NCBI GenBank assembly: GCA_017938925.1
Contig: JAGBAO010000004.1
Coordinates: 55,403 to 119,402 of the forward strand
Origin: Bacteroidales bacterium
GTDB taxonomy: Bacteria > Bacteroidota > Bacteroidia > Bacteroidales > UBA932
DNA length: 64,000 nucleotides
Direction: 5' to 3'
The position numbers were made by a program, and so were the translations under genes. The first letter of the stretch is position 1. The number at the start of each line of letters is the position of its first letter. The notes under the pieces were generated by a model, which saw nothing but the letters and a program-made list of their open reading frames with translations, ran no database searches and was not told the origin of the DNA. Positions 1 through 64,000 of the stretch are shown one piece after another.

Positions 1-1
1 T

Positions 2-1369
2 TCGAAGATCGCCCTTACCGTTGCAAAGGTCAACGGTAACGACATCCAGGTCATATATTACAAGGAGACACCTTCTGCCGGCATCAAGAACAGCAGCGTC
101 TTCAATCCGAGTCATGTCACAGGGCCTCTCGGAGAAGCTGTGCGTGAGGCTGAGGAGAATCTCGGCATAAAGATAACACAGGCTGTGGTCGGTATGCCGC
201 GGTACCCCATCAGGCAGGAAAGCAACACCGGCAAGATCGAGGACAGAGGCTGCGACACTGACATCACAGCCGAGAATATCGCCGAACTCAAGAGATTCGC
301 CCAGGACTCCTATCCGCTCGACGACCCTGGCAGGGAGGCAATATATGGTGCTGTCGCTCAGTCATTCTCTGACGGAGAAAATTTCCAGATAATTGAAAAC
401 GAAATCATCGGAATGACAAGCGATGTCCTTGAAGGCAATTTCAAGATATTCATCGGAAAGAAGAGCGATCTGACAAAGATAGACCTTGCGATGAACAAGT
501 CCGGTCTGTCAGCGGTACGCAAATACTTCACAGCCGACTCCACGGCAAAGGCTGTCCTGGAATATTCCGAGATGGAAAACGGAGTGGCCCTCATCGATTT
601 CGGTGCGGGATGCACATCTGTTTCCATATATCACGGGAACATCATGAGGCATTATGCTTCGATTCCATTCGGAGGAAGAAACATCACCGACGACATCAAG
701 AGCGAATGCCAGATTTCAGCAAAGCTTGCCGAAAACATAAAGAAGGCCTTCGGAGCATGTATGCCGGACAAGCTGCAGAATCTTGGAGAAAAGGTCATAC
801 ATATAAAGAGCAACACCAGCGAACCTGACAAGCAGCTCCCGGTGAAGTACCTTTCCGAAATCATCACTGCCCGGGTGGAGGAAATCCTGATGGCCATCCT
901 GTATGAGATTCAGGAAAGCGGATTCGCCGACATGCTCAGAAGCGGGATCGTGGTGACAGGAGGCAGTGCCCTGCTTCCTAATCTGGGAACGTTCATAAAC
1001 GAAATTTCCGGATTCAGGGTGAGGATGGGATATCCGAAACGCTATTTCTCATGCCAGGGATGTGACGGCATCTTCGAACCATCTGCTACGTCATCTGTCG
1101 GTCTTATCCTTGCGGCAAGCGAAAGAGCCGAATTCAACTGTGCCCTTTACAGGGAAGATAAACCGGAAGACAAGCCTGCCGAGGATGAGAATCCGAATGG
1201 AGAACTGTTCTCCGACCAGGCTATGGAAGGTGTGGTGGTCTCAGTGCCTGACCGGGGTCCTAAACAGCCTGAAAGCAAGACACCTAAGGTCACATGGACT
1301 GAAAAGGTCACGACATTCGTGGGCAACCTGTTCGAGACTGTAATGAATGATGTTGAAAGCGAACATTAG
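2..1369 (+). CDS. ftsA: Cell division protein FtsA (5' end cut by window)
   Basis: Actin-fold ATPase that tethers FtsZ to the inner membrane. The reading frame is open from base 2, and the first visible residues (SKIALTVAKVNG) match the start of an FtsA actin fold, so only about 10-15 residues are missing. The phosphate-binding DFGAG motif lies near the middle, and the adenosine motif VTGGSALLPN lies towards the end. After a charged linker the protein ends in an amphipathic helix (WTEKVTTFVGNLFETV), the usual membrane-targeting sequence. ftsZ begins 11 bases downstream, the normal end of a division and cell wall cluster. An internal GTG at 140 could be mistaken for the start, but coding clearly continues upstream of it. 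Confidence 0.95.
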   Translation, partial: SKIALTVAKVNGNDIQVIYYKETPSAGIKNSSVFNPSHVTGPLGEAVREAEENLGIKITQAVVGMPRYPIRQESNTGKIEDRGCDTDITAENIAELKRFAQDSYPLDDPGREAIYGAVAQSFSDGENFQIIENEIIGMTSDVLEGNFKIFIGKKSDLTKIDLAMNKSGLSAVRKYFTADSTAKAVLEYSEMENGVALIDFGAGCTSVSIYHGNIMRHYASIPFGGRNITDDIKSECQISAKLAENIKKAFGACMPDKLQNLGEKVIHIKSNTSEPDKQLPVKYLSEIITARVEEILMAILYEIQESGFADMLRSGIVVTGGSALLPNLGTFINEISGFRVRMGYPKRYFSCQGCDGIFEPSATSSVGLILAASERAEFNCALYREDKPEDKPAEDENPNGELFSDQAMEGVVVSVPDRGPKQPESKTPKVTWTEKVTTFVGNLFETVMNDVESEH

Positions 1370-1380
1370 GAGGACTTGAT

Positions 1381-2646
1381 ATGATTGATATATTTGAGAA
1401 CAACGTGGAGCTGACTCCGACTGACTGGGTCACTACGGATTCAATTATAAAGGTGATCGGTGTAGGCGGCGGAGGCTGCAATGCCGTGAACTACATGTAC
1501 AACCAGAAGATAGAAGGATGCACCTTCATCGTCTGCAACACGGACTCGCAGGCTCTTGACAAGTGCGACGTACCGATCAAGATCCAGCTCGGAGAAGGTC
1601 TGGGAGCGGGAACCAACCCTACGGAAGGACGAAATGCCGCCCTCAACTCACAGGATGAGATCGCTGCCAAGGTGCTGGACAACAACACCGACATGCTCTT
1701 CATCACAGCCGGCATGGGTGGCGGTACCGGCACTGGTGCCGCACCGGTAATTGCAGCAATGGCAAAGAAGAAGGGAATCCTCACAGTGGGAGTCGTGACC
1801 ATTCCGTTCAGAAACCAGGGCAACGAGACTATGTCGAAGGCCATAGACGGGATCAACGAACTGGAAAAGAATGTGGACAGCCTTCTGATAATCGACAACG
1901 AGAAACTGTTCGACTTCTATGGAGACCTGCTGCTTCAGGATGCCTTCCCTAAGGCGGATGAGGTTCTGGCTACCGCAGTCCGCGGAATCACCGAAATCAT
2001 CAAGAAGCGCGGATATATCAATGTGGACTTCAAGGATGTGAAGACCATGATGAAGAACAGCGGAATGGCCCTTATGGGATGCGGCACAGGAACCGGAGAG
2101 AACAGGATCGAGGATGCCGTGCGTCTGGCATTGGAATCGCCGCTTCTTAATGACTTCGACCTCACGACAGCAAAGAATGTCCTTATCAACATCACAGTCG
2201 GAAAGAACGAGAAGGGAATGACCATGACCGAGCTCGGACGTGTCAGCGAACTGATAAAGAACTACACTGGAAAGGCCAACAACTTCAAGAGCGGTATCGT
2301 ATATGAAGAGGATCCGGAATTCGGTGACAGGGTGAACATCACAGTGATCGCAACCGGCTTCAGGATGAGCATGCTGCTTCCTATGAACGACATGGGAAAC
2401 ATCATAATTATAGAAAGCGACTTTGAATATGACAAGGAGACATTCGCTGCGGAAAACATCGGAGAGCTCCCGGAGACGCGCAGCCAGAAGATCGGCTACA
2501 ACAATGCGGAGATCAGAAAGAAGATAGTCTTCGAAGAAGGCAGAAAGCCGGCTCTTCTGGTGGCTGAAGGCCAGGACAAGAGCGAATTGGAGAATACAGC
2601 TGCAATCCGTAGAAAGACTCCTGCATCGGGGAAACGCGAGGAATAG
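1381..2646 (+). CDS. ftsZ: Cell division GTPase FtsZ
   Basis: Tubulin-like GTPase that forms the cytokinetic ring. The glycine-rich loop GVGGGGCNAVN is at about residues 27-37, and the tubulin signature GGGTGTG is at 113-119. T-loop 7 residues that stimulate hydrolysis follow in the region NVDFKDVKTMM. At 421 residues it is within the family range. The C-terminus has a variable linker and then ELENTAAIRRKTP, which fits the conserved tail that binds FtsA, followed by a short basic and acidic end. It is probably co-transcribed with ftsA, 11 bases upstream. Confidence 0.98.
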   Translation: MIDIFENNVELTPTDWVTTDSIIKVIGVGGGGCNAVNYMYNQKIEGCTFIVCNTDSQALDKCDVPIKIQLGEGLGAGTNPTEGRNAALNSQDEIAAKVLDNNTDMLFITAGMGGGTGTGAAPVIAAMAKKKGILTVGVVTIPFRNQGNETMSKAIDGINELEKNVDSLLIIDNEKLFDFYGDLLLQDAFPKADEVLATAVRGITEIIKKRGYINVDFKDVKTMMKNSGMALMGCGTGTGENRIEDAVRLALESPLLNDFDLTTAKNVLINITVGKNEKGMTMTELGRVSELIKNYTGKANNFKSGIVYEEDPEFGDRVNITVIATGFRMSMLLPMNDMGNIIIIESDFEYDKETFAAENIGELPETRSQKIGYNNAEIRKKIVFEEGRKPALLVAEGQDKSELENTAAIRRKTPASGKREE

Positions 2647-2655
2647 GATTTTTTG

Positions 2656-2663
2656 TATATTTG
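2656..2663 (+). promoter_or_regulatory. -7 promoter element for gltX
   Basis: TATATTTG matches the Bacteroidetes -7 consensus TAnnTTTG, just after the ftsZ stop and 26 bases before the gltX start. No clear TTTG was found at the expected -33 position. Confidence 0.5.
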
Positions 2664-2688
2664 CGACCGTTTTCGAATATAAGACTTT

Positions 2689-4332
2689 ATGACAATGGAA
2701 AGAAAGACACGAGTTCGTTTTGCGCCGTCCCCGACAGGCCCGCTCCATATGGGCGGAGTCAGGACAGCACTCTATAACTATCTCTTCGCAAAGCAGCGCG
2801 GAGGAGACTTCATCATAAGAATCGAGGATACAGACTCACAGAGATTCGTCCCTGGAGCCGAGAAATATATAATAGAAGCCCTGAACTGGTGCGGCATAAT
2901 CCCCGATGAGGGCGTGGATGCAGAAGGAAATGTTGTGGAGACCGCTTCAGAGCGTCATCCGCATGCACCTTACAGGCAGAGCCAGAGGAAGCCTCTCTAC
3001 CGTCAGTATGCAGAACAGCTTGTTGCGGCAGGTCATGCATATTATGCATTTGATACAGCTGAGGAGCTCGGAGCGAAGCGTGCGGAAATGGAGGCTGCCG
3101 GGCAGACCTTCATCTATGGCCAGACCACACGCATGGGCCTGCGCAACTCCCTCTCCCTTCCTGAAAGCGAGTGGAAGGAACTCCTGGAAACACGCACAGA
3201 CTGGACAATCCGCTTCAAGATGCCGGAGAACAGGGTCGTGAAGATGGACGACCTGATCCGTGGCCATGTCGAAGTGAACACATCCACTCTCGATGACAAG
3301 GTCCTCTGGAAAAGGGCTGACGAACTACCAACATACCATCTTGCAAACATAGTCGACGACCACCTCATGGAGATCACCGAAGTGATCCGCGGCGAGGAGT
3401 GGCTCCCGTCACTTCCGCTTCACTACCTCCTTTACGAGGCATTCGGATGGACTGAGACACAGCCACGTTTCGCCCATCTGTCACTTCTTCTCAAGCCTGA
3501 CGGGAAGGGCAAGCTGAGCAAGCGCGACGGTGACCGTCTGGGCTTCCCGGTCTTCCCGCTCAGATGGGTGAACGCCGAGGGTGAAGTATCTCGCGGATAT
3601 CGTGAAGACGGATATTTCCCTGAAGCTTTCGTGAACCTTCTGGCAATGCTCGGATGGAATCCGGGAACTGAGCAGGAACTCTTCTCTCTTGAGGAACTTG
3701 TCGGAGCTTTCTCGCTCGAAAGAGTCGTCAAGTCAGGAGCACGTTTCAATGCCGAGAAGGCAAAATGGTACAACAAGGAGTATCTCCGCATGAAGCCGGT
3801 GGAGGAGCTTGCCTCGGAGTTTATCCCTGTGCTTGAGTCACACGGCCTTCAGATCGTGGACTGCCCTGCATGCGCTCTCACTGCCGGTTCCGAGATGACT
3901 GTAAGCGGAGCTGACTTCGAAAACAGGATATTCTCACGCCAGTATGTGGAGAGAATCGTGGCGCTGATCCAGGAAAGAGCCACATTCGTAGCCGACTTCT
4001 GGGACATCGCTCCGTACCTCTTTGTGGCTCCTGCCGCATTCGTGGAGAAGGACGCCGCAAAGTTCTGGAAGGAAGAGAACTACACTCTCGCTCTCAAGGT
4101 GGCTGACTTCATCCTCGGATTCGAAGGAGAATTCACCAAGGAAGCGCTTGAAGGACCGCTTGAAGAGTATATCCGCGGCAACGAATGGCCTATGGGCAAG
4201 GTGATGAACTGCCTCAGACTTGCAATGGTAGGCGGATCGAACGGTCTTGGAATCGCAGACATCGTGACCCTGATCGGCAAGAAGGAGTTCGCAAAGAGAA
4301 TCGACTTCATCAAGAACACGCTCGGCTGCTAA
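2689..4332 (+). CDS. gltX: Glutamate--tRNA ligase
   Basis: Class I aminoacyl-tRNA synthetase that charges tRNA-Glu in the cytoplasm. The HIGH-type signature sits in PSPTGPLHMGG (residues 13-23), and the KMSKS-type loop is KLSKR at 275-279. At 547 residues it is longer than the E. coli enzyme, but the extra sequence lies within the catalytic and anticodon-binding parts rather than in a fused domain. The start ATG at 2689 is followed by a second ATG two codons later; either would serve. It follows ftsZ but has its own -7 element, and a strong terminator follows the stop codon. Confidence 0.97.
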   Translation: MTMERKTRVRFAPSPTGPLHMGGVRTALYNYLFAKQRGGDFIIRIEDTDSQRFVPGAEKYIIEALNWCGIIPDEGVDAEGNVVETASERHPHAPYRQSQRKPLYRQYAEQLVAAGHAYYAFDTAEELGAKRAEMEAAGQTFIYGQTTRMGLRNSLSLPESEWKELLETRTDWTIRFKMPENRVVKMDDLIRGHVEVNTSTLDDKVLWKRADELPTYHLANIVDDHLMEITEVIRGEEWLPSLPLHYLLYEAFGWTETQPRFAHLSLLLKPDGKGKLSKRDGDRLGFPVFPLRWVNAEGEVSRGYREDGYFPEAFVNLLAMLGWNPGTEQELFSLEELVGAFSLERVVKSGARFNAEKAKWYNKEYLRMKPVEELASEFIPVLESHGLQIVDCPACALTAGSEMTVSGADFENRIFSRQYVERIVALIQERATFVADFWDIAPYLFVAPAAFVEKDAAKFWKEENYTLALKVADFILGFEGEFTKEALEGPLEEYIRGNEWPMGKVMNCLRLAMVGGSNGLGIADIVTLIGKKEFAKRIDFIKNTLGC

Positions 4333-4350
4333 CCGATACATTATTCTGGA

Positions 4351-4390
4351 AAGTCGGAGAGAAGGTCTATCTTTTCTCCGACTTTTTCTT
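4351..4390 (+). terminator. Rho-independent terminator after gltX
   Basis: A 13-bp stem (4351-4363 with 4372-4384, one G-U pair) and an 8-base loop are followed by a T-rich run. The stop codon of a possible minus-strand small ORF falls inside the loop. Confidence 0.85.
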
Positions 4391-4474
4391 TATCCTGCTT
4401 CGATAAATCTCGACACCTATCAATATCCAGCACAACACTGATAATATGATAGAAATGACTGATGACGGATGCAT
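4367..4474 (-). CDS. Possible one-helix membrane peptide, 35 aa
   Basis: Short open frame on the minus strand in the AT-rich gap between gltX and rpiB. It would encode 35 residues: a short N-terminus, a hydrophobic stretch (VISIILSVLCWILIGV) able to span the membrane, and a strongly basic tail (RSRIKKKSEKR). Its start lies 3 bases after the stop of the preceding small ORF, in the same frame, so the two could be a translationally coupled pair or one gene broken by a stop codon. I recognise no family. Its last codons overlap the gltX terminator stem, which weakens the case for a selected gene. Confidence 0.3.
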   Translation of the reverse strand: MHPSSVISIILSVLCWILIGVEIYRSRIKKKSEKR

Positions 4475-4477
4475 AAT

Positions 4478-4573
4478 CTATATACCATTTTTATAGTAGA
4501 ACAATCCCACAACCAATGTACTTACTGCTATAACTACCCCGATAGTGTAGGTCATGAAAATAGAGCCAGACAT
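4478..4573 (-). CDS. Possible one-helix membrane peptide, 31 aa
   Basis: Open frame of 31 codons on the minus strand, almost entirely one hydrophobic helix (TYTIGVVIAVSTLVVGLFYY) with a short polar end. A good promoter match (TTTG, 19 bases, TATTTTTG) lies at 4638-4668, so a transcript would begin near 4631 with a leader of about 58 bases. A further 27-codon frame (4552-4635) overlaps its start in another frame and encodes a basic N-terminus, so a frameshifted older gene is an alternative reading. No family recognised. Confidence 0.3.
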   Translation of the reverse strand: MSGSIFMTYTIGVVIAVSTLVVGLFYYKNGI

Positions 4574-4637
4574 ATCATTAAAGAATAATCTCCAAATCGC
4601 TTTTTGACAGAATGGTTCTTCTTCCCCTTACTCATCA

Positions 4638-4668
4638 CAAAAATAAATTAAATTCAACAAACCTCAAA
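4638..4668 (-). promoter_or_regulatory. Predicted minus-strand promoter in gltX-rpiB gap
   Basis: Read on the minus strand: TTTG (4668-4665), 19 bases, TATTTTTG (4645-4638). This is a full match to the Bacteroidetes promoter pattern. It points at the small ORFs at 4367-4573, and no other gene there could use it. Confidence 0.45.
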
Positions 4669-4787
4669 ATCAAGCGCTACGGGACAAAGAAAGAATATAT
4701 CTGTCGGAAAAGTGTTGTTTTTGATGAAAGACAACAAAGTTTTTCTCTTTTTTAGTCAAATTTCTTTTTTTTAGTCTGCGTCGGGAT

Positions 4788-4795
4788 TATCTTTG
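4788..4795 (+). promoter_or_regulatory. -7 promoter element for rpiB
   Basis: TATCTTTG, an exact TAnnTTTG match, lies 25 bases before the rpiB ATG and behind a T-rich stretch. Probably drives rpiB-truB-MATE. Confidence 0.6.
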
Positions 4796-4820
4796 CGTCC
4801 GGAATAAACTTTTTTCAGAT

Positions 4821-5252
4821 ATGAAGATCGGAATATGCAACGACCACGCTGGCGTGGAGTACAAGAACAGACTTGTGGAATACCTCACAGGCAAAGGTCA
4901 CGAGATGGTGAATTTCGGAACCGACACCACTGCAAGCATGGACTATCCTGACGTGGCGCACCGTCTGGCAACCGCAGTTGAAAACGGAGAAGTGGAACTT
5001 GGAATCGCATTCTGCGGCACAGGAAACGGAATGGCCATGGCCCTGAACAAACATCAGGGAATCCGTGCAGGACTCTGCTGGTCTGCGGAAATCGGCAAGC
5101 TGATCAAGCAGCACAACAATGCCAATATCCTCGTCATGCCTGCCCGTTTCATCCCTTTTGAGACAGTCATCGAAATATGCGACGCATGGCTGGATGAGGA
5201 GTTCGAGGGAGGACGTCATCAGACCCGCATTGACAAGATACCTTGTAAATAA
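4821..5252 (+). CDS. rpiB: Ribose-5-phosphate isomerase B
   Basis: Interconverts ribose 5-phosphate and ribulose 5-phosphate in the non-oxidative pentose phosphate pathway. Family residues are present: Asp8-His9 in NDHAG, the catalytic Cys65 in the anion-hole loop CGTGNG, and His98 in HNNANIL, with GGRHQTRIDKI near the C-terminus. At 143 residues it has the usual RpiB/LacAB length and is unrelated in sequence to RpiA. It is first of a three-gene group with truB (6 bases downstream) and a MATE exporter. The related sugar-phosphate isomerases (AlsB, LacAB) are the only close alternatives. Confidence 0.93.
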   Translation: MKIGICNDHAGVEYKNRLVEYLTGKGHEMVNFGTDTTASMDYPDVAHRLATAVENGEVELGIAFCGTGNGMAMALNKHQGIRAGLCWSAEIGKLIKQHNNANILVMPARFIPFETVIEICDAWLDEEFEGGRHQTRIDKIPCK

Positions 5253-5258
5253 TCAGAC

Positions 5259-6155
5259 TTGGAAGCATTGATACTTACCCCGGAGTCCCCTGCCCTTTCA
5301 AGGAACATCGAGGACTATCCGGAAGGGATAATAATCCCCATAGACAAACCATACAGATGGACATCGGCGGACGTGATCAGAAAGGTCAAGTACGCCGCTA
5401 TCCGTCATTTCGGAAAGAAGAACCTCAAGGTGGGCCATGCCGGCACCCTTGACCCTCTCGCAACCGGAGTTCTTCTGGTGTGTATAGGAAAGGCTACCAA
5501 ACTGGCCGAGACACTTCAGTCGCACGACAAGGAATATGTTGCCGGAGTCACCTTCGGTGCGACCACACCGTCATATGACCTGGAAAAGGAGATCGACAGG
5601 TTCTTCCCATATGACCACATAACATCCGAGTCTGTTGCCGAGGCTCTGCCCGGCTTCATAGGAGAGCAGGAGCAGATCGCTCCCCTCTTTTCTGCCAAAT
5701 CGGTGGACGGAGTCAGGGCATATGAGCTGGCCCGCAGACTCTATAAAGCCTCCGTCAGAGGGGAGGATGCTCTGGATGAGACGGCAAGGGAACTCATCAG
5801 AGTCTCTAAGATCAATGTATCTGAACTGGAATTGGTTGAATTCACCTCAGGTCTCAGTATTCCGGAAAGCGGACTGGGTGGAGGGGGAGAAAACAACCCC
5901 TCCACCCAGTCCGCTTCGAGCAGAATAAACGTCACTGACAACTCCGCTCTGGGACTGCCACGGGCTGTGATCCGCATGGCCTGCAGCAAAGGGACATACG
6001 TCAGGGCCTTTGCCCGCGACTTGGGAGAGAAACTGGGCAGCGGGGCACATCTGGACTCGCTTCAGAGGAGCCGCAGCGGAGAGTTCCGCGTCGAGAATGC
6101 TCTGACAGTTGACCAGGCCATAGCCCTGCTGAACGGCGGCACGCAATATTCATAA
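5259..6155 (+). CDS. truB: tRNA pseudouridine(55) synthase TruB with palindromic insertion
   Basis: Makes pseudouridine 55 in the T-loop of tRNAs. The catalytic Asp65 lies in the signature HAGTLDPLATG, and CSKGTYVRAFARDLG is present at about 242-256. The start appears to be TTG: an in-frame stop is only two codons upstream, and no ATG precedes the conserved PIDKPYRWTSADV region. Residues about 198-232 are an extra Gly/Ser/Asn-rich segment where most TruB proteins run straight from the beta strand into the CSKGTY strand. This segment includes a perfect 20-bp inverted repeat in the DNA (5867-5916) that keeps the frame open. The rest of the protein is intact, so activity is likely kept. Confidence 0.93.
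   Translation: MEALILTPESPALSRNIEDYPEGIIIPIDKPYRWTSADVIRKVKYAAIRHFGKKNLKVGHAGTLDPLATGVLLVCIGKATKLAETLQSHDKEYVAGVTFGATTPSYDLEKEIDRFFPYDHITSESVAEALPGFIGEQEQIAPLFSAKSVDGVRAYELARRLYKASVRGEDALDETARELIRVSKINVSELELVEFTSGLSIPESGLGGGGENNPSTQSASSRINVTDNSALGLPRAVIRMACSKGTYVRAFARDLGEKLGSGAHLDSLQRSRSGEFRVENALTVDQAIALLNGGTQYS
5867..5916. repeat. Perfect 20-bp inverted repeat inside truB
   Basis: Arms 5867-5886 and 5897-5916 are exact reverse complements around a 10-base loop. It is GC-rich, encodes residues 204-219 of TruB in frame, and coincides with a segment that other TruB proteins lack. It resembles a small palindromic element inserted within a gene. No second copy was seen in this window. Confidence 0.8.
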
Positions 6156-6174
6156 AACGCTGAGAATCAATAGA

Positions 6175-7515
6175 ATGAGCGCCGCCACACGAACATACTC
6201 ATACAAGAATATATGGAGGGTTGCATACCCGATTCTGATCAGTCTGGTGATGGAGCAGATGATCGGTCTGACCGACACGGCCTTTCTCGGGAGGGTCGGA
6301 GAGATCGAACTGGGAGCATCTGCCATTGCCATCGTATATTATATGGTACTGTTCATGACAGGCTTCGGATTCAGCCTCGGTGCACAGATAATAATCGGCA
6401 GAAGAAACGGCGAAGGCCGGTTCGCAGAAACCGGAAAGGTGTTCTGGAACGGAATATATTTCCTGCTGGGTCTTTCCGTGCTGATCATCCTTGGTTCCGA
6501 ACTGCTGACCCCGTGGCTGATGAGGCTCATGGTTTCCTCGGATGCAATATATACAGCAGCACTGAGCTATGTCAGATGGCGTCTGCCAGGCATGGTCTTC
6601 GCCTTCATGACAGCAATGTACCGTGCATTCTATGTGGGCACTACCCAGACCAGGACACTGACACTGAACTCTGTGGTCATGGTGGCGTCAAATATCGTAT
6701 TCAACTGGATTCTGATTTTCGGAAAGTTCGGCCTCCCGGCTCTGGGAATCACAGGAGCTGCGATAGGATCAAGCCTTGCCGAACTCGTCTCGCTGATATT
6801 CTTCATGGTCTACACAAGAGCAAGATGCGACCGCAGGAAATATGGACTGGAAAAGGCTGCACGATTTGATGCCGGCGAACTCAAGGGAATGATGCCGGTG
6901 TGCTCCTGGACCATGATCCAGAACACCATATCAGTGTGCACCTGGTTCATATTCTTCCTGTTCATCGAGCACCTGGGAGAACGTGCTCTCGCCATCTCCA
7001 ACATCACACGTGGAGTGTCCGGACTGCTATGGGTAGTGCTACAGGCCTTTGCCGCAACATGCAGCACCCTGGTCAGCAACATGATAGGAGAAGGGCATCA
7101 GGACAAGGTCATGTCGCTTGTCAAGAGGATTCTGAAACTTTCATACGGAATCGTCAGTGTCATGATAATCATATTCTGCCTGTTCCCTCAGGCTCTGGCC
7201 AGAATATACACAGACATTCCTGATCTGGTCACGGCATCAGTCCCGGCCCTGATCGTGATGTGCACATCATATTTCATCAATACGGGCGGCCAGGTGTTCT
7301 TTCTGGCGGTTTCCGGAACAGGAAGCACAAAGACTGCCTTCCGGCTTGAGCTCGTGGCACTGTTCGTATATATGGTGTACTGCTATGTTGTCGTCAGTGC
7401 ATTGAAGGCAGATGTAGCAATATGCTGGACAGCCGAACACGTATATGCCGGCGTCCTGCTCATCTGCAGCTGGTGGTACATGAAAAGCGGCAGTTGGAAG
7501 AACCGCCGCATCTGA
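6175..7515 (+). CDS. MATE family multidrug/sodium antiporter
   Basis: Inner-membrane exporter of the MATE (NorM/DinF-type) family, expected to expel organic cations or drugs in exchange for Na+ or H+. The protein has 446 residues and about 12 hydrophobic segments arranged as two related halves. The N-terminus shows the family pattern (WRVAYPILISLVMEQMIGLTDTAFLGRVG), and ALGITGAAIGSSLAE stands near the middle. The start ATG lies 19 bases after truB, so co-transcription with rpiB-truB is likely. Its stop codon directly abuts the stop of the convergent transglycosylase gene, and I see no terminator hairpin between them. The substrate cannot be told from sequence. Confidence 0.9.
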   Translation: MSAATRTYSYKNIWRVAYPILISLVMEQMIGLTDTAFLGRVGEIELGASAIAIVYYMVLFMTGFGFSLGAQIIIGRRNGEGRFAETGKVFWNGIYFLLGLSVLIILGSELLTPWLMRLMVSSDAIYTAALSYVRWRLPGMVFAFMTAMYRAFYVGTTQTRTLTLNSVVMVASNIVFNWILIFGKFGLPALGITGAAIGSSLAELVSLIFFMVYTRARCDRRKYGLEKAARFDAGELKGMMPVCSWTMIQNTISVCTWFIFFLFIEHLGERALAISNITRGVSGLLWVVLQAFAATCSTLVSNMIGEGHQDKVMSLVKRILKLSYGIVSVMIIIFCLFPQALARIYTDIPDLVTASVPALIVMCTSYFINTGGQVFFLAVSGTGSTKTAFRLELVALFVYMVYCYVVVSALKADVAICWTAEHVYAGVLLICSWWYMKSGSWKNRRI

Positions 7516-8925
7516 TCATTTTATATATTTCTGCATCTTGGAAGTCACCTTCTGAATATAGTCCTGCGTCTCCGCATGAGGAAGATTCCTCTTGAGATGA
7601 CTGAACAGCTGGTCATAAGACATCGAGTTTATAGTAGGGATAGCCTTGGATATGTTGGTGGTCCCGTTTATTGACCTGCTGACATTTCCTGCACCTGTAT
7701 TATATGCAGCAATTGCACAGAGCATACGGCACCTGACATCCGTCACCTTGGCAAAGGTTGTGGACATCAGAAGTTTAAGATATCCTGTTCCCAGCTGTAT
7801 GTTATTGTTCGGATCGAACAGGAAATCCGGTGATGGAATCCTGTCCTCCTTATGAACATATCTGTAGGCATCACGTCCTCCGGACTTAGGGACCAGCTGC
7901 ATGAGGCCATAGGCAGGCACCCAGGACTGAGCTACCGGATTGAAGGCCGACTCCTGTTCCATGATGGCATAAATCAACGGCTCATCCACCGAGTACTTTG
8001 CAGAATGACTGCTCACCATCTGCTTGAACTTCTCCGCACGTTTAGGAATGTGGTCTTCAACAAGTTCCATCGTTATGGCCACAATATTCTTCACACCCTC
8101 AGAAGTGCTGACCGGCTGGACAGACGGAGTCTGCGAAGCGACCACAGCTGCAGGGACCTGTTCCAGAGCCTTCTGCTGTTCCTTTCTCAACCTTTCCTCT
8201 TCAATAGCCCTCTGCCTTGCCAGTTCCTCCTCTTTCCTTCTTTCCTCAGCCTTCGCAGCCATAGAAGTTCCTGCCGGCTTTACGGCAGGGCGTGGAGACT
8301 TGTCCCGGGACAGGTCCAGACTCTTTCCTCTGGACGGAGCCGGTGCCCCAGGAGATGCCGCCTCAAATGGTTTTGGAGCAGAGTGTGTCCGGGTTGCCAC
8401 CGTTGAAGACACACCATACCTGCTCAAGTCCAGCTGCCCGTCAAGAAGAGGGGTGTCCGATACCGGACGATCCGGAAGTACACTTGAGTCGAAGCCGCAT
8501 GTGCTACCACGGCTGGACAACAGACCGCTGACAGCATTCTCCAGTTTCTTCCTGACCGTTTCCTGATCATCTGCCGGATCTACAAGCACCTCGACCGTCA
8601 CCTTGCCAGACTCCCAGTTCACAGACGTTCTGCTGGACTTGTCATCGGAATACTCCACCCATTCCTTACGTGTGCTCTCGACCATCACCGAGTCGCCCCA
8701 GGTCTCCATGACCTTGTCACGAAACTTTTCATATTCCTCGAAAAGCTGGGCTTCATACTCAAGATAATCAGCAAGAGCTGCATCTGCAGAATCTGCAAAC
8801 TCCTTTCTTATGGCGTCAAGTTCCTGACGAGCCTTGGAGAAGGAGGCGTCAAGATCGTCAGCAGTCTGAGCGTACAGGCCGACTGCTGACATCAGGAGCA
8901 TTACAGATAATATGAAATATCTCAT
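7516..8925 (-). CDS. MltC-like lytic transglycosylase
   Basis: Predicted exported peptidoglycan lytic transglycosylase. Residues 1-20 are a signal peptide (GLYAQ). Residues about 30-135 resemble the N-terminal domain of MltC (EEYEKFRDKVMETWGD). A proline-rich linker and a charged coiled coil follow (about 180-255), then a family GH23 (SLT) catalytic domain from about 295, with the probable catalytic Glu325 in MEQESAFNP, then AYGLMQLVP and IAAYNTGAGN. MltC of E. coli is a lipoprotein; no lipobox is seen here. It is the last gene of the zinc-ribbon operon, 10 bases after its neighbour, which suggests a wall-opening or wall-sensing role in that system. Confidence 0.85.
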   Translation of the reverse strand: MRYFILSVMLLMSAVGLYAQTADDLDASFSKARQELDAIRKEFADSADAALADYLEYEAQLFEEYEKFRDKVMETWGDSVMVESTRKEWVEYSDDKSSRTSVNWESGKVTVEVLVDPADDQETVRKKLENAVSGLLSSRGSTCGFDSSVLPDRPVSDTPLLDGQLDLSRYGVSSTVATRTHSAPKPFEAASPGAPAPSRGKSLDLSRDKSPRPAVKPAGTSMAAKAEERRKEEELARQRAIEEERLRKEQQKALEQVPAAVVASQTPSVQPVSTSEGVKNIVAITMELVEDHIPKRAEKFKQMVSSHSAKYSVDEPLIYAIMEQESAFNPVAQSWVPAYGLMQLVPKSGGRDAYRYVHKEDRIPSPDFLFDPNNNIQLGTGYLKLLMSTTFAKVTDVRCRMLCAIAAYNTGAGNVSRSINGTTNISKAIPTINSMSYDQLFSHLKRNLPHAETQDYIQKVTSKMQKYIK

Positions 8926-8935
8926 ATGTTTACCA

Positions 8936-10852
8936 TTAATTTGACTCTAAGGCCTTGGCTGCCTCGGCATGTCCCAGGCCAGCCGCCTTCTTGATCCAGA
9001 CCTTGCCCTGGAGAGGATTCTTCGCAACAGATCCCTTGCCTGTCGAGAGCATGAGTCCCAACTGATAGCATGCCTCGGCGTTTCCGGCTGTTGCTGCCCT
9101 TTTGAAAAGGTCGTGAGCAAGTTTGTAGTCACCCTTTTCATATGCTTCAAGGCCCTGCTTGAGACTTTCGTCCTGAGGACCGGCAGCCGGAGCCGTTGTG
9201 GCCTGTGCAGCCTTTTCAGCCATAGTAGGCTGCTTTGTCGGTTCAGCTGCAACTGGAGCAGCTTCCTTCACCGGCTCTGCCTCTTTCACAGGAGCAGCCT
9301 CGACCGGTGCCGGTTCCACCTTTGCTTCAGGAGCGGCAGCCGGTTTCTCGGAAACCGGCGCAGATGCTGCCGGGGCAGATGGTTCCTCAGTCTGATCACC
9401 TGTGCCAAGGAAATATATTCCAGCCACTGCAGCGACAGCGACCAATGCTATCCAAAGTCCTGTCTTTTTCTTCTTCGGCTTGGATTCCTGAACCTGTGTA
9501 AAGGATGTCACTGTAGGATTCAGAGGGCCTCCTGCCGAATTAAGAATATATCCCTTTGTGGAAGGTGCTTCCTTTGTCGCCTGGGATGTGCCGGCTGGTG
9601 CAGCTGTCTGCTGCGTAGGCTTTGAAGGCTGTGCAGAAGGAGCTGCTGGAGCCGCAGGACGTGCAGGTGCGGAAGCCGGACGTGCAAACAGCAGTTTTTC
9701 AATTCCCGCAGGTTCCCCATCCTTTCCGGAAATCACGTTCTTGAGCCTTTCCCTGAATTCCTGAAGACAGCGTGCTTCTGTTTCTACTGCACAACTTATG
9801 TCGTTCCTTGCATCTGCCAGACAGGATTCATCCTTAGTATCCATATACTGGAGATATTCCATGCAGGCCTGGGCCAGCGTGACATCATTAATACGGTCAG
9901 GATACTTTGACTTTGCAGAATCCACACAAAGGACAGCCTCTGTCGCATTCTTTGTCATGAATGCTGCAACAAAACCCCAATATATCTGCCAGAAATCATC
10001 CACAGTCGCCGTCTTGAGATCCTTGAGATAATTCTCTGGAGCAGAAACTGCCGACAGCAGTCTGTACCAACACTGCACCGTCTCCTCTTCTGTAAGCTTG
10101 GCATATGCAGACACCTTGTTCAGACAGGAAGACACGGTGATTTTCCCATCCTTGAGCTGCTTTATGGTCCTGTCAAAATCCTTCTGCTGGATTTCAGTCA
10201 GTCTGTCCTGCTTGTCTGAGACTTTCCTGCGCAGCTTGATTTCGATCTCCTTCATCTGTTCCTCAGTCAGTTTAAGAGAAGAAGCCTTCCCATCCAGCAC
10301 GGAGCGGAGTTCGTTATCAATCACTCTTGATCCGGTCACCATCTCCTTATAGAACTTCTCGTAGGCTTCAACAGCCTTCTTCTCACAGGCCGCACAACGA
10401 AGCTTGGACTCATCATAATACTGTTCGGCGACAGTCTTGCCGCACACCGGGCATACCACGCTGGAGGTCACAAGCACCTTTCTGCCGGAGATCTCGCATA
10501 CGACACTGCGCTTTGTGTCATCCTCTATCTTGGTGACATTAGAAATATTTGTAGTGTTGGTGGTATGATTATGATTGGTGACACTATTGTCGCTGAATGT
10601 CTCGACTGCACCTATCTTGGTCCTGTTCTCTTCTATCATACCCATTCCGTCAGCAATCGAATGGCCAGCTCCAGAAGCCGGCGAAGGCTGTGCAGCCGGA
10701 GCGGATGAAGGCTTCACCGCGGTTTCCGACACCGGTTCCTCCTGAGCGACCGGCAGGATCTCCGATTCACACTCAGGACAGAAATTCTTATTTCCAACCG
10801 CCATAGGCACCACTTCCCTGCCACATGACGGACATTTTACATTTGCGCTCAT
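8936..10852 (-). CDS. Zinc-ribbon, single-helix, Sel1-repeat protein
   Basis: Unrecognised as a whole. Residues 7-28 form a zinc ribbon (CPSC...CPEC), and a second pair of CxxC motifs lies at 134-137 and 153-156. A charged, probably helical region follows, then a basic stretch (KPKKKK) and one transmembrane helix at about 466-483. An Ala/Pro/Glu-rich linker leads to a C-terminal Sel1/TPR-like region from about 560 (GLEAYEKGDYKLAHDLFKRA). The helix implies a cytoplasmic zinc-ribbon half and a periplasmic Sel1 half. I chose the ATG at 10852 because the longer frame begins inside the upstream gene and the ribbon starts right after this ATG. Spacing to the upstream stop is 7 bases. Confidence 0.8.
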   Translation of the reverse strand: MSANVKCPSCGREVVPMAVGNKNFCPECESEILPVAQEEPVSETAVKPSSAPAAQPSPASGAGHSIADGMGMIEENRTKIGAVETFSDNSVTNHNHTTNTTNISNVTKIEDDTKRSVVCEISGRKVLVTSSVVCPVCGKTVAEQYYDESKLRCAACEKKAVEAYEKFYKEMVTGSRVIDNELRSVLDGKASSLKLTEEQMKEIEIKLRRKVSDKQDRLTEIQQKDFDRTIKQLKDGKITVSSCLNKVSAYAKLTEEETVQCWYRLLSAVSAPENYLKDLKTATVDDFWQIYWGFVAAFMTKNATEAVLCVDSAKSKYPDRINDVTLAQACMEYLQYMDTKDESCLADARNDISCAVETEARCLQEFRERLKNVISGKDGEPAGIEKLLFARPASAPARPAAPAAPSAQPSKPTQQTAAPAGTSQATKEAPSTKGYILNSAGGPLNPTVTSFTQVQESKPKKKKTGLWIALVAVAAVAGIYFLGTGDQTEEPSAPAASAPVSEKPAAAPEAKVEPAPVEAAPVKEAEPVKEAAPVAAEPTKQPTMAEKAAQATTAPAAGPQDESLKQGLEAYEKGDYKLAHDLFKRAATAGNAEACYQLGLMLSTGKGSVAKNPLQGKVWIKKAAGLGHAEAAKALESN

Positions 10853-10859
10853 ATCTATT

Positions 10860-12668
10860 CTAATTGAGTGGAGTTCCACAAGTCATACAAAAACGGGCTT
10901 CGCCTGAAAGCGGAGTTCCGCACTGAGGGCAGAACTTCCTTCCGGCCGGTTGCTGAGGCTGCTGCTGAGGATAGCCATATGGCTGTGCAGGCTGTCCCTG
11001 AGGAGAATAACCATGATTCATCCTGAGGAGCTCCTTCATGTCGTCCACACGTGCCTGATTCAGACGGTTGATCTCCTCCTGACGTGCACGTTCTGCCTCG
11101 ACCTCGCGACCCTTTCCAAGAGATTCCGCCAGTTTGGCGGCAGCCTCAGGAGAAAGGTTCTCATTTGCCGCTATCGCCATAAGCTGCTCCGGAGTCAGGT
11201 CACGCGACATACGATATTTTTCAAGCTTAGCCCTCTGCATGGCCTCAAGAGCCTCCATATTTCTCTTATGCTCTGCAGCATCCTTCTCTTCCTTGATTCT
11301 CTGGAGCTCCTTGAAACGGTCGAATTCATCGTCCTTCTTCCTCTTCTCGAACTCATAATCCTCGTCACGTACCCTCTTTTCATATTCCCTTGTCAGGGAT
11401 GCAAGTTCAAGTTCATCCTTCTTCTGCATCATTCTGAAGACATGTCCCCTCTTGTGTTCATTGAGACGGATATTGTCCTTCAGTGCATTGAGGTCTTCAT
11501 TACGGATAAGGCCTGTCCTCTCTATATCTGCCAATGCCTCCGCTATCTGAGACTCGCTCTGGGCTTCGCGTATTCTCTTCTCACGGGAAAGGACTGTATA
11601 GAACTGCTCCAGTTCATCCTCTGCCAGAAGCTTGTCCTTGTTCACCTCCTGAAGACTCCTCAACAGAGCCAGTTCCGAACGTGCTTCATTGATCTGCTGG
11701 GCATTCTGGGCTGCTGTAAGACGGTTCTTGAATTCGTTGGTCCTCTCAAGATACTCAAGCTCCCTGCCTGTCAGATAAAGTTCCGAGTTCAGAGCACGGA
11801 ACCTTTCAAGTTCCTCACTTCCGACACGGATCTCCTCGACAGATGATATGCCGACCCCGCCAAGTTCCGCAGTCAAGGCTACAAGCCTTTCCGAAATCTC
11901 CGACTTGACGATATCGGTCAGACCAGACTCGGAGACTTCGACATCCGCCAGTACATCCCGGAGCACCTTCTCCACCTTAGGTGCGAGCAGCCTGACCAGT
12001 TCCGCAGTCGTCATGGATGTACGGTCCAGCATATATCTTGCGGCAAACAGCTGCATGCTGCTGATACGGAGCATCGCGCTCACTCCCACATTCACATCCA
12101 GATTTCTTGTCGGAACTGTCATCGGAGCGAATTCCTCAGGCGTGCTTGCAGCACCTCCGAATATCACAGGGAAATCGCCGTCCCTGACAAGAAGGATGGA
12201 GCAGGTCTTTAACTGTTCCTGACCTTCTGCAACATTTTCACTGCTCCCGGCAGAACGGAAGATGTTGTTTATGAAACCTCGTCCATCAGTCCTCTGAACA
12301 TCCGCCTTTTCAGGGAAACTGTATATTCCGCTGGAAAGCATCGTCAGATCATCGGCATTTGTCCTGACAAGGACCCTGGCCCCTTCATTCACAATCAGAC
12401 CAGCTGCATCACTGTACTGAGAGAACTCCTTCTCCGGTATAAGCCTGGCCACCTGCCCGGGCTGTACGTTCCACATTATATGGTTATCGACATTATCCAT
12501 GACTGTCGGAGCAGCCTCAGCTGCAGGAGCGTTGACCTGTTCCTGAGGTTCTGCCGCATCCTGATGCACCGGTTCCGGTGCAGGAGTTTCCTCCACAATC
12601 CTATAGCCACATTCGGTACAGAATCTATGACCGTCAGCTATCTCTGCATTACATTTAGGACAATTCAT
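10860..12668 (-). CDS. SPFH-like coiled-coil protein with zinc ribbons at both ends
   Basis: Predicted scaffold protein. Residues 3-20 are a zinc ribbon (CPKC...CTEC). Residues about 65-290 resemble the SPFH/virion-core-like domain found in YdjI-type proteins. A long charged coiled coil covers about 290-480, followed by DLTPEQLMAIAANENLSPEAA, which is typical of that family. A Gln/Pro-rich linker then leads to a second zinc ribbon (C580, C583, C594, C597). There is no signal peptide, so it probably acts at the inner face of the membrane. Ribbons of the same type occur in both neighbouring genes, which suggests that the three proteins form one complex or share a partner. Domain assignment is by pattern and was not searched. 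Confidence 0.78.
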   Translation of the reverse strand: MNCPKCNAEIADGHRFCTECGYRIVEETPAPEPVHQDAAEPQEQVNAPAAEAAPTVMDNVDNHIMWNVQPGQVARLIPEKEFSQYSDAAGLIVNEGARVLVRTNADDLTMLSSGIYSFPEKADVQRTDGRGFINNIFRSAGSSENVAEGQEQLKTCSILLVRDGDFPVIFGGAASTPEEFAPMTVPTRNLDVNVGVSAMLRISSMQLFAARYMLDRTSMTTAELVRLLAPKVEKVLRDVLADVEVSESGLTDIVKSEISERLVALTAELGGVGISSVEEIRVGSEELERFRALNSELYLTGRELEYLERTNEFKNRLTAAQNAQQINEARSELALLRSLQEVNKDKLLAEDELEQFYTVLSREKRIREAQSESQIAEALADIERTGLIRNEDLNALKDNIRLNEHKRGHVFRMMQKKDELELASLTREYEKRVRDEDYEFEKRKKDDEFDRFKELQRIKEEKDAAEHKRNMEALEAMQRAKLEKYRMSRDLTPEQLMAIAANENLSPEAAAKLAESLGKGREVEAERARQEEINRLNQARVDDMKELLRMNHGYSPQGQPAQPYGYPQQQPQQPAGRKFCPQCGTPLSGEARFCMTCGTPLN

Positions 12669-12675
12669 ATCTGGT

Positions 12676-14442
12676 CTATTTAGATGTTAATACTGATTCT
12701 ATCTTTCCTTCCGTGGAGGTCGTCACCCTCCACAGCGTCTTTACGGAATATGCCGATCCGTCGGAAGGTTCGCTATACGAGAACAGCAGACGCTCCTGTC
12801 CGTTGGCATATTTCACCCTCTTTATCGTCTGCGGTTCACGTGGGGCAAGGCCATACTGGGCATACAGCTCCTTACCTATGGCATTGCTGATCGCCTGGAT
12901 ATTTGCGTCAACCGCACTGCGCACCCTGTCCAGAAGAGACTGTTCCCCTGCCGGTCCGGACTTGATGACCTTTGTCTCATACCCGATAGGGAAATCCTTC
13001 GGAGCAATGTTTCTGGACAGTTTCCGAGCTGACTTTGACGAATCAAGTGCGATCGCCGCCCTCAGGGACGGATCTCCGAACAGGTTGAACTCTGCCAGAG
13101 TCGTCGCTCCTGTATCTGAAAGGATGCCGTCCTCTCCGAAAAAGGATTGACGCGCCAGCACCATAGCCTCTCCCGCAGAATACCCCGTGAGAAGTCCGAT
13201 GACAAATGTAGCACAAATAACGTCAGCGCTGCTTGCCGGAGGACTCGGCATTCCGAAAGCTATTCTGGAGGACGCCAGACCTATGACGGTCTTATGTGCA
13301 AGTCCGGACTGAATCATGGAACGGAGGGTATCATGTCCTATGAATCTTCCACCATAGCATGCCTCTGCCACAAAGATGTTGTATCTCTGAGGAATCCTCA
13401 TTGCAGAGGTAGGGAATATCTCGCGATACTGATGAGTCTTGGGAGGGAACTCACCGCAGTATCCGCTGTCCGAAGGACGGTCGCTTCCATGAAGATTCAG
13501 GAATATAAGATCCGTATCCTTTTCCATTACGGAAGCGATATGTTCACTGGTGACTTCGGGTCCGAGCATGACATTTCCATAGCAGAAACGTCCTGAAATG
13601 TTGCCCCTGTCCGGAAGCATTCCCAGTTCGTTGTACGGAGACATAAGGTGCGCAGTCAGCTCCTTCCAGTGAGGATCGCACTGGGAATATACCTTCGTCA
13701 CCGGCACGCCGCCTCTGACATCGAGGGCGTTCTGGAGATAGTTCGTAAGGTAGGACACGTCCGCATCTGTCGGCACCGGGAGCCTTCCCACCAGAAAATA
13801 CATCTCCTGCTTATATAACTGCTGCGACTCCAGTTCACTTTGAGTGTGAGGACCATACGGATATGCGTACAGCAGGTCCGTTTCTATATCATCGTCCCCC
13901 AGCTCAGGATCATTGATGTAATGATTGATCGCAGGAACCGGGACAATGTCGTGTCCGCCTATGATGAACAGATAGTTTGACTCAGGAAGTCCCTTCTCAC
14001 GTTCCAGGCATATTATGTCATAGAGTATGTGCTGATAATCGACCCATGTGGCTCTTTCTCCCAAAGAGACGCGGTCAGACTTACGTCCTGCACCTTTTGA
14101 CCGGAAGACATAGTCGGAAGCATCTGCCAGCCTGTAATCAATGTCCGCAGAAGCCATTCCGTCCGCATACTGTTCAAACAGACGTTCCAGAACTTTCCTG
14201 TCTGTTCCGAGCTTCATTGCCAGAGCCGAAATATTGGTGAATATCACGCCGTGACGTGAACAGTTCCTTGCTTTTACTTCCTGGTCCTGTTCACGCATAA
14301 CGTGAGCAGAAGTTTCAGATGACGGCACAGGAGAGACCCCATGCACCGGAGGAGCAGGCTTATGCTCTATACGAGCACCGCACTGCCCGCAAAACTTTTC
14401 AGTTCCGGACAGAGCGGTTCCGCAGTTATAACAGAATTTCAT
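12676..14442 (-). CDS. Zinc-ribbon caspase-like (C25-type, clan CD) protease
   Basis: Predicted cytoplasmic cysteine protease. Residues 4-21 are a zinc ribbon (CYNC...CGQC). The main domain shows the clan CD layout of gingipain-like C25 peptidases: LFIIGGHDIVP at 158-168, the probable catalytic His318 in FLNLHGSD, the probable catalytic Cys362 in VAEACYGG, and FNLFGDPSL at 452-460. Unlike secreted gingipains it has no signal peptide, no propeptide and no sorting domain; a zinc ribbon takes their place. It sits 7-8 bases from its neighbours in the operon, between the SPFH-like gene and an LPP20-like lipoprotein. A role in regulated proteolysis, as for other bacterial caspase-like proteins, is inference. 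Confidence 0.8.
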   Translation of the reverse strand: MKFCYNCGTALSGTEKFCGQCGARIEHKPAPPVHGVSPVPSSETSAHVMREQDQEVKARNCSRHGVIFTNISALAMKLGTDRKVLERLFEQYADGMASADIDYRLADASDYVFRSKGAGRKSDRVSLGERATWVDYQHILYDIICLEREKGLPESNYLFIIGGHDIVPVPAINHYINDPELGDDDIETDLLYAYPYGPHTQSELESQQLYKQEMYFLVGRLPVPTDADVSYLTNYLQNALDVRGGVPVTKVYSQCDPHWKELTAHLMSPYNELGMLPDRGNISGRFCYGNVMLGPEVTSEHIASVMEKDTDLIFLNLHGSDRPSDSGYCGEFPPKTHQYREIFPTSAMRIPQRYNIFVAEACYGGRFIGHDTLRSMIQSGLAHKTVIGLASSRIAFGMPSPPASSADVICATFVIGLLTGYSAGEAMVLARQSFFGEDGILSDTGATTLAEFNLFGDPSLRAAIALDSSKSARKLSRNIAPKDFPIGYETKVIKSGPAGEQSLLDRVRSAVDANIQAISNAIGKELYAQYGLAPREPQTIKRVKYANGQERLLFSYSEPSDGSAYSVKTLWRVTTSTEGKIESVLTSK

Positions 14443-14450
14443 GCTGTCAA

Positions 14451-15005
14451 TTATTTTCCGGCATTCACTGCCTTCAGGAAAAGTTCATTCAGAAGTTTCT
14501 CGTCAACCTTCACATTAGAAGCCTGAGCATCATTCATCGCTTCAAAAAGCTTCTTGATGAATTCCTCACCTGAGAGCTCAAGGACAACATAATTGCGATA
14601 CATACCCTTCTCATCCTTAGGCTCCCACTGGTCGAAGACAGGACGGGCACCTGTGAGTACCTGCTCTGACACCAGATTGGTCTTCTGGCTGAGATATTCC
14701 TTGGACTTGGCTACTTCGCCTTCCGAAAGTGAGACACAATAGTCATCGATTGTGGTCTTGACTGCAGAATTGAGCATCTGAGCCAGCTGTGATGAAGCTG
14801 AAACCACAGCCTTCTTCTTCGCTGTCATTTCGGAGTCAGACACACCCATGGCCCAAGCACGAAGCACGTTCGGAGCATTAAGAAGATCCGCACCCGGCTG
14901 GATATAGGTTGCAACAGGCTTGGTAGCCACTTTTTTAGAAGCACCACAAGACACCAGCAACATGGCTGCCAACATCATCAAAGCAATCTTTTTCATAATA
15001 TTCAA
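14451..15005 (-). CDS. LPP20-like lipoprotein
   Basis: Small lipoprotein, 184 residues. The signal peptide ends in a lipobox (LLVSC), so the mature protein is lipid-anchored. The mature part contains the LPP20-type pattern: LRAWAMGVSDSEMTAKKKAVVSASSQLAQML, split by short gaps, which marks proteins that often accompany CsgG-like channels. The first ATG at 15005 is followed by another at 14996 (MKKIALMM); the second may be the true start. It lies 3 bases after the larger LPP20-like gene and 8 bases before the protease gene. Function unknown; an envelope partner of the CsgG-like protein is plausible. Confidence 0.75.
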   Translation of the reverse strand: MNIMKKIALMMLAAMLLVSCGASKKVATKPVATYIQPGADLLNAPNVLRAWAMGVSDSEMTAKKKAVVSASSQLAQMLNSAVKTTIDDYCVSLSEGEVAKSKEYLSQKTNLVSEQVLTGARPVFDQWEPKDEKGMYRNYVVLELSGEEFIKKLFEAMNDAQASNVKVDEKLLNELFLKAVNAGK

Positions 15006-15008
15006 TAT

Positions 15009-16346
15009 TTAAAGGTTTATATTCAGTTTCTTCAGAGCCTGAGGAAGCTGCACATTGACACGCTTCATGAGCTCTCTTGCACACATGGCCATGGTCTGCT
15101 GTTCCGATTTCGTCACAGGGACAAGCACCCTGACCTGAGGGACATTATAATTCAGCAGTTCCTTCTGATTCAGATTGTCATATATCTTGAGGGTCAGGCC
15201 TGCATAACATTCGTTCATGTCATAAAGTTCTCCTGCAACCGTACCACCCACATCAAATGTCGTGGACAGAGTGATGAACAGATTTGCCGAAGTGTCCTCC
15301 GTCAGATCGAAATTATTGTTCACAAGGATAGCTCTGACCTGTCTGTCGCAGCTCTCGATATCATTCTTCTCGACCATGTAGTATGCAGTGTAGTTACTGC
15401 TGAGCAGTACAAGGGTGAATGTGGCGCCTGGCCATGCAGATGTATCGATCAATTCACGATATGAAGCAGGGACGTCCTCTATGAAGGACTCGTCTATTCT
15501 TACTTCGACCGTCTGAACCGGCAGTTTTGAGGTCACATTGGTTACATAAAACACAGCGGTACCGGTATAGTCTGTCTTTGTCTCAGGAGTGGTAACTCCA
15601 TCACCTGCAGTGAAAGAAGCCTTGAGAGTCACATTTGGAATCACCTGCCCGGCCTTGCTGAGACACACCGCAAGCGGTTCCCCGCACGGCTTGAACGCCT
15701 CGACTCCCACCTCGGTGACGTTCTGCACCAGTTCAAGACCGCTGAACACTCCGATGCAGGCATTATACAGCTCTGTCGGAAGATCGATCTTACGTCCCTC
15801 ATACTGAGCAGCAAGATCCAGATACAAATACGGTTCGATGGCCTCCAGTCCCTTTGCATAAAGCTTCACGGCATTTGCATAACTATGGGAAGCTTCTGCA
15901 GCCTGGCCTTTCGAATAGTAGTCCAGACCCAGTTCCGTACCTTTCTTCTTCTGAGCGGCCACATGCTTCTCATACTTCTTCCTGTCCAGCTCATAATACA
16001 CGTAGTAATGAGTGGCAGACTGGTAGGAATCCTTAAGCTCCTGTCCCTGTATGTTGGCAGCCATCTTCGACTTCACCTTCTCCTCAAACAGTTCCTTTGA
16101 GCGTCCGTCGACATCCAGAGTCTGCATGAAGGACGACGTCTCGATGCTCACGCTTATCTGGGAAGCTATATCCATCATCGCATTGGACACGGCCTTGTTC
16201 CTGCAGTCCGGGTCAGACAGAGGGGCCATTCCGATTCCAAGGTACTTGCCCTCGGCAACAGGCCTTCTGGACACCCACTGAGGCTCCTGGGCATATAGTC
16301 CGGCAGCAATCGCTGCAAGACACAATGACAATAAGATCTTCTTCAT
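15009..16346 (-). CDS. Exported LPP20-domain protein
   Basis: Exported protein of 445 residues with a cleavable signal peptide (GLYAQ at 17-21). Residues about 22-130 form an LPP20-type domain: a Trp-Val start, a GIGMAPLSDPDCRNKAVSNA pattern, then an amphipathic helix and a YYELDRKKYEKH end. A helical TPR-like stretch (YYSKGQAAEASHSYANAVKLYAKGL) and a beta-rich C-terminal part follow. It is 2 bases after the DUF6175-like gene and 3 bases before the smaller LPP20-like lipoprotein. Homologues of this layout are common in Bacteroidetes CsgG-type clusters, but I know no tested function. Confidence 0.7.
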   Translation of the reverse strand: MKKILLSLCLAAIAAGLYAQEPQWVSRRPVAEGKYLGIGMAPLSDPDCRNKAVSNAMMDIASQISVSIETSSFMQTLDVDGRSKELFEEKVKSKMAANIQGQELKDSYQSATHYYVYYELDRKKYEKHVAAQKKKGTELGLDYYSKGQAAEASHSYANAVKLYAKGLEAIEPYLYLDLAAQYEGRKIDLPTELYNACIGVFSGLELVQNVTEVGVEAFKPCGEPLAVCLSKAGQVIPNVTLKASFTAGDGVTTPETKTDYTGTAVFYVTNVTSKLPVQTVEVRIDESFIEDVPASYRELIDTSAWPGATFTLVLLSSNYTAYYMVEKNDIESCDRQVRAILVNNNFDLTEDTSANLFITLSTTFDVGGTVAGELYDMNECYAGLTLKIYDNLNQKELLNYNVPQVRVLVPVTKSEQQTMAMCARELMKRVNVQLPQALKKLNINL

Positions 16347-16348
16347 GG

Positions 16349-17614
16349 CTAAAGTATCGTTATGTATATGGTTGTACCGTCAAAGCGGCTTGCGCAAGGA
16401 ACTCCTACCGTATCATTCAGCCAAGCCTCGATCATGAAGCCGAACTGGGCCGCATCCATGGCAAGGCCGTCTGCATCACGAGGAGGGACGATCACATAGT
16501 CGAAGATCACGCTCGTGTCGACGATTCCCTGCAGATGATATTTACCGTTATGAGAATTCTTGCGGACCCACTGGTGGATGAGGTTTGAAAGCGGATAGTT
16601 GTTCGGGCCCACACGGTCGCTCATTGTCATCGACGAAGCTCCGTCTATGGCAAACTGAAGGGTCACCTTCTTGCCGTTCGAGGCCTGTCTTGAGAAGTTC
16701 TTGCAGATGTCATCCAGGAAAGCAGGAAGGTTATCCTTGACAGCATATGAGCACAGAGCATCAGTGGAAGCCGTTGCAAAACGCTTGGTTATGGCATCCT
16801 TGGAGGCAAGAACACTTCCGGTCGCAGTCTCATAGGCCTTCATGATGAGAGACACTCTGGATCCTTCCGAAGTCACGTCCTTTCTGAGATCCACAACCAC
16901 ATACACATCCGAGCCTGAATTCATCAGCAGCTGCTTGTCATTCGAATCGGCATCATTCGCTCCGAATTCAGCATTCCTCTTGACTGCTGCCAGCTTGGCC
17001 TCGACATCTACAGTCGTGACGTTACGTGACTCAAATCCGTCCTGAACCTTGCTGACTGCAATCCTGCGGTCAAAGTCTGCTTCCAGGATGGATGCATAGG
17101 TCTCACCGTCCCGCTTGTATGGAACGACCATGATGGTCGGCAACACCATTCCTTCCTCAAACTCCACATCACTGTACTTGACTTCCGGCTCACGTGACTT
17201 GTGCAGCTTGTTCCTCTCAAGATCCTTGATCAGATTGCTGTACACGATAGTGATCCTGTAGTTTCCCTGATAGAGTTTGTTGGCATTCTTCTCCGGCTTG
17301 CCGAGTTCCTCATTGGAGCGGACAAAGAACGGATAGCGGGAATTCAGGAACATGTTGACATACTCCTTGTTGTCTGTGGTCACAAGAGGTCTTCCGTCAT
17401 TGATGCCGTCCACACCTACATAAAAAAGAGTATAGAACAATGATGCTGCCGCATTGTCGGCAGTCCCCTTTGACTTTTCAGCCACTCCCACTGAGGTAAA
17501 TGTGGCCGCCACTCCGTCAGATGACTCATAGGTGACTATCTGGGGATATGTCTGTGCCGAAAGAGCAAAGACCGAAAGACACAGAAGAGATAGAATGATA
17601 AGCTGTCTTTTCAT
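16349..17614 (-). CDS. DUF6175-like exported protein
   Basis: Exported protein of 421 residues with a signal peptide (VFALSAQ). The central part around PTIMVVPYKRDG and SGSDVYVVVDLRKDV resembles the Bacteroidetes family DUF6175, of unknown function. That assignment is from memory of the family pattern and was not searched. The fold appears alpha/beta with a repeated beta-rich C-terminus. It follows the CsgG-like gene after 62 bases that contain a strong hairpin, and precedes the LPP20 genes by 2 bases. Its place in the operon suggests an envelope partner of the CsgG-like protein. Confidence 0.65.
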   Translation of the reverse strand: MKRQLIILSLLCLSVFALSAQTYPQIVTYESSDGVAATFTSVGVAEKSKGTADNAAASLFYTLFYVGVDGINDGRPLVTTDNKEYVNMFLNSRYPFFVRSNEELGKPEKNANKLYQGNYRITIVYSNLIKDLERNKLHKSREPEVKYSDVEFEEGMVLPTIMVVPYKRDGETYASILEADFDRRIAVSKVQDGFESRNVTTVDVEAKLAAVKRNAEFGANDADSNDKQLLMNSGSDVYVVVDLRKDVTSEGSRVSLIMKAYETATGSVLASKDAITKRFATASTDALCSYAVKDNLPAFLDDICKNFSRQASNGKKVTLQFAIDGASSMTMSDRVGPNNYPLSNLIHQWVRKNSHNGKYHLQGIVDTSVIFDYVIVPPRDADGLAMDAAQFGFMIEAWLNDTVGVPCASRFDGTTIYITIL

Positions 17615-17639
17615 TTGTTTATCGTTTTAAATTGGCCAG

Positions 17640-17665
17640 CGTAGCCACCTCCCGGTGGCTACGCC
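17640..17665. promoter_or_regulatory. Perfect hairpin between CsgG-like and DUF6175-like genes
   Basis: Arms 17640-17650 and 17655-17665 pair perfectly (11 bp, GC-rich) with a 4-base loop. No T-run follows on the minus strand, so it is not a classical terminator. It may stabilise the upstream message or set the expression ratio between the first gene and the rest of the operon. Confidence 0.6.
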
Positions 17666-17676
17666 GTATATCATCA

Positions 17677-18546
17677 TTAAAGAGCGTTCAGGAAACCTCC
17701 CATCTTACCAAGGACATCCACCTTCTCCTTGGTTACCAGACGAAGTTCATGTCCGGCCTGGAAAGCAGCCACGATCTCCTTTGCACCTGAGACGAACTTG
17801 CAGTTTGACAGGTCATCAGCCATAACCTCCTCGATGGAGAGGACACCGATCTGAGTCTCTGCTTCACGTCCTGCAATCGTCTTGACCTCGAAGACCTCGC
17901 ACTTCTGGCCCTTTTCAACACCGGAAGCTGCTCCAAGACTGATATAGCAGTTCTTTGCCTTGCCACCTTTCATCTCACCCATTTCAACGATAACTCCCTT
18001 GACCTTGAAATACTTTGACACGAATACCTTCATATCTTTCTCTGCCTTACGCAAAGTTGCAACTGTAGCCTCCTCCGAAGTCGAGCCTGTGCTTCCTGTA
18101 AGGTCTGAATATGTATAGCTCTCCGCTCCTACGAGTGTTCCGTCCTCTGCATTCACCACCTTGAGGGAATATACCACATTACCATTGTAGTATACACTAC
18201 CATCGTCAGTCACCCTCTTGTCTGCACCGATCTTCGAAGCTACACCTGTGACGATGTAATTGGCACCCAGAGTCTTCATGGCTCCCAGACGGGCTGTCTG
18301 ATCCTCCATGGCCATCTCTGACGAACGGCGGTCAGCCTCAAGTGAAAGCGAGGCTTCAGTTTCAACATCGATAAGATTTACGCGATTAGTTGCCGCAAGG
18401 CCGGCAATCACATGACCTCTCAGGGCAGATACGCCAGCATCCGTGCATGAAGGAGAAGTGAAATAATCTACAACCACAACCGGTTTCTGCGCATATGCAC
18501 AAAGGCACATGAGCGCTGCAGCGATAGAGCTTACAATCTTTTTCAT
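17677..18546 (-). CDS. CsgG/HfaB-like curli-type transport protein
   Basis: First gene of the operon. The signal peptide ends AYAQ; I see no convincing lipobox, whereas E. coli CsgG is a lipoprotein. The mature part follows the CsgG pattern: VVVDYFTS at the start, a DVETEASLSLEADRRSSE helix, TLGANYIVTGVASKIG, and a strand leading to YSLKVVNAEDGTLV. A C-terminal extension from about 185 contains a beta-rich region (GVIVEMGEMKGGKAKNCYISLG) as in other Bacteroidetes homologues. CsgG itself is a nine-subunit outer-membrane secretion channel; whether this protein forms a pore is not shown. A good promoter lies 45 bases upstream. Confidence 0.82.
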   Translation of the reverse strand: MKKIVSSIAAALMCLCAYAQKPVVVVDYFTSPSCTDAGVSALRGHVIAGLAATNRVNLIDVETEASLSLEADRRSSEMAMEDQTARLGAMKTLGANYIVTGVASKIGADKRVTDDGSVYYNGNVVYSLKVVNAEDGTLVGAESYTYSDLTGSTGSTSEEATVATLRKAEKDMKVFVSKYFKVKGVIVEMGEMKGGKAKNCYISLGAASGVEKGQKCEVFEVKTIAGREAETQIGVLSIEEVMADDLSNCKFVSGAKEIVAAFQAGHELRLVTKEKVDVLGKMGGFLNAL

Positions 18547-18590
18547 AACGTTAGTTCAATTGTTAATTAATGTTAAGGTTAATGATTCCT

Positions 18591-18622
18591 CAAATTTAAT
18601 TATTCCACTCTCTTTTCGCAAA
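18591..18622 (-). promoter_or_regulatory. Promoter of the CsgG/zinc-ribbon operon
   Basis: Read on the minus strand: TTTG (18622-18619), exactly 20 bases, TAAATTTG (18598-18591). This is a full match to the Bacteroidetes promoter pattern, 45 bases before the CsgG-like start. No other good promoter was seen inside the operon. Confidence 0.7.
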
Positions 18623-18712
18623 TTTTTTCGCACGAGTCCACAAATTTAACGTTTCATGGCAAAGACATCTTGTCATCCGTTAAATTTCATTGGAATGTAC
18701 GCAGCGAACAGA

Positions 18713-19357
18713 CTACAGCATTCGATAGCCGGACAGAGCTCCGGACATGAGGCGTCCCAGAGGATTGCAGGATTTCGATGAGGACGACCTGCTCAGGAAT
18801 TCTTCTGCGAGAGCATCCCCTTCTGCAACATATTCCTTGATATTATCTGCCAGCAGCTGCTCAAGAAGCCTGTGAAATTCCCGCCCATGATTGCGATGAC
18901 GCAGATGGCAGAGTTCGTGAAGAAGTATGTAATCCTGCAGGACCTCAGGCAGGCGGACTATATTCAGATTGAGATTGATGTTGTTCTTTGCAGAACAGCT
19001 GCCCCAGTTGGATGAGTTATGCTTTATGGCCACCCTGTTGTAGGTGAATCCGTATCTTCCGGCAAGCTCGGCCAGCCGGACGGGCAGCACCTTCTTAGCC
19101 TGCCGCCTCAGCGACTCCACCTCCTGAGGATCAGCCGGAGCCACATCCTTATATTTTTCCTTCTGGCGGGCCATGGTCTCCAGCACCCAGTCACGTTTGA
19201 GCCGGAAGAAAGCTTCCGCAGCCATATATGGAACCATATATGGGATAGTGACACTTACACCTTTGACAGGATGGACGCGGATGGAGATACGGCGGGAGCC
19301 TTTCCGTTTCCGGAAGACCACATCACCTATCTGAGAATCGGAATATATTTTCTCCAT
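18713..19357 (-). CDS. YgjP-like (DUF45) zinc metallopeptidase
   Basis: Predicted zinc-dependent peptidase of the YgjP/DUF45 family. The zinc motif HELCH lies at residues 147-151 within LLHELCHLRHRNHGREFH, and a further His at 162 is in position to bind metal. The characteristic NWGSCSAKNNINLN lies upstream at 117-130. At 214 residues it has the usual length, with a short Ser-rich C-terminal extension. There is no signal peptide, so it is cytoplasmic. It lies 15 bases downstream of corA on the same strand and is probably co-transcribed with it. The substrate is not known. Confidence 0.85.
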   Translation of the reverse strand: MEKIYSDSQIGDVVFRKRKGSRRISIRVHPVKGVSVTIPYMVPYMAAEAFFRLKRDWVLETMARQKEKYKDVAPADPQEVESLRRQAKKVLPVRLAELAGRYGFTYNRVAIKHNSSNWGSCSAKNNINLNLNIVRLPEVLQDYILLHELCHLRHRNHGREFHRLLEQLLADNIKEYVAEGDALAEEFLSRSSSSKSCNPLGRLMSGALSGYRML

Positions 19358-19372
19358 CTATATGGCCGAATA

Positions 19373-20323
19373 TCAAAACATTCTGCGGCTCTTGAACACC
19401 CAGAACACCACAAGGGTGGACACCACCATAAGGGCAAGGGCTATCACCCACGACCATCCGGAAGTTCCGAGCCATCCGAACTGCATGTTCATTCCGAAAA
19501 AGCTGGCGATAAGGGTCGGAGGCATGAGCATAAGGGACACGAGGGTGAACACCTTCATGATCTTGTTCTGGTCGAGGTTGATGATACCGAGGACTGTGTT
19601 CTGCAGATACTCAAGACGCTCGAAACCGAAGTCGGTGTGATTGATAAGTGACGAAATGTCCTTCAGGAGCACATTCAGACGGGACTGATACTCCTTCGGA
19701 TAGTTAGAACTCTTGAGAATGCTGGAGATGACCCTCTGCTTGTCGATGATGTTCTCACGGATGAGCATCGTATTCTCCTGCAGGAGGTTGATGTCGATGA
19801 GGAATTCTTCGCTGATGTCTTCTCCCACACTCACCTTGCGGTTGTACTGGTTGATCTCCTTCGACACGAGCTCCACCATGTCGGCATCGAGGTCGATACG
19901 CTGTTCGAGGATTCCGAGGAAGACGATGTGACCTGAATGATATATCTTAGGGAAGGCCATCAGACGGCGCTGAAGATCCGTGAAACTTCTGAGCGGGCTC
20001 TCGCGGAGAGTCGTGAGGACATTGTCCGTCAATATGAAGGAAACCGTCTCCTCCGTGTACTCATCCGGACCAGGAATCAGGAAGCTGGTGTTTGCGAATA
20101 TGGCTTTCTCAGTCTCTGAGAAGCGTGATGAAATCTCGATCTCCTCCGCCTGGGCGCGGTTCTGGATCGTGGTTCCAAGGTACGTTTCAGTAGCCCTCTT
20201 CTCCTCACCGCTTGGAGAGAAAAGGTCGATCCACACAACGTCATCATAAGGGATTGTAGCAAAATCGGTCTCCGACTGAGAAACCATCATCTGTCCGTCT
20301 TTCCTGTAGAAGATCTCTATCAT
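19373..20323 (-). CDS. corA: CorA-family magnesium/cobalt transporter
   Basis: Inner-membrane divalent cation channel. The C-terminus has the two-helix CorA layout with the signature GMN at residues 277-279 (FFGMNMQFG), followed by the second helix and a short basic tail. The large N-terminal cytoplasmic domain contains long helices (EEFLIDINLLQENTMLIREN) as in the funnel of CorA. At 316 residues it has normal length. A good promoter lies about 85 bases upstream, and the 5' leader contains a strong hairpin. The YgjP-like gene follows in the same direction. Mg2+ is the likely substrate; Zn2+ transport by a ZntB-like member is the alternative. Confidence 0.9.
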   Translation of the reverse strand: MIEIFYRKDGQMMVSQSETDFATIPYDDVVWIDLFSPSGEEKRATETYLGTTIQNRAQAEEIEISSRFSETEKAIFANTSFLIPGPDEYTEETVSFILTDNVLTTLRESPLRSFTDLQRRLMAFPKIYHSGHIVFLGILEQRIDLDADMVELVSKEINQYNRKVSVGEDISEEFLIDINLLQENTMLIRENIIDKQRVISSILKSSNYPKEYQSRLNVLLKDISSLINHTDFGFERLEYLQNTVLGIINLDQNKIMKVFTLVSLMLMPPTLIASFFGMNMQFGWLGTSGWSWVIALALMVVSTLVVFWVFKSRRMF

Positions 20324-20379
20324 ACCTCGTCCGTTTTTAGTTCCGGCCCAGTCGTCGGAACGAGTGAATACCTACGAAA

Positions 20380-20407
20380 CAGGCTTGCACTGCGATGTGC
20401 AAGCCTG
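20380..20407. promoter_or_regulatory. Hairpin in the corA 5' leader
   Basis: Perfect 11-bp stem (20380-20390 with 20397-20407) with a 6-base loop, directly downstream of the corA -7 element. A transcript beginning near 20401 would carry most of it at its 5' end. On the plus strand a T-run follows, but no plus-strand gene lies upstream that would need a terminator. Confidence 0.55.
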
Positions 20408-20439
20408 CAAATTTATCTTTTTTTTAGCATACTGCCAAA
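20408..20439 (-). promoter_or_regulatory. Promoter of corA
   Basis: Read on the minus strand: TTTG (20439-20436), 20 bases, TAAATTTG (20415-20408). It has the same elements and spacing as the CsgG operon promoter. Confidence 0.65.
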
Positions 20440-20442
20440 CTT

Positions 20443-20527
20443 AAATCCTCAAAAAGGGCCTCATTCAAGGATTTGAAGCACAAAAAGCATCTCCAATCCT
20501 CAAAAAGGGGCATTAACGAGGATTTGA
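20443..20527. repeat. Two-copy tandem repeat of small hairpins, 51-base period
   Basis: The 15-mer AATCCTCAAAAAGGG occurs at 20444-20458 and 20495-20509, and GGATTTGA at 20469-20476 and 20520-20527. Within each copy a 7-bp stem can form (20443-20449 with 20468-20474; 20495-20501 with 20518-20524). It lies between the recR stop and the corA promoter. Confidence 0.65.
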
Positions 20528-20537
20528 CTCCCGGGAA

Positions 20538-21197
20538 CTATGGACGGAATATCTGACGGTTGACGATCGAGCGTCCGAGGGTGAGTTCGTCGGCATACTC
20601 CAGGTCGTCACCGAAGCCGAGTCCGCGTGCCAGCGACGACACCTTCACGCCGTACTGAGCTATCTGCCTATAGATATAGAATGAAGTCGTCTCCCCTTCC
20701 ACATCTCCGCTCAGTGCGAGAATCACTTCCGCCTGGGCTCCTCCCTGACCTTCCGCTTCGAAAAGTGCCTCCGGAGAGACAAGCCCGGCCACTCTGGCAA
20801 CCAGCTCCCTAATGGTAAGGTCTGACGGGCCTATTCCGTTTATCGGAGATATGATGCCTCCGAGGACATGATAGACGCCATGATACTGTCCCGTATTCTC
20901 TATGCTCATCACATCCCTGACGCTTTCCACCACGCAGATGGTCATGTGGTCGCGCGCCTTGTCCGAGCATATCGAGCAGACATCATCATCGGATATCATC
21001 ATGCAGTGGCGGCAGTACTTCACCTCGTCCCTGAGATGATCGATAGCCGCCGTGAAATGATGCACGTTCTCCTGCGGCTGCTTGAGAAGATGCAGGGCAA
21101 GACGCAGCGCGCTCCTGCGGCCGACTCCCGGAAGGGAGCTGATCGCATCCACAGCCTCTTCAAGAAGCTTTGACGGGTAGTTTTCCTTGTATGCCAT
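20538..21197 (-). CDS. recR: Recombination mediator RecR
   Basis: DNA repair protein that works with RecF/RecO to load RecA onto single-stranded gaps. Order: helix-hairpin-helix region (ISSLPGVGRRSALRLALHLL) at about 19-38, a four-cysteine zinc finger (C62, C65, C74, C77), then a Toprim domain with ICVVESVRDVMSIENTG and the C-terminal motif TLGRSIVNRQ. At 219 residues it is slightly longer than E. coli RecR. It follows pnuC by 2 bases on the same strand, so it belongs to the DPP III-xerD-FKBP-pnuC-recR run. Confidence 0.95.
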   Translation of the reverse strand: MAYKENYPSKLLEEAVDAISSLPGVGRRSALRLALHLLKQPQENVHHFTAAIDHLRDEVKYCRHCMMISDDDVCSICSDKARDHMTICVVESVRDVMSIENTGQYHGVYHVLGGIISPINGIGPSDLTIRELVARVAGLVSPEALFEAEGQGGAQAEVILALSGDVEGETTSFYIYRQIAQYGVKVSSLARGLGFGDDLEYADELTLGRSIVNRQIFRP

Positions 21198-21199
21198 GA

Positions 21200-21793
21200 C
21201 TAACTGAGTTCTCGTCCGTTACGTTTCCAGTGGATGTATCCGTAAATGGCTGAAAGGGCATAAGCCGCGTACAGAGCTGTCATCCACCACATCTGCTGCG
21301 AGGCGCACAGAGCAGCGCTCATCGTGTCCGCCACGATCCAGAGCCACCACTGCTGCAGGTATGAACGAACCAGCCACCATGTGGCCACCGCACTCAGGAC
21401 CGCGACGGCGGAGTCCAGATACGACATCGGATTCTCCACCAGTTCCATCAGCTGGGCAAGCCCCCATGTTCCGGCAGCAGTCACCAGTGCGCTGACAACG
21501 ACTGTCTGCCAGGTGAGACGGTTCAGATGGATCACATCTCCTTCCGTCTTCTTCTTTTTCTTTGCCGGGTTGAGTCTCTGCCTGTCCCTTCCCCACTGCC
21601 ACAGTCCTATGAAGGCGGTGACGAGGTAGTAGGTGTTAAGACCGAAGGAGGCGTAAAGCCCCTGACGGAAGAACACCCACATGGCAGCCAGACTCGTGAC
21701 GATTCCGACCACCCACATGAAGTTCTTCTGCTTGATTTCAAGAACTATATATATCACCCCCGTAACGAGGGTGAACACCTCCATGAAGTCCAT
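21200..21793 (-). CDS. pnuC: Nicotinamide riboside transporter PnuC
   Basis: Inner-membrane facilitator that brings in nicotinamide riboside for NAD synthesis. About seven hydrophobic segments and typical motifs are present: LEIKQKNFMWVVGIVTSL, the aromatic FGLNTYYLVTAFIGLWQW, and WLWIVADTMSAALCASQQMW in the second half. A Lys-rich loop (NPAKKKKKTEG) divides the halves. I chose the ATG at 21793; a GTG at 21802 would add three residues. The FKBP gene stops 14 bases upstream. No NrtR site or NAD-sensing riboswitch was seen; related vitamin transporters (PnuT, PnuX) are less likely alternatives. Confidence 0.9.
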   Translation of the reverse strand: MDFMEVFTLVTGVIYIVLEIKQKNFMWVVGIVTSLAAMWVFFRQGLYASFGLNTYYLVTAFIGLWQWGRDRQRLNPAKKKKKTEGDVIHLNRLTWQTVVVSALVTAAGTWGLAQLMELVENPMSYLDSAVAVLSAVATWWLVRSYLQQWWLWIVADTMSAALCASQQMWWMTALYAAYALSAIYGYIHWKRNGRELS

Positions 21794-21807
21794 AGCGGGC
21801 ACTTACC

Positions 21808-22419
21808 TTAAAGGACCTCTATGAGTTCGACAACGAACTTGAGGGTGGCGTATGGAGGGATTGCTCCCGGAGCTCCATGTGCACCGTATGCCAGATCGTA
21901 AGGGATGTAGAACTCGTACTTCGAGCCCTCTGACATGAGCTGAACGCCCTCAGTCCATCCTGCGATCACCTGGTTCAGTCCGAAGACAGCCGGCTCATTG
22001 CGGTCGTATGAGCTGTCGAACTTAACACCGTTGAGAAGAGTTCCCTCATAGTGGCACTTGACCTGTGACGTAGCTGACGGCTTCTTGCCGGTTCCCTCTG
22101 TGATGACCTTGTACTGAAGGCCGCTTGGAAGGCAGACCACGCCAGGCTGCTCGGCATTGAACTTCAGGAAAGCCTCGCCTTCCTCCTTCATGGCAGCGCT
22201 CATGGCCTCCATCTCAGCCTTCTTCGCCGCTTCGAGCTCTGCGAAATACTTGTCGAGAAGCTGGCCGGCCTCCTGGAATGAGACCGCTGGCTCGGCACCT
22301 GTGAGGACAGCCTTCACTCCGGCTGCGAAATCATCGAATTCGATTGTCATGATGCCTGATGACATCATGTTGTGGGCAATGCTCATGCCCAATGCGTAAC
22401 TGTTCTTATCCATAGTCAT
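21808..22419 (-). CDS. FKBP-type peptidyl-prolyl isomerase
   Basis: Cis-trans prolyl isomerase of the FkpA/FklB/Mip type. Residues 1-95 are a helical N-terminal dimerisation domain (LGMSIAHNMMSSG, then a long helix AELEAAKKAEMEAM). Residues about 100-203 form the FKBP catalytic domain, with VKCHYEGTLLNGVKFDSSYDR, VIAGWTEGVQLMSEGSKYEFYIP and AYGAHGAPGAIPPYATLKFVVEL. There is no signal peptide, so it is probably cytoplasmic, like FklB. A second ATG two codons in (MDKNS) is an equally good start. A -7 element lies at 22479-22486, so it may be transcribed separately from xerD. Confidence 0.93.
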   Translation of the reverse strand: MTMDKNSYALGMSIAHNMMSSGIMTIEFDDFAAGVKAVLTGAEPAVSFQEAGQLLDKYFAELEAAKKAEMEAMSAAMKEEGEAFLKFNAEQPGVVCLPSGLQYKVITEGTGKKPSATSQVKCHYEGTLLNGVKFDSSYDRNEPAVFGLNQVIAGWTEGVQLMSEGSKYEFYIPYDLAYGAHGAPGAIPPYATLKFVVELIEVL

Positions 22420-22478
22420 TATAATTTAGTCGGTTATACTTTTTTGGAAAAACGTTGCCGATTCCCCAAGACGGTCGG

Positions 22479-22486
22479 CAAAGATA
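22479..22486 (-). promoter_or_regulatory. -7 element upstream of the FKBP gene
   Basis: TATCTTTG on the minus strand, 60 bases before the FKBP start and just beyond the xerD stop. No clear -33 element was seen. Confidence 0.45.
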
Positions 22487-22501
22487 GCAATATTTATGCA
22501 A

Positions 22502-23365
22502 TTAGCGACGGGGGTGATGCTCCAGGATTGCCTTATGCCAGGTCGAACTTTCGATGTGCGTATAGACCTCCGTCGTCGTTATGCTCTCGTGTCCGAGCAT
22601 CTCCTGGACCACACGCAGGTCAGCACCATGCTCGACAAGATGAGTTGCGAAGGAATGCCTGAAAGTATGCGGAGATATCTCCTTGCGGACATCGGCCAGA
22701 AGCGCCTGGGTCTTGACCATCTTGAACATGGTCTGCCGGCTCAGGGATCTTCCGAACCGGTTCAGAAACACCAGATCGTCAGATTCCGCATCAGCTGGCT
22801 GGGGACGCACTTCAAGATATGCTTCCAGTGCACTCTGAGCCATTTCGTTGACCGGGACCAGACGTTCCTTGTTCCCCTTGCCGATCACCCTGATGAAGCC
22901 ATCATTGAAATACAGGCACGAGATCTTCAGACCGACAGCCTCGGAAACACGTATTCCGCAGCCGTACAGCACCTCCAGTATCGCCCGGTCACGAAGTCCT
23001 TGCCATGTGGAACGGTCCACGGACTCGATTATCGCCGTCACCTCCTCCTCTGAAAGCACATCGGGAAGATACCTTCCCAGTTTCGGCATATCCACCTTGT
23101 CACAAGGGTTGTCCCTGATCATCCCCTCAAGCACCAGCCATCCGAAGAACGAACGCAGGGCGCTCAGAAGGCGTGCCTGGGAACGCGGGGACAGCTTCGG
23201 ACAGGAGGCGAGATATTCTTCTATGTCTTCTGAAGTCAGGCGGACTGCCGGAGCATCGAAGTGCTCAAGGAATGCTGAGACATCAGAACAATACGATGCC
23301 ACAGTGTTCTGTGACATCGCACGTTCTATACGAAGATAATTGCTATAATCCTTTACAAGTTTCAT
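22502..23365 (-). CDS. xerD: Tyrosine recombinase XerC/XerD type
   Basis: Site-specific recombinase, most likely the chromosome-dimer resolvase acting at dif. The N-terminal SAM-like DNA-binding domain covers residues 1-85, and the catalytic domain follows. All catalytic residues are visible: Arg139 in GCGIRVSEAVGL, Lys163 or Lys166 in GKGNKERLVP, His233 and Arg236 in HTFRHSFATHL, His259 in LGHESITTTEVYTH, and Tyr268. At 287 residues it has standard Xer length. Its ATG overlaps the stop of the DPP III gene by one base. XerC cannot be ruled out from one sequence. Confidence 0.9.
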   Translation of the reverse strand: MKLVKDYSNYLRIERAMSQNTVASYCSDVSAFLEHFDAPAVRLTSEDIEEYLASCPKLSPRSQARLLSALRSFFGWLVLEGMIRDNPCDKVDMPKLGRYLPDVLSEEEVTAIIESVDRSTWQGLRDRAILEVLYGCGIRVSEAVGLKISCLYFNDGFIRVIGKGNKERLVPVNEMAQSALEAYLEVRPQPADAESDDLVFLNRFGRSLSRQTMFKMVKTQALLADVRKEISPHTFRHSFATHLVEHGADLRVVQEMLGHESITTTEVYTHIESSTWHKAILEHHPRR

Positions 23366-25365
23366 TAAAGAGTAGCGTACTTCCTTCCGTACTCAAGGTG
23401 CTGGCCGAGATAATCCTCGGCATATTCGATCTGATAGTCAACGACTTCACCGTTCTTCTCCACCGGCACGATTGTCGGATTGAGGAAACCTCCGTACGGT
23501 TTCAGACCGAGGGCAGCATAACGCTCCTTCACCTCCTTGTGGAGCTCAGGATCGATATTCACCGCATATTTCTCGACAAGAGCCTTTCCTGCCTCGAAAT
23601 CGCCCTCCGACTTGATTCTCTGCACCTCTGCAAGCAGCTGGGCAAAGAGGTCACGGAGCTTCTCATAGTCGTTGACCACGAAATAGGTCTTGCCGTCACG
23701 CACCTTCTTCTCGATCACGTTGTCGGCCGCTCCCTTCTCATAGCACCAGTCTGCGATGAGCTTGCGGTTCTGCATGTGAGCCTCGGTGTTCTTCTTGCCG
23801 AGCTCGATCCTTGTGAACTGGGTGAAGAGGCCGTTACGGATATAGCTTGAGTACTGAGCCTTGTATGCCTCCATGTCAGGAAGGATTCCGAGCTCGACAA
23901 GCTTAGGATCTGCGAGATAGTAGAGTCCGAAGAGGTCTGCACGAGCCTCCTCCAGAGTCGAGCTGTACTCTCCGAGAGCATTTGGAGATGTGGTAGGAAG
24001 AAGCTGGCCTGAACCGTGTCCGAGGCACTCGTGGAGGTCGGTATGGAGGTCATTCGTAAGGTCTCCATACTTCTTCTCGGCAGCAATCTCCTCCTCTGAC
24101 CATGCGAACTCACCGAGCATGTTCTTCGGAGACTCCTGGGCAGCCTTTCCGTATGCAGCAGTGAGGTTGGCGATGGTCACTGACTTCGAACCGTGCTCGC
24201 GACGGATCCAGTCCGCATTAGGAAGGTTGATTCCGATAGGGGCTGCCGGATAGCAGTCGCCTGCGAGGGTCGCCACATTGATGACCTTTGCTGTGACACC
24301 CTTCACCTGTGGCTTCTTGAAGCGGCCGTCAACCGGTGAATTGTCCTCGAACCACTGCGCGTTGTCGCTGATGAGCTCAGCCCTGCGTGAAGCCTTCACA
24401 TCCTTGAAGTTCACGAGGCCTTCCCATGTCGCCTTGCGTCCGAGAGGGTCGTTGTAGTCCTCCACGAAACCGTTCACGAAATCCACTGTTCCGAGAGTAT
24501 CGTTCACCCACTTTATATTATAGGTATCCCAAAGCCTGAGGTCACCGCTTCTGTAATATGCCACAAGGTCTGCGATGTAGTCCTTCTGAGTCTGGTTCTC
24601 CGCAACCGCAGCAGCCTTCTCGAGTTCCTCGCATATCTTCTCCAGAGCCTGTCCGTAGAGACCGCCTACCTTATACACCTCCTCACGGATCACTCCGTCC
24701 TTGCCCTTGACGACCTTGCTGTTCAGGCCATAAGATATAGGGGTCTTGTCCTTCGGATCCACCATTGCGGCGTAGAATTTCTCGACTTCCGCCTTGGTCA
24801 CTCCTTCATAGAAGTTCACCGCCGACTCCGAAACGATGTCGCCGCTCTTGTCGGTGGACTTGCGCTGAGGGAATACTGCCGGATCATATATCACCGGAAG
24901 GAGTTCCTGGCAGAGGGCCTCGTCACCCACAGCCGTCATAAGGCTTGCGAAATACTCCTGCGGGCACTCTGGGAAGAACTTGTCCTCAGCATAGTGATGA
25001 TGGATTCCGTTGCTGAAGAAAAGTCTCTTGGCATATGTCTCGAATGCCTTGAAATCCTCGCAAGAGCGGTCTCCCTGATAGTTCTCGAGAATGTTCTCGA
25101 CAACCTTCCTGACAGGAAGATTATATCTGCAGTTCTGCATCCAGATGATGTCACGTCCATATTTTGCCGCCTCGGCAAGATGATAGACATATTCCTTCTG
25201 CTGAAGTGTCAGTTCATCCCATCCCGGCACCTGATACCTCATGATCTTGAGGTCCGCGAACTCGTCCATAAGGTACTTGAAATCCTTTTCAGCCGCTTTG
25301 TCCGAACAAGAGACCAAGGCTGCGGCCATGCCTGCTGCTGTAATCATTTTAACCAAAAGCTTCAT
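23365..25365 (-). CDS. Dipeptidyl peptidase III (M49) lipoprotein
   Basis: Zinc peptidase that releases dipeptides from the N-terminus of peptides. The signal peptide ends in a lipobox (ALVSC, Cys20), so it is lipid-anchored, unlike the cytosolic eukaryotic enzyme. The family zinc motif HECLGH (HEXXGH) is at 445-450, with the second motif EEARAD at 472-477. At 666 residues it has the length of Bacteroides DPP III. It is the first gene of a run that continues into xerD, which overlaps it by one base. A second, shorter M49-like protein lies at 33188-34786. Confidence 0.92.
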   Translation of the reverse strand: MKLLVKMITAAGMAAALVSCSDKAAEKDFKYLMDEFADLKIMRYQVPGWDELTLQQKEYVYHLAEAAKYGRDIIWMQNCRYNLPVRKVVENILENYQGDRSCEDFKAFETYAKRLFFSNGIHHHYAEDKFFPECPQEYFASLMTAVGDEALCQELLPVIYDPAVFPQRKSTDKSGDIVSESAVNFYEGVTKAEVEKFYAAMVDPKDKTPISYGLNSKVVKGKDGVIREEVYKVGGLYGQALEKICEELEKAAAVAENQTQKDYIADLVAYYRSGDLRLWDTYNIKWVNDTLGTVDFVNGFVEDYNDPLGRKATWEGLVNFKDVKASRRAELISDNAQWFEDNSPVDGRFKKPQVKGVTAKVINVATLAGDCYPAAPIGINLPNADWIRREHGSKSVTIANLTAAYGKAAQESPKNMLGEFAWSEEEIAAEKKYGDLTNDLHTDLHECLGHGSGQLLPTTSPNALGEYSSTLEEARADLFGLYYLADPKLVELGILPDMEAYKAQYSSYIRNGLFTQFTRIELGKKNTEAHMQNRKLIADWCYEKGAADNVIEKKVRDGKTYFVVNDYEKLRDLFAQLLAEVQRIKSEGDFEAGKALVEKYAVNIDPELHKEVKERYAALGLKPYGGFLNPTIVPVEKNGEVVDYQIEYAEDYLGQHLEYGRKYATL

Positions 25366-25415
25366 ATTGTCATAAAATTTGTCTTATCTGCAAACAAGGG
25401 CAAAGCCCGGAACGA

Positions 25416-25451
25416 CAAAGATAACAATTATGTCAAAAATATCTATATTTG
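25416..25451. promoter_or_regulatory. Divergent -7 elements between DPP III and C11 protease genes
   Basis: On the minus strand TATCTTTG lies at 25423-25416 for the DPP III gene. On the plus strand TATATTTG lies at 25444-25451 for the C11 protease gene. Neither has a clear -33 element. Confidence 0.45.
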
Positions 25452-25468
25452 CATGTTTTAAATGAGCC

Positions 25469-26830
25469 ATGAAAAATAATGCCCTCAACATACTGCTTCG
25501 CTTTCTCCTGACGGCCGTTGTCCTGACGGTGTCGTTCTCATGCTCAGACTGGAAGGACGGGCTTGAGATCACAGCCGGAAGCCCGAGCGGAAATCCAGGT
25601 TCACGCACGGAGAACGAAGACACCCGAAAAGTCATGCTGCTGTATTCTGCAGGCTACAATTCCCTGACCTCCTACCTCAAGGAAGACATCGAAGACCTGA
25701 AGAAGGGATGGCTGCCGGGAAACAAGCGGACTGACGACATCGTGCTGGTATACTCGCACTTTCCCGAAAAGTACGGATCATACAACACTCCATCCTCCCC
25801 TACCCTCGTCAGACTTTATTGCGAGAGGGACACCACTGTCATTGCCGACACTCTCGTCGTGTATCCGGACAACACAATATCCGCATCAGCCATACAGCTG
25901 AACGATGTCCTGACGTACGTGATGGAGACTTTTTCCGCCAAAAGCTATGGACTGATCTTCTCTTCCCACGCCACCGGATACCTGCCGGCAGGCTTCTACC
26001 AGAAACCGGACAATTATCTCTTTGATGAATTTTCCGGCAAGGCAAGGGCCCGAAGAAGAACCGGTCTGCCACTTCCGTCAGGCGTGCCTTTCGAAGAGCC
26101 GGAAACCGATCCGTCAATGCCTGTGACCAAAAGCATCGGTCAGGATCAGGTGGGCCCTGCCGGGTCTTACACATCATATGAAATCGAGCTTCAGGATTTT
26201 GCCGAGGCCATACCTATGCAGCTGGACTACATCCTTTTTGACGCCTGCCTGATGGGGGGAGTCGAGGTTGCATATGAACTGAAGGACAAGGTGAAGAAAT
26301 TGGGATTCTCACAGACAGAAGTTCTTGCAGAGGGATTCAATTATCAGGAGCTCACATCTCATCTGCTCCTGAAGGATACGCCTGCACCAGAAGATGTGTG
26401 CAAGGACTTCTTCATTCAATATGACATCCAGACCGGCGTGTACCGTTCCGCCACTGTTTCAATGGTGGACTGCACCAGCATGGATGCTTTTGCAGACGTG
26501 TGCAAAGACCTGTTCGACACTTACGGTGCCGTGATTCAGACCATGCCGTCAACAGGCATACAACAGTTCTACAGAGGGTCGCACCACTGGTTCTATGACC
26601 TTGAAAGCATTCTGATCAATGCCGGCATCACAACTGGAGAGCTTACTCGTCTGCACGACGCTCTGGACCAGTGCATAGCCTACAAGGCTCACACTCCTGA
26701 GTTCATGAACTCCTTCGACATCCACACATTCTGCGGACTGAGCATGTATCTTCCAAGCCATGGGAGCGACGAACTGGACAGCTACTACAAGACCCTCAGC
26801 TGGAATAAGGCAACCGGGCTCGTGAAATAG
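25469..26830 (+). CDS. Clostripain-like (C11) cysteine protease lipoprotein
   Basis: Predicted surface or periplasmic cysteine protease. The N-terminus is a lipoprotein signal (VSFSC, Cys25). The C11 catalytic pair is visible: His167 in LIFSSHATGYLP and Cys260 in ILFDACLMGGVEVAYEL. Between them is the expected loop, including an Arg-rich stretch (KARARRRTG) that may be a maturation site, as in clostripain. The C-terminus contains further C11-like helices. At 453 residues it is within the range of Bacteroidetes C11 proteins. It stands alone between divergent DPP III and the rplY-pth pair. Cleavage after Arg or Lys is expected from the family, not shown here. Confidence 0.85.
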   Translation: MKNNALNILLRFLLTAVVLTVSFSCSDWKDGLEITAGSPSGNPGSRTENEDTRKVMLLYSAGYNSLTSYLKEDIEDLKKGWLPGNKRTDDIVLVYSHFPEKYGSYNTPSSPTLVRLYCERDTTVIADTLVVYPDNTISASAIQLNDVLTYVMETFSAKSYGLIFSSHATGYLPAGFYQKPDNYLFDEFSGKARARRRTGLPLPSGVPFEEPETDPSMPVTKSIGQDQVGPAGSYTSYEIELQDFAEAIPMQLDYILFDACLMGGVEVAYELKDKVKKLGFSQTEVLAEGFNYQELTSHLLLKDTPAPEDVCKDFFIQYDIQTGVYRSATVSMVDCTSMDAFADVCKDLFDTYGAVIQTMPSTGIQQFYRGSHHWFYDLESILINAGITTGELTRLHDALDQCIAYKAHTPEFMNSFDIHTFCGLSMYLPSHGSDELDSYYKTLSWNKATGLVK

Positions 26831-26872
26831 TCCGAAGAGACGGCAATCATCTTGCTATTTTCCAGAAAAACA

Positions 26873-26902
26873 TTTGACATTCAAATATTTTGTCTATCTT
26901 TG
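26873..26902 (+). promoter_or_regulatory. Promoter of rplY-pth
   Basis: TTTG (26873-26876), 18 bases, TATCTTTG (26895-26902). It lies 127 bases before the rplY start and leaves a long, structured leader. Confidence 0.65.
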
Positions 26903-26904
26903 CA

Positions 26905-26944
26905 GCCCCATAAAAAGCGCTGACGCTTTTTGGTGCAATGGGGT
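26905..26944 (+). promoter_or_regulatory. Structured 5' leader of rplY
   Basis: An inner 8-bp stem (26912-26919 with 26924-26931, 4-base loop) sits on an outer stem (26905-26911 with 26938-26944, one G-U pair) joined by an asymmetric internal loop. It begins right where transcription should start, about 85 bases before the rplY start. A ribosomal-protein leader that L25 binds is a possibility by analogy with other r-protein genes. Confidence 0.5.
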
Positions 26945-27029
26945 CCTTTCTTTGAAAACCGGAACAAACTTTTGATTGTGAGGATTTTGAAGGAAAGACT
27001 GAGTAACACATTTTAAAACAAAAAAGACA

Positions 27030-27611
27030 ATGAAACACATTGAACTCAACGGCCAGGTACGCGAGGCCGGCAACAAGGCAGCAGTAAAGGCTGTTCGTCG
27101 TGCAGGACTTGTTCCTTGCAACATCTACGGACTCGGAATGGAGAACATACTCTTCACTGTAGACGCACAGGATCTCAAGAACATCACCCACACTCCTAAC
27201 TCTTATATCATCGACCTCAAGCTCAGCGATGGAAGAAACGGCTATGCAGTTATCCACGAGGTACAGTACCATCCGGTGACTGACGAGGCTATCCACGCAG
27301 ATTTCCTCTTCGTTTCTGAGGACAAGCCAGTGACAATCGAGGTTCCGGTTAAGGTTACAGGACACTCAGAGGGTGTGAAGATGGGAGGTAAGCTCCTCGT
27401 TTCAAGCCGCAAGCTCCGCGTAAGCGCAATGATGAACAACCTTCCTGACGTACTCGAGGTTGACTCTACTCACCTGATGATCGGCAAGCAGATCGTTGCA
27501 GGCGACCTCAACTACGAAGGCGTTACAATCGTTTCACCTAAGGCTACAATCATCTGCTCAGTACGTCCTACACGTGCAACTCAGCAGGCTAAGATGGAGC
27601 AGAACAAGTAA
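27030..27611 (+). CDS. rplY: Ribosomal protein bL25 (long, CTC-type)
   Basis: 5S rRNA-binding protein of the large subunit. The N-terminal L25 domain covers residues 1-90 (REAGNKAAVKAVRRAGLVPCNIYG), followed by the C-terminal beta domain of the CTC/TL5 type (VPVKVTGHSEGVKMGGKLLV). At 193 residues it is the long form found in most bacteria, not the short E. coli form. Its codon use is strongly biased, as expected of a highly expressed gene. It is preceded by a good promoter and a folded leader, and followed 11 bases later by pth, the usual rplY-pth order. Confidence 0.96.
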   Translation: MKHIELNGQVREAGNKAAVKAVRRAGLVPCNIYGLGMENILFTVDAQDLKNITHTPNSYIIDLKLSDGRNGYAVIHEVQYHPVTDEAIHADFLFVSEDKPVTIEVPVKVTGHSEGVKMGGKLLVSSRKLRVSAMMNNLPDVLEVDSTHLMIGKQIVAGDLNYEGVTIVSPKATIICSVRPTRATQQAKMEQNK

Positions 27612-27622
27612 TCTGAACTGGT

Positions 27623-28207
27623 ATGAACTATTTGATCGTCGGTTTAGGAAACATCGGCGTCGAATATGCCAACACCAGACACAACATGGGATTTATGGTA
27701 TTGGATGCCTGGGCTCAGGCATCCAATATTGTTTTTGAGTCTGGAAGATACGGCTACACGGCGACGATTTCATTCAAAGGCAGGAAATTCACCCTGCTCA
27801 AGCCTTCCACATACATGAATCTCAGCGGAAAGGCTGTGAGATACTGGATGAACGAACTGAAGATTCCTGTGGAGAATCTCCTCGTACTGTCAGATGACCT
27901 GAACATCCCGTTCGGAACATTGCGTCTTCGTAAGAACGGCAGTGCCGGCGGCCACAACGGGCTTACAAACATCAACGAACTGATAGGCACTCAGGATTAT
28001 GCAAGGATACGTATCGGAATCGGAAACGAATTCGGACGCGGGCAACAGATCAATTACGTGCTTGGGGAACTCAGCAAGGAGGAAATGGAGGAAATGCCTG
28101 GCATCTGCAAAAGAGTCATTGAAGGTATAAAGGCATGGGCAACCATCGGAGCTGACAGGGCAATGAATGTGGTAAACACCCGCCCAAAGGCTGAAAACAA
28201 GGACTAA
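27623..28207 (+). CDS. pth: Peptidyl-tRNA hydrolase
   Basis: Recycles peptidyl-tRNA released from stalled ribosomes. Key residues are present: catalytic His20 in NTRHNMGF, Asn66 in KPSTYMNLSG, and Asp91/Asp92 in LSDDLNIPFG, with GSAGGHNGL and YARIRIGIG as further family motifs. At 194 residues it has normal length. The start ATG is 11 bases after the rplY stop, and both genes probably share the rplY promoter. Confidence 0.96.
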   Translation: MNYLIVGLGNIGVEYANTRHNMGFMVLDAWAQASNIVFESGRYGYTATISFKGRKFTLLKPSTYMNLSGKAVRYWMNELKIPVENLLVLSDDLNIPFGTLRLRKNGSAGGHNGLTNINELIGTQDYARIRIGIGNEFGRGQQINYVLGELSKEEMEEMPGICKRVIEGIKAWATIGADRAMNVVNTRPKAENKD

Positions 28208-28251
28208 AAGCGTGTCTACAAGCCGTAAATCTCTATTTTTTGTCGCAAAAA

Positions 28252-28282
28252 TTTGCATTTTTGAATTTTATCGCATAACTTG
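28252..28282 (+). promoter_or_regulatory. Promoter of the histone-like gene
   Basis: TTTG (28252-28255), 20 bases, TAACTTG (28276-28282). The -7 element has TTG instead of TTTG; the spacing is exact. It lies 50 bases before the start codon. Confidence 0.5.
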
Positions 28283-28331
28283 CCAAAAGTTTGAAAATCA
28301 GAACTAATAACACAATTTAAATCAAAACAAA

Positions 28332-28505
28332 ATGAAAGCGCTTGTAGATCAGATCAAAGCAGAGTACGAAGTTTTCGCAAAGAACGCTGAGGCTCAGGTA
28401 GAAAAGGGAAATAAGGCTGCTGGTGCACGTGCACGTAAGGCTGCTCTTAACCTTATGAAGGCTATGAAGGAGTTTAGAAAAGTTTCTGTTGAGGCTACTA
28501 AATAA
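28332..28505 (+). CDS. Hc1-like histone H1 protein, 57 aa
   Basis: Small basic DNA-binding protein of the chlamydial Hc1/Bacteroidetes histone-like family, expected to coat and compact DNA. The 57 residues are almost all helical and rich in Lys and Ala, with the characteristic stretch EKGNKAAGARARKAAL followed by MKAMKEFRKVSVEA. Codon use is biased, as in highly expressed genes. It has its own promoter match 50 bases upstream and a strong terminator directly downstream, so it is a single-gene unit. Confidence 0.85.
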   Translation: MKALVDQIKAEYEVFAKNAEAQVEKGNKAAGARARKAALNLMKAMKEFRKVSVEATK

Positions 28506-28525
28506 TTTCTGAACCTTTGGAACAT

Positions 28526-28560
28526 AACGGTCACCGCAAGGTGGCCGTTTGTTTTTTTTG
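28526..28560 (+). terminator. Rho-independent terminator after the histone-like gene
   Basis: A 10-bp stem (28526-28535 with 28540-28549, one G-U pair) with a GCAA loop, followed by a run of T bases. It begins 20 bases after the stop codon. Confidence 0.88.
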
Positions 28561-28601
28561 ATTTTTTTTGATTTTCTATGCAACATTCCAAAACAATATT
28601 G

Positions 28602-28675
28602 CATCTTTGCAACAGGTTTAGGTTTTAGTACACGTTTTAGGGGCTGACAAGCAATTGCTTGCAGCCCCTTTACAT
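28602..28675 (+). ncRNA. Candidate small RNA or second terminator
   Basis: CATCTTTG at 28602-28609 resembles a -7 element (CA instead of TA). It is followed by about 30 unpaired bases and a strong hairpin (28640-28646 with 28662-28668, plus 28648-28652 with 28657-28661, one bulged A) ending in CCCCTTTA. This would give a transcript of about 60 bases between the histone terminator and the convergent PCMD gene. No -33 element was found. The hairpin could also be just a backup terminator. Confidence 0.25.
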
Positions 28676-28695
28676 TTCTTGGCGGATATGTTCAG

Positions 28696-29673
28696 CTACA
28701 TGATGATTTCCACATTGTCCACCCACAGCGTGTTGCCCACTCCTCCATAGAAAGCCTTTCCGCAGCTTGCTATAAAATGGAGAATCAGGTAGTTAGGCTC
28801 GGTTCCAGGTTCCGCCCATCCTTCCTCCTCCACTATGACATTCTTTCCCTTGCTGTTCAAGGTATGATAAGCAGTCTCGGGATCTGTCTTAAGGCCCATA
28901 TAATATTCATAGAACGGCTCACCTGTTATATCGCCATAATGCAGCGGCACCTCATGTCCGTTCACCCACTCGGGAACGCTTTCAGCAAAACGCTCTATGC
29001 CGGTTGCCACCCTCAAAGCATGCACACGTCCTTTTTCGTCTTCCCACCTTTTCTGAAGAACGAATGTAACCTCCGCTGAATCAGGATATTCAAGAGGTTT
29101 GAGTTTTGAAAAGCCAGTACCTCTTATCGCTTCATGTCCTACATCCGCCTTATAATCAAACTTCAGTGCCTTGGGACTGCCTTCGAACGGGATGCCATAA
29201 AGTACCTTGGCCATCGGAGATTTCGTGTCCTTGATGGGTTCGGGAAGTGCACCGATCATCATGGCACCCTGGCACACGACATCCATATTGATCATTCCTA
29301 TCGCCTTGACTTCTTCAATATGGGTTTCAATTCTCGCGCAATAACCGCTGTCACGGGGCTCCGGATAGACCGTATTGTTTGTCTTGACCACACCGGCAAC
29401 TATAGCAAGCACGTTATTGGTTCTCCAAAGATATCCTGCCGGAGCCTCATAAGGCTTCTTGCCGGTGAAGAGAGTATCCTGTGCTCCATAGAATTCATAA
29501 AGATATTTTGTATGTCCTCCTATGACACCTGACTCCTTGACTTCACGCAGACACCAGTCATCGAACTTACCATAAGCATTAATGCTTTCTACCACATCAC
29601 TTTGAGCCGTCAGATCCGTGCACACGAACATTGCACTCAATAAAGAAAGGAGGGCTAACCTTGATATTTTCAT
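28696..29673 (-). CDS. PCMD-domain-like exported protein
   Basis: Exported protein of 325 residues, probably on the cell surface or in the periplasm. A signal peptide is followed by a beta-rich domain that resembles the Bacteroidetes PCMD family (putative carbohydrate metabolism domain). Signs are the early NAYGKFDDWCLREV region, a central KVLYGIPFEGSPKALKFDYKA, and the family-type ending GNTLWVDNVEII. I chose the ATG at 29673, because the longer frame begins with a TTG at 29694 upstream of the signal peptide. It stands alone, divergent from the M6 protease gene. A carbohydrate link is inferred only from the family name. Confidence 0.7.
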   Translation of the reverse strand: MKISRLALLSLLSAMFVCTDLTAQSDVVESINAYGKFDDWCLREVKESGVIGGHTKYLYEFYGAQDTLFTGKKPYEAPAGYLWRTNNVLAIVAGVVKTNNTVYPEPRDSGYCARIETHIEEVKAIGMINMDVVCQGAMMIGALPEPIKDTKSPMAKVLYGIPFEGSPKALKFDYKADVGHEAIRGTGFSKLKPLEYPDSAEVTFVLQKRWEDEKGRVHALRVATGIERFAESVPEWVNGHEVPLHYGDITGEPFYEYYMGLKTDPETAYHTLNSKGKNVIVEEEGWAEPGTEPNYLILHFIASCGKAFYGGVGNTLWVDNVEIIM

Positions 29674-29704
29674 AAAAAATGTGTATATATGCAAATTCCT
29701 TTTG

Positions 29705-29738
29705 CAAAGATACTATATCTTTTGGTAAAACGAACAAA
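29705..29738 (-). promoter_or_regulatory. Predicted promoter of the PCMD-like gene
   Basis: Read on the minus strand: TTTG (29738-29735), 22 bases, TATCTTTG (29712-29705). The spacing is slightly longer than in the other promoters here. Confidence 0.45.
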
Positions 29739-29741
29739 ACA

Positions 29742-31949
29742 ATGAACTTACGGGCGTCTTTAATATGCATATGCGCAATGCTGCTGGCATTCATGTCCTC
29801 GGCCTCCCCTGCCAGGCATGGACGGGTGGTCCTGACCCAGCCGGACGGAAGTTCATTCACCGCCATCATACAAGGAGATGAGTTCACCAGGATAAAGACC
29901 ACGATCGACGGAGCTGCAATCATTCAGGAATCTGACGGATGGTGGTGCTACGCGGTTTACGGCGAAAACGGTGAAAAGTCCAGCACGGGCTGGCATGCAG
30001 GAAGTGGAGCCCCGGAAGACATCATCTCTGCAAGCAGAAACATTCCACGCTCCAGAATCTCTGAAATTGCATCGCTCAGACGCAGGGAGGCATCCCGACA
30101 CGCAGGAGAATCCGCAAACCTCAGCATATCGGCCGCCACAAAGGGAGGACCTGTAAGGCATGGAGTGGTGATACTCGCTCAATTTCAGGACATCAAGTTC
30201 AAGCACAGCAGGCAGGATTTCATCAACATGCTGATGTCTGAGGGATATGACGTCAACGGAGCGACTGGAAGTGCAAAGGAATATTTTGACGCCCAGTTTC
30301 AGGGAAAGCTCGAATTCAGTTTTGACGTGAGCCAGATCGTGACGCTTCCGGCCAAGAGGGAATACTACGGAAAGAATGACAGCAGCGGAAACGACGACAA
30401 ACCGGAAGAAATGATATGGAGAGCATGCGAAGCGGCATCCGGAGCAGGCATTGATTTCTCCATGTATGACGAAAACGGAGACGGCTATGTGGACAACGTC
30501 TTCGTGTTCTTTGCCGGAGAAGACGAGGCGGAAGGAGCAGATGAGAACAGCATATGGTCACATGCATGGTACCTGTACCATGGTGCAGGACTTAGCCTGG
30601 AACTGAACGGGAAACTCATCGACAGATATGCCTGTTCCTCAGAGATGACCAGGATATACGATGAGGCAACCGGCAGACTGCAGGCCACACGGCTCTGCGG
30701 AATCGGCACATTCTGCCACGAATACTGTCACACCTTCGGTCTTCCCGACCTGTATGACACTGATTATGATGAAGCCGGAGGATGGGCAGCCGGTCTATGG
30801 GGCAGCACCTCGATAATGGACTCCGGCAACCGCAACAACAACGGCAACACACCACCTGACTTCAATGCAATTGAGCGTGAAATTCTCGGATTGTCAGCTC
30901 CAGTCATCATTCTTGATGACGGTTCGTACACACTCGATCCTGTCAGCCGGTCCGGGAAATATTACAGGATCGACGGCAGAGAAGATGATGAGTACTTTCT
31001 GATCGAATGCCGTTCGAATGCCGGCAGTATCTGGGACAGATACATCGGAGGATCAGGAATGCTGGTGTACCACATAGACAAGTCCATATCCCGCAAAGAC
31101 AACTGGACAGTGCTCAACACCGTCAATGCAGAAGCCAGACATCAGTGCGCTGACCTTATAGAAGCTGACGGAAGAAAGGACAGTTATTCCGACTATATGG
31201 ACTTCATAACAAGAAGAAAAAGCATAGAAGGCATATTCTTCCCATATGGAGACACTGACGACCTTACTTACGGATCTTCACCTGGACTGTCCTTCTGGTA
31301 TGGCAGTCCGGCAGAAATATCCATAACAGGAATCAGAAAGGATGAAGATGGAAACATCAGTTTCAATGTCATAGGTTTTTCCGAAGACAGCACCCCACCA
31401 CGTGTGCAGAAAGACATTGAATATGAAACCTTCTGCGACGCCGTCATCATCAATTTCGAAAGCAGCAGGCCATATACGGGAGAAGCTAAAGTGGCCTACG
31501 GACCTCCAGACGGTGATATGGAAGAACTCACTGTTCTGCCATATGAAGATGGCAAGTATTCGGTTATGATAGAAGGCCTTGAAAATGTCAGGACATATTC
31601 CGTGAACATATCGTTCACTCTGAATGGAGTACAGGGAGAAGCCGGATCGATTTCATTCATGACAAAAAAGAAACCGGCAGTTTCCTGGCCGTATCTGAGT
31701 TTCGGCAGTGCAAGACGAAACGACAACGGCACCTTCCTGCATGATGCCCGCATCCCGCTGAAGGTCAGCAATAATTCCAAGGTAAAGGAAATTTCCTGGT
31801 ACTTCAACGGCAAGCAGATCGAACATGAGGGCGATCATCATTACACTCTCCGCGAGAGCGGAACTCTGGAAGCCCACCTCTATATGGAAGACGGCAGCAC
31901 ACTGGTTCTCTGCAAGACGATAACAATATCAGCAATGACATCGAAATGA
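29742..31949 (+). CDS. M6 family (immune inhibitor A-like) metalloprotease
   Basis: Predicted secreted zinc protease. A signal peptide (residues 1-23) is followed by a propeptide-like region up to about 135. The M6 catalytic domain opens with VRHGVVILAQFQD. The zinc motif HEYCHTFGLPD has its ligands at His326 and His330, with LPDLYDTDYDEAGG after it and a GLWGSTSIMDSG turn. After about residue 560 come beta-rich, immunoglobulin-like repeats. I chose the ATG at 29742 because the longer frame starts before the signal peptide. It overlaps the next gene, a small lipoprotein, by 4 bases (ATGA). Confidence 0.88.
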   Translation: MNLRASLICICAMLLAFMSSASPARHGRVVLTQPDGSSFTAIIQGDEFTRIKTTIDGAAIIQESDGWWCYAVYGENGEKSSTGWHAGSGAPEDIISASRNIPRSRISEIASLRRREASRHAGESANLSISAATKGGPVRHGVVILAQFQDIKFKHSRQDFINMLMSEGYDVNGATGSAKEYFDAQFQGKLEFSFDVSQIVTLPAKREYYGKNDSSGNDDKPEEMIWRACEAASGAGIDFSMYDENGDGYVDNVFVFFAGEDEAEGADENSIWSHAWYLYHGAGLSLELNGKLIDRYACSSEMTRIYDEATGRLQATRLCGIGTFCHEYCHTFGLPDLYDTDYDEAGGWAAGLWGSTSIMDSGNRNNNGNTPPDFNAIEREILGLSAPVIILDDGSYTLDPVSRSGKYYRIDGREDDEYFLIECRSNAGSIWDRYIGGSGMLVYHIDKSISRKDNWTVLNTVNAEARHQCADLIEADGRKDSYSDYMDFITRRKSIEGIFFPYGDTDDLTYGSSPGLSFWYGSPAEISITGIRKDEDGNISFNVIGFSEDSTPPRVQKDIEYETFCDAVIINFESSRPYTGEAKVAYGPPDGDMEELTVLPYEDGKYSVMIEGLENVRTYSVNISFTLNGVQGEAGSISFMTKKKPAVSWPYLSFGSARRNDNGTFLHDARIPLKVSNNSKVKEISWYFNGKQIEHEGDHHYTLRESGTLEAHLYMEDGSTLVLCKTITISAMTSK

Positions 31950-32347
31950 AAAGATATCTGACCTTAATATTCACTGCTGTGATGTTCACAAGTTGTGCGG
32001 ATGTGAACATCGATGAGGTGCTCCTCGGCTCCACAGATATTTCCGTGTCCCTGAAAGGCAAGGTTCAGTACACATTCAATCCGGACAAGGGACAGGCCGC
32101 CTACGACAGGGAGAGCAACCTGTACAGATACTTCGACGATGACCTCGGAAGCTGGTTCGAGATCAGATGCAGCACCAGACCGGCCACGGAAGGAGAGGTC
32201 ATAAAGGCAGACATAGACTGGGCGACCAAGACCAGTTTCCGCACCGAGGAAGGGATGGTCTTCACTGTGGAAAAGACAGATGAGACAGGAATGATATGGC
32301 TATGGAACGATTCCGAAGATATAGGAATAATAATAAAGGAATATTGA
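31946..32347 (+). CDS. Small lipoprotein coupled to the M6 protease
   Basis: I do not recognise the family. The 133 residues start with a lipoprotein signal (VMFTSC, Cys17). The mature part is acidic, with several Trp and Tyr, and predicted beta strands. It ends at a strand of isoleucines (EDIGIIIKEY). The start codon overlaps the M6 protease stop by 4 bases, so translation is probably coupled. Small partners encoded next to proteases are often inhibitors or chaperones; that role is inference only. It could also be an unrelated surface lipoprotein. Confidence 0.7.
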   Translation: MKRYLTLIFTAVMFTSCADVNIDEVLLGSTDISVSLKGKVQYTFNPDKGQAAYDRESNLYRYFDDDLGSWFEIRCSTRPATEGEVIKADIDWATKTSFRTEEGMVFTVEKTDETGMIWLWNDSEDIGIIIKEY

Positions 32348-32358
32348 CCGATTTTTAT

Positions 32359-32366
32359 TAAATTTG
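32359..32366 (+). promoter_or_regulatory. -7 promoter element for tpiA
   Basis: TAAATTTG lies 62 bases before the tpiA ATG. No TTTG was seen at the expected -33 distance. Confidence 0.55.
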
Positions 32367-32428
32367 CGCCGCTTTTCCGCAAGTGCGGACATAACAGATA
32401 ATTGTATAACTAAAAAATATTCAAGAAC

Positions 32429-33181
32429 ATGAGAAAACACATCGTAGCAGGCAACTGGAAGATGAACACTACAGTTGCAGAGGGCGTAGAGCTCGCAAAG
32501 GCAGTGGTAGCAGCATCAGCTGAGGTTCCGGCTGACGTAAAGCTTATCATCGCACCTCCATTCACTCACCTTTATCCTGTAGCTGAGGTTGTAAAGGGCA
32601 CAGCAGTGGGTCTTTCAGCTCAGAACTGCGCTGACCACGTAAAGGGCGCTTACACAGGCGAGGTTGCAGTGAACATGCTTTCAGGCGTAGGATGCCAGTA
32701 CGTTATCCTCGGTCACTCTGAAAGAAGAGAGTACTATGGCGAGACTGACGCAACTCTCGTTGAGAAGGTGAAGCTTGCTCTTGCTGAGGGTCTTTCACCG
32801 ATCTTCTGCATCGGAGAGAAGAAGGAAGAGCGCGAGGCCGGCCGTCACTTCGAGGTGGTTACAGCTCAGGTGAAGAACGTTCTCTTCGAACTCACAGCTG
32901 AGGAGATGGCAAAGGTTGTCGTAGCTTACGAGCCTGTATGGGCTATCGGAACCGGTCTTACTGCAACTGCAGAGCAGGCACAGGAGATCCACGCAGAGAT
33001 CCGCAAGGTTCTCGCTGAGAAGTTCGGTGCACTCGCTGAGGAGATCTCGATCCTTTACGGCGGCTCATGCAAGCCATCAAACGCCAAGGAGCTCTTCGCT
33101 TGTCCTGACATCGACGGCGGACTCATCGGTGGTGCAGCTCTCAAAGCTGAGGATTTCATCGGAATCGCAGTTAGCTTCTAA
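32429..33181 (+). CDS. tpiA: Triosephosphate isomerase
   Basis: Glycolytic enzyme interconverting dihydroxyacetone phosphate and glyceraldehyde 3-phosphate. Active-site residues are all present: Asn9 and Lys11 in GNWKMN, His96 in ILGHSERR, and Glu168 in [11 protein letters not shown], with the phosphate-binding [10 protein letters not shown] and GGLIGGAAL at the end. At 250 residues it has normal length. Codon use is strongly biased (GCA, GCT, CTC, GTA), as for rplY, which fits high expression. The M49-like gene starts 6 bases after the stop and may be co-transcribed. Confidence 0.98.
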
Positions 33182-33187
33182 TTGAAC

Positions 33188-34786
33188 ATGAAGAAGCTTT
33201 ATATACTGGCAGCCACTGCAATCGCAGTGGCTGCTTGCGTGCAGAGCAAGGACTCGGCATTGCAGGAAAAAGTGGACAGCTATGCTGTGGTGGAGGTGAG
33301 CTCACCGCTTTATGACGCGCTTTCGGAGAATGACAAGAAGATCGTATCGCTGTTCCGTCAGGCCGGAGAGATCATGGACGGACTGTTCTGGAAGCAGACT
33401 TTCGGAGACAAGGCGCTTATCGAAGCACTCCCTGAGGGGCCTGCAAAGGAGTATGCCCTGATCAACTACGGAGCATGGGATCACCTTGATGACAACAAGC
33501 CTTTCATCGAAGGATATGGAGAAAAGCCGCTCGGATGTCAGTACTATCCTCAGGACATGACGGTCGAAGAGTTCGAAGCATTCGAGGATCCTCATAAGCT
33601 CAGCCTCTACACTGTCGTCCGCCGCGACGGAAACGGCGCCCTCAAGACAGTATGGTACCGCGACGAGTACAAGGAAGAACTTGACAAGGTGTGCGCACTC
33701 CTTGAAGAGGCGGCTGCACTCACCACCAACGAGGGGATGAAGAAGTACCTCACCGAGCGTGTGAAGGCATTCCGCACAGATGACTACCTTGCCAGCGACA
33801 TGGCATGGATGGATATGAAGGACTGCAACATGGACCTTGTCATCGGACCTATCGAGAACTACGACGACCATCTTTTCGAGGCCAAGGCGGCATACGAGTG
33901 CTTCATCCTCCTCAAGGACGAGAAGCGCAGCGCCAACCTTGCCAAGTATGTCGGACTGCTCCCTACCCTTCAGACCATGCTTCCATGCGCACCGGAGTAC
34001 AAGACCTTCGTACCCGGAACATCATCAGACCTCAACGTCTATGACGCCATCTTCTATGCAGGGGACTGCAACGCCGGCAGCAAGACCATTGCGATCAACC
34101 TCCCTAACGACGAGAGGGTGCACGCAGCCAAGGGCGCACGCCGTCTCCAGCTGTACAACAGCATGATGGCCAAGTTCAACAAGATAGTGATCCCTATCGG
34201 AGAGGTTCTCATGGACCCTTCACAGATGGAGTATCTCAGCGCCGACGCGTTCTTCTGGAACGTGACCTTCCACGAGGTGGCTCACGGACTTGGAGTGAAG
34301 CAGACCGTCAACGGCCGCGGCACAGTGGACGAAGCCATGGGATCGGAGAAGACGACCTGGGAAGAGGCCAAGGCAGACATCCTCGGACTTTTCATGGTAA
34401 GAGAACTCATCAGGATGGGTGAGATCACAGACATCACAGCAGAGGAGTCGATCGCTACGTTCATCGCAGGAATCGTCCGCTCGGTACGCTTCGGTTCGGC
34501 TTCCTCACACGGAAAGGCCAACATGATGTGCTTCAACTACATGGAGGATCACGGCGCATTCACCCGCAACGCGGAAGGAAAGTACGTGATCGACTTCGAG
34601 AAGGCATCGGCAGCCATCGACTCATGGTCAGCACTGATTCTCGAGACTCAGGCAAACGGCAACTTCGAGTTCGCCCAGAAGTATGCGGCAGAGAATGCAA
34701 GCATCCGTCCGGCTCTTGCTGCTGAGGTTGCAAAGGTCAACGAAGCAGGCATTCCACGTGATATCGTGTTCGATTTCGCTTGGTAA
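33188..34786 (+). CDS. M49-like zinc peptidase lipoprotein with HEXXH motif
   Basis: Predicted zinc peptidase related to dipeptidyl peptidase III. The lipoprotein signal ends AVAAC (Cys17). The zinc site reads HEVAHGLG at 362-369, an ordinary HEXXH without the extra Gly of the M49 HEXXGH motif, and the second motif EEAKAD follows at 392-397. At 532 residues it is shorter than the DPP III at 23365-25365 and shares the lipid anchor and the EEARAD/EEAKAD block. A TTG at 33182 would add two residues; I chose the ATG at 33188. A strong terminator follows. The substrate is unknown. Confidence 0.85.
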   Translation: MKKLYILAATAIAVAACVQSKDSALQEKVDSYAVVEVSSPLYDALSENDKKIVSLFRQAGEIMDGLFWKQTFGDKALIEALPEGPAKEYALINYGAWDHLDDNKPFIEGYGEKPLGCQYYPQDMTVEEFEAFEDPHKLSLYTVVRRDGNGALKTVWYRDEYKEELDKVCALLEEAAALTTNEGMKKYLTERVKAFRTDDYLASDMAWMDMKDCNMDLVIGPIENYDDHLFEAKAAYECFILLKDEKRSANLAKYVGLLPTLQTMLPCAPEYKTFVPGTSSDLNVYDAIFYAGDCNAGSKTIAINLPNDERVHAAKGARRLQLYNSMMAKFNKIVIPIGEVLMDPSQMEYLSADAFFWNVTFHEVAHGLGVKQTVNGRGTVDEAMGSEKTTWEEAKADILGLFMVRELIRMGEITDITAEESIATFIAGIVRSVRFGSASSHGKANMMCFNYMEDHGAFTRNAEGKYVIDFEKASAAIDSWSALILETQANGNFEFAQKYAAENASIRPALAAEVAKVNEAGIPRDIVFDFAW

Positions 34787-34807
34787 TCTGCCTTATAGAT
34801 AACATTT

Positions 34808-34841
34808 ATCCTCCTATCCACAAGGTAGGAGGATTTTTTTG
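34808..34841 (+). terminator. Rho-independent terminator after the M49-like gene
   Basis: A 9-bp stem (34808-34816 with 34826-34834) and a 9-base loop are followed by a run of T bases. Confidence 0.88.
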
Positions 34842-34843
34842 TT

Positions 34844-34851
34844 TATCTTTG
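34844..34851 (+). promoter_or_regulatory. -7 promoter element for tyrS-rbfA-permease
   Basis: TATCTTTG lies directly after the terminator and 77 bases before tyrS. The -33 region falls within the terminator stem and has no clear TTTG. Confidence 0.45.
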
Positions 34852-34862
34852 TGGGTTGCAAA

Positions 34863-34902
34863 GAGATCTCTCGACTCGCTTCGCTCGCTCGAGATGACAG
34901 GA
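34863..34902. repeat. Dispersed palindromic repeat (copy 1)
   Basis: Partly self-complementary sequence with TCTCGA/TCGAGA ends and a GC-rich CTCGCTTCGCTCG centre, followed by GATGACAGG. It lies in the tyrS 5' leader. A diverged copy with the same order of blocks is at 47858-47888. Similar short palindromes are scattered between genes in many bacterial genomes. Confidence 0.5.
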
Positions 34903-34928
34903 TGAATAAAATATAAAGATATATAGAT

Positions 34929-36218
34929 ATGAAGAATTTTGTAGAGGAACTCAGATGGAGAGGCATGATCCAGGACATCATGCCGGGAACTGAGGAGAAA
35001 CTTATGGAAGGATCAACTGCAGCATACGTGGGTATCGACCCGACAGCAGACTCGCTCCACATCGGCCATATGGTCAGCATCATGATCCTTAAGCATTTCC
35101 AGAACTGCGGCCACAAGCCTATCGCTCTTGTCGGCGGTGCAACCGGAATGATCGGAGACCCTTCGATGAAGTCACAGGAGCGTAACCTTCTCGACGAAGA
35201 GACGCTGAACCACAACGTGGCATGCATCAAGGCGCAGCTGAGCAAGTTCCTTGACTTCGAGTCAGACGCTGCAAACAAGGCTGAGCTCGTGAACAACTAC
35301 GACTGGATGAAGAACTTCACCTTCCTCGACTTCGCACGCGAGATCGGAAAGCACATCACCGTGAACTACATGATGGCTAAGGATTCCGTGAAGAAGAGAC
35401 TCTCAGGCGAGGCCCGCGACGGAATGTCGTTCACAGAGTTCACCTACCAGCTTCTTCAGGGATATGACTTCCTCTATCTCTATGAGCACAAGGGATGTAC
35501 CCTGCAGATGGGTGGAGCAGACCAGTGGGGAAACATCACCACAGGTTCCGAGCTCATCCGCCGTATCCTCGGCAAGGAGGCTTTCGCACTCACCTGCCCT
35601 CTGATCACAAAGGCTGACGGAGGAAAGTTCGGAAAGACTGAGAAGGGAAACATCTGGCTGGATCCTGAGCGCACGTCGCCATATCAGTTCTACCAGTTCT
35701 GGCTCAACGTATCTGACTCTGACGCAGAGAAATACATCAAGATCTTCACCATGCTCACCAAAGAGGAGATCGATGCGGCGATCGCTCAGCACGCAGAGGC
35801 ACCGGAGCGTCGTGAGCTCCAGAAACTCCTTGCAAAGGAAGTGACTACCATGGTTCATGGTGCAGCAGAGTATGAGAACGCAGTTGCCGCTTCCCAGATG
35901 CTCTTCGGCAACGCAACCAAGGATGCCCTCAAGAGCCTTGACGAGAAGACATTCCTCGCAGTGTTTGACGGAGTGCCTACATTCGAGGTGGCTGCCGACA
36001 AGTTCCCTCTCGGAATCATCGACCTGCTTGCAGGCGAGACTTCAGTGTTCCCATCCAAGGGAGAGTGCCGCAAGATGATTCAGGCAAACGGTGTCAGCAT
36101 CGACAAGGAGAAGGTGAATGACATCAATGCACAGATCGGTGAGGAGTCGTTTATCAATGGTAAATATATCCTGGCTCAGAAGGGCAAGAAGAATTACTTT
36201 ATTATTAAGGTCGTTTAA
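34929..36218 (+). CDS. tyrS: Tyrosine--tRNA ligase
   Basis: Class I synthetase that charges tRNA-Tyr. The HIGH motif is HIGH at 44-47 (DSLHIGHM), and the KMSKS-type loop is KFGKT at 233-237. The tyrosine-binding region includes [29 protein letters not shown], split here only by family-conserved gaps. The C-terminus (about 360-429) is an S4-like RNA-binding domain ([23 protein letters not shown]). At 429 residues it has normal length. rbfA starts 21 bases downstream. Confidence 0.97.
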
Positions 36219-36239
36219 TAGTCAGATCGTTAGTATATA

Positions 36240-36590
36240 ATGGAGAAGAATATTGAGAGCACCAGGCAGCTGAAGGTTGCCAAGGAGATTCAGAAGGTGA
36301 TGGCTGAGGTCATCCGCAGCAAGGGCATGGCTGCCTTCGGTGGCGCGCTTGTGTCTGTGAGCGGAGTGAAGGTCAGTCCGGATCTTTCCATTGCCAAGAT
36401 ATATGTGAGCGTCTTTCCGTCAGACAAGGCAGAGGCCGTGATGGAGGTGCTTCAGGAAAATTCCCGAGCTCTTCGCGGAGAGCTCGGGAGCAAGGTAGGA
36501 AAGCAGCTGCGCATCGTGCCGGAGATCGCCTTCTATCTTGACAGTTCCCTGGATTATGTGGAGCATATCGAGGAGCTTCTGAAAAAATAG
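36240..36590 (+). CDS. rbfA: Ribosome-binding factor A
   Basis: 30S subunit maturation factor. The 116 residues show the RbfA KH-like fold: an N-terminal helix (RQLKVAKEIQKVMAEVIR), the VSVSGVKVSPDLSIAKIYVSVFP strands, and the closing motif RIVPEIAFYLDSSLDYVEHIEELL. Length is typical. It lies between tyrS and a LolC/E-like permease (2 bases downstream), all on the plus strand and probably one transcript. Confidence 0.95.
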   Translation: MEKNIESTRQLKVAKEIQKVMAEVIRSKGMAAFGGALVSVSGVKVSPDLSIAKIYVSVFPSDKAEAVMEVLQENSRALRGELGSKVGKQLRIVPEIAFYLDSSLDYVEHIEELLKK

Positions 36591-36592
36591 TA

Positions 36593-37813
36593 ATGAATTT
36601 AGCGCAGTTCATAGCAGGACGGTATCTTTTCGCCAAGAAGTCACATAATGTGATCAACATCATTTCGGCGATAAGCGCCATCGGCATGGCTGTGGGCACT
36701 GCTGCTCTGATAATAATATTGTCTGTATATAACGGGTTCGACTCGCTCATCAGGTCGATGATGAGCAATGTCGAGCCTGATCTGCTTATAACCCCTGCCA
36801 CAGGCAAGACCTTCGTGCCGGACGACTGCACCTTCGACTGGATCTATGACCAGCCATCCGTGAAGAACATGTGCTGCGTGCTGGAAGAGCAGGTGTTCAT
36901 CAGCTACGACGGCAAGCAGAGCCTGGCCAGGGCAAAAGGAGTGGACTGGGTGTACGAAGAGGAATCCCCTCTCAAGGACCATATGCAAGACGGAGAGTTC
37001 AAGCTCCATCGTGGCGACGTGCCCCTTGCGGCTGTCGGAGCGGGACTGGCCTACGAACTTGGAATCAGTCCGCGCTTCCTGGCTCCGATCGAGATCTATT
37101 TTCCTACCAGGACGGGACGCATATCCCTTGCAAACCCTGCCGCCTCGATAGAATCCGTCAGGGTCTATCCGTCTGGACTCTTCTCGGTGAACAATGATGT
37201 TGATGCCGAGCTTCTTATCGTCCCGATCGAGAAGATGCAGGAGCTGCTGGAGTATGAGAACGAGGTGTCGGCAGTGGAACTCAGACTGACTGAAGACAGT
37301 CCGAAGGATGAACTGAAGAGACTCCAGAAAGAGATCGGTGCAAGGCTTGGCTCCGGATTCAGGGTCAAGGACCGTTTCCAGCAGAACGAGTCACTCTACA
37401 AGATGATGAAATATGAGAAGGCCGCCATATTCATGATTCTGATCTTCGTCATCATCATCATCGCCTTCAACATATTCGGAAGCCTCACCATGCTGATCAT
37501 CGAAAAGGAGGAGGACATCCGGACACTCCGCAGTATGGGAGCACAGGAAAGCCTGATCAGAAAGATATTCGTTCTGGAAGGCTGGTTCATCTCTCTGGCG
37601 GGACTTGCAGGCGGCCTGGTGATCGGAGTCGGTTTCGCGGCTATCCAGCAGGCATTCGGCATAATAAAGATGCCCGGACATTTTGTCGTCCAGGCATATC
37701 CTATAATCCTTTCATGGTCAGACATCCTTCTGACCGCAGTCGGAGTGGCGGCCATCGGCTATCTCATCGCACTCCTCCCAGTTGCACTCCACAGCCGCAA
37801 ATCACACGCATAA
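36593..37813 (+). CDS. LolC/LolE-like ABC transporter permease
   Basis: Inner-membrane permease of the lipoprotein-releasing (LolC/E, MacB/FtsX-fold) family. The N-terminus matches the family (FIAGRYLFAKKSHNVINIISAISAIGMAVGTAALIIILSV, shown by its first helix). A periplasmic domain spans about residues 45-275. Three helices follow, with the conserved EKEEDIRTLRSMGA between the first two. At 406 residues it is a normal half-transporter. No ATPase gene is adjacent, so the partner must lie elsewhere. It follows rbfA by 2 bases. A role in sending lipoproteins to the outer membrane is expected from the family. Confidence 0.88.
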   Translation: MNLAQFIAGRYLFAKKSHNVINIISAISAIGMAVGTAALIIILSVYNGFDSLIRSMMSNVEPDLLITPATGKTFVPDDCTFDWIYDQPSVKNMCCVLEEQVFISYDGKQSLARAKGVDWVYEEESPLKDHMQDGEFKLHRGDVPLAAVGAGLAYELGISPRFLAPIEIYFPTRTGRISLANPAASIESVRVYPSGLFSVNNDVDAELLIVPIEKMQELLEYENEVSAVELRLTEDSPKDELKRLQKEIGARLGSGFRVKDRFQQNESLYKMMKYEKAAIFMILIFVIIIIAFNIFGSLTMLIIEKEEDIRTLRSMGAQESLIRKIFVLEGWFISLAGLAGGLVIGVGFAAIQQAFGIIKMPGHFVVQAYPIILSWSDILLTAVGVAAIGYLIALLPVALHSRKSHA

Positions 37814-37863
37814 CGCGGTGACACACAACCCGCTCAGAATCAGTAGGATCGCCGCCACCGATT

Positions 37864-38226
37864 TTAGTTATGATGATGGTGAGCGGCACCGGGAGCGGCT
37901 ACACCTTCCACCTTGTATCCGAGCTTTTCGATCGCTGCCTTGAGGGTTTCCTCCGAGGTCTTTGCCGGATCGTATTTCACGGTTACGGTCTGGTGATCCA
38001 GGCATACGTCCAGTCCCTTCACACCTTTCTCGAAAGAGATGTTCTCCTGGACCTTCTTCACGCAGTTCATGCAGTGCAGATGCACATTGAAGACGACTTC
38101 CTTGACCTCTTTGGTCTTCTTCGCCTTCTTCTGGGTCTGGGCTGCAGGAGCTGCTGTCTGGAATTCTGATGCTGATACCGACACTGCCATGAGGGCGGCC
38201 AGGGCTATGAGTATTATTCTTTTCAT
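37864..38226 (-). CDS. Exported heavy-metal-associated (HMA) domain protein
   Basis: Small exported metal-binding protein, probably periplasmic. A signal peptide (about 1-20, SVSAS) is followed by a Lys-rich linker and then one HMA domain with the metal pair Cys52 and Cys55 in HLHCMNCVKKV and the usual ending AIEKLGYKVEG. The protein ends in a run of His residues that could bind a further metal. I chose the ATG at 38226 because the longer frame begins inside the upstream receptor gene. It lies 11 bases after the TonB-dependent receptor gene. Copper is the likely metal; others are possible. Confidence 0.85.
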   Translation of the reverse strand: MKRIILIALAALMAVSVSASEFQTAAPAAQTQKKAKKTKEVKEVVFNVHLHCMNCVKKVQENISFEKGVKGLDVCLDHQTVTVKYDPAKTSEETLKAAIEKLGYKVEGVAAPGAAHHHHN

Positions 38227-38237
38227 TGTTATATGGT

Positions 38238-40373
38238 TTAATTTGTTTTCCAAAGGGTGAAACGGAAACCGATGTGGGCCTTGATACCCATGAGCGGTCC
38301 CCAGATGCAGCTGGCGTCAAACGACGGCTGACGTGGGTTTGACGCACCTATTATGGCGTTCTGCTGACGGAAATTGGTCAGGTTCTCCGCCCCGAGATAC
38401 ACATCCCAGCCCTTGAACCTGCGTGTGACCTGAGCATAAAGGAGCGGATAGACAGGTGTCCGTCCGTTCTTGTAGAGAAGGTTTCCGTCCTTGTCGGTCA
38501 GGCTCTCCATGAAGTCATACACGCGGCATGAACCGTTGAGAGAAGCCGTGAAGTCGAAGATCCATTTGTTCAGGTTAGTCGCATACTGAAGATTCAGCAC
38601 TCCCTTGAAACGGCTTGTCATAGGCTTCTCCACGAGTCCCTTTCCTGCAAGTTCGATCTTCGCATTGGTGTAGCGGAAGGTTGCTGTGATATTGAACCGC
38701 TCGACAGGATCCACCGAGAAATCCAGCTGATAGTTATCTGTATATGAACGATTTCCGTTCAGTGCATAGAAGCAGATCTGTGTCGGATCCATCTCATAGT
38801 CCACCACCATCTGCTGGGTGAACTGGGTCCTGAAGTAGTCGAAGCTCAGATAGGTGTTCGATGAAGCACCGAACGGCATGTAATAGGTCACATTTCCTCC
38901 GAAGGTCCATGCATCCTCAAGGATATGGTCGTTATATGCTCCGACATACTGTTTTCCTGTCGAGAACACTCCGATATTGTCCACAAGCGGAGTCGAATAG
39001 CGAAGGCCACGGCCTCCGTTAGCCCTGATGACGATCTCGTCTATCGGCATATACTTCAATGTGACACGAGGAGAAACGCGGAAACGCGCAGCACCTCCGG
39101 TCACATGATTGAACCAGTCTCCGCGCAGACCCGCTATAGCTGAGAATTCATCTCCATAGTGGTATGTATATTCTCCGAAGACACCTGCATTCGCAAGGTC
39201 TGTCGGGCCGTTGAAATCAGCCACATTCTCACCTGTGGAGAGCCAGATCGCTCTTCTGAAATCCTCATTGAAGCGGTCGAAGGTTCCGTTCAGGCCGAGG
39301 GTGAAACGGTGCGAGTCATTGATCACATTCTGATACAGAAGGTTGGCAAAGGCAGAATGCTGATCCGCAAGATATTTTGTGGATCCGAAATATGAATCCA
39401 TGTTCTGGAAATTGTAATCCGCAATGAGGGCGATGTTCTGGGAATTGTCCTCGTTCAATGGCACTCCCACCTTGACGTATGCGTTCATCGAGCGGTTCAG
39501 GATATCAGAGCCCCAGGGATCCACAGTTCCGGCAGCCGGAGTTAGGCTGTACGTCTTCCTGTCATAGAACACGTGCTTTCCGTCTGCATCCTTGAGCATC
39601 TGGCCACCGAGCCTGCTGTCCTGGATGGCACGCACACCGAAACGCACCTGCACTCCGTTGTCGGCCTGATAGAGCCAGCGGTTGGAAAGATTGAACTGAA
39701 GCTGCTTAGGCTCATCAAGAAAGCCGTCTCCGTCCATGTCGTGTGGGGCGATGTTGCCGGAGACATGGCCGAGGATCACCGTACTCCACTTGTAGCCCAT
39801 CTGGAGAGAGGAAGCCACGTTCAGGTCCATCTTCGTATCGCTCATCACGGCGCCGTTGATGAACAGGGGCTTTTCGTCAGTAGGCTTGCGATGCTCCATG
39901 TTGATCTGACCGGTGAGGCACTCCACACCGTTGATCACAGACGAGGATCCCTTGGCGATCTGGATGCTCTCAAGCCACTGTCCCGGAACATATGAAAGTC
40001 CGAACGGAGCCGAAAGTCCTCGCATCACAGGACGGGTCTCGTCCAGCATCTGGGTGTATATTCCTGAAAGTCCGAGGAGCCTGATCTGACGGGCTCCTGT
40101 CACTGCATCCGAGTATCCTACAGTGACGCTGGCAGAGTTCTCGAAGCTTTCCGCCAGATTGCAGCACGCCATCTTGCAGAGTCCGGCAGCCGAAATGACC
40201 TCGGTGCGGATTTCCTTGCCTTTGGACAGGTAGTTTCCTGCCTGACGTGACACGAAGACCGCAGCGTCAAGGCTGTCGGAACGCTCGCCGTAAATGCCCG
40301 TGGTATCGATATCCTGAGCACCTGCGGCCACTGCGCACAATGCACATATGATAATGGTATATATTCTTTTCAT
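38238..40373 (-). CDS. TonB-dependent outer-membrane receptor (metal-linked)
   Basis: Outer-membrane importer of 711 residues. After a signal peptide (AAGAQ) comes a plug domain (EVISAAGLCKMACCNLAESFENSASV, VRGLSAPFGLSYVPGQW with gaps), then a long beta-barrel ending in an aromatic residue near the C-terminus (GFRFTLWKTN). It lacks the carboxypeptidase-like N-terminal domain of SusC proteins. Its neighbours are a Cys/His-rich HYC-type protein upstream and an HMA protein downstream, so a metal or metal complex, most likely copper, is the probable substrate. That is inferred from context. It is predicted to be in one operon with both neighbours. Confidence 0.88.
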   Translation of the reverse strand: MKRIYTIIICALCAVAAGAQDIDTTGIYGERSDSLDAAVFVSRQAGNYLSKGKEIRTEVISAAGLCKMACCNLAESFENSASVTVGYSDAVTGARQIRLLGLSGIYTQMLDETRPVMRGLSAPFGLSYVPGQWLESIQIAKGSSSVINGVECLTGQINMEHRKPTDEKPLFINGAVMSDTKMDLNVASSLQMGYKWSTVILGHVSGNIAPHDMDGDGFLDEPKQLQFNLSNRWLYQADNGVQVRFGVRAIQDSRLGGQMLKDADGKHVFYDRKTYSLTPAAGTVDPWGSDILNRSMNAYVKVGVPLNEDNSQNIALIADYNFQNMDSYFGSTKYLADQHSAFANLLYQNVINDSHRFTLGLNGTFDRFNEDFRRAIWLSTGENVADFNGPTDLANAGVFGEYTYHYGDEFSAIAGLRGDWFNHVTGGAARFRVSPRVTLKYMPIDEIVIRANGGRGLRYSTPLVDNIGVFSTGKQYVGAYNDHILEDAWTFGGNVTYYMPFGASSNTYLSFDYFRTQFTQQMVVDYEMDPTQICFYALNGNRSYTDNYQLDFSVDPVERFNITATFRYTNAKIELAGKGLVEKPMTSRFKGVLNLQYATNLNKWIFDFTASLNGSCRVYDFMESLTDKDGNLLYKNGRTPVYPLLYAQVTRRFKGWDVYLGAENLTNFRQQNAIIGASNPRQPSFDASCIWGPLMGIKAHIGFRFTLWKTN

Positions 40374-40476
40374 GATTTTCTGATTGTTATCGGTTTATAG
40401 ATGTTGCTCTTCAGCGGATCGCTGAAAACGCACAACACTCCTGCCACAAGGTGAAGCAGGGGCGCAACAACCGCAA

Positions 40477-41016
40477 TCAGATACGCCAGACCGAGAAAGC
40501 GACCTGAGGGTCGCAAGACACAATATTCCCTATATCAGGAACATGTAAAGATGTATGAGAAACAGCATAGCATCTGTCTGCAAGGCTGGCAAGAGCCTCC
40601 TGAATCACGCACGGGCAGTTTCCGCAATGGCATTCATCGTAGTGACGATGGTCATCATCCACACGGAACCCTGTCAGCAGGATTGACTGGTATGAATCTG
40701 AGCAGCAGGACGGAGAATCCAGTTCTGGCTCCCCTTCATGGCTGCAGCATCTGTCATCGGATGTTTCATGGCCGCAGGTCTTTTCAGAATGGCTGCAGCA
40801 GTCCTCATGGCAGCAGCCCGCATCATGTGATGTCCTGCACTGTCCCGGCGTGCAATGATGCTCCGGATGGATGTCCTCACATGTGAGTCCTTCGGCAAAG
40901 GTGGCGACGAAAGTGCGGCCTGAGCCATTGCAGGTGTGCACATCGAAGCCTATGATACTCATGCAGTACCATACAGCCAGAAGCACGGCGCATATTTTCA
41001 TCATAATACCTTTCAT
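40477..41016 (-). CDS. Cys/His-rich HYC-type metal-binding protein
   Basis: Exported protein rich in Cys and His. The N-terminal hydrophobic segment is followed by VHTC, corresponding to the HYC motif of the Bacteroidetes HYC_CC_PP family. The middle has many CC, CH and HC pairs (for example CCHEDCCSHSEKTCGHE), well suited to binding copper or other soft metals. The C-terminus has further CHCGNCPC. The frame is open further upstream to 41112, but that start lies before the promoter. Starts at 41016 or 41004 fit, and 41004 leaves a more usual leader. It heads the operon with the TonB-dependent receptor and HMA protein. Confidence 0.72.
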   Translation of the reverse strand: MKGIMMKICAVLLAVWYCMSIIGFDVHTCNGSGRTFVATFAEGLTCEDIHPEHHCTPGQCRTSHDAGCCHEDCCSHSEKTCGHETSDDRCCSHEGEPELDSPSCCSDSYQSILLTGFRVDDDHRHYDECHCGNCPCVIQEALASLADRCYAVSHTSLHVPDIGNIVSCDPQVAFSVWRI

Positions 41017-41025
41017 ACCAACCGA

Positions 41026-41056
41026 CAAAGTTACAAATTTTCGCCCAACTCGCAAA
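41026..41056 (-). promoter_or_regulatory. Promoter of the metal operon
   Basis: Read on the minus strand: TTTG (41056-41053), 19 bases, TAACTTTG (41033-41026). A start site near 41019 would place the ATG at 41016 almost at the 5' end, which favours the start at 41004. It overlaps the upstream region of the divergent sppA promoter. Confidence 0.6.
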
Positions 41057-41074
41057 AAATCACACATTTTGTAG

Positions 41075-41082
41075 TAACTTTG
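41075..41082 (+). promoter_or_regulatory. -7 promoter element for sppA-cutC
   Basis: TAACTTTG lies 47 bases before the chosen sppA ATG. It makes the upstream ATG at 41085 unlikely as a start. No clear -33 element. Confidence 0.5.
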
Positions 41083-41129
41083 GAATGAATATACATCAAG
41101 AAACAATAACACTTACAAATAGACGGATT

Positions 41130-42908
41130 ATGAAGAATTTTATGAAGATGACATTGGCGACTCTGACAAGTCTGCTGATTTTCGGTTTTGTATCGATGTT
41201 CATATTGATAGGCGTGTTCGGAGCCATTGCTTCATTCGGAGAAAAGCAGCCTGTGATGCCGGCCAAGGCAGTGCTGACCATCGACATGTCCACGATGATG
41301 CTAAGCGAGCAGACAAAGGAAAGTTACCCGTTTGCCTCGCTGCAGAGCGGAGGTGAAATGCTGGAGCCTCTCGGGATATACAGTGCGATCAATGCCGTGA
41401 ATGCGGCTGCAGCCGATCCTGCCGTGAAATTCATATATATGAAGCCTGACGGAATGCTGACTGGAGTGGCCCATCTGGAAGAGCTGCGCAAGGCCCTCGA
41501 AAATTTCAGAATGAGCGGCAAGGCCGTCGTTTCATATACAGAGAACCCCACAAACGGAAGCTACTACCTCGCCTCTGTTTCCGACAAGATCTATATGACC
41601 CCATACGACGGAGGCATCAACATGTTCACCGGTCTGTCCTCTCAGATGATATTCCTCAAGGACATCCTCGACAGGCTTGGAGTGAATATCCAGCTCATCC
41701 GCCACGGAAAGTACAAATCGGCAGGAGAGATGTTCGTCAGAAGTTCTTCCAGCAAGGAGAATCTTGAGCAGAACGAGGCTATGATCGATTCGATGTGGGA
41801 GAGCTGGGCCAGACAGATCGCTGAATCCCGCGGACTCACGACAGATGCTCTCAACGGGATTCTCAATGATCTGGAACTCGTTCTTCCTTCCGACTGGATG
41901 GAGAAAGGTCTTGTGGATGAGCTTCTCACCCGTGAACAGCTGCAGCAGAAGCTTTGTGACCTCTATGTGACAGAAAACTACAAGGATGTCAAGTCAATCA
42001 GCATTCAGGACTATGCAAGATTAAAGACTCCGCTCAATCTCAAGGCCAAGGCAAAGGTGGCTGTGATCTATGCAGAAGGCAACATAGTGGACGGAAAGGA
42101 CAACATGCAGGTGGCCGGGGACCGATTCGCAAGGATCATATCTGACGTGCGTCGCGACACCACAGTCAAGGCTGTCGTGCTCAGAGTCAACTCCCCTGGC
42201 GGAAGCGTGCTTGCAGCAGAGAAGATCAAGGCCGAGGTGGACCTGCTTCAGGAACGTGTGCCTGTCATAGCTTCGTATGGAGACTATGCAGCTTCAGGAG
42301 GTTACTGGATATCAGCCGGTTGCAACAAGATCTACACCGACGCCACAAGCCTCACCGGATCAATCGGAGTGTTCAGCATCATTCCTGACTTCGGCGGCAC
42401 GCTGAACAGAAAGCTTCATGTCAATGTGACTCCGGTCAATTCAAACGAGCATGCAGACATGTACAACTGCCTCAGACCTCTTACCAAGGCAGAGACGGAA
42501 TATATGCAGAAGACAGTGGAAAATGTCTATGCACGCTTCACAGACATCGTGGCGGAAGGAAGAGACATGACACCTGAGACGGTGGAAAGCCTTGCCCAGG
42601 GACGTGTCTGGACCGGAGCTGAGGCGGTGGCCAACGGACTTGCCGACGAGATCGGAAACATTCAGGATGCACTTACATATGCCGCGCTCTCAATCGACGG
42701 AGTGACAAGCCTGAGTGAGGTGCAGGTGCTGGAATACCCGAAGCCTCAGAGCACTCTTGACATGCTGCTGGAATCATTAGGAGGCACTACCCCATCTGCA
42801 TTCTCGGGAACAGCATTTGAGAATGTGGAGCAGGCCTTCATGAATGCAAAGGCCACTGAAACCGGCAAGACATATGCACGTCTTCCTTACGAAATTGTAA
42901 TAAGATAA
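41130..42908 (+). CDS. sppA: Signal peptide peptidase SppA (long, 67-kDa type)
   Basis: Inner-membrane serine protease that degrades cleaved signal peptides. An N-terminal helix anchors the protein, followed by two tandem S49 domains. The catalytic dyad is visible: Lys196 in RHGKYKSAGEMF of the first domain and Ser389 in YAASGGYWISAG of the second, which matches the two-domain E. coli arrangement. At 592 residues it is the long type. I chose the ATG at 41130 because the one at 41085 lies at or before the expected transcription start. cutC follows 9 bases downstream. Confidence 0.93.
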   Translation: MKNFMKMTLATLTSLLIFGFVSMFILIGVFGAIASFGEKQPVMPAKAVLTIDMSTMMLSEQTKESYPFASLQSGGEMLEPLGIYSAINAVNAAAADPAVKFIYMKPDGMLTGVAHLEELRKALENFRMSGKAVVSYTENPTNGSYYLASVSDKIYMTPYDGGINMFTGLSSQMIFLKDILDRLGVNIQLIRHGKYKSAGEMFVRSSSSKENLEQNEAMIDSMWESWARQIAESRGLTTDALNGILNDLELVLPSDWMEKGLVDELLTREQLQQKLCDLYVTENYKDVKSISIQDYARLKTPLNLKAKAKVAVIYAEGNIVDGKDNMQVAGDRFARIISDVRRDTTVKAVVLRVNSPGGSVLAAEKIKAEVDLLQERVPVIASYGDYAASGGYWISAGCNKIYTDATSLTGSIGVFSIIPDFGGTLNRKLHVNVTPVNSNEHADMYNCLRPLTKAETEYMQKTVENVYARFTDIVAEGRDMTPETVESLAQGRVWTGAEAVANGLADEIGNIQDALTYAALSIDGVTSLSEVQVLEYPKPQSTLDMLLESLGGTTPSAFSGTAFENVEQAFMNAKATETGKTYARLPYEIVIR

Positions 42909-42917
42909 CATCTTCCT

Positions 42918-43646
42918 ATGTACAGATTCGAGATATGTGCCAATTCCGTGGTCAGCTGCCTGGCAGCACAGGAAGGCGGGGCACACCGGGTGGAACTCTG
43001 CGCCGGGATTCCGGAAGGGGGAACGACACCCTCATACGGCATGATAAGAAGTGCCCGGGAAAGCATAAGCATCGGACTTAATGTGATAATCAGACCACGT
43101 GGCGGAGATTTCCTCTACAGCAAAGAGGAGATCCGCGAGATGGTCTATGACATCAGGACGGCACGCGAACTGGGAGCGGACGGTCTCGTATTCGGCTGCC
43201 TCACTCCGAAAGGTGCAGTGGACATGGAAACCATGAAGACTCTCATGGATGCCGCAGGAGATACACCTGTGACATTCCACAGGGCATTCGACCATAGTGC
43301 TGCCCCATTAAAGGCACTTGAAGACATAGTCAGCCTGGGCTGTGCGAGGATTCTGACATCCGGATGCAAGCCCACCGCTCCGGAAGGCGCCTCCCTACTG
43401 GCAGAGCTGGTGGAAAAAGCCGGAGACAGAATCATAATAATGCCCGGCTGCGGAGTCAAGGAAAACAACATCGCGGAAATAGCTAGACTCACCGGGGCCC
43501 GTGAGTTTCACTTCTCGGCCAGGGAACCTGTCGAAAGCGGCATGATATTCCGCAACCCTGAAGTGGCCATGGGATCTGAAGACGACCCTTACGGCACAGT
43601 CCGCACGACCGCCCGCCGCGTCGCCGCTACCATCGCCTCATTTTAA
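42918..43646 (+). CDS. cutC: CutC family protein
   Basis: TIM-barrel protein of the CutC family, once linked to copper tolerance; the true activity is not settled. The 242 residues show family blocks: FEICANSVVSCLAAQEGGAHRVELCAG at the start, then IIRPRGGDFLYS, ELGADGLVFGCLTPKGAVD, VTFHRAFDH and LTSGCKPTAPEG. It lies 9 bases after sppA. The metal operon with HMA and HYC-type proteins is only 2 kb away but divergent, so a shared role is possible but not shown. A bidirectional terminator follows. Confidence 0.92.
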   Translation: MYRFEICANSVVSCLAAQEGGAHRVELCAGIPEGGTTPSYGMIRSARESISIGLNVIIRPRGGDFLYSKEEIREMVYDIRTARELGADGLVFGCLTPKGAVDMETMKTLMDAAGDTPVTFHRAFDHSAAPLKALEDIVSLGCARILTSGCKPTAPEGASLLAELVEKAGDRIIIMPGCGVKENNIAEIARLTGAREFHFSAREPVESGMIFRNPEVAMGSEDDPYGTVRTTARRVAATIASF

Positions 43647-43647
43647 A

Positions 43648-43686
43648 AAAGAAACGGCTCGGAGCAGTGCTTCGAGCCGTTTCTTT
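43648..43686. terminator. Bidirectional terminator between cutC and infB
   Basis: A 14-bp perfect stem (43648-43661 with 43673-43686) with A-run and T-run ends on both strands, placed between two convergent genes. Confidence 0.88.
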
Positions 43687-43714
43687 AAAAAGACTATCCG
43701 GTCGGGAGAATGCC

Positions 43715-46543
43715 TTAGAGCGTCCTCTTGATCTCTTCGATGGTATAGGCCTCGACAACGTCTCCGACCTTGATGTCGTTGTAGCCCTGGATGTTCAGAC
43801 CGCAGTCCATACCCATGTGAACCTCCTTGACATCGTCCTTGAACCTCTTGAGGGATCCGAGTTCTCCGGTATAGACCACGATACCGTCGCGGATCACGCG
43901 CACCTTCGCAGTCCTCTGGAGCTTTCCTTCGCGGACAACACATCCGGCGATGGTTCCCACCTTCGAAATCTTGAATGTTTCCTGAACCTCGGCTGTTGCA
44001 GTGACAACCTCCTTCTGCTCAGGCTCAAGCATACCCTCGATACCGCTCTTGAGTTCGTTGATACAGTCGTAGATGACAGAGTACAGACGGATTTCGATTT
44101 CCTCCTTCTCCGCCAGCTTACGCGCTGAAGGCATAGGACGCACCTGGAATCCGATGATGATCGCATCCGAAGCCGCTGCCAGGAGGATATCCGACTCTGA
44201 GATCGCACCCACAGCCTTGTGGATCACGTTCACGCGCACCTCCTCTGTCGAGAGTTTGATGATGGAGTCTGAAAGGGCTTCCACAGATCCGTCCACGTCT
44301 CCCTTGACGATGACGTTGAGCTCCTTGAAGTTTCCGATGGCGATACGACGGCCGATCTCCTCGAGAGTCATATGCTTCTGGGTCTTGATGCCCTGGATAC
44401 GGATCAGCTGCTCACGCTTGTTGGCGATATCCTTGGCCTCCTTCTCGTCAGCCATCACCACGAAGGTCTCACCTGCTGTAGGAGCACCGTTCAGACCGAG
44501 AACAGACACCGGAGTCGAAGGACCAGCCTCGTCCACCTTCTGTCCACGCTCGTTGAACATGGCCTTCACCTTACCGGTGTAGCAGCCCGAGAGCATGACG
44601 TCTCCCACGCGGAGAGTTCCGTTCTGCACGAGGATTGTAGCAAGATATCCACGTCCCTTGTCCAGAGATGACTCGATGATCGCACCTGAAGCCCTCTTGT
44701 TCGGATTTGCCTTGAGGTCGAGCATTTCAGCCTCGAGGAGCACCTTGTCAAGAAGAAGGTCAACATTGATACCCTTCTTTGCGGAGATCTCCTGGCACTG
44801 GTACTTTCCGCCCCAGTCCTCAACGAGGATGTTCATGTTTGAGAGCTGCTCACGTATCTTGTCCGGATTCGCACCCGGCTTGTCAATCTTGTTGATTGCA
44901 AAGATCATAGGCACACCTGCCGCCTGGGCGTGGTTGATTGCCTCCACTGTCTGAGGCATGATGCAGTCGTCAGCCGCCACGATGATGATGGCAACGTCCG
45001 TCATCTTGGCACCACGGGCACGCATCGCCGTAAAGGCCTCGTGACCTGGGGTGTCGAGGAATGTGATCCTCTGACCGTCAGGGAGTTCCACGTTATATGC
45101 TCCGATATGCTGGGTGATACCTCCGGCCTCTCCTGCAATCACATTCGCCTGACGGATGTGGTCGAGGAGGGATGTCTTACCGTGGTCAACGTGTCCCATG
45201 ACAGTGATCACAGGCGGTCTTGAGGTGAGATCCTCCTCAGTGTCCTCAGCCTCGCCCTGGGCGATTGCATCAGTGAGGTTCGCCGTCACGAACTCCACTT
45301 CATATCCGAACTCCTCGGCAACGAGCACGAGGGTCTCCGCGTCGAGACGCTGGTTGATGGACACCATCATACCAAGACTCATGCAGGCTCCGATGACCTT
45401 GGTCACGGGAGTGTTGTTCATCAAGGTGGCAAGGTCGTTCACTGTAACGAACTCCGTCACCTTGAGCACCTTCTGTTCGAGTTCCTGCATCTCCATCTCC
45501 TCCTGCATCCTCTGCGATGCAAGTTCCCTCTTCTCCTTTCTGTGCTTTGCTCCGAAGTTACCCTTCTTGCTTTCGTTCATACGGGCGTATGTCTCCTTGA
45601 TCTGCTTCTGGATCTCCTTCTGCATCTCCTCCTGCTCCTGCTCGGTCATTGCAGGCTTGAACTTGTCACCGCCTCTGTCACGACGGTTCTTCTTGCCGTT
45701 CTTGCCGTTCTGATTCTGCTGAGCCGCATTTCCGCCCTTGTTCTTGTCCTTCTTGCTGGTATTCACAGCCTCCACCTTAGTGACATCCACCTTCTGGCTG
45801 CCACCCTTGTCGATTCTCTCCCTCTTCTTCTTTTTCTTCTTATCGAACTGGGAAAGGTCGATCTTGTCCACAACCTTAGGGCCTGCAAGTCTCTCCACCT
45901 GGATCTTGACCTCACGAGGCTCAGCCTTTGCAGGAGCCTCCTGGGCTACCGGTTCAGCCGCTGGGGTTGGGGCGACTTCCGGTGCTGGTGCAGGTTCTGC
46001 TACTGGCTCTGGTTCCGGAGCCGCTGCCGGCTCTGCAGGAGTCTCTGCCTTTGCAGGTTTCTTTTCGAACTGTGAAAGGTCGATCTTGTCTATCACCTTC
46101 GGTCCGACAGTCTTGTCAGCCGGCTCGGCAGCCTCTTCTGGCTTAGCTTCAGCTACAACTGGAGCCGCCTCCACAACAGGAGCCTGCTCCTCCTTCACAG
46201 GTTCTACGGTCTTTTCTTCCACAGGCTGCGCCTTAGGAGCCTCGGTGTTCAGAGCATTGCTCTTGATCACGACCTCACGCTCAGGCACCTCCTCTTCACG
46301 ACTCGCCTTCTTCTTGGATCCCATCTCTATGATCTCCTTGAGCTTGATGGTCACCTTCTCCGAGTCCTTCTTAAGTTTAAGGTCTTCACCGAACTTCGCC
46401 TCGATAGCCGGCAGATACTCGTCCGAAATCTTTGCATTCGGATTCATATCCACATTGGCTCCCTTCTCATTGAGAAACTCAACGAGTCTGGCAAGTCCGA
46501 TGCTGAATTGCTTTGTAAGTTTACTTAATCTTATTTCTGCCAT
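43715..46543 (-). CDS. infB: Translation initiation factor IF-2
   Basis: GTPase that brings initiator fMet-tRNA to the 30S subunit. A small N-terminal IF2N-like domain is followed by a long low-complexity Ala/Pro/Glu/Lys region with two similar blocks ([14 protein letters not shown] and [14 protein letters not shown]). The GTPase domain has G1 [12 protein letters not shown]3 DTPGHEAF and G4 NKIDKP. Domains II-IV follow, with the initiator tRNA-binding C-terminus. At 942 residues it is typical for Bacteroidetes. It is the last of rimP-nusA-infB; 24 bases separate it from nusA. Confidence 0.97.
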
Positions 46544-46567
46544 ATTGAATTACCCCTGTTTAAATTC

Positions 46568-47821
46568 TTATTCTTCGTCGTCTTCAAATTCTGCACGGAG
46601 GATGTCGAGGATCTCCTCAACTGTCTCATCCTCGAGGTCAGCCCTCTTGGCTATATCCTCTGCCGACAGAGCCAGAACGCTCTTTGCGGTGTCGCAGCCG
46701 ATGCCCTGAAGCTTCTCGATGATCCATCCCTCGATGACATCATCGAACTCGCTGAGAAGTACGTCCTCTTCCTCATCAGCATCAACATCATCAGGGAGTT
46801 CTCTCCACACCTCTATCTCCTTTCCTACGAGCATGCCGGCAAGACGGATGTTGCAGCCGCCCTTTCCGATACCCTTCTTGACCTCATCAGGAAGCATATA
46901 GACCTTGATCTTGTCTTCCTCTCCACCGAGAACGATGGATGAAATCTTTGCCGGATTGAGAGCCCTCTGGATGAGGAGCTGGGTGTTGCTTGTCCACTGA
47001 AGGACGTCGATGTTCTCGTTGCGGAGCTCACGCACGATGCCGATGATGCGGGATCCCTTCACACCGATACAAGCTCCGATAGGGTCGATCCTCTCGTCGT
47101 ACGACTCCACAGCGACCTTTGCACGCTCGCCCGGCACACGTACAACCTTCTTGATCGTGATCAGGCCGTCGTAGATTTCAGGAACCTCCTGCTCGAAGAG
47201 CTTCTCAAGGAACTCCGGTGTCGTTCTTGAAAGCACGATGTACGGAGTGGTGTTGTTCTTCATCTCGACGCTCTTGATGATGGCGCGTACGGTGTCGTTC
47301 TTCTTGAAGTGCTCGCCAGGAATCTGCTCATGCTTAGGAAGTCTGAGCTCGTTTCCGTCCTCGTCGAGGATGAGGACTTCCTTGGACCATGTCTGATACA
47401 CCTCACCTGTGAAGATCTCGCCGATCTTGCCAACGTATTTGTTATAGAGATTGGCCTTCTCTATATCCATGATACGTCCCTGAAGGTTCTGACGGATGTT
47501 CAGGATACCACGGCGGCCGAAATCCTTGAGCTCGATCTTCTGAGCGAATGTCTCGCCGATTTCGTAATCGTCATCTTCAAGATCCTCAAGAGCTATCTGA
47601 GTGTTAGGATCCTCTACTTCCTCTACCACCTCACGGTTCCAGTATATCTCGCAGTCTCCCTTGTCCACGTTCACGATGATATCGAAGTTGTCTGCAGATC
47701 CGTAGGTCTTGGTGATCTGAGTCCTGAACACGTCCTCAAGCACACCCATCATTGTTGCCCTGTCGATGTTCTTCTGGTTCTTGAACTCGGCAAAGGCGTC
47801 TTTCAGTTCGATTTTTTCCAT
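46568..47821 (-). CDS. nusA: Transcription elongation/termination factor NusA
   Basis: RNA polymerase-associated factor for pausing, termination and antitermination. The N-terminal domain covers about residues 1-130, followed by an S1 domain (GEIFTGEVYQTWSKEVLILDEDGNEL with gaps) and two KH domains (GACIGVKGSRIIGIVREL; KGGCNIRLAGML). The C-terminus has an acidic stretch (DDVDADEEEDVL) and one helix-hairpin-helix-like acidic repeat (LSAEDIAKRADLEDETVEEILDIL). At 417 residues it is typical. It sits between rimP and infB, the usual order. Confidence 0.96.
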   Translation of the reverse strand: MEKIELKDAFAEFKNQKNIDRATMMGVLEDVFRTQITKTYGSADNFDIIVNVDKGDCEIYWNREVVEEVEDPNTQIALEDLEDDDYEIGETFAQKIELKDFGRRGILNIRQNLQGRIMDIEKANLYNKYVGKIGEIFTGEVYQTWSKEVLILDEDGNELRLPKHEQIPGEHFKKNDTVRAIIKSVEMKNNTTPYIVLSRTTPEFLEKLFEQEVPEIYDGLITIKKVVRVPGERAKVAVESYDERIDPIGACIGVKGSRIIGIVRELRNENIDVLQWTSNTQLLIQRALNPAKISSIVLGGEEDKIKVYMLPDEVKKGIGKGGCNIRLAGMLVGKEIEVWRELPDDVDADEEEDVLLSEFDDVIEGWIIEKLQGIGCDTAKSVLALSAEDIAKRADLEDETVEEILDILRAEFEDDEE

Positions 47822-47857
47822 TTGCTGTTATTGTTTTTATTGTTTTGTTTCTGTTTA

Positions 47858-47888
47858 CAGATGTCTCGTCAGGCTCGGCATGACAGGG
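47858..47888. repeat. Dispersed palindromic repeat (copy 2, diverged)
   Basis: AGATGTCTCGTC...GGCTCGGCATGACAGGG shares its block order and its GCTCG and ATGACAGG parts with the element at 34863-34902. It lies between rimP and nusA inside an operon, so it is transcribed. Confidence 0.4.
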
Positions 47889-47893
47889 ACAGC

Positions 47894-48358
47894 CTAAAAT
47901 TCAATGAAAGGGCGGACAGAATTGACCTGATCCATGGTAAAGCGGTCCACATGCTCCACGAGCTCCTTCTTCTTCTTTCCCTCGACAGCCTCCTTGACTG
48001 AATACTTCAGGGTCACGCTTTCCTCGTCTGCCGCCTCCAGCAGCGCAACCATCTTCTTTCCTCCCTTGAGCTGGACCTCCACCTTGGTTCCGACAGCCTT
48101 CTCGAACTGTCTGAGGACCTTGAACGGCTGGTCAAGCCCCGCCGAAGTCATCGTAAGTGAATAATCCTCCACCTCACGATCAAACTGAGTCTCAAAGTAG
48201 CGGCTCAGAGCCACACAGTCGTCAAGTTCGATTTTTCCGTTTTCCGATTCGATTGTTACGACAATATCATTATCTTTGCTGACAGAAACATCAACAAGGA
48301 AGCATCCGCGTGCAACCAATTCACTCTGGAGAGCATCTTTAATCTCTGATACGTTCAT
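47894..48358 (-). CDS. rimP: Ribosome maturation factor RimP
   Basis: Needed for maturation of the 30S subunit. The 154 residues show the RimP pattern: FLVDVSVSKDNDIVVTIES, then LDDCVALSRYFETQFDREVEDYSLTMTSAGLDQPF (with family-conserved VSSPG replaced by TSAGL), and a C-terminal SH3-like part (GKKMVALLEAADEESVTLKYS). Length is typical. It is the first gene of rimP-nusA-infB, with a promoter and a folded leader upstream. Confidence 0.93.
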   Translation of the reverse strand: MNVSEIKDALQSELVARGCFLVDVSVSKDNDIVVTIESENGKIELDDCVALSRYFETQFDREVEDYSLTMTSAGLDQPFKVLRQFEKAVGTKVEVQLKGGKKMVALLEAADEESVTLKYSVKEAVEGKKKKELVEHVDRFTMDQVNSVRPFIEF

Positions 48359-48384
48359 CTGACTTCGTGTTTATGCATAAATAA

Positions 48385-48403
48385 AGGGGGCTTGCTGCCC
48401 CCT
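48385..48403 (-). promoter_or_regulatory. Hairpin in the rimP leader
   Basis: A GC-rich 7-bp stem (48385-48391 with 48397-48403) with a 5-base loop, followed on the minus strand by TTTATTTATG. It lies between the predicted transcription start and the rimP ATG. It could act as an attenuator or leader structure. Confidence 0.45.
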
Positions 48404-48419
48404 GATCATTCTCACGATG

Positions 48420-48450
48420 CAAATGTACGAATAAAATCAGAATAAACAAA
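48420..48450 (-). promoter_or_regulatory. Promoter of rimP-nusA-infB
   Basis: Read on the minus strand: TTTG (48450-48447), 19 bases, TACATTTG (48427-48420). A full match, 62 bases before the rimP ATG. Confidence 0.65.
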
Positions 48451-48475
48451 TTTATCGACAAGAACCTGCAAGGAC

Positions 48476-49462
48476 ATGGAATTCAAAGCCAAAGAGATAG
48501 CCGAGATTCTCGGGGGTACGGTAGAAGGAAACCCCGAGGCAGTCATAAACACATTTGCACGCATAGAAAGCGGCAAGCCGGGAGCCATCTGCTTCTTTGC
48601 CAATCCCAAATATGAGCATTACGTATATGAGTGCAAGGCAACCGCAATCATTGTCAACAACAGTTTCGAGCCGAGCCAGCCGGTGCCGGCGACGATGATC
48701 CGTGTCGAAAACGCATATGCTGCCGTCGCAGCCCTTCTTGAGTATGTCACAGCAAAGAAACGTTCATACAGGAGACATCGCGGCTGCAGATGCAGGATAC
48801 GCTGGAGCGCCAGGATCGGCAGGAAGGTATATGTCGGAGATTTCGCATATATCGGAAAGAGGGCTATCGTGGGAGACTACACCAAGATCTATGAGCAGGT
48901 GTATATCGGCGACGACGTGAAGATCGGTTCGCACTGCATCATCTACCCTGGAGTCAAGATATATCCGGGGATGGTCATCGGTGACCGCGTCATACTCCAT
49001 GCCAACGCAGTGATCGGAGCAGACGGATTCGGATTCGCGCCTCTCGAAGACGGCACATGGAAGAAGATCGAGCACACAGGAAACGTCATCATCGAGGATG
49101 ATGTGGAGATAGGAGCCTGCTCCTGTGTGGACAAGTCGCAGATGGGCTCCACGATAGTCCGCAAAGGCTGCAAGATCGACAACCAGTGCGCTGTGGCCCA
49201 CAATGTGGAGGTCGGCGCCAACACGGTGATGGCGGCCCAGACAGGAATCGCCGGATCCACAAAGATAGGAGAGCACTGCATCATGGGAGGACAGGTCGGA
49301 GTGGGAGGACACATCACCCTCGCAGACAACACGACCCTCGCCGGACAGGCAGGGGTTATCGGAAATGTCAAGGAGAGCGGCAAGATCCTCATGGGCACCC
49401 CGGCTATCCCGTACAAGGAATATTTCCGCAGCTACGCCATGTTCAAAAAAGCCGGAAAATAG
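48476..49462 (+). CDS. lpxD: UDP-3-O-acylglucosamine N-acyltransferase LpxD, with apparent compensating frameshifts
   Basis: Third enzyme of lipid A synthesis, adding the N-linked acyl chain. The uridine-binding N-terminal domain (FKAKEIAEILGGTVEGNPEAVINTFARIE) is followed by the left-handed beta-helix hexapeptide domain, with ANAVIGADGFGFAP and the probable catalytic His in VAHNVEVGANTVMAAQ. The linker before the helix (SYRRHRGCRCRIRW) is abnormally rich in Arg and Cys. Reading bases 48771-48793 one base later gives GDIAAADA, which joins RIRWSARIG in the way other LpxD proteins do. One extra base near 48770 and one missing near 48794 would explain this. At 328 residues the frame is otherwise complete. 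Confidence 0.92.
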   Translation: MEFKAKEIAEILGGTVEGNPEAVINTFARIESGKPGAICFFANPKYEHYVYECKATAIIVNNSFEPSQPVPATMIRVENAYAAVAALLEYVTAKKRSYRRHRGCRCRIRWSARIGRKVYVGDFAYIGKRAIVGDYTKIYEQVYIGDDVKIGSHCIIYPGVKIYPGMVIGDRVILHANAVIGADGFGFAPLEDGTWKKIEHTGNVIIEDDVEIGACSCVDKSQMGSTIVRKGCKIDNQCAVAHNVEVGANTVMAAQTGIAGSTKIGEHCIMGGQVGVGGHITLADNTTLAGQAGVIGNVKESGKILMGTPAIPYKEYFRSYAMFKKAGK

Positions 49463-49503
49463 TTTTAATCCTATGTAAAATAGGTTTATAGGAAAAGATT
49501 TGT

Positions 49504-49511
49504 TACCTTTG
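49504..49511 (+). promoter_or_regulatory. -7 promoter element for lpxC-lpxA-wbqC
   Basis: TACCTTTG lies 37 bases before the chosen lpxC ATG. It makes the more upstream in-frame start at 49500 impossible for a transcript from this promoter. No clear -33 element. Confidence 0.5.
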
Positions 49512-49547
49512 CAGGCTTTATTATTGAATTTGAGACAACTGAAGGAG

Positions 49548-50462
49548 ATGCAACTGCAACAGACCGTAAAGAAAAGCTACTCGTTCGAGGGGAAAGGGCT
49601 TCACACAGGAAGAGTGGCGAAAATGACTATAAACCCCGCTCCCGCTGACACAGGGATAAGATTCAGGAGGACAGACCTGGGAGAGGACGCATATATCGAC
49701 GCATTGGCTGAGAACGTATCCAGCACAGCCAGAAGCACCACGATTTCCTGTGGAGATGCTTCCGTGTCCACAATCGAACACGTCATGTCCGCCCTCACCG
49801 GAATGGGTGTGGACAATGCAATCATAGACATAGACAACATCGAGGTTCCTATTCTTGACGGCAGCGCAAAGCCTTACGTAGATGCTATCTGGGCAGACGG
49901 TTTCCAGCAGCAGGATGCTCCCCGCAGATATGTAGAGCTCACCGAGACGGTGGAGATAAGAAACGATGAGAAAGGCTCAGTCGTACGCATCGAACCTGCA
50001 GAAGAATTTTCATACGACATCAAGGTGGACTTCAACTCAAGAGTTCTCGGAGTGCAGAACGCACACTGGGACTCGTCAGTAGTGTATCCTGAAGAAATCG
50101 GAACATGCCGCACATTCGTGTTCTTCCACGAGATCGAATTCCTCTACAACAACAATCTCGTAAAGGGAGGAGACGTGGATAATGCGATCGTGATCGTGGA
50201 GCACCCTGTGACGGACGAGCAGGTGGCAAGGATGTCACAGCTCTTCAATGTGCCGGCGCTCAAGGTCCGCGAGGACGGATATCTGAGCAACCTCGTCCTG
50301 CGTTTCCGTAACGAGTGCGCACGCCACAAGCTCCTTGACCTTATCGGCGACCTAAGACTTGCAGGAGGATTCCTCAAGGCAAAGGTGACAGCGGAAAAGG
50401 CCGGTCACGGAATCAACACACAGGCGGCCAAGGCTGTAAGAAAACAAATTAAAACAAGATAA
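49548..50462 (+). CDS. lpxC: UDP-3-O-acyl-N-acetylglucosamine deacetylase LpxC (not fused to FabZ)
   Basis: Zinc amidase and first committed step of lipid A synthesis. Zinc ligands are visible in STIEHVMSAL (the family His) and in ARHKLLDLIGDLRLAG (HKxxDxxGD), with the catalytic Glu/His regions intact. The gene encodes 304 residues, the same length as E. coli LpxC. In Bacteroides and relatives LpxC is usually fused to FabZ, giving about 460 residues; here it stops at AVRKQIKTR. I chose the ATG at 49548, before the conserved KKSYSFEGKGLHTG. lpxA starts 1 base after the stop codon. Confidence 0.94.
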   Translation: MQLQQTVKKSYSFEGKGLHTGRVAKMTINPAPADTGIRFRRTDLGEDAYIDALAENVSSTARSTTISCGDASVSTIEHVMSALTGMGVDNAIIDIDNIEVPILDGSAKPYVDAIWADGFQQQDAPRRYVELTETVEIRNDEKGSVVRIEPAEEFSYDIKVDFNSRVLGVQNAHWDSSVVYPEEIGTCRTFVFFHEIEFLYNNNLVKGGDVDNAIVIVEHPVTDEQVARMSQLFNVPALKVREDGYLSNLVLRFRNECARHKLLDLIGDLRLAGGFLKAKVTAEKAGHGINTQAAKAVRKQIKTR

Positions 50463-50463
50463 A

Positions 50464-51276
50464 ATGGCAAACATTCATCCACTTGCAACAGTTCATCCGA
50501 ACGCAAAGCTCGGAGAGAACGTAGAGGTAGGACCTTATGCATATATCGAGGAGCATGTTGAGATCGGCGACGGATGCCGCATCCTTCCGCATGCAACCAT
50601 ATTCAACTATGTCAGGATGGGCAGGAACTGCTGCGTGTTCCCTGGAGCAGTGATCGGAGCTGTGCCTCAGGATCTCAAGTTCGACGGAGAGGTGACATAT
50701 GTGGAGATCGGAGACAACGTGAACATCCGTGAGTGCGCCACAATCAACCGCGGAACAAAGGCCAGCGGCAAGGGCGTGACCAAGATCGGAAACAACGTGC
50801 TTCTGATGTCATACACCCACGTCGCTCATGACTGCACTGTGGGCAACAACTGCATCCTCGTAAGCTACGTTGGAATCGCAGGCGAAACCGAGGTGGACGA
50901 TTGGGCTACCATCGGAGGAAGCACAGTGGCTCACCAGTTCTCGAAGATCGGAAAGCACGCATTCGTAGGTGGCGGCTGCAAGATCAACAAGGATGTTCCG
51001 CCATACGTGCTCTGCGGACGCGACCCTCTCTCATACGCAGGTGTGAATATCGTAGGACTCCGCAGAAGAGGCTTCACCTCTGACCAGATCCGCAGCATCA
51101 AAGATATGTATGACATCATCTACAGCAGCGGCAACAACTTCTCTGATGCTCTGGCAAAGATAGAGATAGGCTTCCCTGAATCTGAGGAAAGAGACACCAT
51201 CATCGAGTTCATCAGAAATTCAAAGAGAGGCATCATCAGAGGTGCAGACCGTGACACAAAAGGAAGCATAGACTAG
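50464..51276 (+). CDS. lpxA: UDP-N-acetylglucosamine O-acyltransferase LpxA
   Basis: Catalyses the first acylation of UDP-GlcNAc in lipid A synthesis. The N-terminal left-handed beta-helix of hexapeptide repeats includes GAVIGAVPQDLKFDGE and the probable catalytic His in THVAHDCTVGNN, followed by GGGCKINKDVPPYVLCGRDPLSYAG in pieces. A helical C-terminal domain begins near residue 190 (GLRRRGFTSDQIRSIKDMYDIIY). At 270 residues it has normal length. It lies 1 base after lpxC and overlaps the next gene by one base. Confidence 0.96.
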   Translation: MANIHPLATVHPNAKLGENVEVGPYAYIEEHVEIGDGCRILPHATIFNYVRMGRNCCVFPGAVIGAVPQDLKFDGEVTYVEIGDNVNIRECATINRGTKASGKGVTKIGNNVLLMSYTHVAHDCTVGNNCILVSYVGIAGETEVDDWATIGGSTVAHQFSKIGKHAFVGGGCKINKDVPPYVLCGRDPLSYAGVNIVGLRRRGFTSDQIRSIKDMYDIIYSSGNNFSDALAKIEIGFPESEERDTIIEFIRNSKRGIIRGADRDTKGSID

Positions 51277-51941
51277 TGCCTAAGTTACTCTCAACAGCAT
51301 ACTTTCCGCCCATCTCCTATTTCGCCGCCATGGCTCAAGAGATGGGCGTTGTATATATCGAGACCTGCGAGAACTATCAGAAGCAGTCCTACCGCAACCG
51401 CTGCCGGTTCTACGGGGCTGACGGAGTGCAGACACTATCCTTTCCCGTCGTGCACGAAGGAGGCACCCACAAACTTCCCATTTCGGAAATAAAGGTGGAC
51501 TGGTCCAAGCCCTGGCCTCAGCAGCACAAGAAGGCTCTCATTTCCGCCTACCACGCCTCCGCCTGCTTCGAATACTATCAGGATGAGCTTTTTGCAATTC
51601 TGGACAGCCGCCCGGAAAGGCTCATAGACCTGAACATGGCCCTGCTGAGGTTCTTCATCGAGAAGATCGGACTCCCGGTGGAGATCCGCACTACAAGCGA
51701 CTATTTCCGCGAGGGAATCATCACGGAGGCGGACGGAAGCACCGTCATATGCGATGATCTGCGTGAGGTGATTCACCCCAAACGCACTAATACAATTCTG
51801 GAAGACCTCGGTCTGAAAAAGCCGTACTTCCAGGTCTTTGCCCAGAAGCACGGCTTTCAGCCAGACCTCTCCATCATGGACCTCCTTTTCAACGAAGGTC
51901 CGGAGAGCATTCATTATCTTAAGAGACTTCAGTCACGATAG
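51276..51941 (+). CDS. WbqC-like family protein
   Basis: Protein of the WbqC-like family (often seen near polysaccharide or lipid A genes), 221 residues, without signal peptide or membrane helix. Typical blocks are STAYFPPISYFAAMAQ, YQKQSYRNRCRFYGADGVQTLSFPVV, and the conserved WPQQHKKALISAYHASACFEYYQDEL. The start is GTG at 51276, which overlaps the lpxA stop codon by one base, indicating coupling with lpxC-lpxA. Its 3' end overlaps the convergent S41 protease gene by 13 bases. The biochemical role is unknown; glycan modification is possible. Confidence 0.85.
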   Translation: MPKLLSTAYFPPISYFAAMAQEMGVVYIETCENYQKQSYRNRCRFYGADGVQTLSFPVVHEGGTHKLPISEIKVDWSKPWPQQHKKALISAYHASACFEYYQDELFAILDSRPERLIDLNMALLRFFIEKIGLPVEIRTTSDYFREGIITEADGSTVICDDLREVIHPKRTNTILEDLGLKKPYFQVFAQKHGFQPDLSIMDLLFNEGPESIHYLKRLQSR

Positions 51942-53806
51942 ATGACGTTGCCGAAGCGTCCGATCTCAGGTCTGAGTTCGGAAACCCCTACCGGTTCCAC
52001 ACCCACGCCTATCTGCCTTGCACTCAGTCTGAGCCCGTCTGTCACAGACACTCCCGACTTCAAGCCTCCTGCCTGATAATCAGGCCTGTCAATTCCCAGG
52101 ATGTCGCAGAAGCAGCAGTAGAACGGGATATTGAAATCGAAATTGCCCCAGTCGCCGAAAGCGTAAGGGAACATGTTGTCGATATCATCCGAGTAGTTGC
52201 TGTTCTGGTTGTTCAAGATATTTCCGGAATCCGGCATGAAACCATCCTTCGGAGCATGTTCATCCTTTCCGTTAAGTCCCCAATATGTGATCGGAGCAAA
52301 CTCGAAGCGACGGCCGTTATACATCTCGTGAGTCACCTCCATTCCCACATTCTTTCCTTCCGAACGGCTTCCGATCAGAGTGATCGGGAAGTCCACTCCC
52401 TTGAGGGCATTGATGATGAGTTCGGACGCAGATGCCGTATTCTCCGACATGATGACCCAGAGTCTCTTCAGTCCCATTGAAGGAGCCACACCAAGCTTGT
52501 CAGACTCGGACGGACCGCTCTTGAACGGCCATTCCTCGATCTTTCCATCCCTGAACTTTGCCTTGAAGAAGATCTTGTCGTCGTAATCACGGCCTACGAT
52601 CGAACTTGCAAGATAACGGCTCTGCTGGACCTCTCCTCCGACATTGAACCTGAGGTCAAGGATGAGTTCCGTGATTCCTGCATCAATGAACTGCTTTATC
52701 TGATAGTCCATCACTTCCTGAGCTGTCGCATCAAAGCTCTCCGAAGCCATGTAGCCTATATTGAACGGCGGCAGATCACTTGCGGAATTGTCGGAAGAAA
52801 GTTCGGAATTGGTCAGAATCGCTGCATATATGATAGGATTATATCCGTAGGAAGCTGCAGTGACCTCTGCCTTCTTGTCCTGTACGAGGTCATATCTTTC
52901 AGCCGCGTCATTTGCCTCATAACGGGCATATACGATGTCATATGTGCCTGACGGGCTGTAGAACAGCTCCTGCATCACGCTCTGATAGTTCGAGCGGGTG
53001 ATCCTGGTGCTTCCCATCTTGTATATGGTGTCACCCCTGCGAAGTCCGGCTGTCTCAGCAGGTGATCCCGGATAGATGTAGCCGATGGTAAGGCCGATAT
53101 AGTCAGTTCCGCTTTCATACACAGATGCGAACATTGGACCGATTCCGAGGCCGAATGTGCTGGTGAGTTCACCAGCCTTCGTGACGATCGGAGCCTTTGT
53201 GGAAGTCACTTCGGAAATATACGAATAGATGTATCTTTCGCCAGCCGACGCGGAATAGTCCCTGTAATATCCTCCGTCCTCTATGTTGATGTCACCCAGC
53301 TTGGTCAGGTGGGTATAGAGGAACTTGTCGTAGTTCACTGTCTTGTCTATCTCAAGCTTAGCATAATCGTCTGCCCAGAGATAGTCCTCACGCAGACGCT
53401 TGTCCATGATCTCATTCAATGCAGCTGACATCGCAGAAATGTTCTCACCGGCAGACTGGGTGAATGTCGCCACAAGCATCCTGTCCTTGCCCCTGACTGC
53501 GACATAAAGCTCAGCAACGCGCTCGGACTCGGTTTCATTCTTTGAAAATCTCACACGCACAGTTCCGGGTCCGGCACTTTCAATACCCTTCATCTGCGAA
53601 ATGGTCGCCCACTCTCCCTCGCTCTTGAGTTCAAGTTCAGCATACCACGGTCCTTCCGCCACGAATTTTACAGTCACGGTTTCACCATAGACTGTGACAT
53701 TCTTCTCCGCACGCGGATTCTCGATCTCAGTGATTCCGAAATCCTCTTTTGTGCAGGCAATGACAGCCAAGGCCGTCAAGGCCAGATATAATAATCTCTT
53801 TACCAT
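51929..53806 (-). CDS. S41 family C-terminal processing-type protease lipoprotein
   Basis: Predicted lipid-anchored serine protease, 625 residues. The signal ends in a lipobox (AVIAC, Cys18). Residues about 30-118 form a BACON-like beta domain (VTVYGETVTVKFVAEGPWYAEL). A PDZ domain covers about 215-300 (YIYPGSPAETAGLRRGDTIYKM). The S41 core follows, with LILDLRFNVGG near 381, the probable catalytic Ser459 or Ser461 in NTASASELI, and Lys485 in SEGKN. It is the last gene of the six-gene lipoprotein operon and ends inside the convergent WbqC-like gene. Confidence 0.88.
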   Translation of the reverse strand: MVKRLLYLALTALAVIACTKEDFGITEIENPRAEKNVTVYGETVTVKFVAEGPWYAELELKSEGEWATISQMKGIESAGPGTVRVRFSKNETESERVAELYVAVRGKDRMLVATFTQSAGENISAMSAALNEIMDKRLREDYLWADDYAKLEIDKTVNYDKFLYTHLTKLGDINIEDGGYYRDYSASAGERYIYSYISEVTSTKAPIVTKAGELTSTFGLGIGPMFASVYESGTDYIGLTIGYIYPGSPAETAGLRRGDTIYKMGSTRITRSNYQSVMQELFYSPSGTYDIVYARYEANDAAERYDLVQDKKAEVTAASYGYNPIIYAAILTNSELSSDNSASDLPPFNIGYMASESFDATAQEVMDYQIKQFIDAGITELILDLRFNVGGEVQQSRYLASSIVGRDYDDKIFFKAKFRDGKIEEWPFKSGPSESDKLGVAPSMGLKRLWVIMSENTASASELIINALKGVDFPITLIGSRSEGKNVGMEVTHEMYNGRRFEFAPITYWGLNGKDEHAPKDGFMPDSGNILNNQNSNYSDDIDNMFPYAFGDWGNFDFNIPFYCCFCDILGIDRPDYQAGGLKSGVSVTDGLRLSARQIGVGVEPVGVSELRPEIGRFGNVIYRD

Positions 53807-53817
53807 TATTTTCCTTA

Positions 53818-56358
53818 TTACTTGTATGGATTAAATTCATATATCATATGATGTCTGCCTTTGTTATCCTTCCAGACCATATAAATTCTTGAACTGCTGT
53901 TCAGATTGCTATATGTGAGAGATGTGATGGAAGATGTATGCACACTTTCTCCCAGCAATTCAAGTCCCATCGTCACCATCTTGTCTGTATCTGAATATGG
54001 GTCTCCTGTCAGATATTCGGCATCGCCACAAAAGAGCCAATACTTGACACATTCATCTGGCATTTCCACCTTGACCTTGTAGCCATCCGTCGACATGGTT
54101 CCGCTTATCACAGGCATTCCGTATTCATATTCCGGATCTGTTTTCAGGATATAGTCAAGGTTCACTATAGGAGTGAAGGTAAAACTGTGATACAGATATG
54201 AGTGGTTGCCTTCGGAATCTGTCACTATAGCATAGAATGTATATTCCTCACCTGGATTCAATCCTGTCAGTGTCAGTTTACCACTCAAACTCTCAACTGA
54301 CACGGTATTCAGATCGCCAAGCTGTTCCTTGGCCATAAGGGACTGAAGCACTTCCGGAGTATAGAACGTGTAAGTCGCCGCCATATAGGTCATAGTCACC
54401 GGCGAGCCTGTAAACGAGAGAGTGAGTGTCGCATCCGCCTCCTCACTATACTCGACTGCTGTCACCTTTACCCCCAAAGTCTCTGTGAACACAAGCTGTT
54501 TCAGAGAGACCTTCTCCTTCACAACAGTTCCGTATCCTCCGTCTTCTGAAAGTGAGACAGCAAGCAGATAGACTTCATCCTCCGGATCATATGACGAGGA
54601 TGTCACAGTGACGCTCTCTGACCCTGCAGAAAAATGATTCGCCTTCACGAGATATCTTACTACCTCTATATCTGTCTCCGGAATGGCCGTCGATTTTACT
54701 ATCGCTGCATAAGTCTTGTAGACTTCTGTAGCAGGGGTCACATCTGCAGTAAAGCCGGATGAGGTTACTTCACGAACGTCAAATGAGGGAGCTGGGATGG
54801 AAGCATCCACCCTCACATCTGGAGCAACGAATGTATTCTCAACGAACATATCCATCGTATAAGTTCCATCTTCGCTGACAGGAAGATACCATATGACATA
54901 CTCAACACCAGGATTGACTGGTGACGCCTCACCACCGGCAGGGAACGCACCTGCCGGGCCGTTATAGACCACTTTGTCTACCGGGGTGAGATTCCCAGCC
55001 TTCAGCATTTCCAAGACATCAGCTTTGCCTCTTGTATCCCATATCTCCTTGTCAAGGAAACCACCGAAATATTCAGGGACAGGCATGACTGCGAGAAGAT
55101 CTGCATTATCAAATCTGAGATTCTTCAGCTCCCAGGCATCAGTAACTGCGATAGTCTCCACTGACACCAGGTCGGTCACTTCGTAGCGCATCTTTCCTTG
55201 AGAGAGCTGCGCCGGCGGGAGAAAAGGAGCAGCCACAACCATATATTCCTTGCTGAGATCATAATCAGAGATTATATCTTCATGCTTATATGTGGATGAT
55301 CCTGTATGGACCTCAAGGGATTCAGCCTGTGTATTGAACCACTCCACAGCCTTATCCAGAGCATATTCTGATTTCAGCCAGGATCCGAACACATAACCAG
55401 TAAAGTCTTCCGCAGTATGCTCGGAAAGTTTCACGGTAACAACTCCATTCGCGCGTGCAAGAGACAGCATAGGCTCATGTGCAACATCAAGGTACAGGAT
55501 TTCAGGAGAAGCTCCGTTGTCAAACAAGGCAAAAACCTTTACTGTTCCCTGGGCAGGATACTCTTCAAAATTCTCCGGAGAGGTCACGAAGAGGTAGCTC
55601 TCGTCAAAGCGTGCCTTCCAGCCTTCCGGCTTTTCAGTGATGGTGAATGCCTTCACGTTCTGCATCTCGACTGCGACAGACTTTTCCTGGACACATCTTG
55701 AGAACCAGAGGGTCTCAGCTTCTGCCTTGAATACGGCCTCCCCCACTATGGCAACCTTGACTTCAGTGCCACCTGCAAGAGTAAGGATGAGATAGTCTCC
55801 GTCAGTCTCAGCCTTCTCAAAGACAACAACCTCGGTGACGATCTCGTCCTCTTTCTCAGCATAATAACTGATGCCTGTCTTGACCCAGGTCTTTCCTCCG
55901 TCCACTGAGATCATCCACTCATTGTCCTTGGATATCTTCAGGGCTGGCGTAACGCTGACCGGAACCTTCTTGTTGTCAGCATCCAGCAGAGGGATGTTCA
56001 TTCCATCCCTGCTGATCGCCCAGTAATATGTTCCGTCAGCATCCTTTTCAACCGTTATGACGGAATACCCGCTGATGTTCTGGTTGATGGTGATGACCTT
56101 TCCGTCCACAAGGGTAATGGTACCCTTGCCTGTCTCCGCATTGTAGTTCCAGGAAGCTATGCTTCCCACTGAAATCATTGACTGTATGGCATCCACATTG
56201 TCAGCCATCTTCTGCTCAAGCGAATCAATGCGGGAAGCGATTTCGGACATCTCGCTATCGATCTCCTCGAACTTGTCCCAAACTCCGCTGTCATCATAGC
56301 AGGCTGCCGCCATCAAAGCTGTGAGGGCGAAACAGGTCATGTATCTTAATCCTTTCAT
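53818..56358 (-). CDS. Large surface lipoprotein with DUF4988-like N-terminus
   Basis: Lipid-anchored protein, 846 residues, of unknown function. The lipobox is MAAAC (Cys20). Residues about 25-65 form a short coiled coil (WDKFEEIDSEMSEIASRIDSLEQKM), followed by a DUF4988-like beta region with the signature GTYYWAISRDGMNIPLLD and a NEWMISVDGGKTWVKTG block. The rest consists of BACON-like and fibronectin-like beta domains. Such Bacteroidetes lipoproteins are usually exposed on the cell surface, where they bind glycans or proteins. It lies 11 bases before the S41 protease gene and 14 bases after the next lipoprotein gene. Confidence 0.78.
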   Translation of the reverse strand: MKGLRYMTCFALTALMAAACYDDSGVWDKFEEIDSEMSEIASRIDSLEQKMADNVDAIQSMISVGSIASWNYNAETGKGTITLVDGKVITINQNISGYSVITVEKDADGTYYWAISRDGMNIPLLDADNKKVPVSVTPALKISKDNEWMISVDGGKTWVKTGISYYAEKEDEIVTEVVVFEKAETDGDYLILTLAGGTEVKVAIVGEAVFKAEAETLWFSRCVQEKSVAVEMQNVKAFTITEKPEGWKARFDESYLFVTSPENFEEYPAQGTVKVFALFDNGASPEILYLDVAHEPMLSLARANGVVTVKLSEHTAEDFTGYVFGSWLKSEYALDKAVEWFNTQAESLEVHTGSSTYKHEDIISDYDLSKEYMVVAAPFLPPAQLSQGKMRYEVTDLVSVETIAVTDAWELKNLRFDNADLLAVMPVPEYFGGFLDKEIWDTRGKADVLEMLKAGNLTPVDKVVYNGPAGAFPAGGEASPVNPGVEYVIWYLPVSEDGTYTMDMFVENTFVAPDVRVDASIPAPSFDVREVTSSGFTADVTPATEVYKTYAAIVKSTAIPETDIEVVRYLVKANHFSAGSESVTVTSSSYDPEDEVYLLAVSLSEDGGYGTVVKEKVSLKQLVFTETLGVKVTAVEYSEEADATLTLSFTGSPVTMTYMAATYTFYTPEVLQSLMAKEQLGDLNTVSVESLSGKLTLTGLNPGEEYTFYAIVTDSEGNHSYLYHSFTFTPIVNLDYILKTDPEYEYGMPVISGTMSTDGYKVKVEMPDECVKYWLFCGDAEYLTGDPYSDTDKMVTMGLELLGESVHTSSITSLTYSNLNSSSRIYMVWKDNKGRHHMIYEFNPYK

Positions 56359-56372
56359 AGTCGCTCTATATT

Positions 56373-58505
56373 TTACTTAGCACGGAAATCCTTGAGATCT
56401 TTGAACTTGCCCATGTGATATATCTTGCAGGCAACAGGGCTGTACACATCCTCTCCATCCACTTCACCTATCGCTACAGCAGCCACTAGCACAGGCTTGT
56501 CGGAATTCTTATCGGCTTGAACCGTAACGATTGCAGACTCAGCTGCGGAATCAAGTCCGAGTTCCACAAGCTGACTTTCCCAGAAGGTCAGATAGGTTGC
56601 CTGGTCTCTCTTGTCTGAGTTCACAAGGTCGTTCAAGGCACACGATGCATACAGGGAAGCATCAGAAGAAGTGACTCCGAAATACTTGATCATCTTCGTA
56701 TCCTCGTTTGCCTTGAACTTTGCAATCACCTGGCCGGCAGCATCATCATACTCACACATCTCGATTGAGACTGTCGGATCCGGCCCTGGGACAGCCTGCG
56801 TAGTGGTGGCCTGAGCGAACTTCACCGGACCGACCACTCCGTTCACATCCTCAGCGCAGTAAGCCACAACATATGTGATTCCTGAATCATATCCGAACAT
56901 CGAATATCCGTCATATCCGGACTTCTCCGCATCCCACATGTTCACGATAGGAACAAGGCCCGCAGGTCCTTCCTGATATGTGTCATAGAAGAAGGTCATC
57001 CATTTCTCGCGGTTGCCAAGGTCTGTGATGTAGTCCGGAGGAGTGATAGGAGCCTCCTTGTCGTATGGGGCAACTATCTGGAAACGATAGCATGCTGTCG
57101 TAGCATAGTCATATTTGAAATTATACTTGAAGCCCCATCGTGAGACCTCCGTGAGCGTCAGTTCCACGTCTGCGATGCATGCATCAGGATTGTCTCGCAC
57201 AAGTTTCTTCGTCTTGAAAGGCTCTGAGAAGCAGAGCTCCGAAAGCTGGGCAAAGCCGTTCTTCGCCACATATGCTACCACATATTCTGTGTCGGGCTTA
57301 AGTTCCACCTGCACCTCGTCTGAGGTGGAGAAACTGTCACCTGTCAGTTTGTTTGTCTCCGAATTGAACGAGAAGTTCTTGTTTGCCACTCCCCATCCCT
57401 CGTTGGCGATGCTTATGGCCTCGGCACTCCTTACATCTTCTGAAGCATTCTTGAGAGTCTCTGCTGCGGCCTTTTCATAAAGGCGGTAGAAGCATGACAT
57501 TGCAGTGATATCCAGACGGACATCAAAGTATGCGAGTGTAGCACAGATCCTCTCACCGGCCTTGACGGTAGCCTTAGGCGTAAAGTCCCCATCCGGAATC
57601 TGCATAAGCTCGAAATCAAGCCTCACGAGCTCAACCGAAGGTGTGCCGTTGGCATCAAGAGCCACTGCAACTGCCGTATTCTCGCGGATCATGCCGTCCG
57701 CAAGCTCAAAGGTCCTCTTCACGCTGAGATTCTCCTCGAGTGCCGCATCATAAGCATCATACACGGCAGAACGGCAGAAATCCCTCATCATCTTCTCTCC
57801 GAACAGGTCGATATACTCGCCGATCTCCTCGGTTGACCAGATCCAGTGATAGAACTTCTTGCAGTCTTCGTTAGGATGGTATTTCACGATGAACGCACGG
57901 TATCCCACCTCTGCTTCGATAGCTATCTGAGGATCTCCCACAAGTTCCTTCGCCGGAGTGGTCACATGAGCGATGCTCAGCGACGCGGGATTCTCACCGT
58001 TCTCATCATAACATCCGAGTGCAAGAATGAAATATTCACAATCAGGAACGATCTGCGCCTGAGAATACTCAGTGTTCATCCAGTCAAACTCCTTTCCCGC
58101 CGCAAAATCATCATCAGCCGCATTGAAGATATATGCTCCGGAGCCGGTGGAATTGGCCAGAAGCTGGATCACCTTATCCTCACATGTCTCTGCCGGAGTC
58201 ATCAGACAGCCTTCGTTGAGAAGAAGGTTGTAGAGCATTGCCTTAGGATACACATCCAGGCGATATGACTTCACTGAAGCGCCGGGCACAAGATTAAAGA
58301 CGATGTTCTTCTCTTCCACGGAGCTCACATTGATGGTCACACCGTTATCACCAGCCTCGAAGCCGTCCTCCTGCCAGTTCAGCGGAAACTCATAGTATTC
58401 CGATTCCTGCTTCTTGTCGTCATCCTCAAGGTTCTTGTTTCCATCACAGGCAAGCATGAACGCAGCAGCTGCGATTAGAAACAACGAATTAAACAAGTTT
58501 TTCAT
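56373..58505 (-). CDS. Large lipoprotein of unknown function (fibronectin-like repeats)
   Basis: Unrecognised lipoprotein, 710 residues. The lipobox is FMLAC (Cys20), followed by acidic residues (DGNKNLEDDDKK), a sequence common in surface lipoproteins. Its body is a series of beta-sandwich-like units with repeated endings of the form ECEYFILALGCYDENG, DTEYVVAYVAKNG and GITYVVAYCAEDVNG, which resemble the closing strands of fibronectin type III-like domains. No catalytic motif is visible. It is the fourth gene of the operon, 13 bases after the second Omp28-like gene. Confidence 0.75.
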   Translation of the reverse strand: MKNLFNSLFLIAAAAFMLACDGNKNLEDDDKKQESEYYEFPLNWQEDGFEAGDNGVTINVSSVEEKNIVFNLVPGASVKSYRLDVYPKAMLYNLLLNEGCLMTPAETCEDKVIQLLANSTGSGAYIFNAADDDFAAGKEFDWMNTEYSQAQIVPDCEYFILALGCYDENGENPASLSIAHVTTPAKELVGDPQIAIEAEVGYRAFIVKYHPNEDCKKFYHWIWSTEEIGEYIDLFGEKMMRDFCRSAVYDAYDAALEENLSVKRTFELADGMIRENTAVAVALDANGTPSVELVRLDFELMQIPDGDFTPKATVKAGERICATLAYFDVRLDITAMSCFYRLYEKAAAETLKNASEDVRSAEAISIANEGWGVANKNFSFNSETNKLTGDSFSTSDEVQVELKPDTEYVVAYVAKNGFAQLSELCFSEPFKTKKLVRDNPDACIADVELTLTEVSRWGFKYNFKYDYATTACYRFQIVAPYDKEAPITPPDYITDLGNREKWMTFFYDTYQEGPAGLVPIVNMWDAEKSGYDGYSMFGYDSGITYVVAYCAEDVNGVVGPVKFAQATTTQAVPGPDPTVSIEMCEYDDAAGQVIAKFKANEDTKMIKYFGVTSSDASLYASCALNDLVNSDKRDQATYLTFWESQLVELGLDSAAESAIVTVQADKNSDKPVLVAAVAIGEVDGEDVYSPVACKIYHMGKFKDLKDFRAK

Positions 58506-58518
58506 ACTGATCTATGTT

Positions 58519-60114
58519 TTATTTTAAATATTCGTAATCCATCTTACCTCCATCGGCAGCACATATTGCCATATTGTTCACATGAGAATCCTTGTCCAGG
58601 ATCAGAACTGCCACGGAGAGATTCTCCAGATTCCAGTCTTCCTCAACAGTAAATGAATATGTCTTTGATGCCTCCTTCTCAGGCGAGACCTCCCCGAGAC
58701 TGTCTCCACGGACGCCCGACGAGAGCATCTTCCTGACCATGTGCCTGTGGGTGTAGTCTTCCTGGACCTCACCTGTGCTCTGCTTCTGCCTGCCGACAAC
58801 CTTGTCCTCTATGACATAAGCAGCTATTCTATATGCCATGGTCTTCTCGGAAAACATACTTGCATCGACAGTCACAGTCTTCTTTTCTGCATCATAAGTG
58901 CTGGAGACCGCAGCTCCGCAATGGGTTTCCGAATCATAGAGGCGCTTCTCGATGGTCGAGCTGCATCCGCCTTCATTGAGCAGGCCGGTCAGCTCTTCGC
59001 ACATGTCAGTGACATAGGCCGGATAGCCGCCATACTTGAACATCGCATACAGTTCCTGCTCCTGAGGAAGCGTGTACTCGTCATCGTTATGAAATGCCAG
59101 GGCGAAGGCCTTTCCCTCGTATGCCTTTCCTACCAGATAGTTCAGTGTGGTCGCTCCGGCAGGACACTGGGCGCACCAGGTTCCGGTGAACTCCATCACG
59201 CACACTTTACGCTGGAAACGCGACTCTACAGGCTGTTCCTCCCCCTCGAGGCAATAGTCTGCCGACTTGCCCAGGTCGCACTCGTTGGCATTGTTGCAGC
59301 AGAAGGTCTTGCCCTCGTCATCCGAGTCAAGCATGGCCACGACAACCCTCATATTCTCCGCATTCCAATCCTGCCCGACCGTCATCGTCTTCACCACCTC
59401 ATATTCCTTTCCGGGCTCAAGGATCTCACCTGAATTCAGTTTGCTGCCGAGCACATTGTCTCCGGCAACGGCACGAAGCACGTTATTATGGATATAGGTG
59501 TCCTCATCCGCGCCGATCTGATATGACTCCACCCCATCTTCAACCAGGAACATGTGATATCTGAAGGCTCCGGCCACGTCACTCTTGAAGCGCGCCTTCA
59601 CCTCTACAGACCTTGCGGATGCATCGTATGAAGTGCTGATAGCCACTCCGCAGACAGCCGGCCATTTCTCAGCCTGATACTTGATCTCCGAAACTATCTT
59701 CGCATATTCGTTAGTGATATGCTGGGAACTCTTTCTGAAATTCAGGGCAAACATCGGAAGTCCTTCGCCGGTAGTTACCTTATCGTAGAACTTGCTGTTC
59801 ATGGACAAGGTCATCGGATCAGCATAGCCTCCGAAATCCATATGGAAGGCCACAGGAATGATTTCGCCCGGATAATCTGCCTCCACCTCCTTGATGGCCT
59901 CGGCCAGAATAGGGCAATATGTGCATCCCACGGATGTGAACTGCATCGCAATCATCTTCTTGGCATATCCGGTCGAGAGCGATGTCGTGTCAATGACGCC
60001 ACTCTGGCCGTCCTTATCTACGGAATCATCCTCCGGGTCTATGTTGCCCGAGCAGGCCAGGCCCATGAAGGCCACAGCCGCCAGACATAAAATAGAAAGG
60101 TATCTTTTCATCAT
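58519..60114 (-). CDS. Omp28-like lipoprotein with two thioredoxin-fold domains
   Basis: Lipid-anchored protein, 531 residues, with two tandem Omp28/thioredoxin-like domains. The lipobox is GLAC (Cys21). The first domain has SVGCTYCPIL with Cys64 and Cys67; the second has GTWCAQCPAG with Cys314 and Cys317. Both CxxC pairs are intact, so redox or metal binding is possible. Each thioredoxin part is followed by a beta-rich domain (DTYIHNNVLRAVAGD; EDYTHRHMVRKMLS). The start overlaps the stop of the next Omp28-like gene by one base. Omp28 proteins are outer-membrane-associated in Bacteroidetes; the activity is unknown. Confidence 0.8.
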   Translation of the reverse strand: MMKRYLSILCLAAVAFMGLACSGNIDPEDDSVDKDGQSGVIDTTSLSTGYAKKMIAMQFTSVGCTYCPILAEAIKEVEADYPGEIIPVAFHMDFGGYADPMTLSMNSKFYDKVTTGEGLPMFALNFRKSSQHITNEYAKIVSEIKYQAEKWPAVCGVAISTSYDASARSVEVKARFKSDVAGAFRYHMFLVEDGVESYQIGADEDTYIHNNVLRAVAGDNVLGSKLNSGEILEPGKEYEVVKTMTVGQDWNAENMRVVVAMLDSDDEGKTFCCNNANECDLGKSADYCLEGEEQPVESRFQRKVCVMEFTGTWCAQCPAGATTLNYLVGKAYEGKAFALAFHNDDEYTLPQEQELYAMFKYGGYPAYVTDMCEELTGLLNEGGCSSTIEKRLYDSETHCGAAVSSTYDAEKKTVTVDASMFSEKTMAYRIAAYVIEDKVVGRQKQSTGEVQEDYTHRHMVRKMLSSGVRGDSLGEVSPEKEASKTYSFTVEEDWNLENLSVAVLILDKDSHVNNMAICAADGGKMDYEYLK

Positions 60115-61205
60115 CAGTTATATCTGTATTCTACGCCTTTTCCTACCTTGAAATCAACGGCATTGTCGATAAGCACCTTTCCGTCCGCCTCCCTTAACGT
60201 GAAGAGCACGACACGGCAGTCATCTTCATCCAGCTTGTCTGATTCCCACTCCTTGACCAGCTCCTTTTCTGCATTTGCCTGAAGGTCAAAGGCATCCGTA
60301 GCCATCGCATGGAAATTGCCAGAAGCCCCGATGACGACATCATTGTACACATCCTCGTAAGCCGAAGCCGAAGTCGGAATGCAGTTATCTTTCAGGATTG
60401 CCATTCCAAGATCATACTTGCCGCTCACAGAAGCCTTTACAGTGGCATTCACAACCAGCTTCCCGTCTGACAGGGTTGAAGAAGCCTTGATTCCCGTGCA
60501 GGCCGGATGCTCGAACAGACGCGCCTTGACAAGCCTCTGGATGTCATTGACAGTCCTGTCTCCCGACCCTTCGGTCATGGAATATATGCAGTATGGATAT
60601 GCATTCGAATTGAACCTGCTGTTCAGGTATGCGGCCATATCCATGGTCATTCCATAAGGGAGCGAATACTCGTCTCCATTGTGAAACTCCAGCACGATGC
60701 TGTGATCCTTCGTATATTCATTCACATTATTCAAGGCCTCCGTCATATACGGACAGTACTGGCACCACGTGCCTGTAAGCCTGTAGATAGCCACATTCTT
60801 ATGGAAGAGTTCGTATTTCTTCCTGTTCTGAGAGGTCACGGTCACCTTGTTCCCGCACTCCTCCCCTGTGAACATCGCCGAGATGGTGTAGGTGCCGTCA
60901 ACGATGGAGGAGAACTTTTCAGGATCACCCTCATATCCCATTCCCGAACGCCATTCGTCAGTCTCCTCGATATGGAAAGACACCTGTCTCATATAGTTTC
61001 CCTCCGTCAGCACAAGTCCGTTTGCGTCTGTGATGACGAGCGTAGCCTCATCCGCACCGTCAGACTCGATCACAGTCTTGTCCACTGAAAGAGTATAAGG
61101 TGCCACCGGAGTGCCGGGAGCCACATCATCAGGATCCACGTTTCCGGAGCAAGAAGCCAAAGAGGTTGCTGCCAGAAGTAAAAGTATCTGTTTGAATTTA
61201 TGCAT
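60114..61205 (-). CDS. Omp28-like lipoprotein with one thioredoxin-fold domain
   Basis: Lipid-anchored protein, 363 residues. The lipobox is SLASC (Cys19). A beta-rich N-terminal domain (about 35-125) precedes the thioredoxin-like domain with Cys148 and Cys151 in TGTWCQYCPYM. The C-terminal beta domain contains EDVYNDVVIGASGNF, similar in place to the second domains of the downstream gene. It is the second gene of the operon, 12 bases after the DUF6029-like gene. The close similarity to its neighbour suggests duplication. Confidence 0.8.
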   Translation of the reverse strand: MHKFKQILLLLAATSLASCSGNVDPDDVAPGTPVAPYTLSVDKTVIESDGADEATLVITDANGLVLTEGNYMRQVSFHIEETDEWRSGMGYEGDPEKFSSIVDGTYTISAMFTGEECGNKVTVTSQNRKKYELFHKNVAIYRLTGTWCQYCPYMTEALNNVNEYTKDHSIVLEFHNGDEYSLPYGMTMDMAAYLNSRFNSNAYPYCIYSMTEGSGDRTVNDIQRLVKARLFEHPACTGIKASSTLSDGKLVVNATVKASVSGKYDLGMAILKDNCIPTSASAYEDVYNDVVIGASGNFHAMATDAFDLQANAEKELVKEWESDKLDEDDCRVVLFTLREADGKVLIDNAVDFKVGKGVEYRYN

Positions 61206-61217
61206 ATGGATTATTGT

Positions 61218-62852
61218 TTAAAACGACATCAGGACGGCCAGATTGGCTCCGGTATATGCCGGGATCTGCCTGCACACACCGCCCGAGCAGATATATCCTG
61301 CCTTGTAGCGGCCATATCCGAGAGTCACCTTCGTGCGTGACTTCGAATAACTTACTCCCCCGTTGTAGTAATGCATCTTTGTGGATCCATGATTCCACAT
61401 ATCGCTGACAAACACGCACCAGTGAGGGGCGAAACTGAACTCTGCCAGCGCAGCCATCCAGTCCTTCTGGTCCTCATGGGTGACAAGATACTGGAGCTCC
61501 GCTCTGAGCGAGGTCGTGCTGTTGAACTTGTAGAGAAGGTCAGCCACGATTATATTTGACAGCCATGTTGTCCTGTTGGCTCCGTAGGAAGGACTGTACT
61601 CCTGCATGGACCAGAGCAGGGTCGATTTGAACCCCTTTGTCCACTGCTTCTCGATGTCCACGCTCAGATCCCTGAAAAGCATGTTCCCTGGCCTGAAGGT
61701 ACCCTCCTGGGAGATTGCATGATAGGTCGAGAAATTGGCATGAACCCTCATTCCCCTCTTTCCACCAAGGGCAGTTCCTCTTCTGAAATTATAGAACACA
61801 TCTATCTGGCCGCCCATCTCACCGCTGTTGGTGAACTTTGAGGAGATGTCACCGGTGCGCGCTCCGTAGGGATGAAGAGTCGTGAGCATATATGTGTACT
61901 GGGTGCACATCGCCGGCACATAGTTGATCATGTTCACCGGTGAGGAAGCATCGGTCACAATCCTGCTGTCCATCCATTCCAGACGCCTCAGAGACACGTT
62001 CACACCCAGCCCCCTTCCGTTATATCCTGTCTCCACCAGCTGTGCATTTCCTCTCTTTCGATGGTACATCTGTCCCTCACCTGCATAGGAGGTGTTGTAA
62101 TAGTATTTCTGACCGGCATCCACATACTCGGCCTTGAAGAAGAAGCCGTGCGACTCAAGGTTTGCCCTTGCGGACCAGCCCACTGCGTTCGGCTTGCAGC
62201 CGTCAGCGATCCTGTCGCTGTCCAGAGCCTCATAACGGTCAAGGACAGAGCCTTCCAGAGCAAGATATGTGTTCTTCATGCCGATTGCATCGGACAGCAC
62301 CAGGCTCAGATCCGCTCCCCTGACCTGAGTATCGGAGAACTTCATTCCGAAACGCGGCATGCCCCAGAGAGCCTTCACGTTCACGATATCATTGTAGGAG
62401 TACGTCACACGGGCACCCATCACCGAGTTGTTGAGTCCCAAGGCCCTGTCTTCCCAGCTTCGGAAGAGAAGTCCGCTGCCGAACTGCTCATAGAAGGTGC
62501 CGGCAGTGACTGAGAACGAGTCGTCCCTCCAGCTCACATAATAATTTGTCAGATTTATACCTTTGAGTTCATGAGAATAACCAACCAGCACAGGAGCATA
62601 AGCCTCCATCTGCACACCGGCCGAGAAACGGTTGTTATAATAGTCGAGCTTCACATAATTGTTGGAGCCGAACTTTCCGTCAGGAACTGTGGCATTCGTC
62701 TTCGCATCTTCGTGATAATAGTTAGAAGTGCTCTCGAAACTGCCTGTGAGATAGCCTTTTGACTTATTATCCCTCTCCTCATCTTCCGCATGCAGCGTGA
62801 CAGACGAAACCGTCAGAAGCATCATCAAGGCATATATGAATCGTTTCTTCAT
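61218..62852 (-). CDS. DUF6029-like outer-membrane beta-barrel protein
   Basis: Exported protein of 544 residues, predicted to be an outer-membrane beta-barrel. The signal peptide (to about residue 22, TLHAE) is followed by alternating strands rich in Tyr, Phe and Gly throughout (for example FSAGVQMEAYAPVLVGYSH), and the last residue is Phe, as in many outer-membrane barrels. The pattern fits the Bacteroidetes family DUF6029, which I assign from memory. It is the first gene of the six-gene operon. Residues 412-457 are about half identical to the fragment at 63860-64000, on the other strand beyond the recombinase gene. Confidence 0.75.
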   Translation of the reverse strand: MKKRFIYALMMLLTVSSVTLHAEDEERDNKSKGYLTGSFESTSNYYHEDAKTNATVPDGKFGSNNYVKLDYYNNRFSAGVQMEAYAPVLVGYSHELKGINLTNYYVSWRDDSFSVTAGTFYEQFGSGLLFRSWEDRALGLNNSVMGARVTYSYNDIVNVKALWGMPRFGMKFSDTQVRGADLSLVLSDAIGMKNTYLALEGSVLDRYEALDSDRIADGCKPNAVGWSARANLESHGFFFKAEYVDAGQKYYYNTSYAGEGQMYHRKRGNAQLVETGYNGRGLGVNVSLRRLEWMDSRIVTDASSPVNMINYVPAMCTQYTYMLTTLHPYGARTGDISSKFTNSGEMGGQIDVFYNFRRGTALGGKRGMRVHANFSTYHAISQEGTFRPGNMLFRDLSVDIEKQWTKGFKSTLLWSMQEYSPSYGANRTTWLSNIIVADLLYKFNSTTSLRAELQYLVTHEDQKDWMAALAEFSFAPHWCVFVSDMWNHGSTKMHYYNGGVSYSKSRTKVTLGYGRYKAGYICSGGVCRQIPAYTGANLAVLMSF

Positions 62853-62901
62853 ACTTGATATTAAATATACAACTCCGGATCATCAATTATAATCCAACCT
62901 G

Positions 62902-62909
62902 CAAATATA
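62902..62909 (-). promoter_or_regulatory. -7 promoter element for the DUF6029/Omp28 operon
   Basis: TATATTTG on the minus strand lies 50 bases before the DUF6029-like start. No TTTG was found at the expected -33 distance. It stands in the 104-base gap shared with the divergent recombinase gene. Confidence 0.5.
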
Positions 62910-62956
62910 CAAAAAAAGAGATACAAGTTATTTATCAGACAATTAAAGCTTCAGGC

Positions 62957-63859
62957 ATGAATTTCAGCACAATTTACCACTCCATCTGCGGTCATCTGGC
63001 ACAGCAGAATCAAGAATCCGACTTCGTCAGATTCTTCAGAAATTATCTGGATTGTTACTTCTTGAAAGACCGAAGGGTCATGAAGCAGGCTTTTGACAAA
63101 TACCTGTTTTTTCTGTCAGGCCTTCCACCCGAAACACGAAAGAAGGCTCCAAACCATGACACGGTACAGTTATTTGCAGAATATCTGGAAGCCGGCAGCA
63201 AAGGCTGTGGAGCATACAGCACCTATTCCCGATTCAAGAAAGCAGTCAGAAAAGCCGTAGATAGCGGAATTCTCAAAAAAGACCCCTGTAAAGGAATCAG
63301 GATTTCTCCGGGCGCAAACGGACTGACAAAAGACATTCTCAGTGATGATGAAATCAGAAGGCTGCTGGAGACACATCCTGCTAAGGAAAATCCCGATATA
63401 CGCAATGCTTTCATTGTCAGTCTGTACACCGGTCTCCGATACTGTGATGTCAGGAATCTGAGATATTCCGACATAGACTTCTCCAACAAGCTGCTGACTG
63501 TAAATCAGTCGAAGACACGAGGAAGATGTGCAAACAGCCTCGTTCATATTCCGCTCCGGGATGACATCATTCAACTGATAGCCGCATCAGGAAAGGACAC
63601 ACAGTTATTTGCTCTTCCCAGTCATCCGACGTGTCTGAAAGCTCTGCGAACATGGACAAAAGAAGCAGGCATTTCCAAGCACATCACATGGCACTGCGCC
63701 AGACACACGTTCGCATCCAACATCCTCAAGAACGGTGCTGACGTGCGTGTTGTCGCCGATCTCCTCGGGCACAGCAGCCTGAAGTATGTAGAAATCTACA
63801 CAAGGGCCATAGATCAGAAGAAGATCCAGGCAGTCAACAGCCTTCCGCCCCTCAAGTAA
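62957..63859 (+). CDS. Tyrosine-type site-specific recombinase/integrase
   Basis: Integrase-family recombinase, 300 residues from the chosen ATG. An N-terminal SAM-like core-binding domain (about 1-120) is followed by the catalytic domain, with Arg161 in YTGLRYCDVRNL, Lys186 in NQSKTRG, His246 and Arg249 in HCARHTF, His272 in LGHSSLKYVEIYTR, and the nucleophile Tyr281. All catalytic residues are intact. It differs from the Xer protein at 22502 and resembles Bacteroidetes invertase or mobile-element recombinases. The open frame extends to 62855, but that part covers the divergent promoter. It lies between a full DUF6029-like gene and an inverted fragment of a second one. Confidence 0.88.
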   Translation: MNFSTIYHSICGHLAQQNQESDFVRFFRNYLDCYFLKDRRVMKQAFDKYLFFLSGLPPETRKKAPNHDTVQLFAEYLEAGSKGCGAYSTYSRFKKAVRKAVDSGILKKDPCKGIRISPGANGLTKDILSDDEIRRLLETHPAKENPDIRNAFIVSLYTGLRYCDVRNLRYSDIDFSNKLLTVNQSKTRGRCANSLVHIPLRDDIIQLIAASGKDTQLFALPSHPTCLKALRTWTKEAGISKHITWHCARHTFASNILKNGADVRVVADLLGHSSLKYVEIYTRAIDQKKIQAVNSLPPLK

Positions 63860-64000
63860 CTTTTGTACTCGGTGCAGGAATATAACAAGCACCACGAGAA
63901 CAACGGTCTTTACATCGGTCTGTCCCACATTGTGGTAGCTGACCTGCTGTACAAATGGACCCCGACCATCTCCACCCGCATGGAACTTCAGTACCTGGCG
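63860..64000 (+). pseudogene. Fragment of a second DUF6029-like gene (no start; runs off the window)
   Basis: Directly after the recombinase stop codon, in the same frame, the DNA encodes LLYSVQEYNKHHENNG..., IVVADLLYKW and ISTRMELQYL. This aligns with residues 412-457 of the DUF6029-like protein at 61218-62852 with about 25 of 46 identical residues. There is no start codon or signal peptide, so it is a 5'-truncated homologue on the opposite strand to the full gene. It may be a silent C-terminal cassette used by recombination, or a relic of a rearrangement. The 3' end lies outside the window. Confidence 0.7.

Follow-up and report, generated by a model that had tools for sequence, protein, structure and literature searches.

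The minus strand between positions 7516 and 18622 of the window (the whole stretch of 64,000 nucleotides that was analyzed) carries eight open reading frames, designated A to H, which are arranged head to tail (Table 1). Six of the seven junctions measure 10 bases or less, while a sequence-only reading of this DNA had counted seven of the eight genes as spaced that closely. The intervals are 62 bases for A-B, 2 for B-C, 3 for C-D, 8 for D-E, 7 for E-F, and 10 for G-H. F and G overlap by 20 bases, which becomes a 7-base gap if G begins at the ATG at 10852, probably its start, as its relatives suggest. Scanning the window for the Bacteroidetes-type promoter pattern TTTG-N18-22-TANNTTTG revealed 7 sites versus 0.27 expected, and 7 was reached in 0 of 100 shuffles. 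No second site of this pattern was found within 7516-18590. The search for sigma-70 promoters was uninformative, since such sites were no commoner than in shuffles (11 versus 10.9), and the Bacteroidetes pattern was used instead. Spacing and a convincing promoter thus support the view, already proposed from sequence, that A-H form a single transcription unit.

Table 1. Genes and promoter of the eight-gene unit (positions in the window).
Feature	Position	Strand	Length	Predicted product or element	Evidence
Promoter	18591..18622	-		TTTG-N20-TAAATTTG	sole site of its pattern in the unit
A	17677..18546	-	289 aa	exported FlgT/LpoB-like protein	family model matches, hydrophobic N-terminus
B	16349..17614	-	421 aa	exported DUF6175 protein	PF19672 201.8 bits (cut-off 23)
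C	15009..16346	-	445 aa	exported LPP20-domain protein	PF02169 41.2 bits (cut-off 25.9)
D	14451..15005	-	184 aa	predicted lipoprotein, LPP20-like domain	start TTG, or ATG at 14996
E	12676..14442	-	588 aa	zinc ribbon and complete C25 cysteine protease	C25 30.1 bits (cut-off 23)
F	10860..12668	-	602 aa	ribbon, SPFH-like domain, charged coiled-coil-like stretch, ribbon	
G	8936..10879	-		zinc ribbon, one membrane helix (474-492), C-terminal Sel1	Sel1 35.7 bits (cut-off 30.7)
H	7516..8925	-	469 aa	exported MltC-like lytic transglycosylase	SLT 91.8 and Mltc_N 39.3 bits, both over cut-off

In the window, A-D and H each start with a hydrophobic stretch. The identification of A as a CsgG channel was not supported: a search of the window's genome with the CsgG model (PF03783) at E≤0.001 returned nothing, and the LpoB and FlgT models match A instead. 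At E≤0.5, LpoB was found in 9 of the 10 family members, FlgT_C in 7 of 10, and FlgT_M in 1 of 10; the window copy matched LpoB only, below the Pfam cut-off. When the family profile was compared with solved structures, FlgT was the best relative (E 0.0029). Distant A-like proteins at two other loci (L122, L123) pass PF03783; LpoB matches them too, above its cut-off in one case and below it in the other. A could therefore be a member of this wider superfamily. The DUF6175 assignment of B held, with 46-71% identity in 9 other aligned relatives; a seemingly broken copy at locus L116 was dismissed after tblastn gave a single open stretch (residues 1-420 of 421). CsgG-like folds suspected by eye in B and C gained no support, the A-B and B-C profile comparisons matching in the signal peptide only. 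C, whose window copy has no lipobox, retains its LPP20 assignment. In D, C20 is invariant in 10 rows and the lipobox rule is satisfied in 9 of 10. D has no Pfam match over cut-off; its likeness to LPP20 comes from hhalign with C (80% probability) and from the LPP20 model at E≤0.5 in 2 of 10 members.

The products of E, F, and G each begin with a four-cysteine zinc ribbon, as had been claimed, and the cysteines were confirmed in all three. By sequence, E has the full protease domain of family C25, that of the gingipains, a more specific assignment than the earlier one to the His/Cys proteases of clan CD. The C25 model was matched at E≤0.1 by all 11 E members, and H318, C362, D189, R220, and D457 are invariant, including in comparison with five proteins from outside the cassette. 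H318 and C362, which we take to be the catalytic pair from knowledge of the C25 family, are invariant in 8 of 8 aligned sequences (the five outside proteins included, of which that of L176 is under the C25 cut-off). E thus shares with C25 peptidases the full domain and the conserved His and Cys, but differs from them in its N-terminal zinc ribbon (C4/C7/C18/C21, below the Pfam cut-off in the window copy) and in having no export signal. The window copy also has no N-terminal hydrophobic stretch, and a hydrophobic stretch above the helix threshold was seen in 1 of 11 members. Comparison of the E profile with solved structures gave ribbon-type and chance matches and no protease chain.

Outside the cassette, C25 relatives of E turned up in 9 records of rhizobial plasmids and, within the phylum, in one further genome (G595). 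The five that were read have no ribbon and no F-like or annotated SPFH neighbor. The G595 protein (66 bits) is a C25 protein with an F-like neighbor absent at its locus (L124); it came from a search with 64 matched genomes in which at most three candidates per genome were scored, so that some relatives may have escaped notice, and ribbon-only matches, meaning all except those of the window's own genome and G595, were left out. Ribbon-only matches were also left out of the cassette counts in 1 of 4 genomes (order search) and in 7 of 13 genomes and 5 of 9 loci in other searches.

F had been described as an SPFH-like protein with a second ribbon. Both ribbons (C3/C6/C17/C20 and one at the C-terminus) pass Pfam cut-offs; the SPFH match is weak, and the coiled coil was judged by eye. 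The window copy scores 18.1 bits with Band_7, under the cut-off of 23.6, and at E≤0.1 Band_7 was found in 2 of 11 members and Band_7_1 (PF13421) in 1 of 11, below its own cut-off. Whole F compared with 14 YdjI-type proteins scored 34.0 (probability 11%), and the seven other cassette families gave 12.7-22.1. For the SPFH region, chosen after the whole-protein run, comparison with a YdjI-type profile from 27 of 30 YdjI loci (three were lost to a sequence filter) gave 37.6 (probability 45%, E 0.0002), and the highest score reached in 100 column shuffles was 26.5. Searches against NCBIfam returned ribbon-bearing families and no SPFH model, and those against solved structures ribbon-type and chance matches and no SPFH chain. 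F may be a remote relative of YdjI among the SPFH proteins. In 7 of 11 members, but not in that of the window, the SPFH region contains a hydrophobic stretch over the helix threshold, so F may contact the membrane unaided.

Both the membrane helix and the Sel1 repeats attributed to G were recovered. Its ribbon (C16/C19/C34/C37) is below the Pfam cut-off in the window copy, a second CxxC pair lies at 143/162, and the helix is the single hydrophobic one in 10 of 10 aligned members, with basic residues (lysines) on its N-terminal side in most. H kept its MltC-like character through the Mltc_N and SLT domains, and all 8 aligned rows agree at E323-S326 and F328-P330, but it falls short of the NCBIfam MltC equivalog (190 bits, cut-off 375); its window copy is without a lipobox. 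The earlier placement of the parts across the envelope is consistent with the hydrophobic N-termini, with the lipobox in D, and with the one helix that G contains.

In other genomes, E and F were adjacent in all 13 in which a full-length E was found, and two gene orders were recognized: A-B-C-D-E-F-G-(H) and H-E-F-x-G-A-B-C-D, where x is a small extra gene present at 8 of 9 loci of the second type and without a match of note in Pfam. A, B, and C accompany E-F in 12 of the 13 genomes, and the thirteenth has a DUF6175 gene nearby. G follows E-F in 12 of 12 cases where the contig continues, one of them with G split into two ORFs, and of the 10 loci in which a neighboring wall-cutting enzyme would be visible, 9 have one. 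A full promoter site was found ahead of A at L028 and L116, ahead of H at L024 and L027, and ahead of E at L030; at L021, it precedes an 87-aa ORF before H that looks like the start of H. None was found within 250 bases before A in the seven second-type loci examined, and at L027 this region holds nothing but -7-like boxes.

The supposition that the genes stay together in Bacteroidales thus stood for linkage, and the lack of conserved co-occurrence that would have refuted the earlier reading was not seen, but the cassette is rare and patchy and no fixed feature of the order. At least 3 of 393 genomes of the order carry F (at most two candidates per genome scored), and these are the same three that carry E. 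Of the 9 MATE regions that were read, 5 have an empty MATE-ygjP site, and B reaches 92% identity in a comparison in which PNPase reaches 77%, which together indicate a cassette that moves. The patchiness agrees equally well with a conflict system.

One alternative is defense by abortive infection, in which a phage insult at the envelope would be sensed by A-D and G, F would assemble, and E would cut host proteins so that growth stops. Besides the patchy spread, the empty sites in close relatives, and the signs of transfer between genera, the rapid divergence of E (59-65% identity across three genomes that share PNPase at 95-97%) fits this explanation. However, no PADLOC model fits the cassette, 6 of the 8 proteins had no match at E≤1, and the matches obtained were weak (G to LmuB/PbeC, F to TniQ). 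Relatives of E were absent from 50,697 phage records, and none was confirmed in a scan of viral contigs. As far as we know, defense systems seldom include exported proteins, a lipoprotein, or a wall enzyme, and we consider defense unlikely.

The cassette appears to be built from two modules. Genome G789 contains A-D and H but lacks E-F-G, which shows that the envelope part can occur apart from the protease part, and DUF6175 genes without E-F-G were read on four contigs (L121, L122, L123, and L125), with a CsgG or LpoB match over cut-off in a neighbor of the DUF6175 gene in all three of these contigs that were scanned. The same loci would suit an explanation in which A-D (+H) and E-F-G are unrelated, share a promoter, and merely travel together. 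Against it, a DUF6175 gene lies near E-F in 13 of 13 genomes, and the modules occur together in both gene orders, which argues that their joining was retained or made repeatedly; we regard mere co-travelling as improbable.

Among the SPFH proteins that have been studied, the closest one bearing a zinc finger is YdjI of Bacillus subtilis. In the sections of the source cited here, YdjI has no membrane anchor of its own, YdjG and YdjH are required to bring YdjI and PspA to the membrane, and wall synthesis is misplaced in cells without YdjG or YdjH (PMC8581546). As far as these sections describe it, the PspA-YdjGHI envelope stress complex resembles the cassette in being an operon that combines a zinc-finger SPFH protein with membrane partner(s), those of YdjI being tied to wall synthesis (PMC8581546). 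In the cassette, G, with its one helix, is the candidate for a membrane-integral partner. The cassette differs in having a C25 protease in place of PspA, extra N-terminal ribbons, and the exported A-D and H. The PspA/IM30 model (PF04012) was over cut-off in 0 of 13 cassette genomes, some of them incomplete, with a weak match in G343, whereas the control matched in 9 of 14 genomes; with PspA missing, the parallel to YdjI is incomplete. SPFH proteins are also paired with proteases in HflK/C with FtsH and stomatin with STOPP. There, as here, the SPFH gene stands beside the protease gene, but theirs are membrane metallo- or serine proteases, whereas that of the cassette is a soluble, ribbon-bearing cysteine enzyme of clan CD.

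For the exported part, the closest likeness is to the H and T rings of the Vibrio flagellar motor. According to the portions of the two sources cited, a ring linked to the outer membrane is built from FlgO, FlgP, and FlgT, and a Sel1 motif occurs in MotX, which can be set beside the FlgT-like A, the LPP20-type domains of C and D, and the Sel1 end of G (PMC7990780, PMC9093738). In the cassette, Sel1 shares its protein with a membrane helix and with a ribbon on the predicted cytoplasmic side. FlgP presumably belongs to the LPP20 family. We know of no flagellum in the cassette-bearing group and of no counterpart of DUF6175, the SPFH protein, or the protease in the Vibrio rings.

This likeness also invites the idea of a machine for secretion or a surface structure, with the A-D ring as passage, H opening the wall, and E processing cargo before export. 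The Vibrio ring aids passage of the flagellum across the outer membrane, as the cited part of the source has it (PMC7990780), and the wall-cutting enzyme is a regular neighbor of the set. We think such a machine quite improbable, since Pfam finds no ATPase, pilin, or known channel domain in the cassette proteins, PF03783 is without a match in the genome of the window, and E carries no export signal. A regulator of wall synthesis, with LpoB-like A acting on a penicillin-binding protein, H cutting, and E-F-G switching the pair, is very unlikely: the LpoB matches in the A family and the Bacillus wall defect would suit it, but a penicillin-binding protein is absent from the cassette, FlgT_C (which LpoB, to our knowledge, does not have) also matches most A proteins, and the protease would be superfluous.

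We tentatively favor, at somewhat less than an even chance, a mobile two-module cassette that builds an envelope-spanning complex for envelope surveillance and repair, which is the most likely job in our view. This picture is drawn from the conserved gene neighborhood, the domains, the single promoter, and the predicted membrane sides; the absence of a promoter site close before A in the second arrangement and the occurrence of F in the same genomes as E also speak for it. F would oligomerize on the inner face of the inner membrane, and E, F, and G would be joined through their zinc ribbons. E would be confined or gated by F, as SPFH proteins may do with other membrane-linked proteases. G would anchor E and F and span the membrane once, with its Sel1 end facing the periplasm; A, C, and D, of the FlgT/LPP20 kind, would form with B an assembly on the outer-membrane side, and H would clear space in the wall. 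A disturbance at A-D could then be passed through G to F, releasing E on membrane-bound or cytoplasmic substrates. A bolder version, which we find doubtful, holds that a zinc-ribbon code seats the gingipain-family protease, inside the cytoplasm, on a cage of SPFH protein that a Sel1 stalk links to a non-flagellar FlgT/LPP20 outer-membrane ring, so that damage outside would trigger proteolysis inside, the whole being a new machine, mobile and modular.

The cassette, present in some gut Bacteroidales, is a block of eight or nine genes that can be transferred, without a match to a described system, and its role would be that of the surveillance complex outlined above. Ready comparisons for experiments are offered by the two arrangements, by the sites that are empty, and by the locus that naturally has A-D+H without E-F-G. 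If the surveillance reading is right, neither a two-component system nor a sigma factor would be needed to couple the outer membrane to a protease in the cytoplasm, proteins of the flagellar H-ring type would gain a non-flagellar role, and a zinc-ribbon scaffold with a caspase-clan protease would be spreading among gut bacteria.

Searches with the C25 protease E were run in the order, family, genus, and phylum, with overlapping genome draws. E gave four matches in 149 genomes of the order, three of them long (the window, G078, and G111), 13 in 199 genomes of the family (six long), and three in 61 genomes of the genus. An E profile run against 395 genomes of the phylum, with at most three candidates scored per genome so that relatives may be missed, gave 64 matches, only the window's own being full-length; a genome-collection scan yielded four full-length relatives among nine loci, again including G078. 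Full-length E is present in 13 genomes in all. The SPFH-like gene F adjoins E in 13/13, and A (FlgT/LpoB-like), B (DUF6175), and C (LPP20) occur together in 12 of the 13, which bears out the co-occurrence that the sequence-only reading had put forward for checking; in the thirteenth (L030), a DUF6175 gene lies nearby (329 bits). The Sel1 gene G follows E-F in 12/12, counting G343 with its split G; the contig of G792 stops within F. The transglycosylase gene H adjoins the set in nine of the ten loci where it is visible, and in L027 it lies on the opposite strand with its own promoter. An F profile (393 genomes of the order, E≤1e-10, at most two candidates scored per genome, so that relatives may be missed) recovered the same three genomes that hold E. 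The order A-B-C-D-E-F-G, in which D is an LPP20-like lipoprotein, was observed in the window, L027, L028, and L190 (to the contig's end), and H-E-F-(x)-G-A-B-C-D, whole or in part, in nine other loci, x being a small extra gene. Among the latter, L029 is headed by a weakly D-like gene, and L030 shows E-F-x-G plus B, with no more of the second-type cassette visible. The cassette is securely a conserved unit of neighbouring genes.

ORF calling in the window recovered all eight minus-strand ORFs as claimed. The tight spacing held at six of the seven junctions (≤10 bases) and failed at A-B (62 bases). As listed, G starts with GTG at 10879; its relatives start at an ATG nine codons further on, and with that start the overlap with F would vanish. 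The promoter proposed at 18591-18622 matches the Bacteroidetes pattern and is the sole such site inside the cassette. Seven sites of this type occur in the 64 kb window versus 0.27 expected; the six others (TTTG-N18-22-TANNTTTG) are promoter-like and far over chance. A full site precedes A in the window and L028, H in L024, and E in L030, and in L021 it lies ahead of an ORF resembling the start of H; none was found before A in the second-type loci (0/7 examined). From the loci compared, the promoter seems to travel with whichever gene comes first; against this, L020, L022, L025, and L029 have no full site upstream of the first gene, nor has L027 before A.

By sequence, E is a whole C25 protease. 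The C25 family was matched by 11/11 members at E≤0.1, and H318, C362, N316, G319, D189, R220, and D457 are invariant between E and five proteins from outside the cassette (L176 under the C25 cut-off, L177 and L124 over it, and two annotated as C25 and unscanned). No hydrophobic stretch was found at the N-terminus. The zinc ribbon is C4/C7/C18/C21; the row of G181 begins inside it because the contig starts there. On rhizobial plasmids, stand-alone C25 or C25-like peptidases lie near radical SAM and ferritin-like genes in 3/3 loci, with a small ORF adjoining the peptidase in L178 and L179 and a tryptophan halogenase nearby in L176 and L178; these three loci are possibly peptide-modification clusters with their own protease.

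The window copy of F matched SPFH weakly in Pfam (18.1 bits versus a 23.6 cut-off), and at E≤0.1 Band_7 was found in 2/11 members and Band_7_1 in 1/11. Compared with 27 YdjI-type proteins, its SPFH region gave a profile score of 37.6 (probability 45%), the top score of 100 column shuffles being 26.5. F is likely a distant homolog of the YdjI-type SPFH proteins. An over-threshold hydrophobic stretch lies inside the SPFH region in 7/11 members, the window copy excepted, so F itself may contact the membrane. The C-terminal ribbon is absent in two of the 11 (L020 and L030). YdjI-type proteins (PF13421) pass the cut-off in 35/149 genomes of the order (loci L126-L155), with none found in the window's genome; the five viewed to the C-terminal end carry there a QQxGPF/Y stretch, presumably GYF-like, and no zinc ribbon.

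A single membrane helix is present in 10/10 aligned G members, mostly with basic residues ahead of it, so the ribbons should be cytoplasmic and the C-terminal Sel1 region periplasmic. Of five G proteins scanned for Sel1, those of the window and L030 scored over the cut-off and those of L022 and L029 under it, and no match was listed for L020. In G343 (L024), G occupies two ORFs (11447-12148 and 12282-12713), through decay or assembly error. The x product, 78-104 aa long and with an SKSEG motif unchanged across five aligned copies, is encoded between F and G in 8/9 second-type cassettes. It had no noteworthy Pfam match, and no x gene was found in the window, L027, or L028.

Pfam cut-offs were passed by B (DUF6175), C (LPP20), E (Peptidase_C25), G (Sel1), and H (SLT and Mltc_N). 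D has a lipobox and is LPP20-like when its profile is compared with C. The reading of A as a CsgG-like channel was not upheld: PF03783 has no match in the window's genome at E≤0.001, and nothing shows a channel. Ten A members scanned at E≤0.5 matched LpoB (9/10) and FlgT_C (7/10); the window copy matched LpoB solely (19.5 bits, under the 22.3 cut-off), and the best solved-structure match of the A profile was flagellar FlgT (E 0.0029). Remoter A-like proteins beside other DUF6175 genes (L122 and L123) passed CsgG in 2/2 cases and LpoB in 1/2. Because these pass CsgG and A members match LpoB/FlgT_C, A probably belongs to an LpoB/FlgT/CsgG superfamily.

The analysis covered nine MATE regions from the genus. 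MATE lies directly beside ygjP, the empty site, in five (L113, L114, L115, L119, and L192); L118 and L120 have different genes or order, and L117 is cut by the contig end. G786 has the empty site (L192) plus a second-type cassette elsewhere (L191). Between the window and G218, of the same genus, PNPase is 85% identical, E 34%, and B 47%; between G343 and G199, of different genera, PNPase is 77% identical, B 92%, A 84%, C 82%, F 79%, and E 72%. PNPase is 95-97% identical among the window, G795, and G796, and E 59-65%. In the midpoint E tree, these three and G078, which comes from a different family, are split from all other members with 100/100 support, and G218 falls by G163, G181, G199, and G343; PNPase, unlike the E tree, groups G078 with G111 and G797. 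The identities and trees together speak for transfer, or for uneven loss of old copies, plus fast change. G+C is equal (cassette 50.6%, rest 51.0%), and third-position G+C is slightly lower in the cassette (50-59% versus 55-71% in nine other genes). The ninth region, from G789 (L116:4173-9755), carries open reading frames for A, B, C, D, and H between MATE and ygjP and lacks E-F-G, and only 18 bases separate D from H; no E was found in this 74% complete genome in the genus search. E-F-G would here be an add-on or cleanly lost, since G789 has A-D and H alone and DUF6175 genes occur in other settings too. In L121, L122, and L123, DUF6175 without E-F-G has as neighbours CsgG/LpoB-like genes and further small genes whose products look exported, a putative second, undescribed envelope gene set.

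Coordinates of x genes, promoter-like sites, DUF6175 sets, and rhizobial peptidases
Feature	Locus	Position
x	L024	11145-11432
x	L025	9234-9530
x	L023	4024-4338
x	L029	13993-14253
x	L030	13430-13666
x	L191	10264-10518
x	L021	
x	L022	
Promoter-like site	window	4638-4668
Promoter-like site	window	20408-20439
Promoter-like site	window	26873-26902
Promoter-like site	window	29705-29738
Promoter-like site	window	41026-41056
Promoter-like site	window	48420-48450
DUF6175 set without E-F-G	L121	5287-8560
DUF6175 set without E-F-G	L122	8884-11076
DUF6175 set without E-F-G	L123	8685-10999
C25/C25-like peptidase	L176	7740-9308
C25/C25-like peptidase	L178	7755-9278
C25/C25-like peptidase	L179	7743-9287

In Bacillus subtilis, the SPFH protein YdjI has no anchor and carries a zinc finger near the C-terminus; YdjG/H bring it to the membrane, and it is required to place PspA (PMC8581546). 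In contrast, the cassette genomes have no PspA at the cut-off (13/13; one weak match), and the cassette partner of F is a protease. The Vibrio motor outer rings are made of FlgO, FlgP, FlgT, and MotX, the last with a Sel1 motif (PMC7990780 and PMC9093738). By analogy, the cassette looks like YdjI-type and Vibrio outer-ring halves joined, and we assign it to neither system. No described system of this kind was found in the literature searched, which is no proof, since subscription journals were outside its scope. The cassette proteins are predicted, as likely, to form a complex. Their combination matches no system found, and because the parts have relatives, we would group the cassette with the SPFH-scaffold envelope systems.
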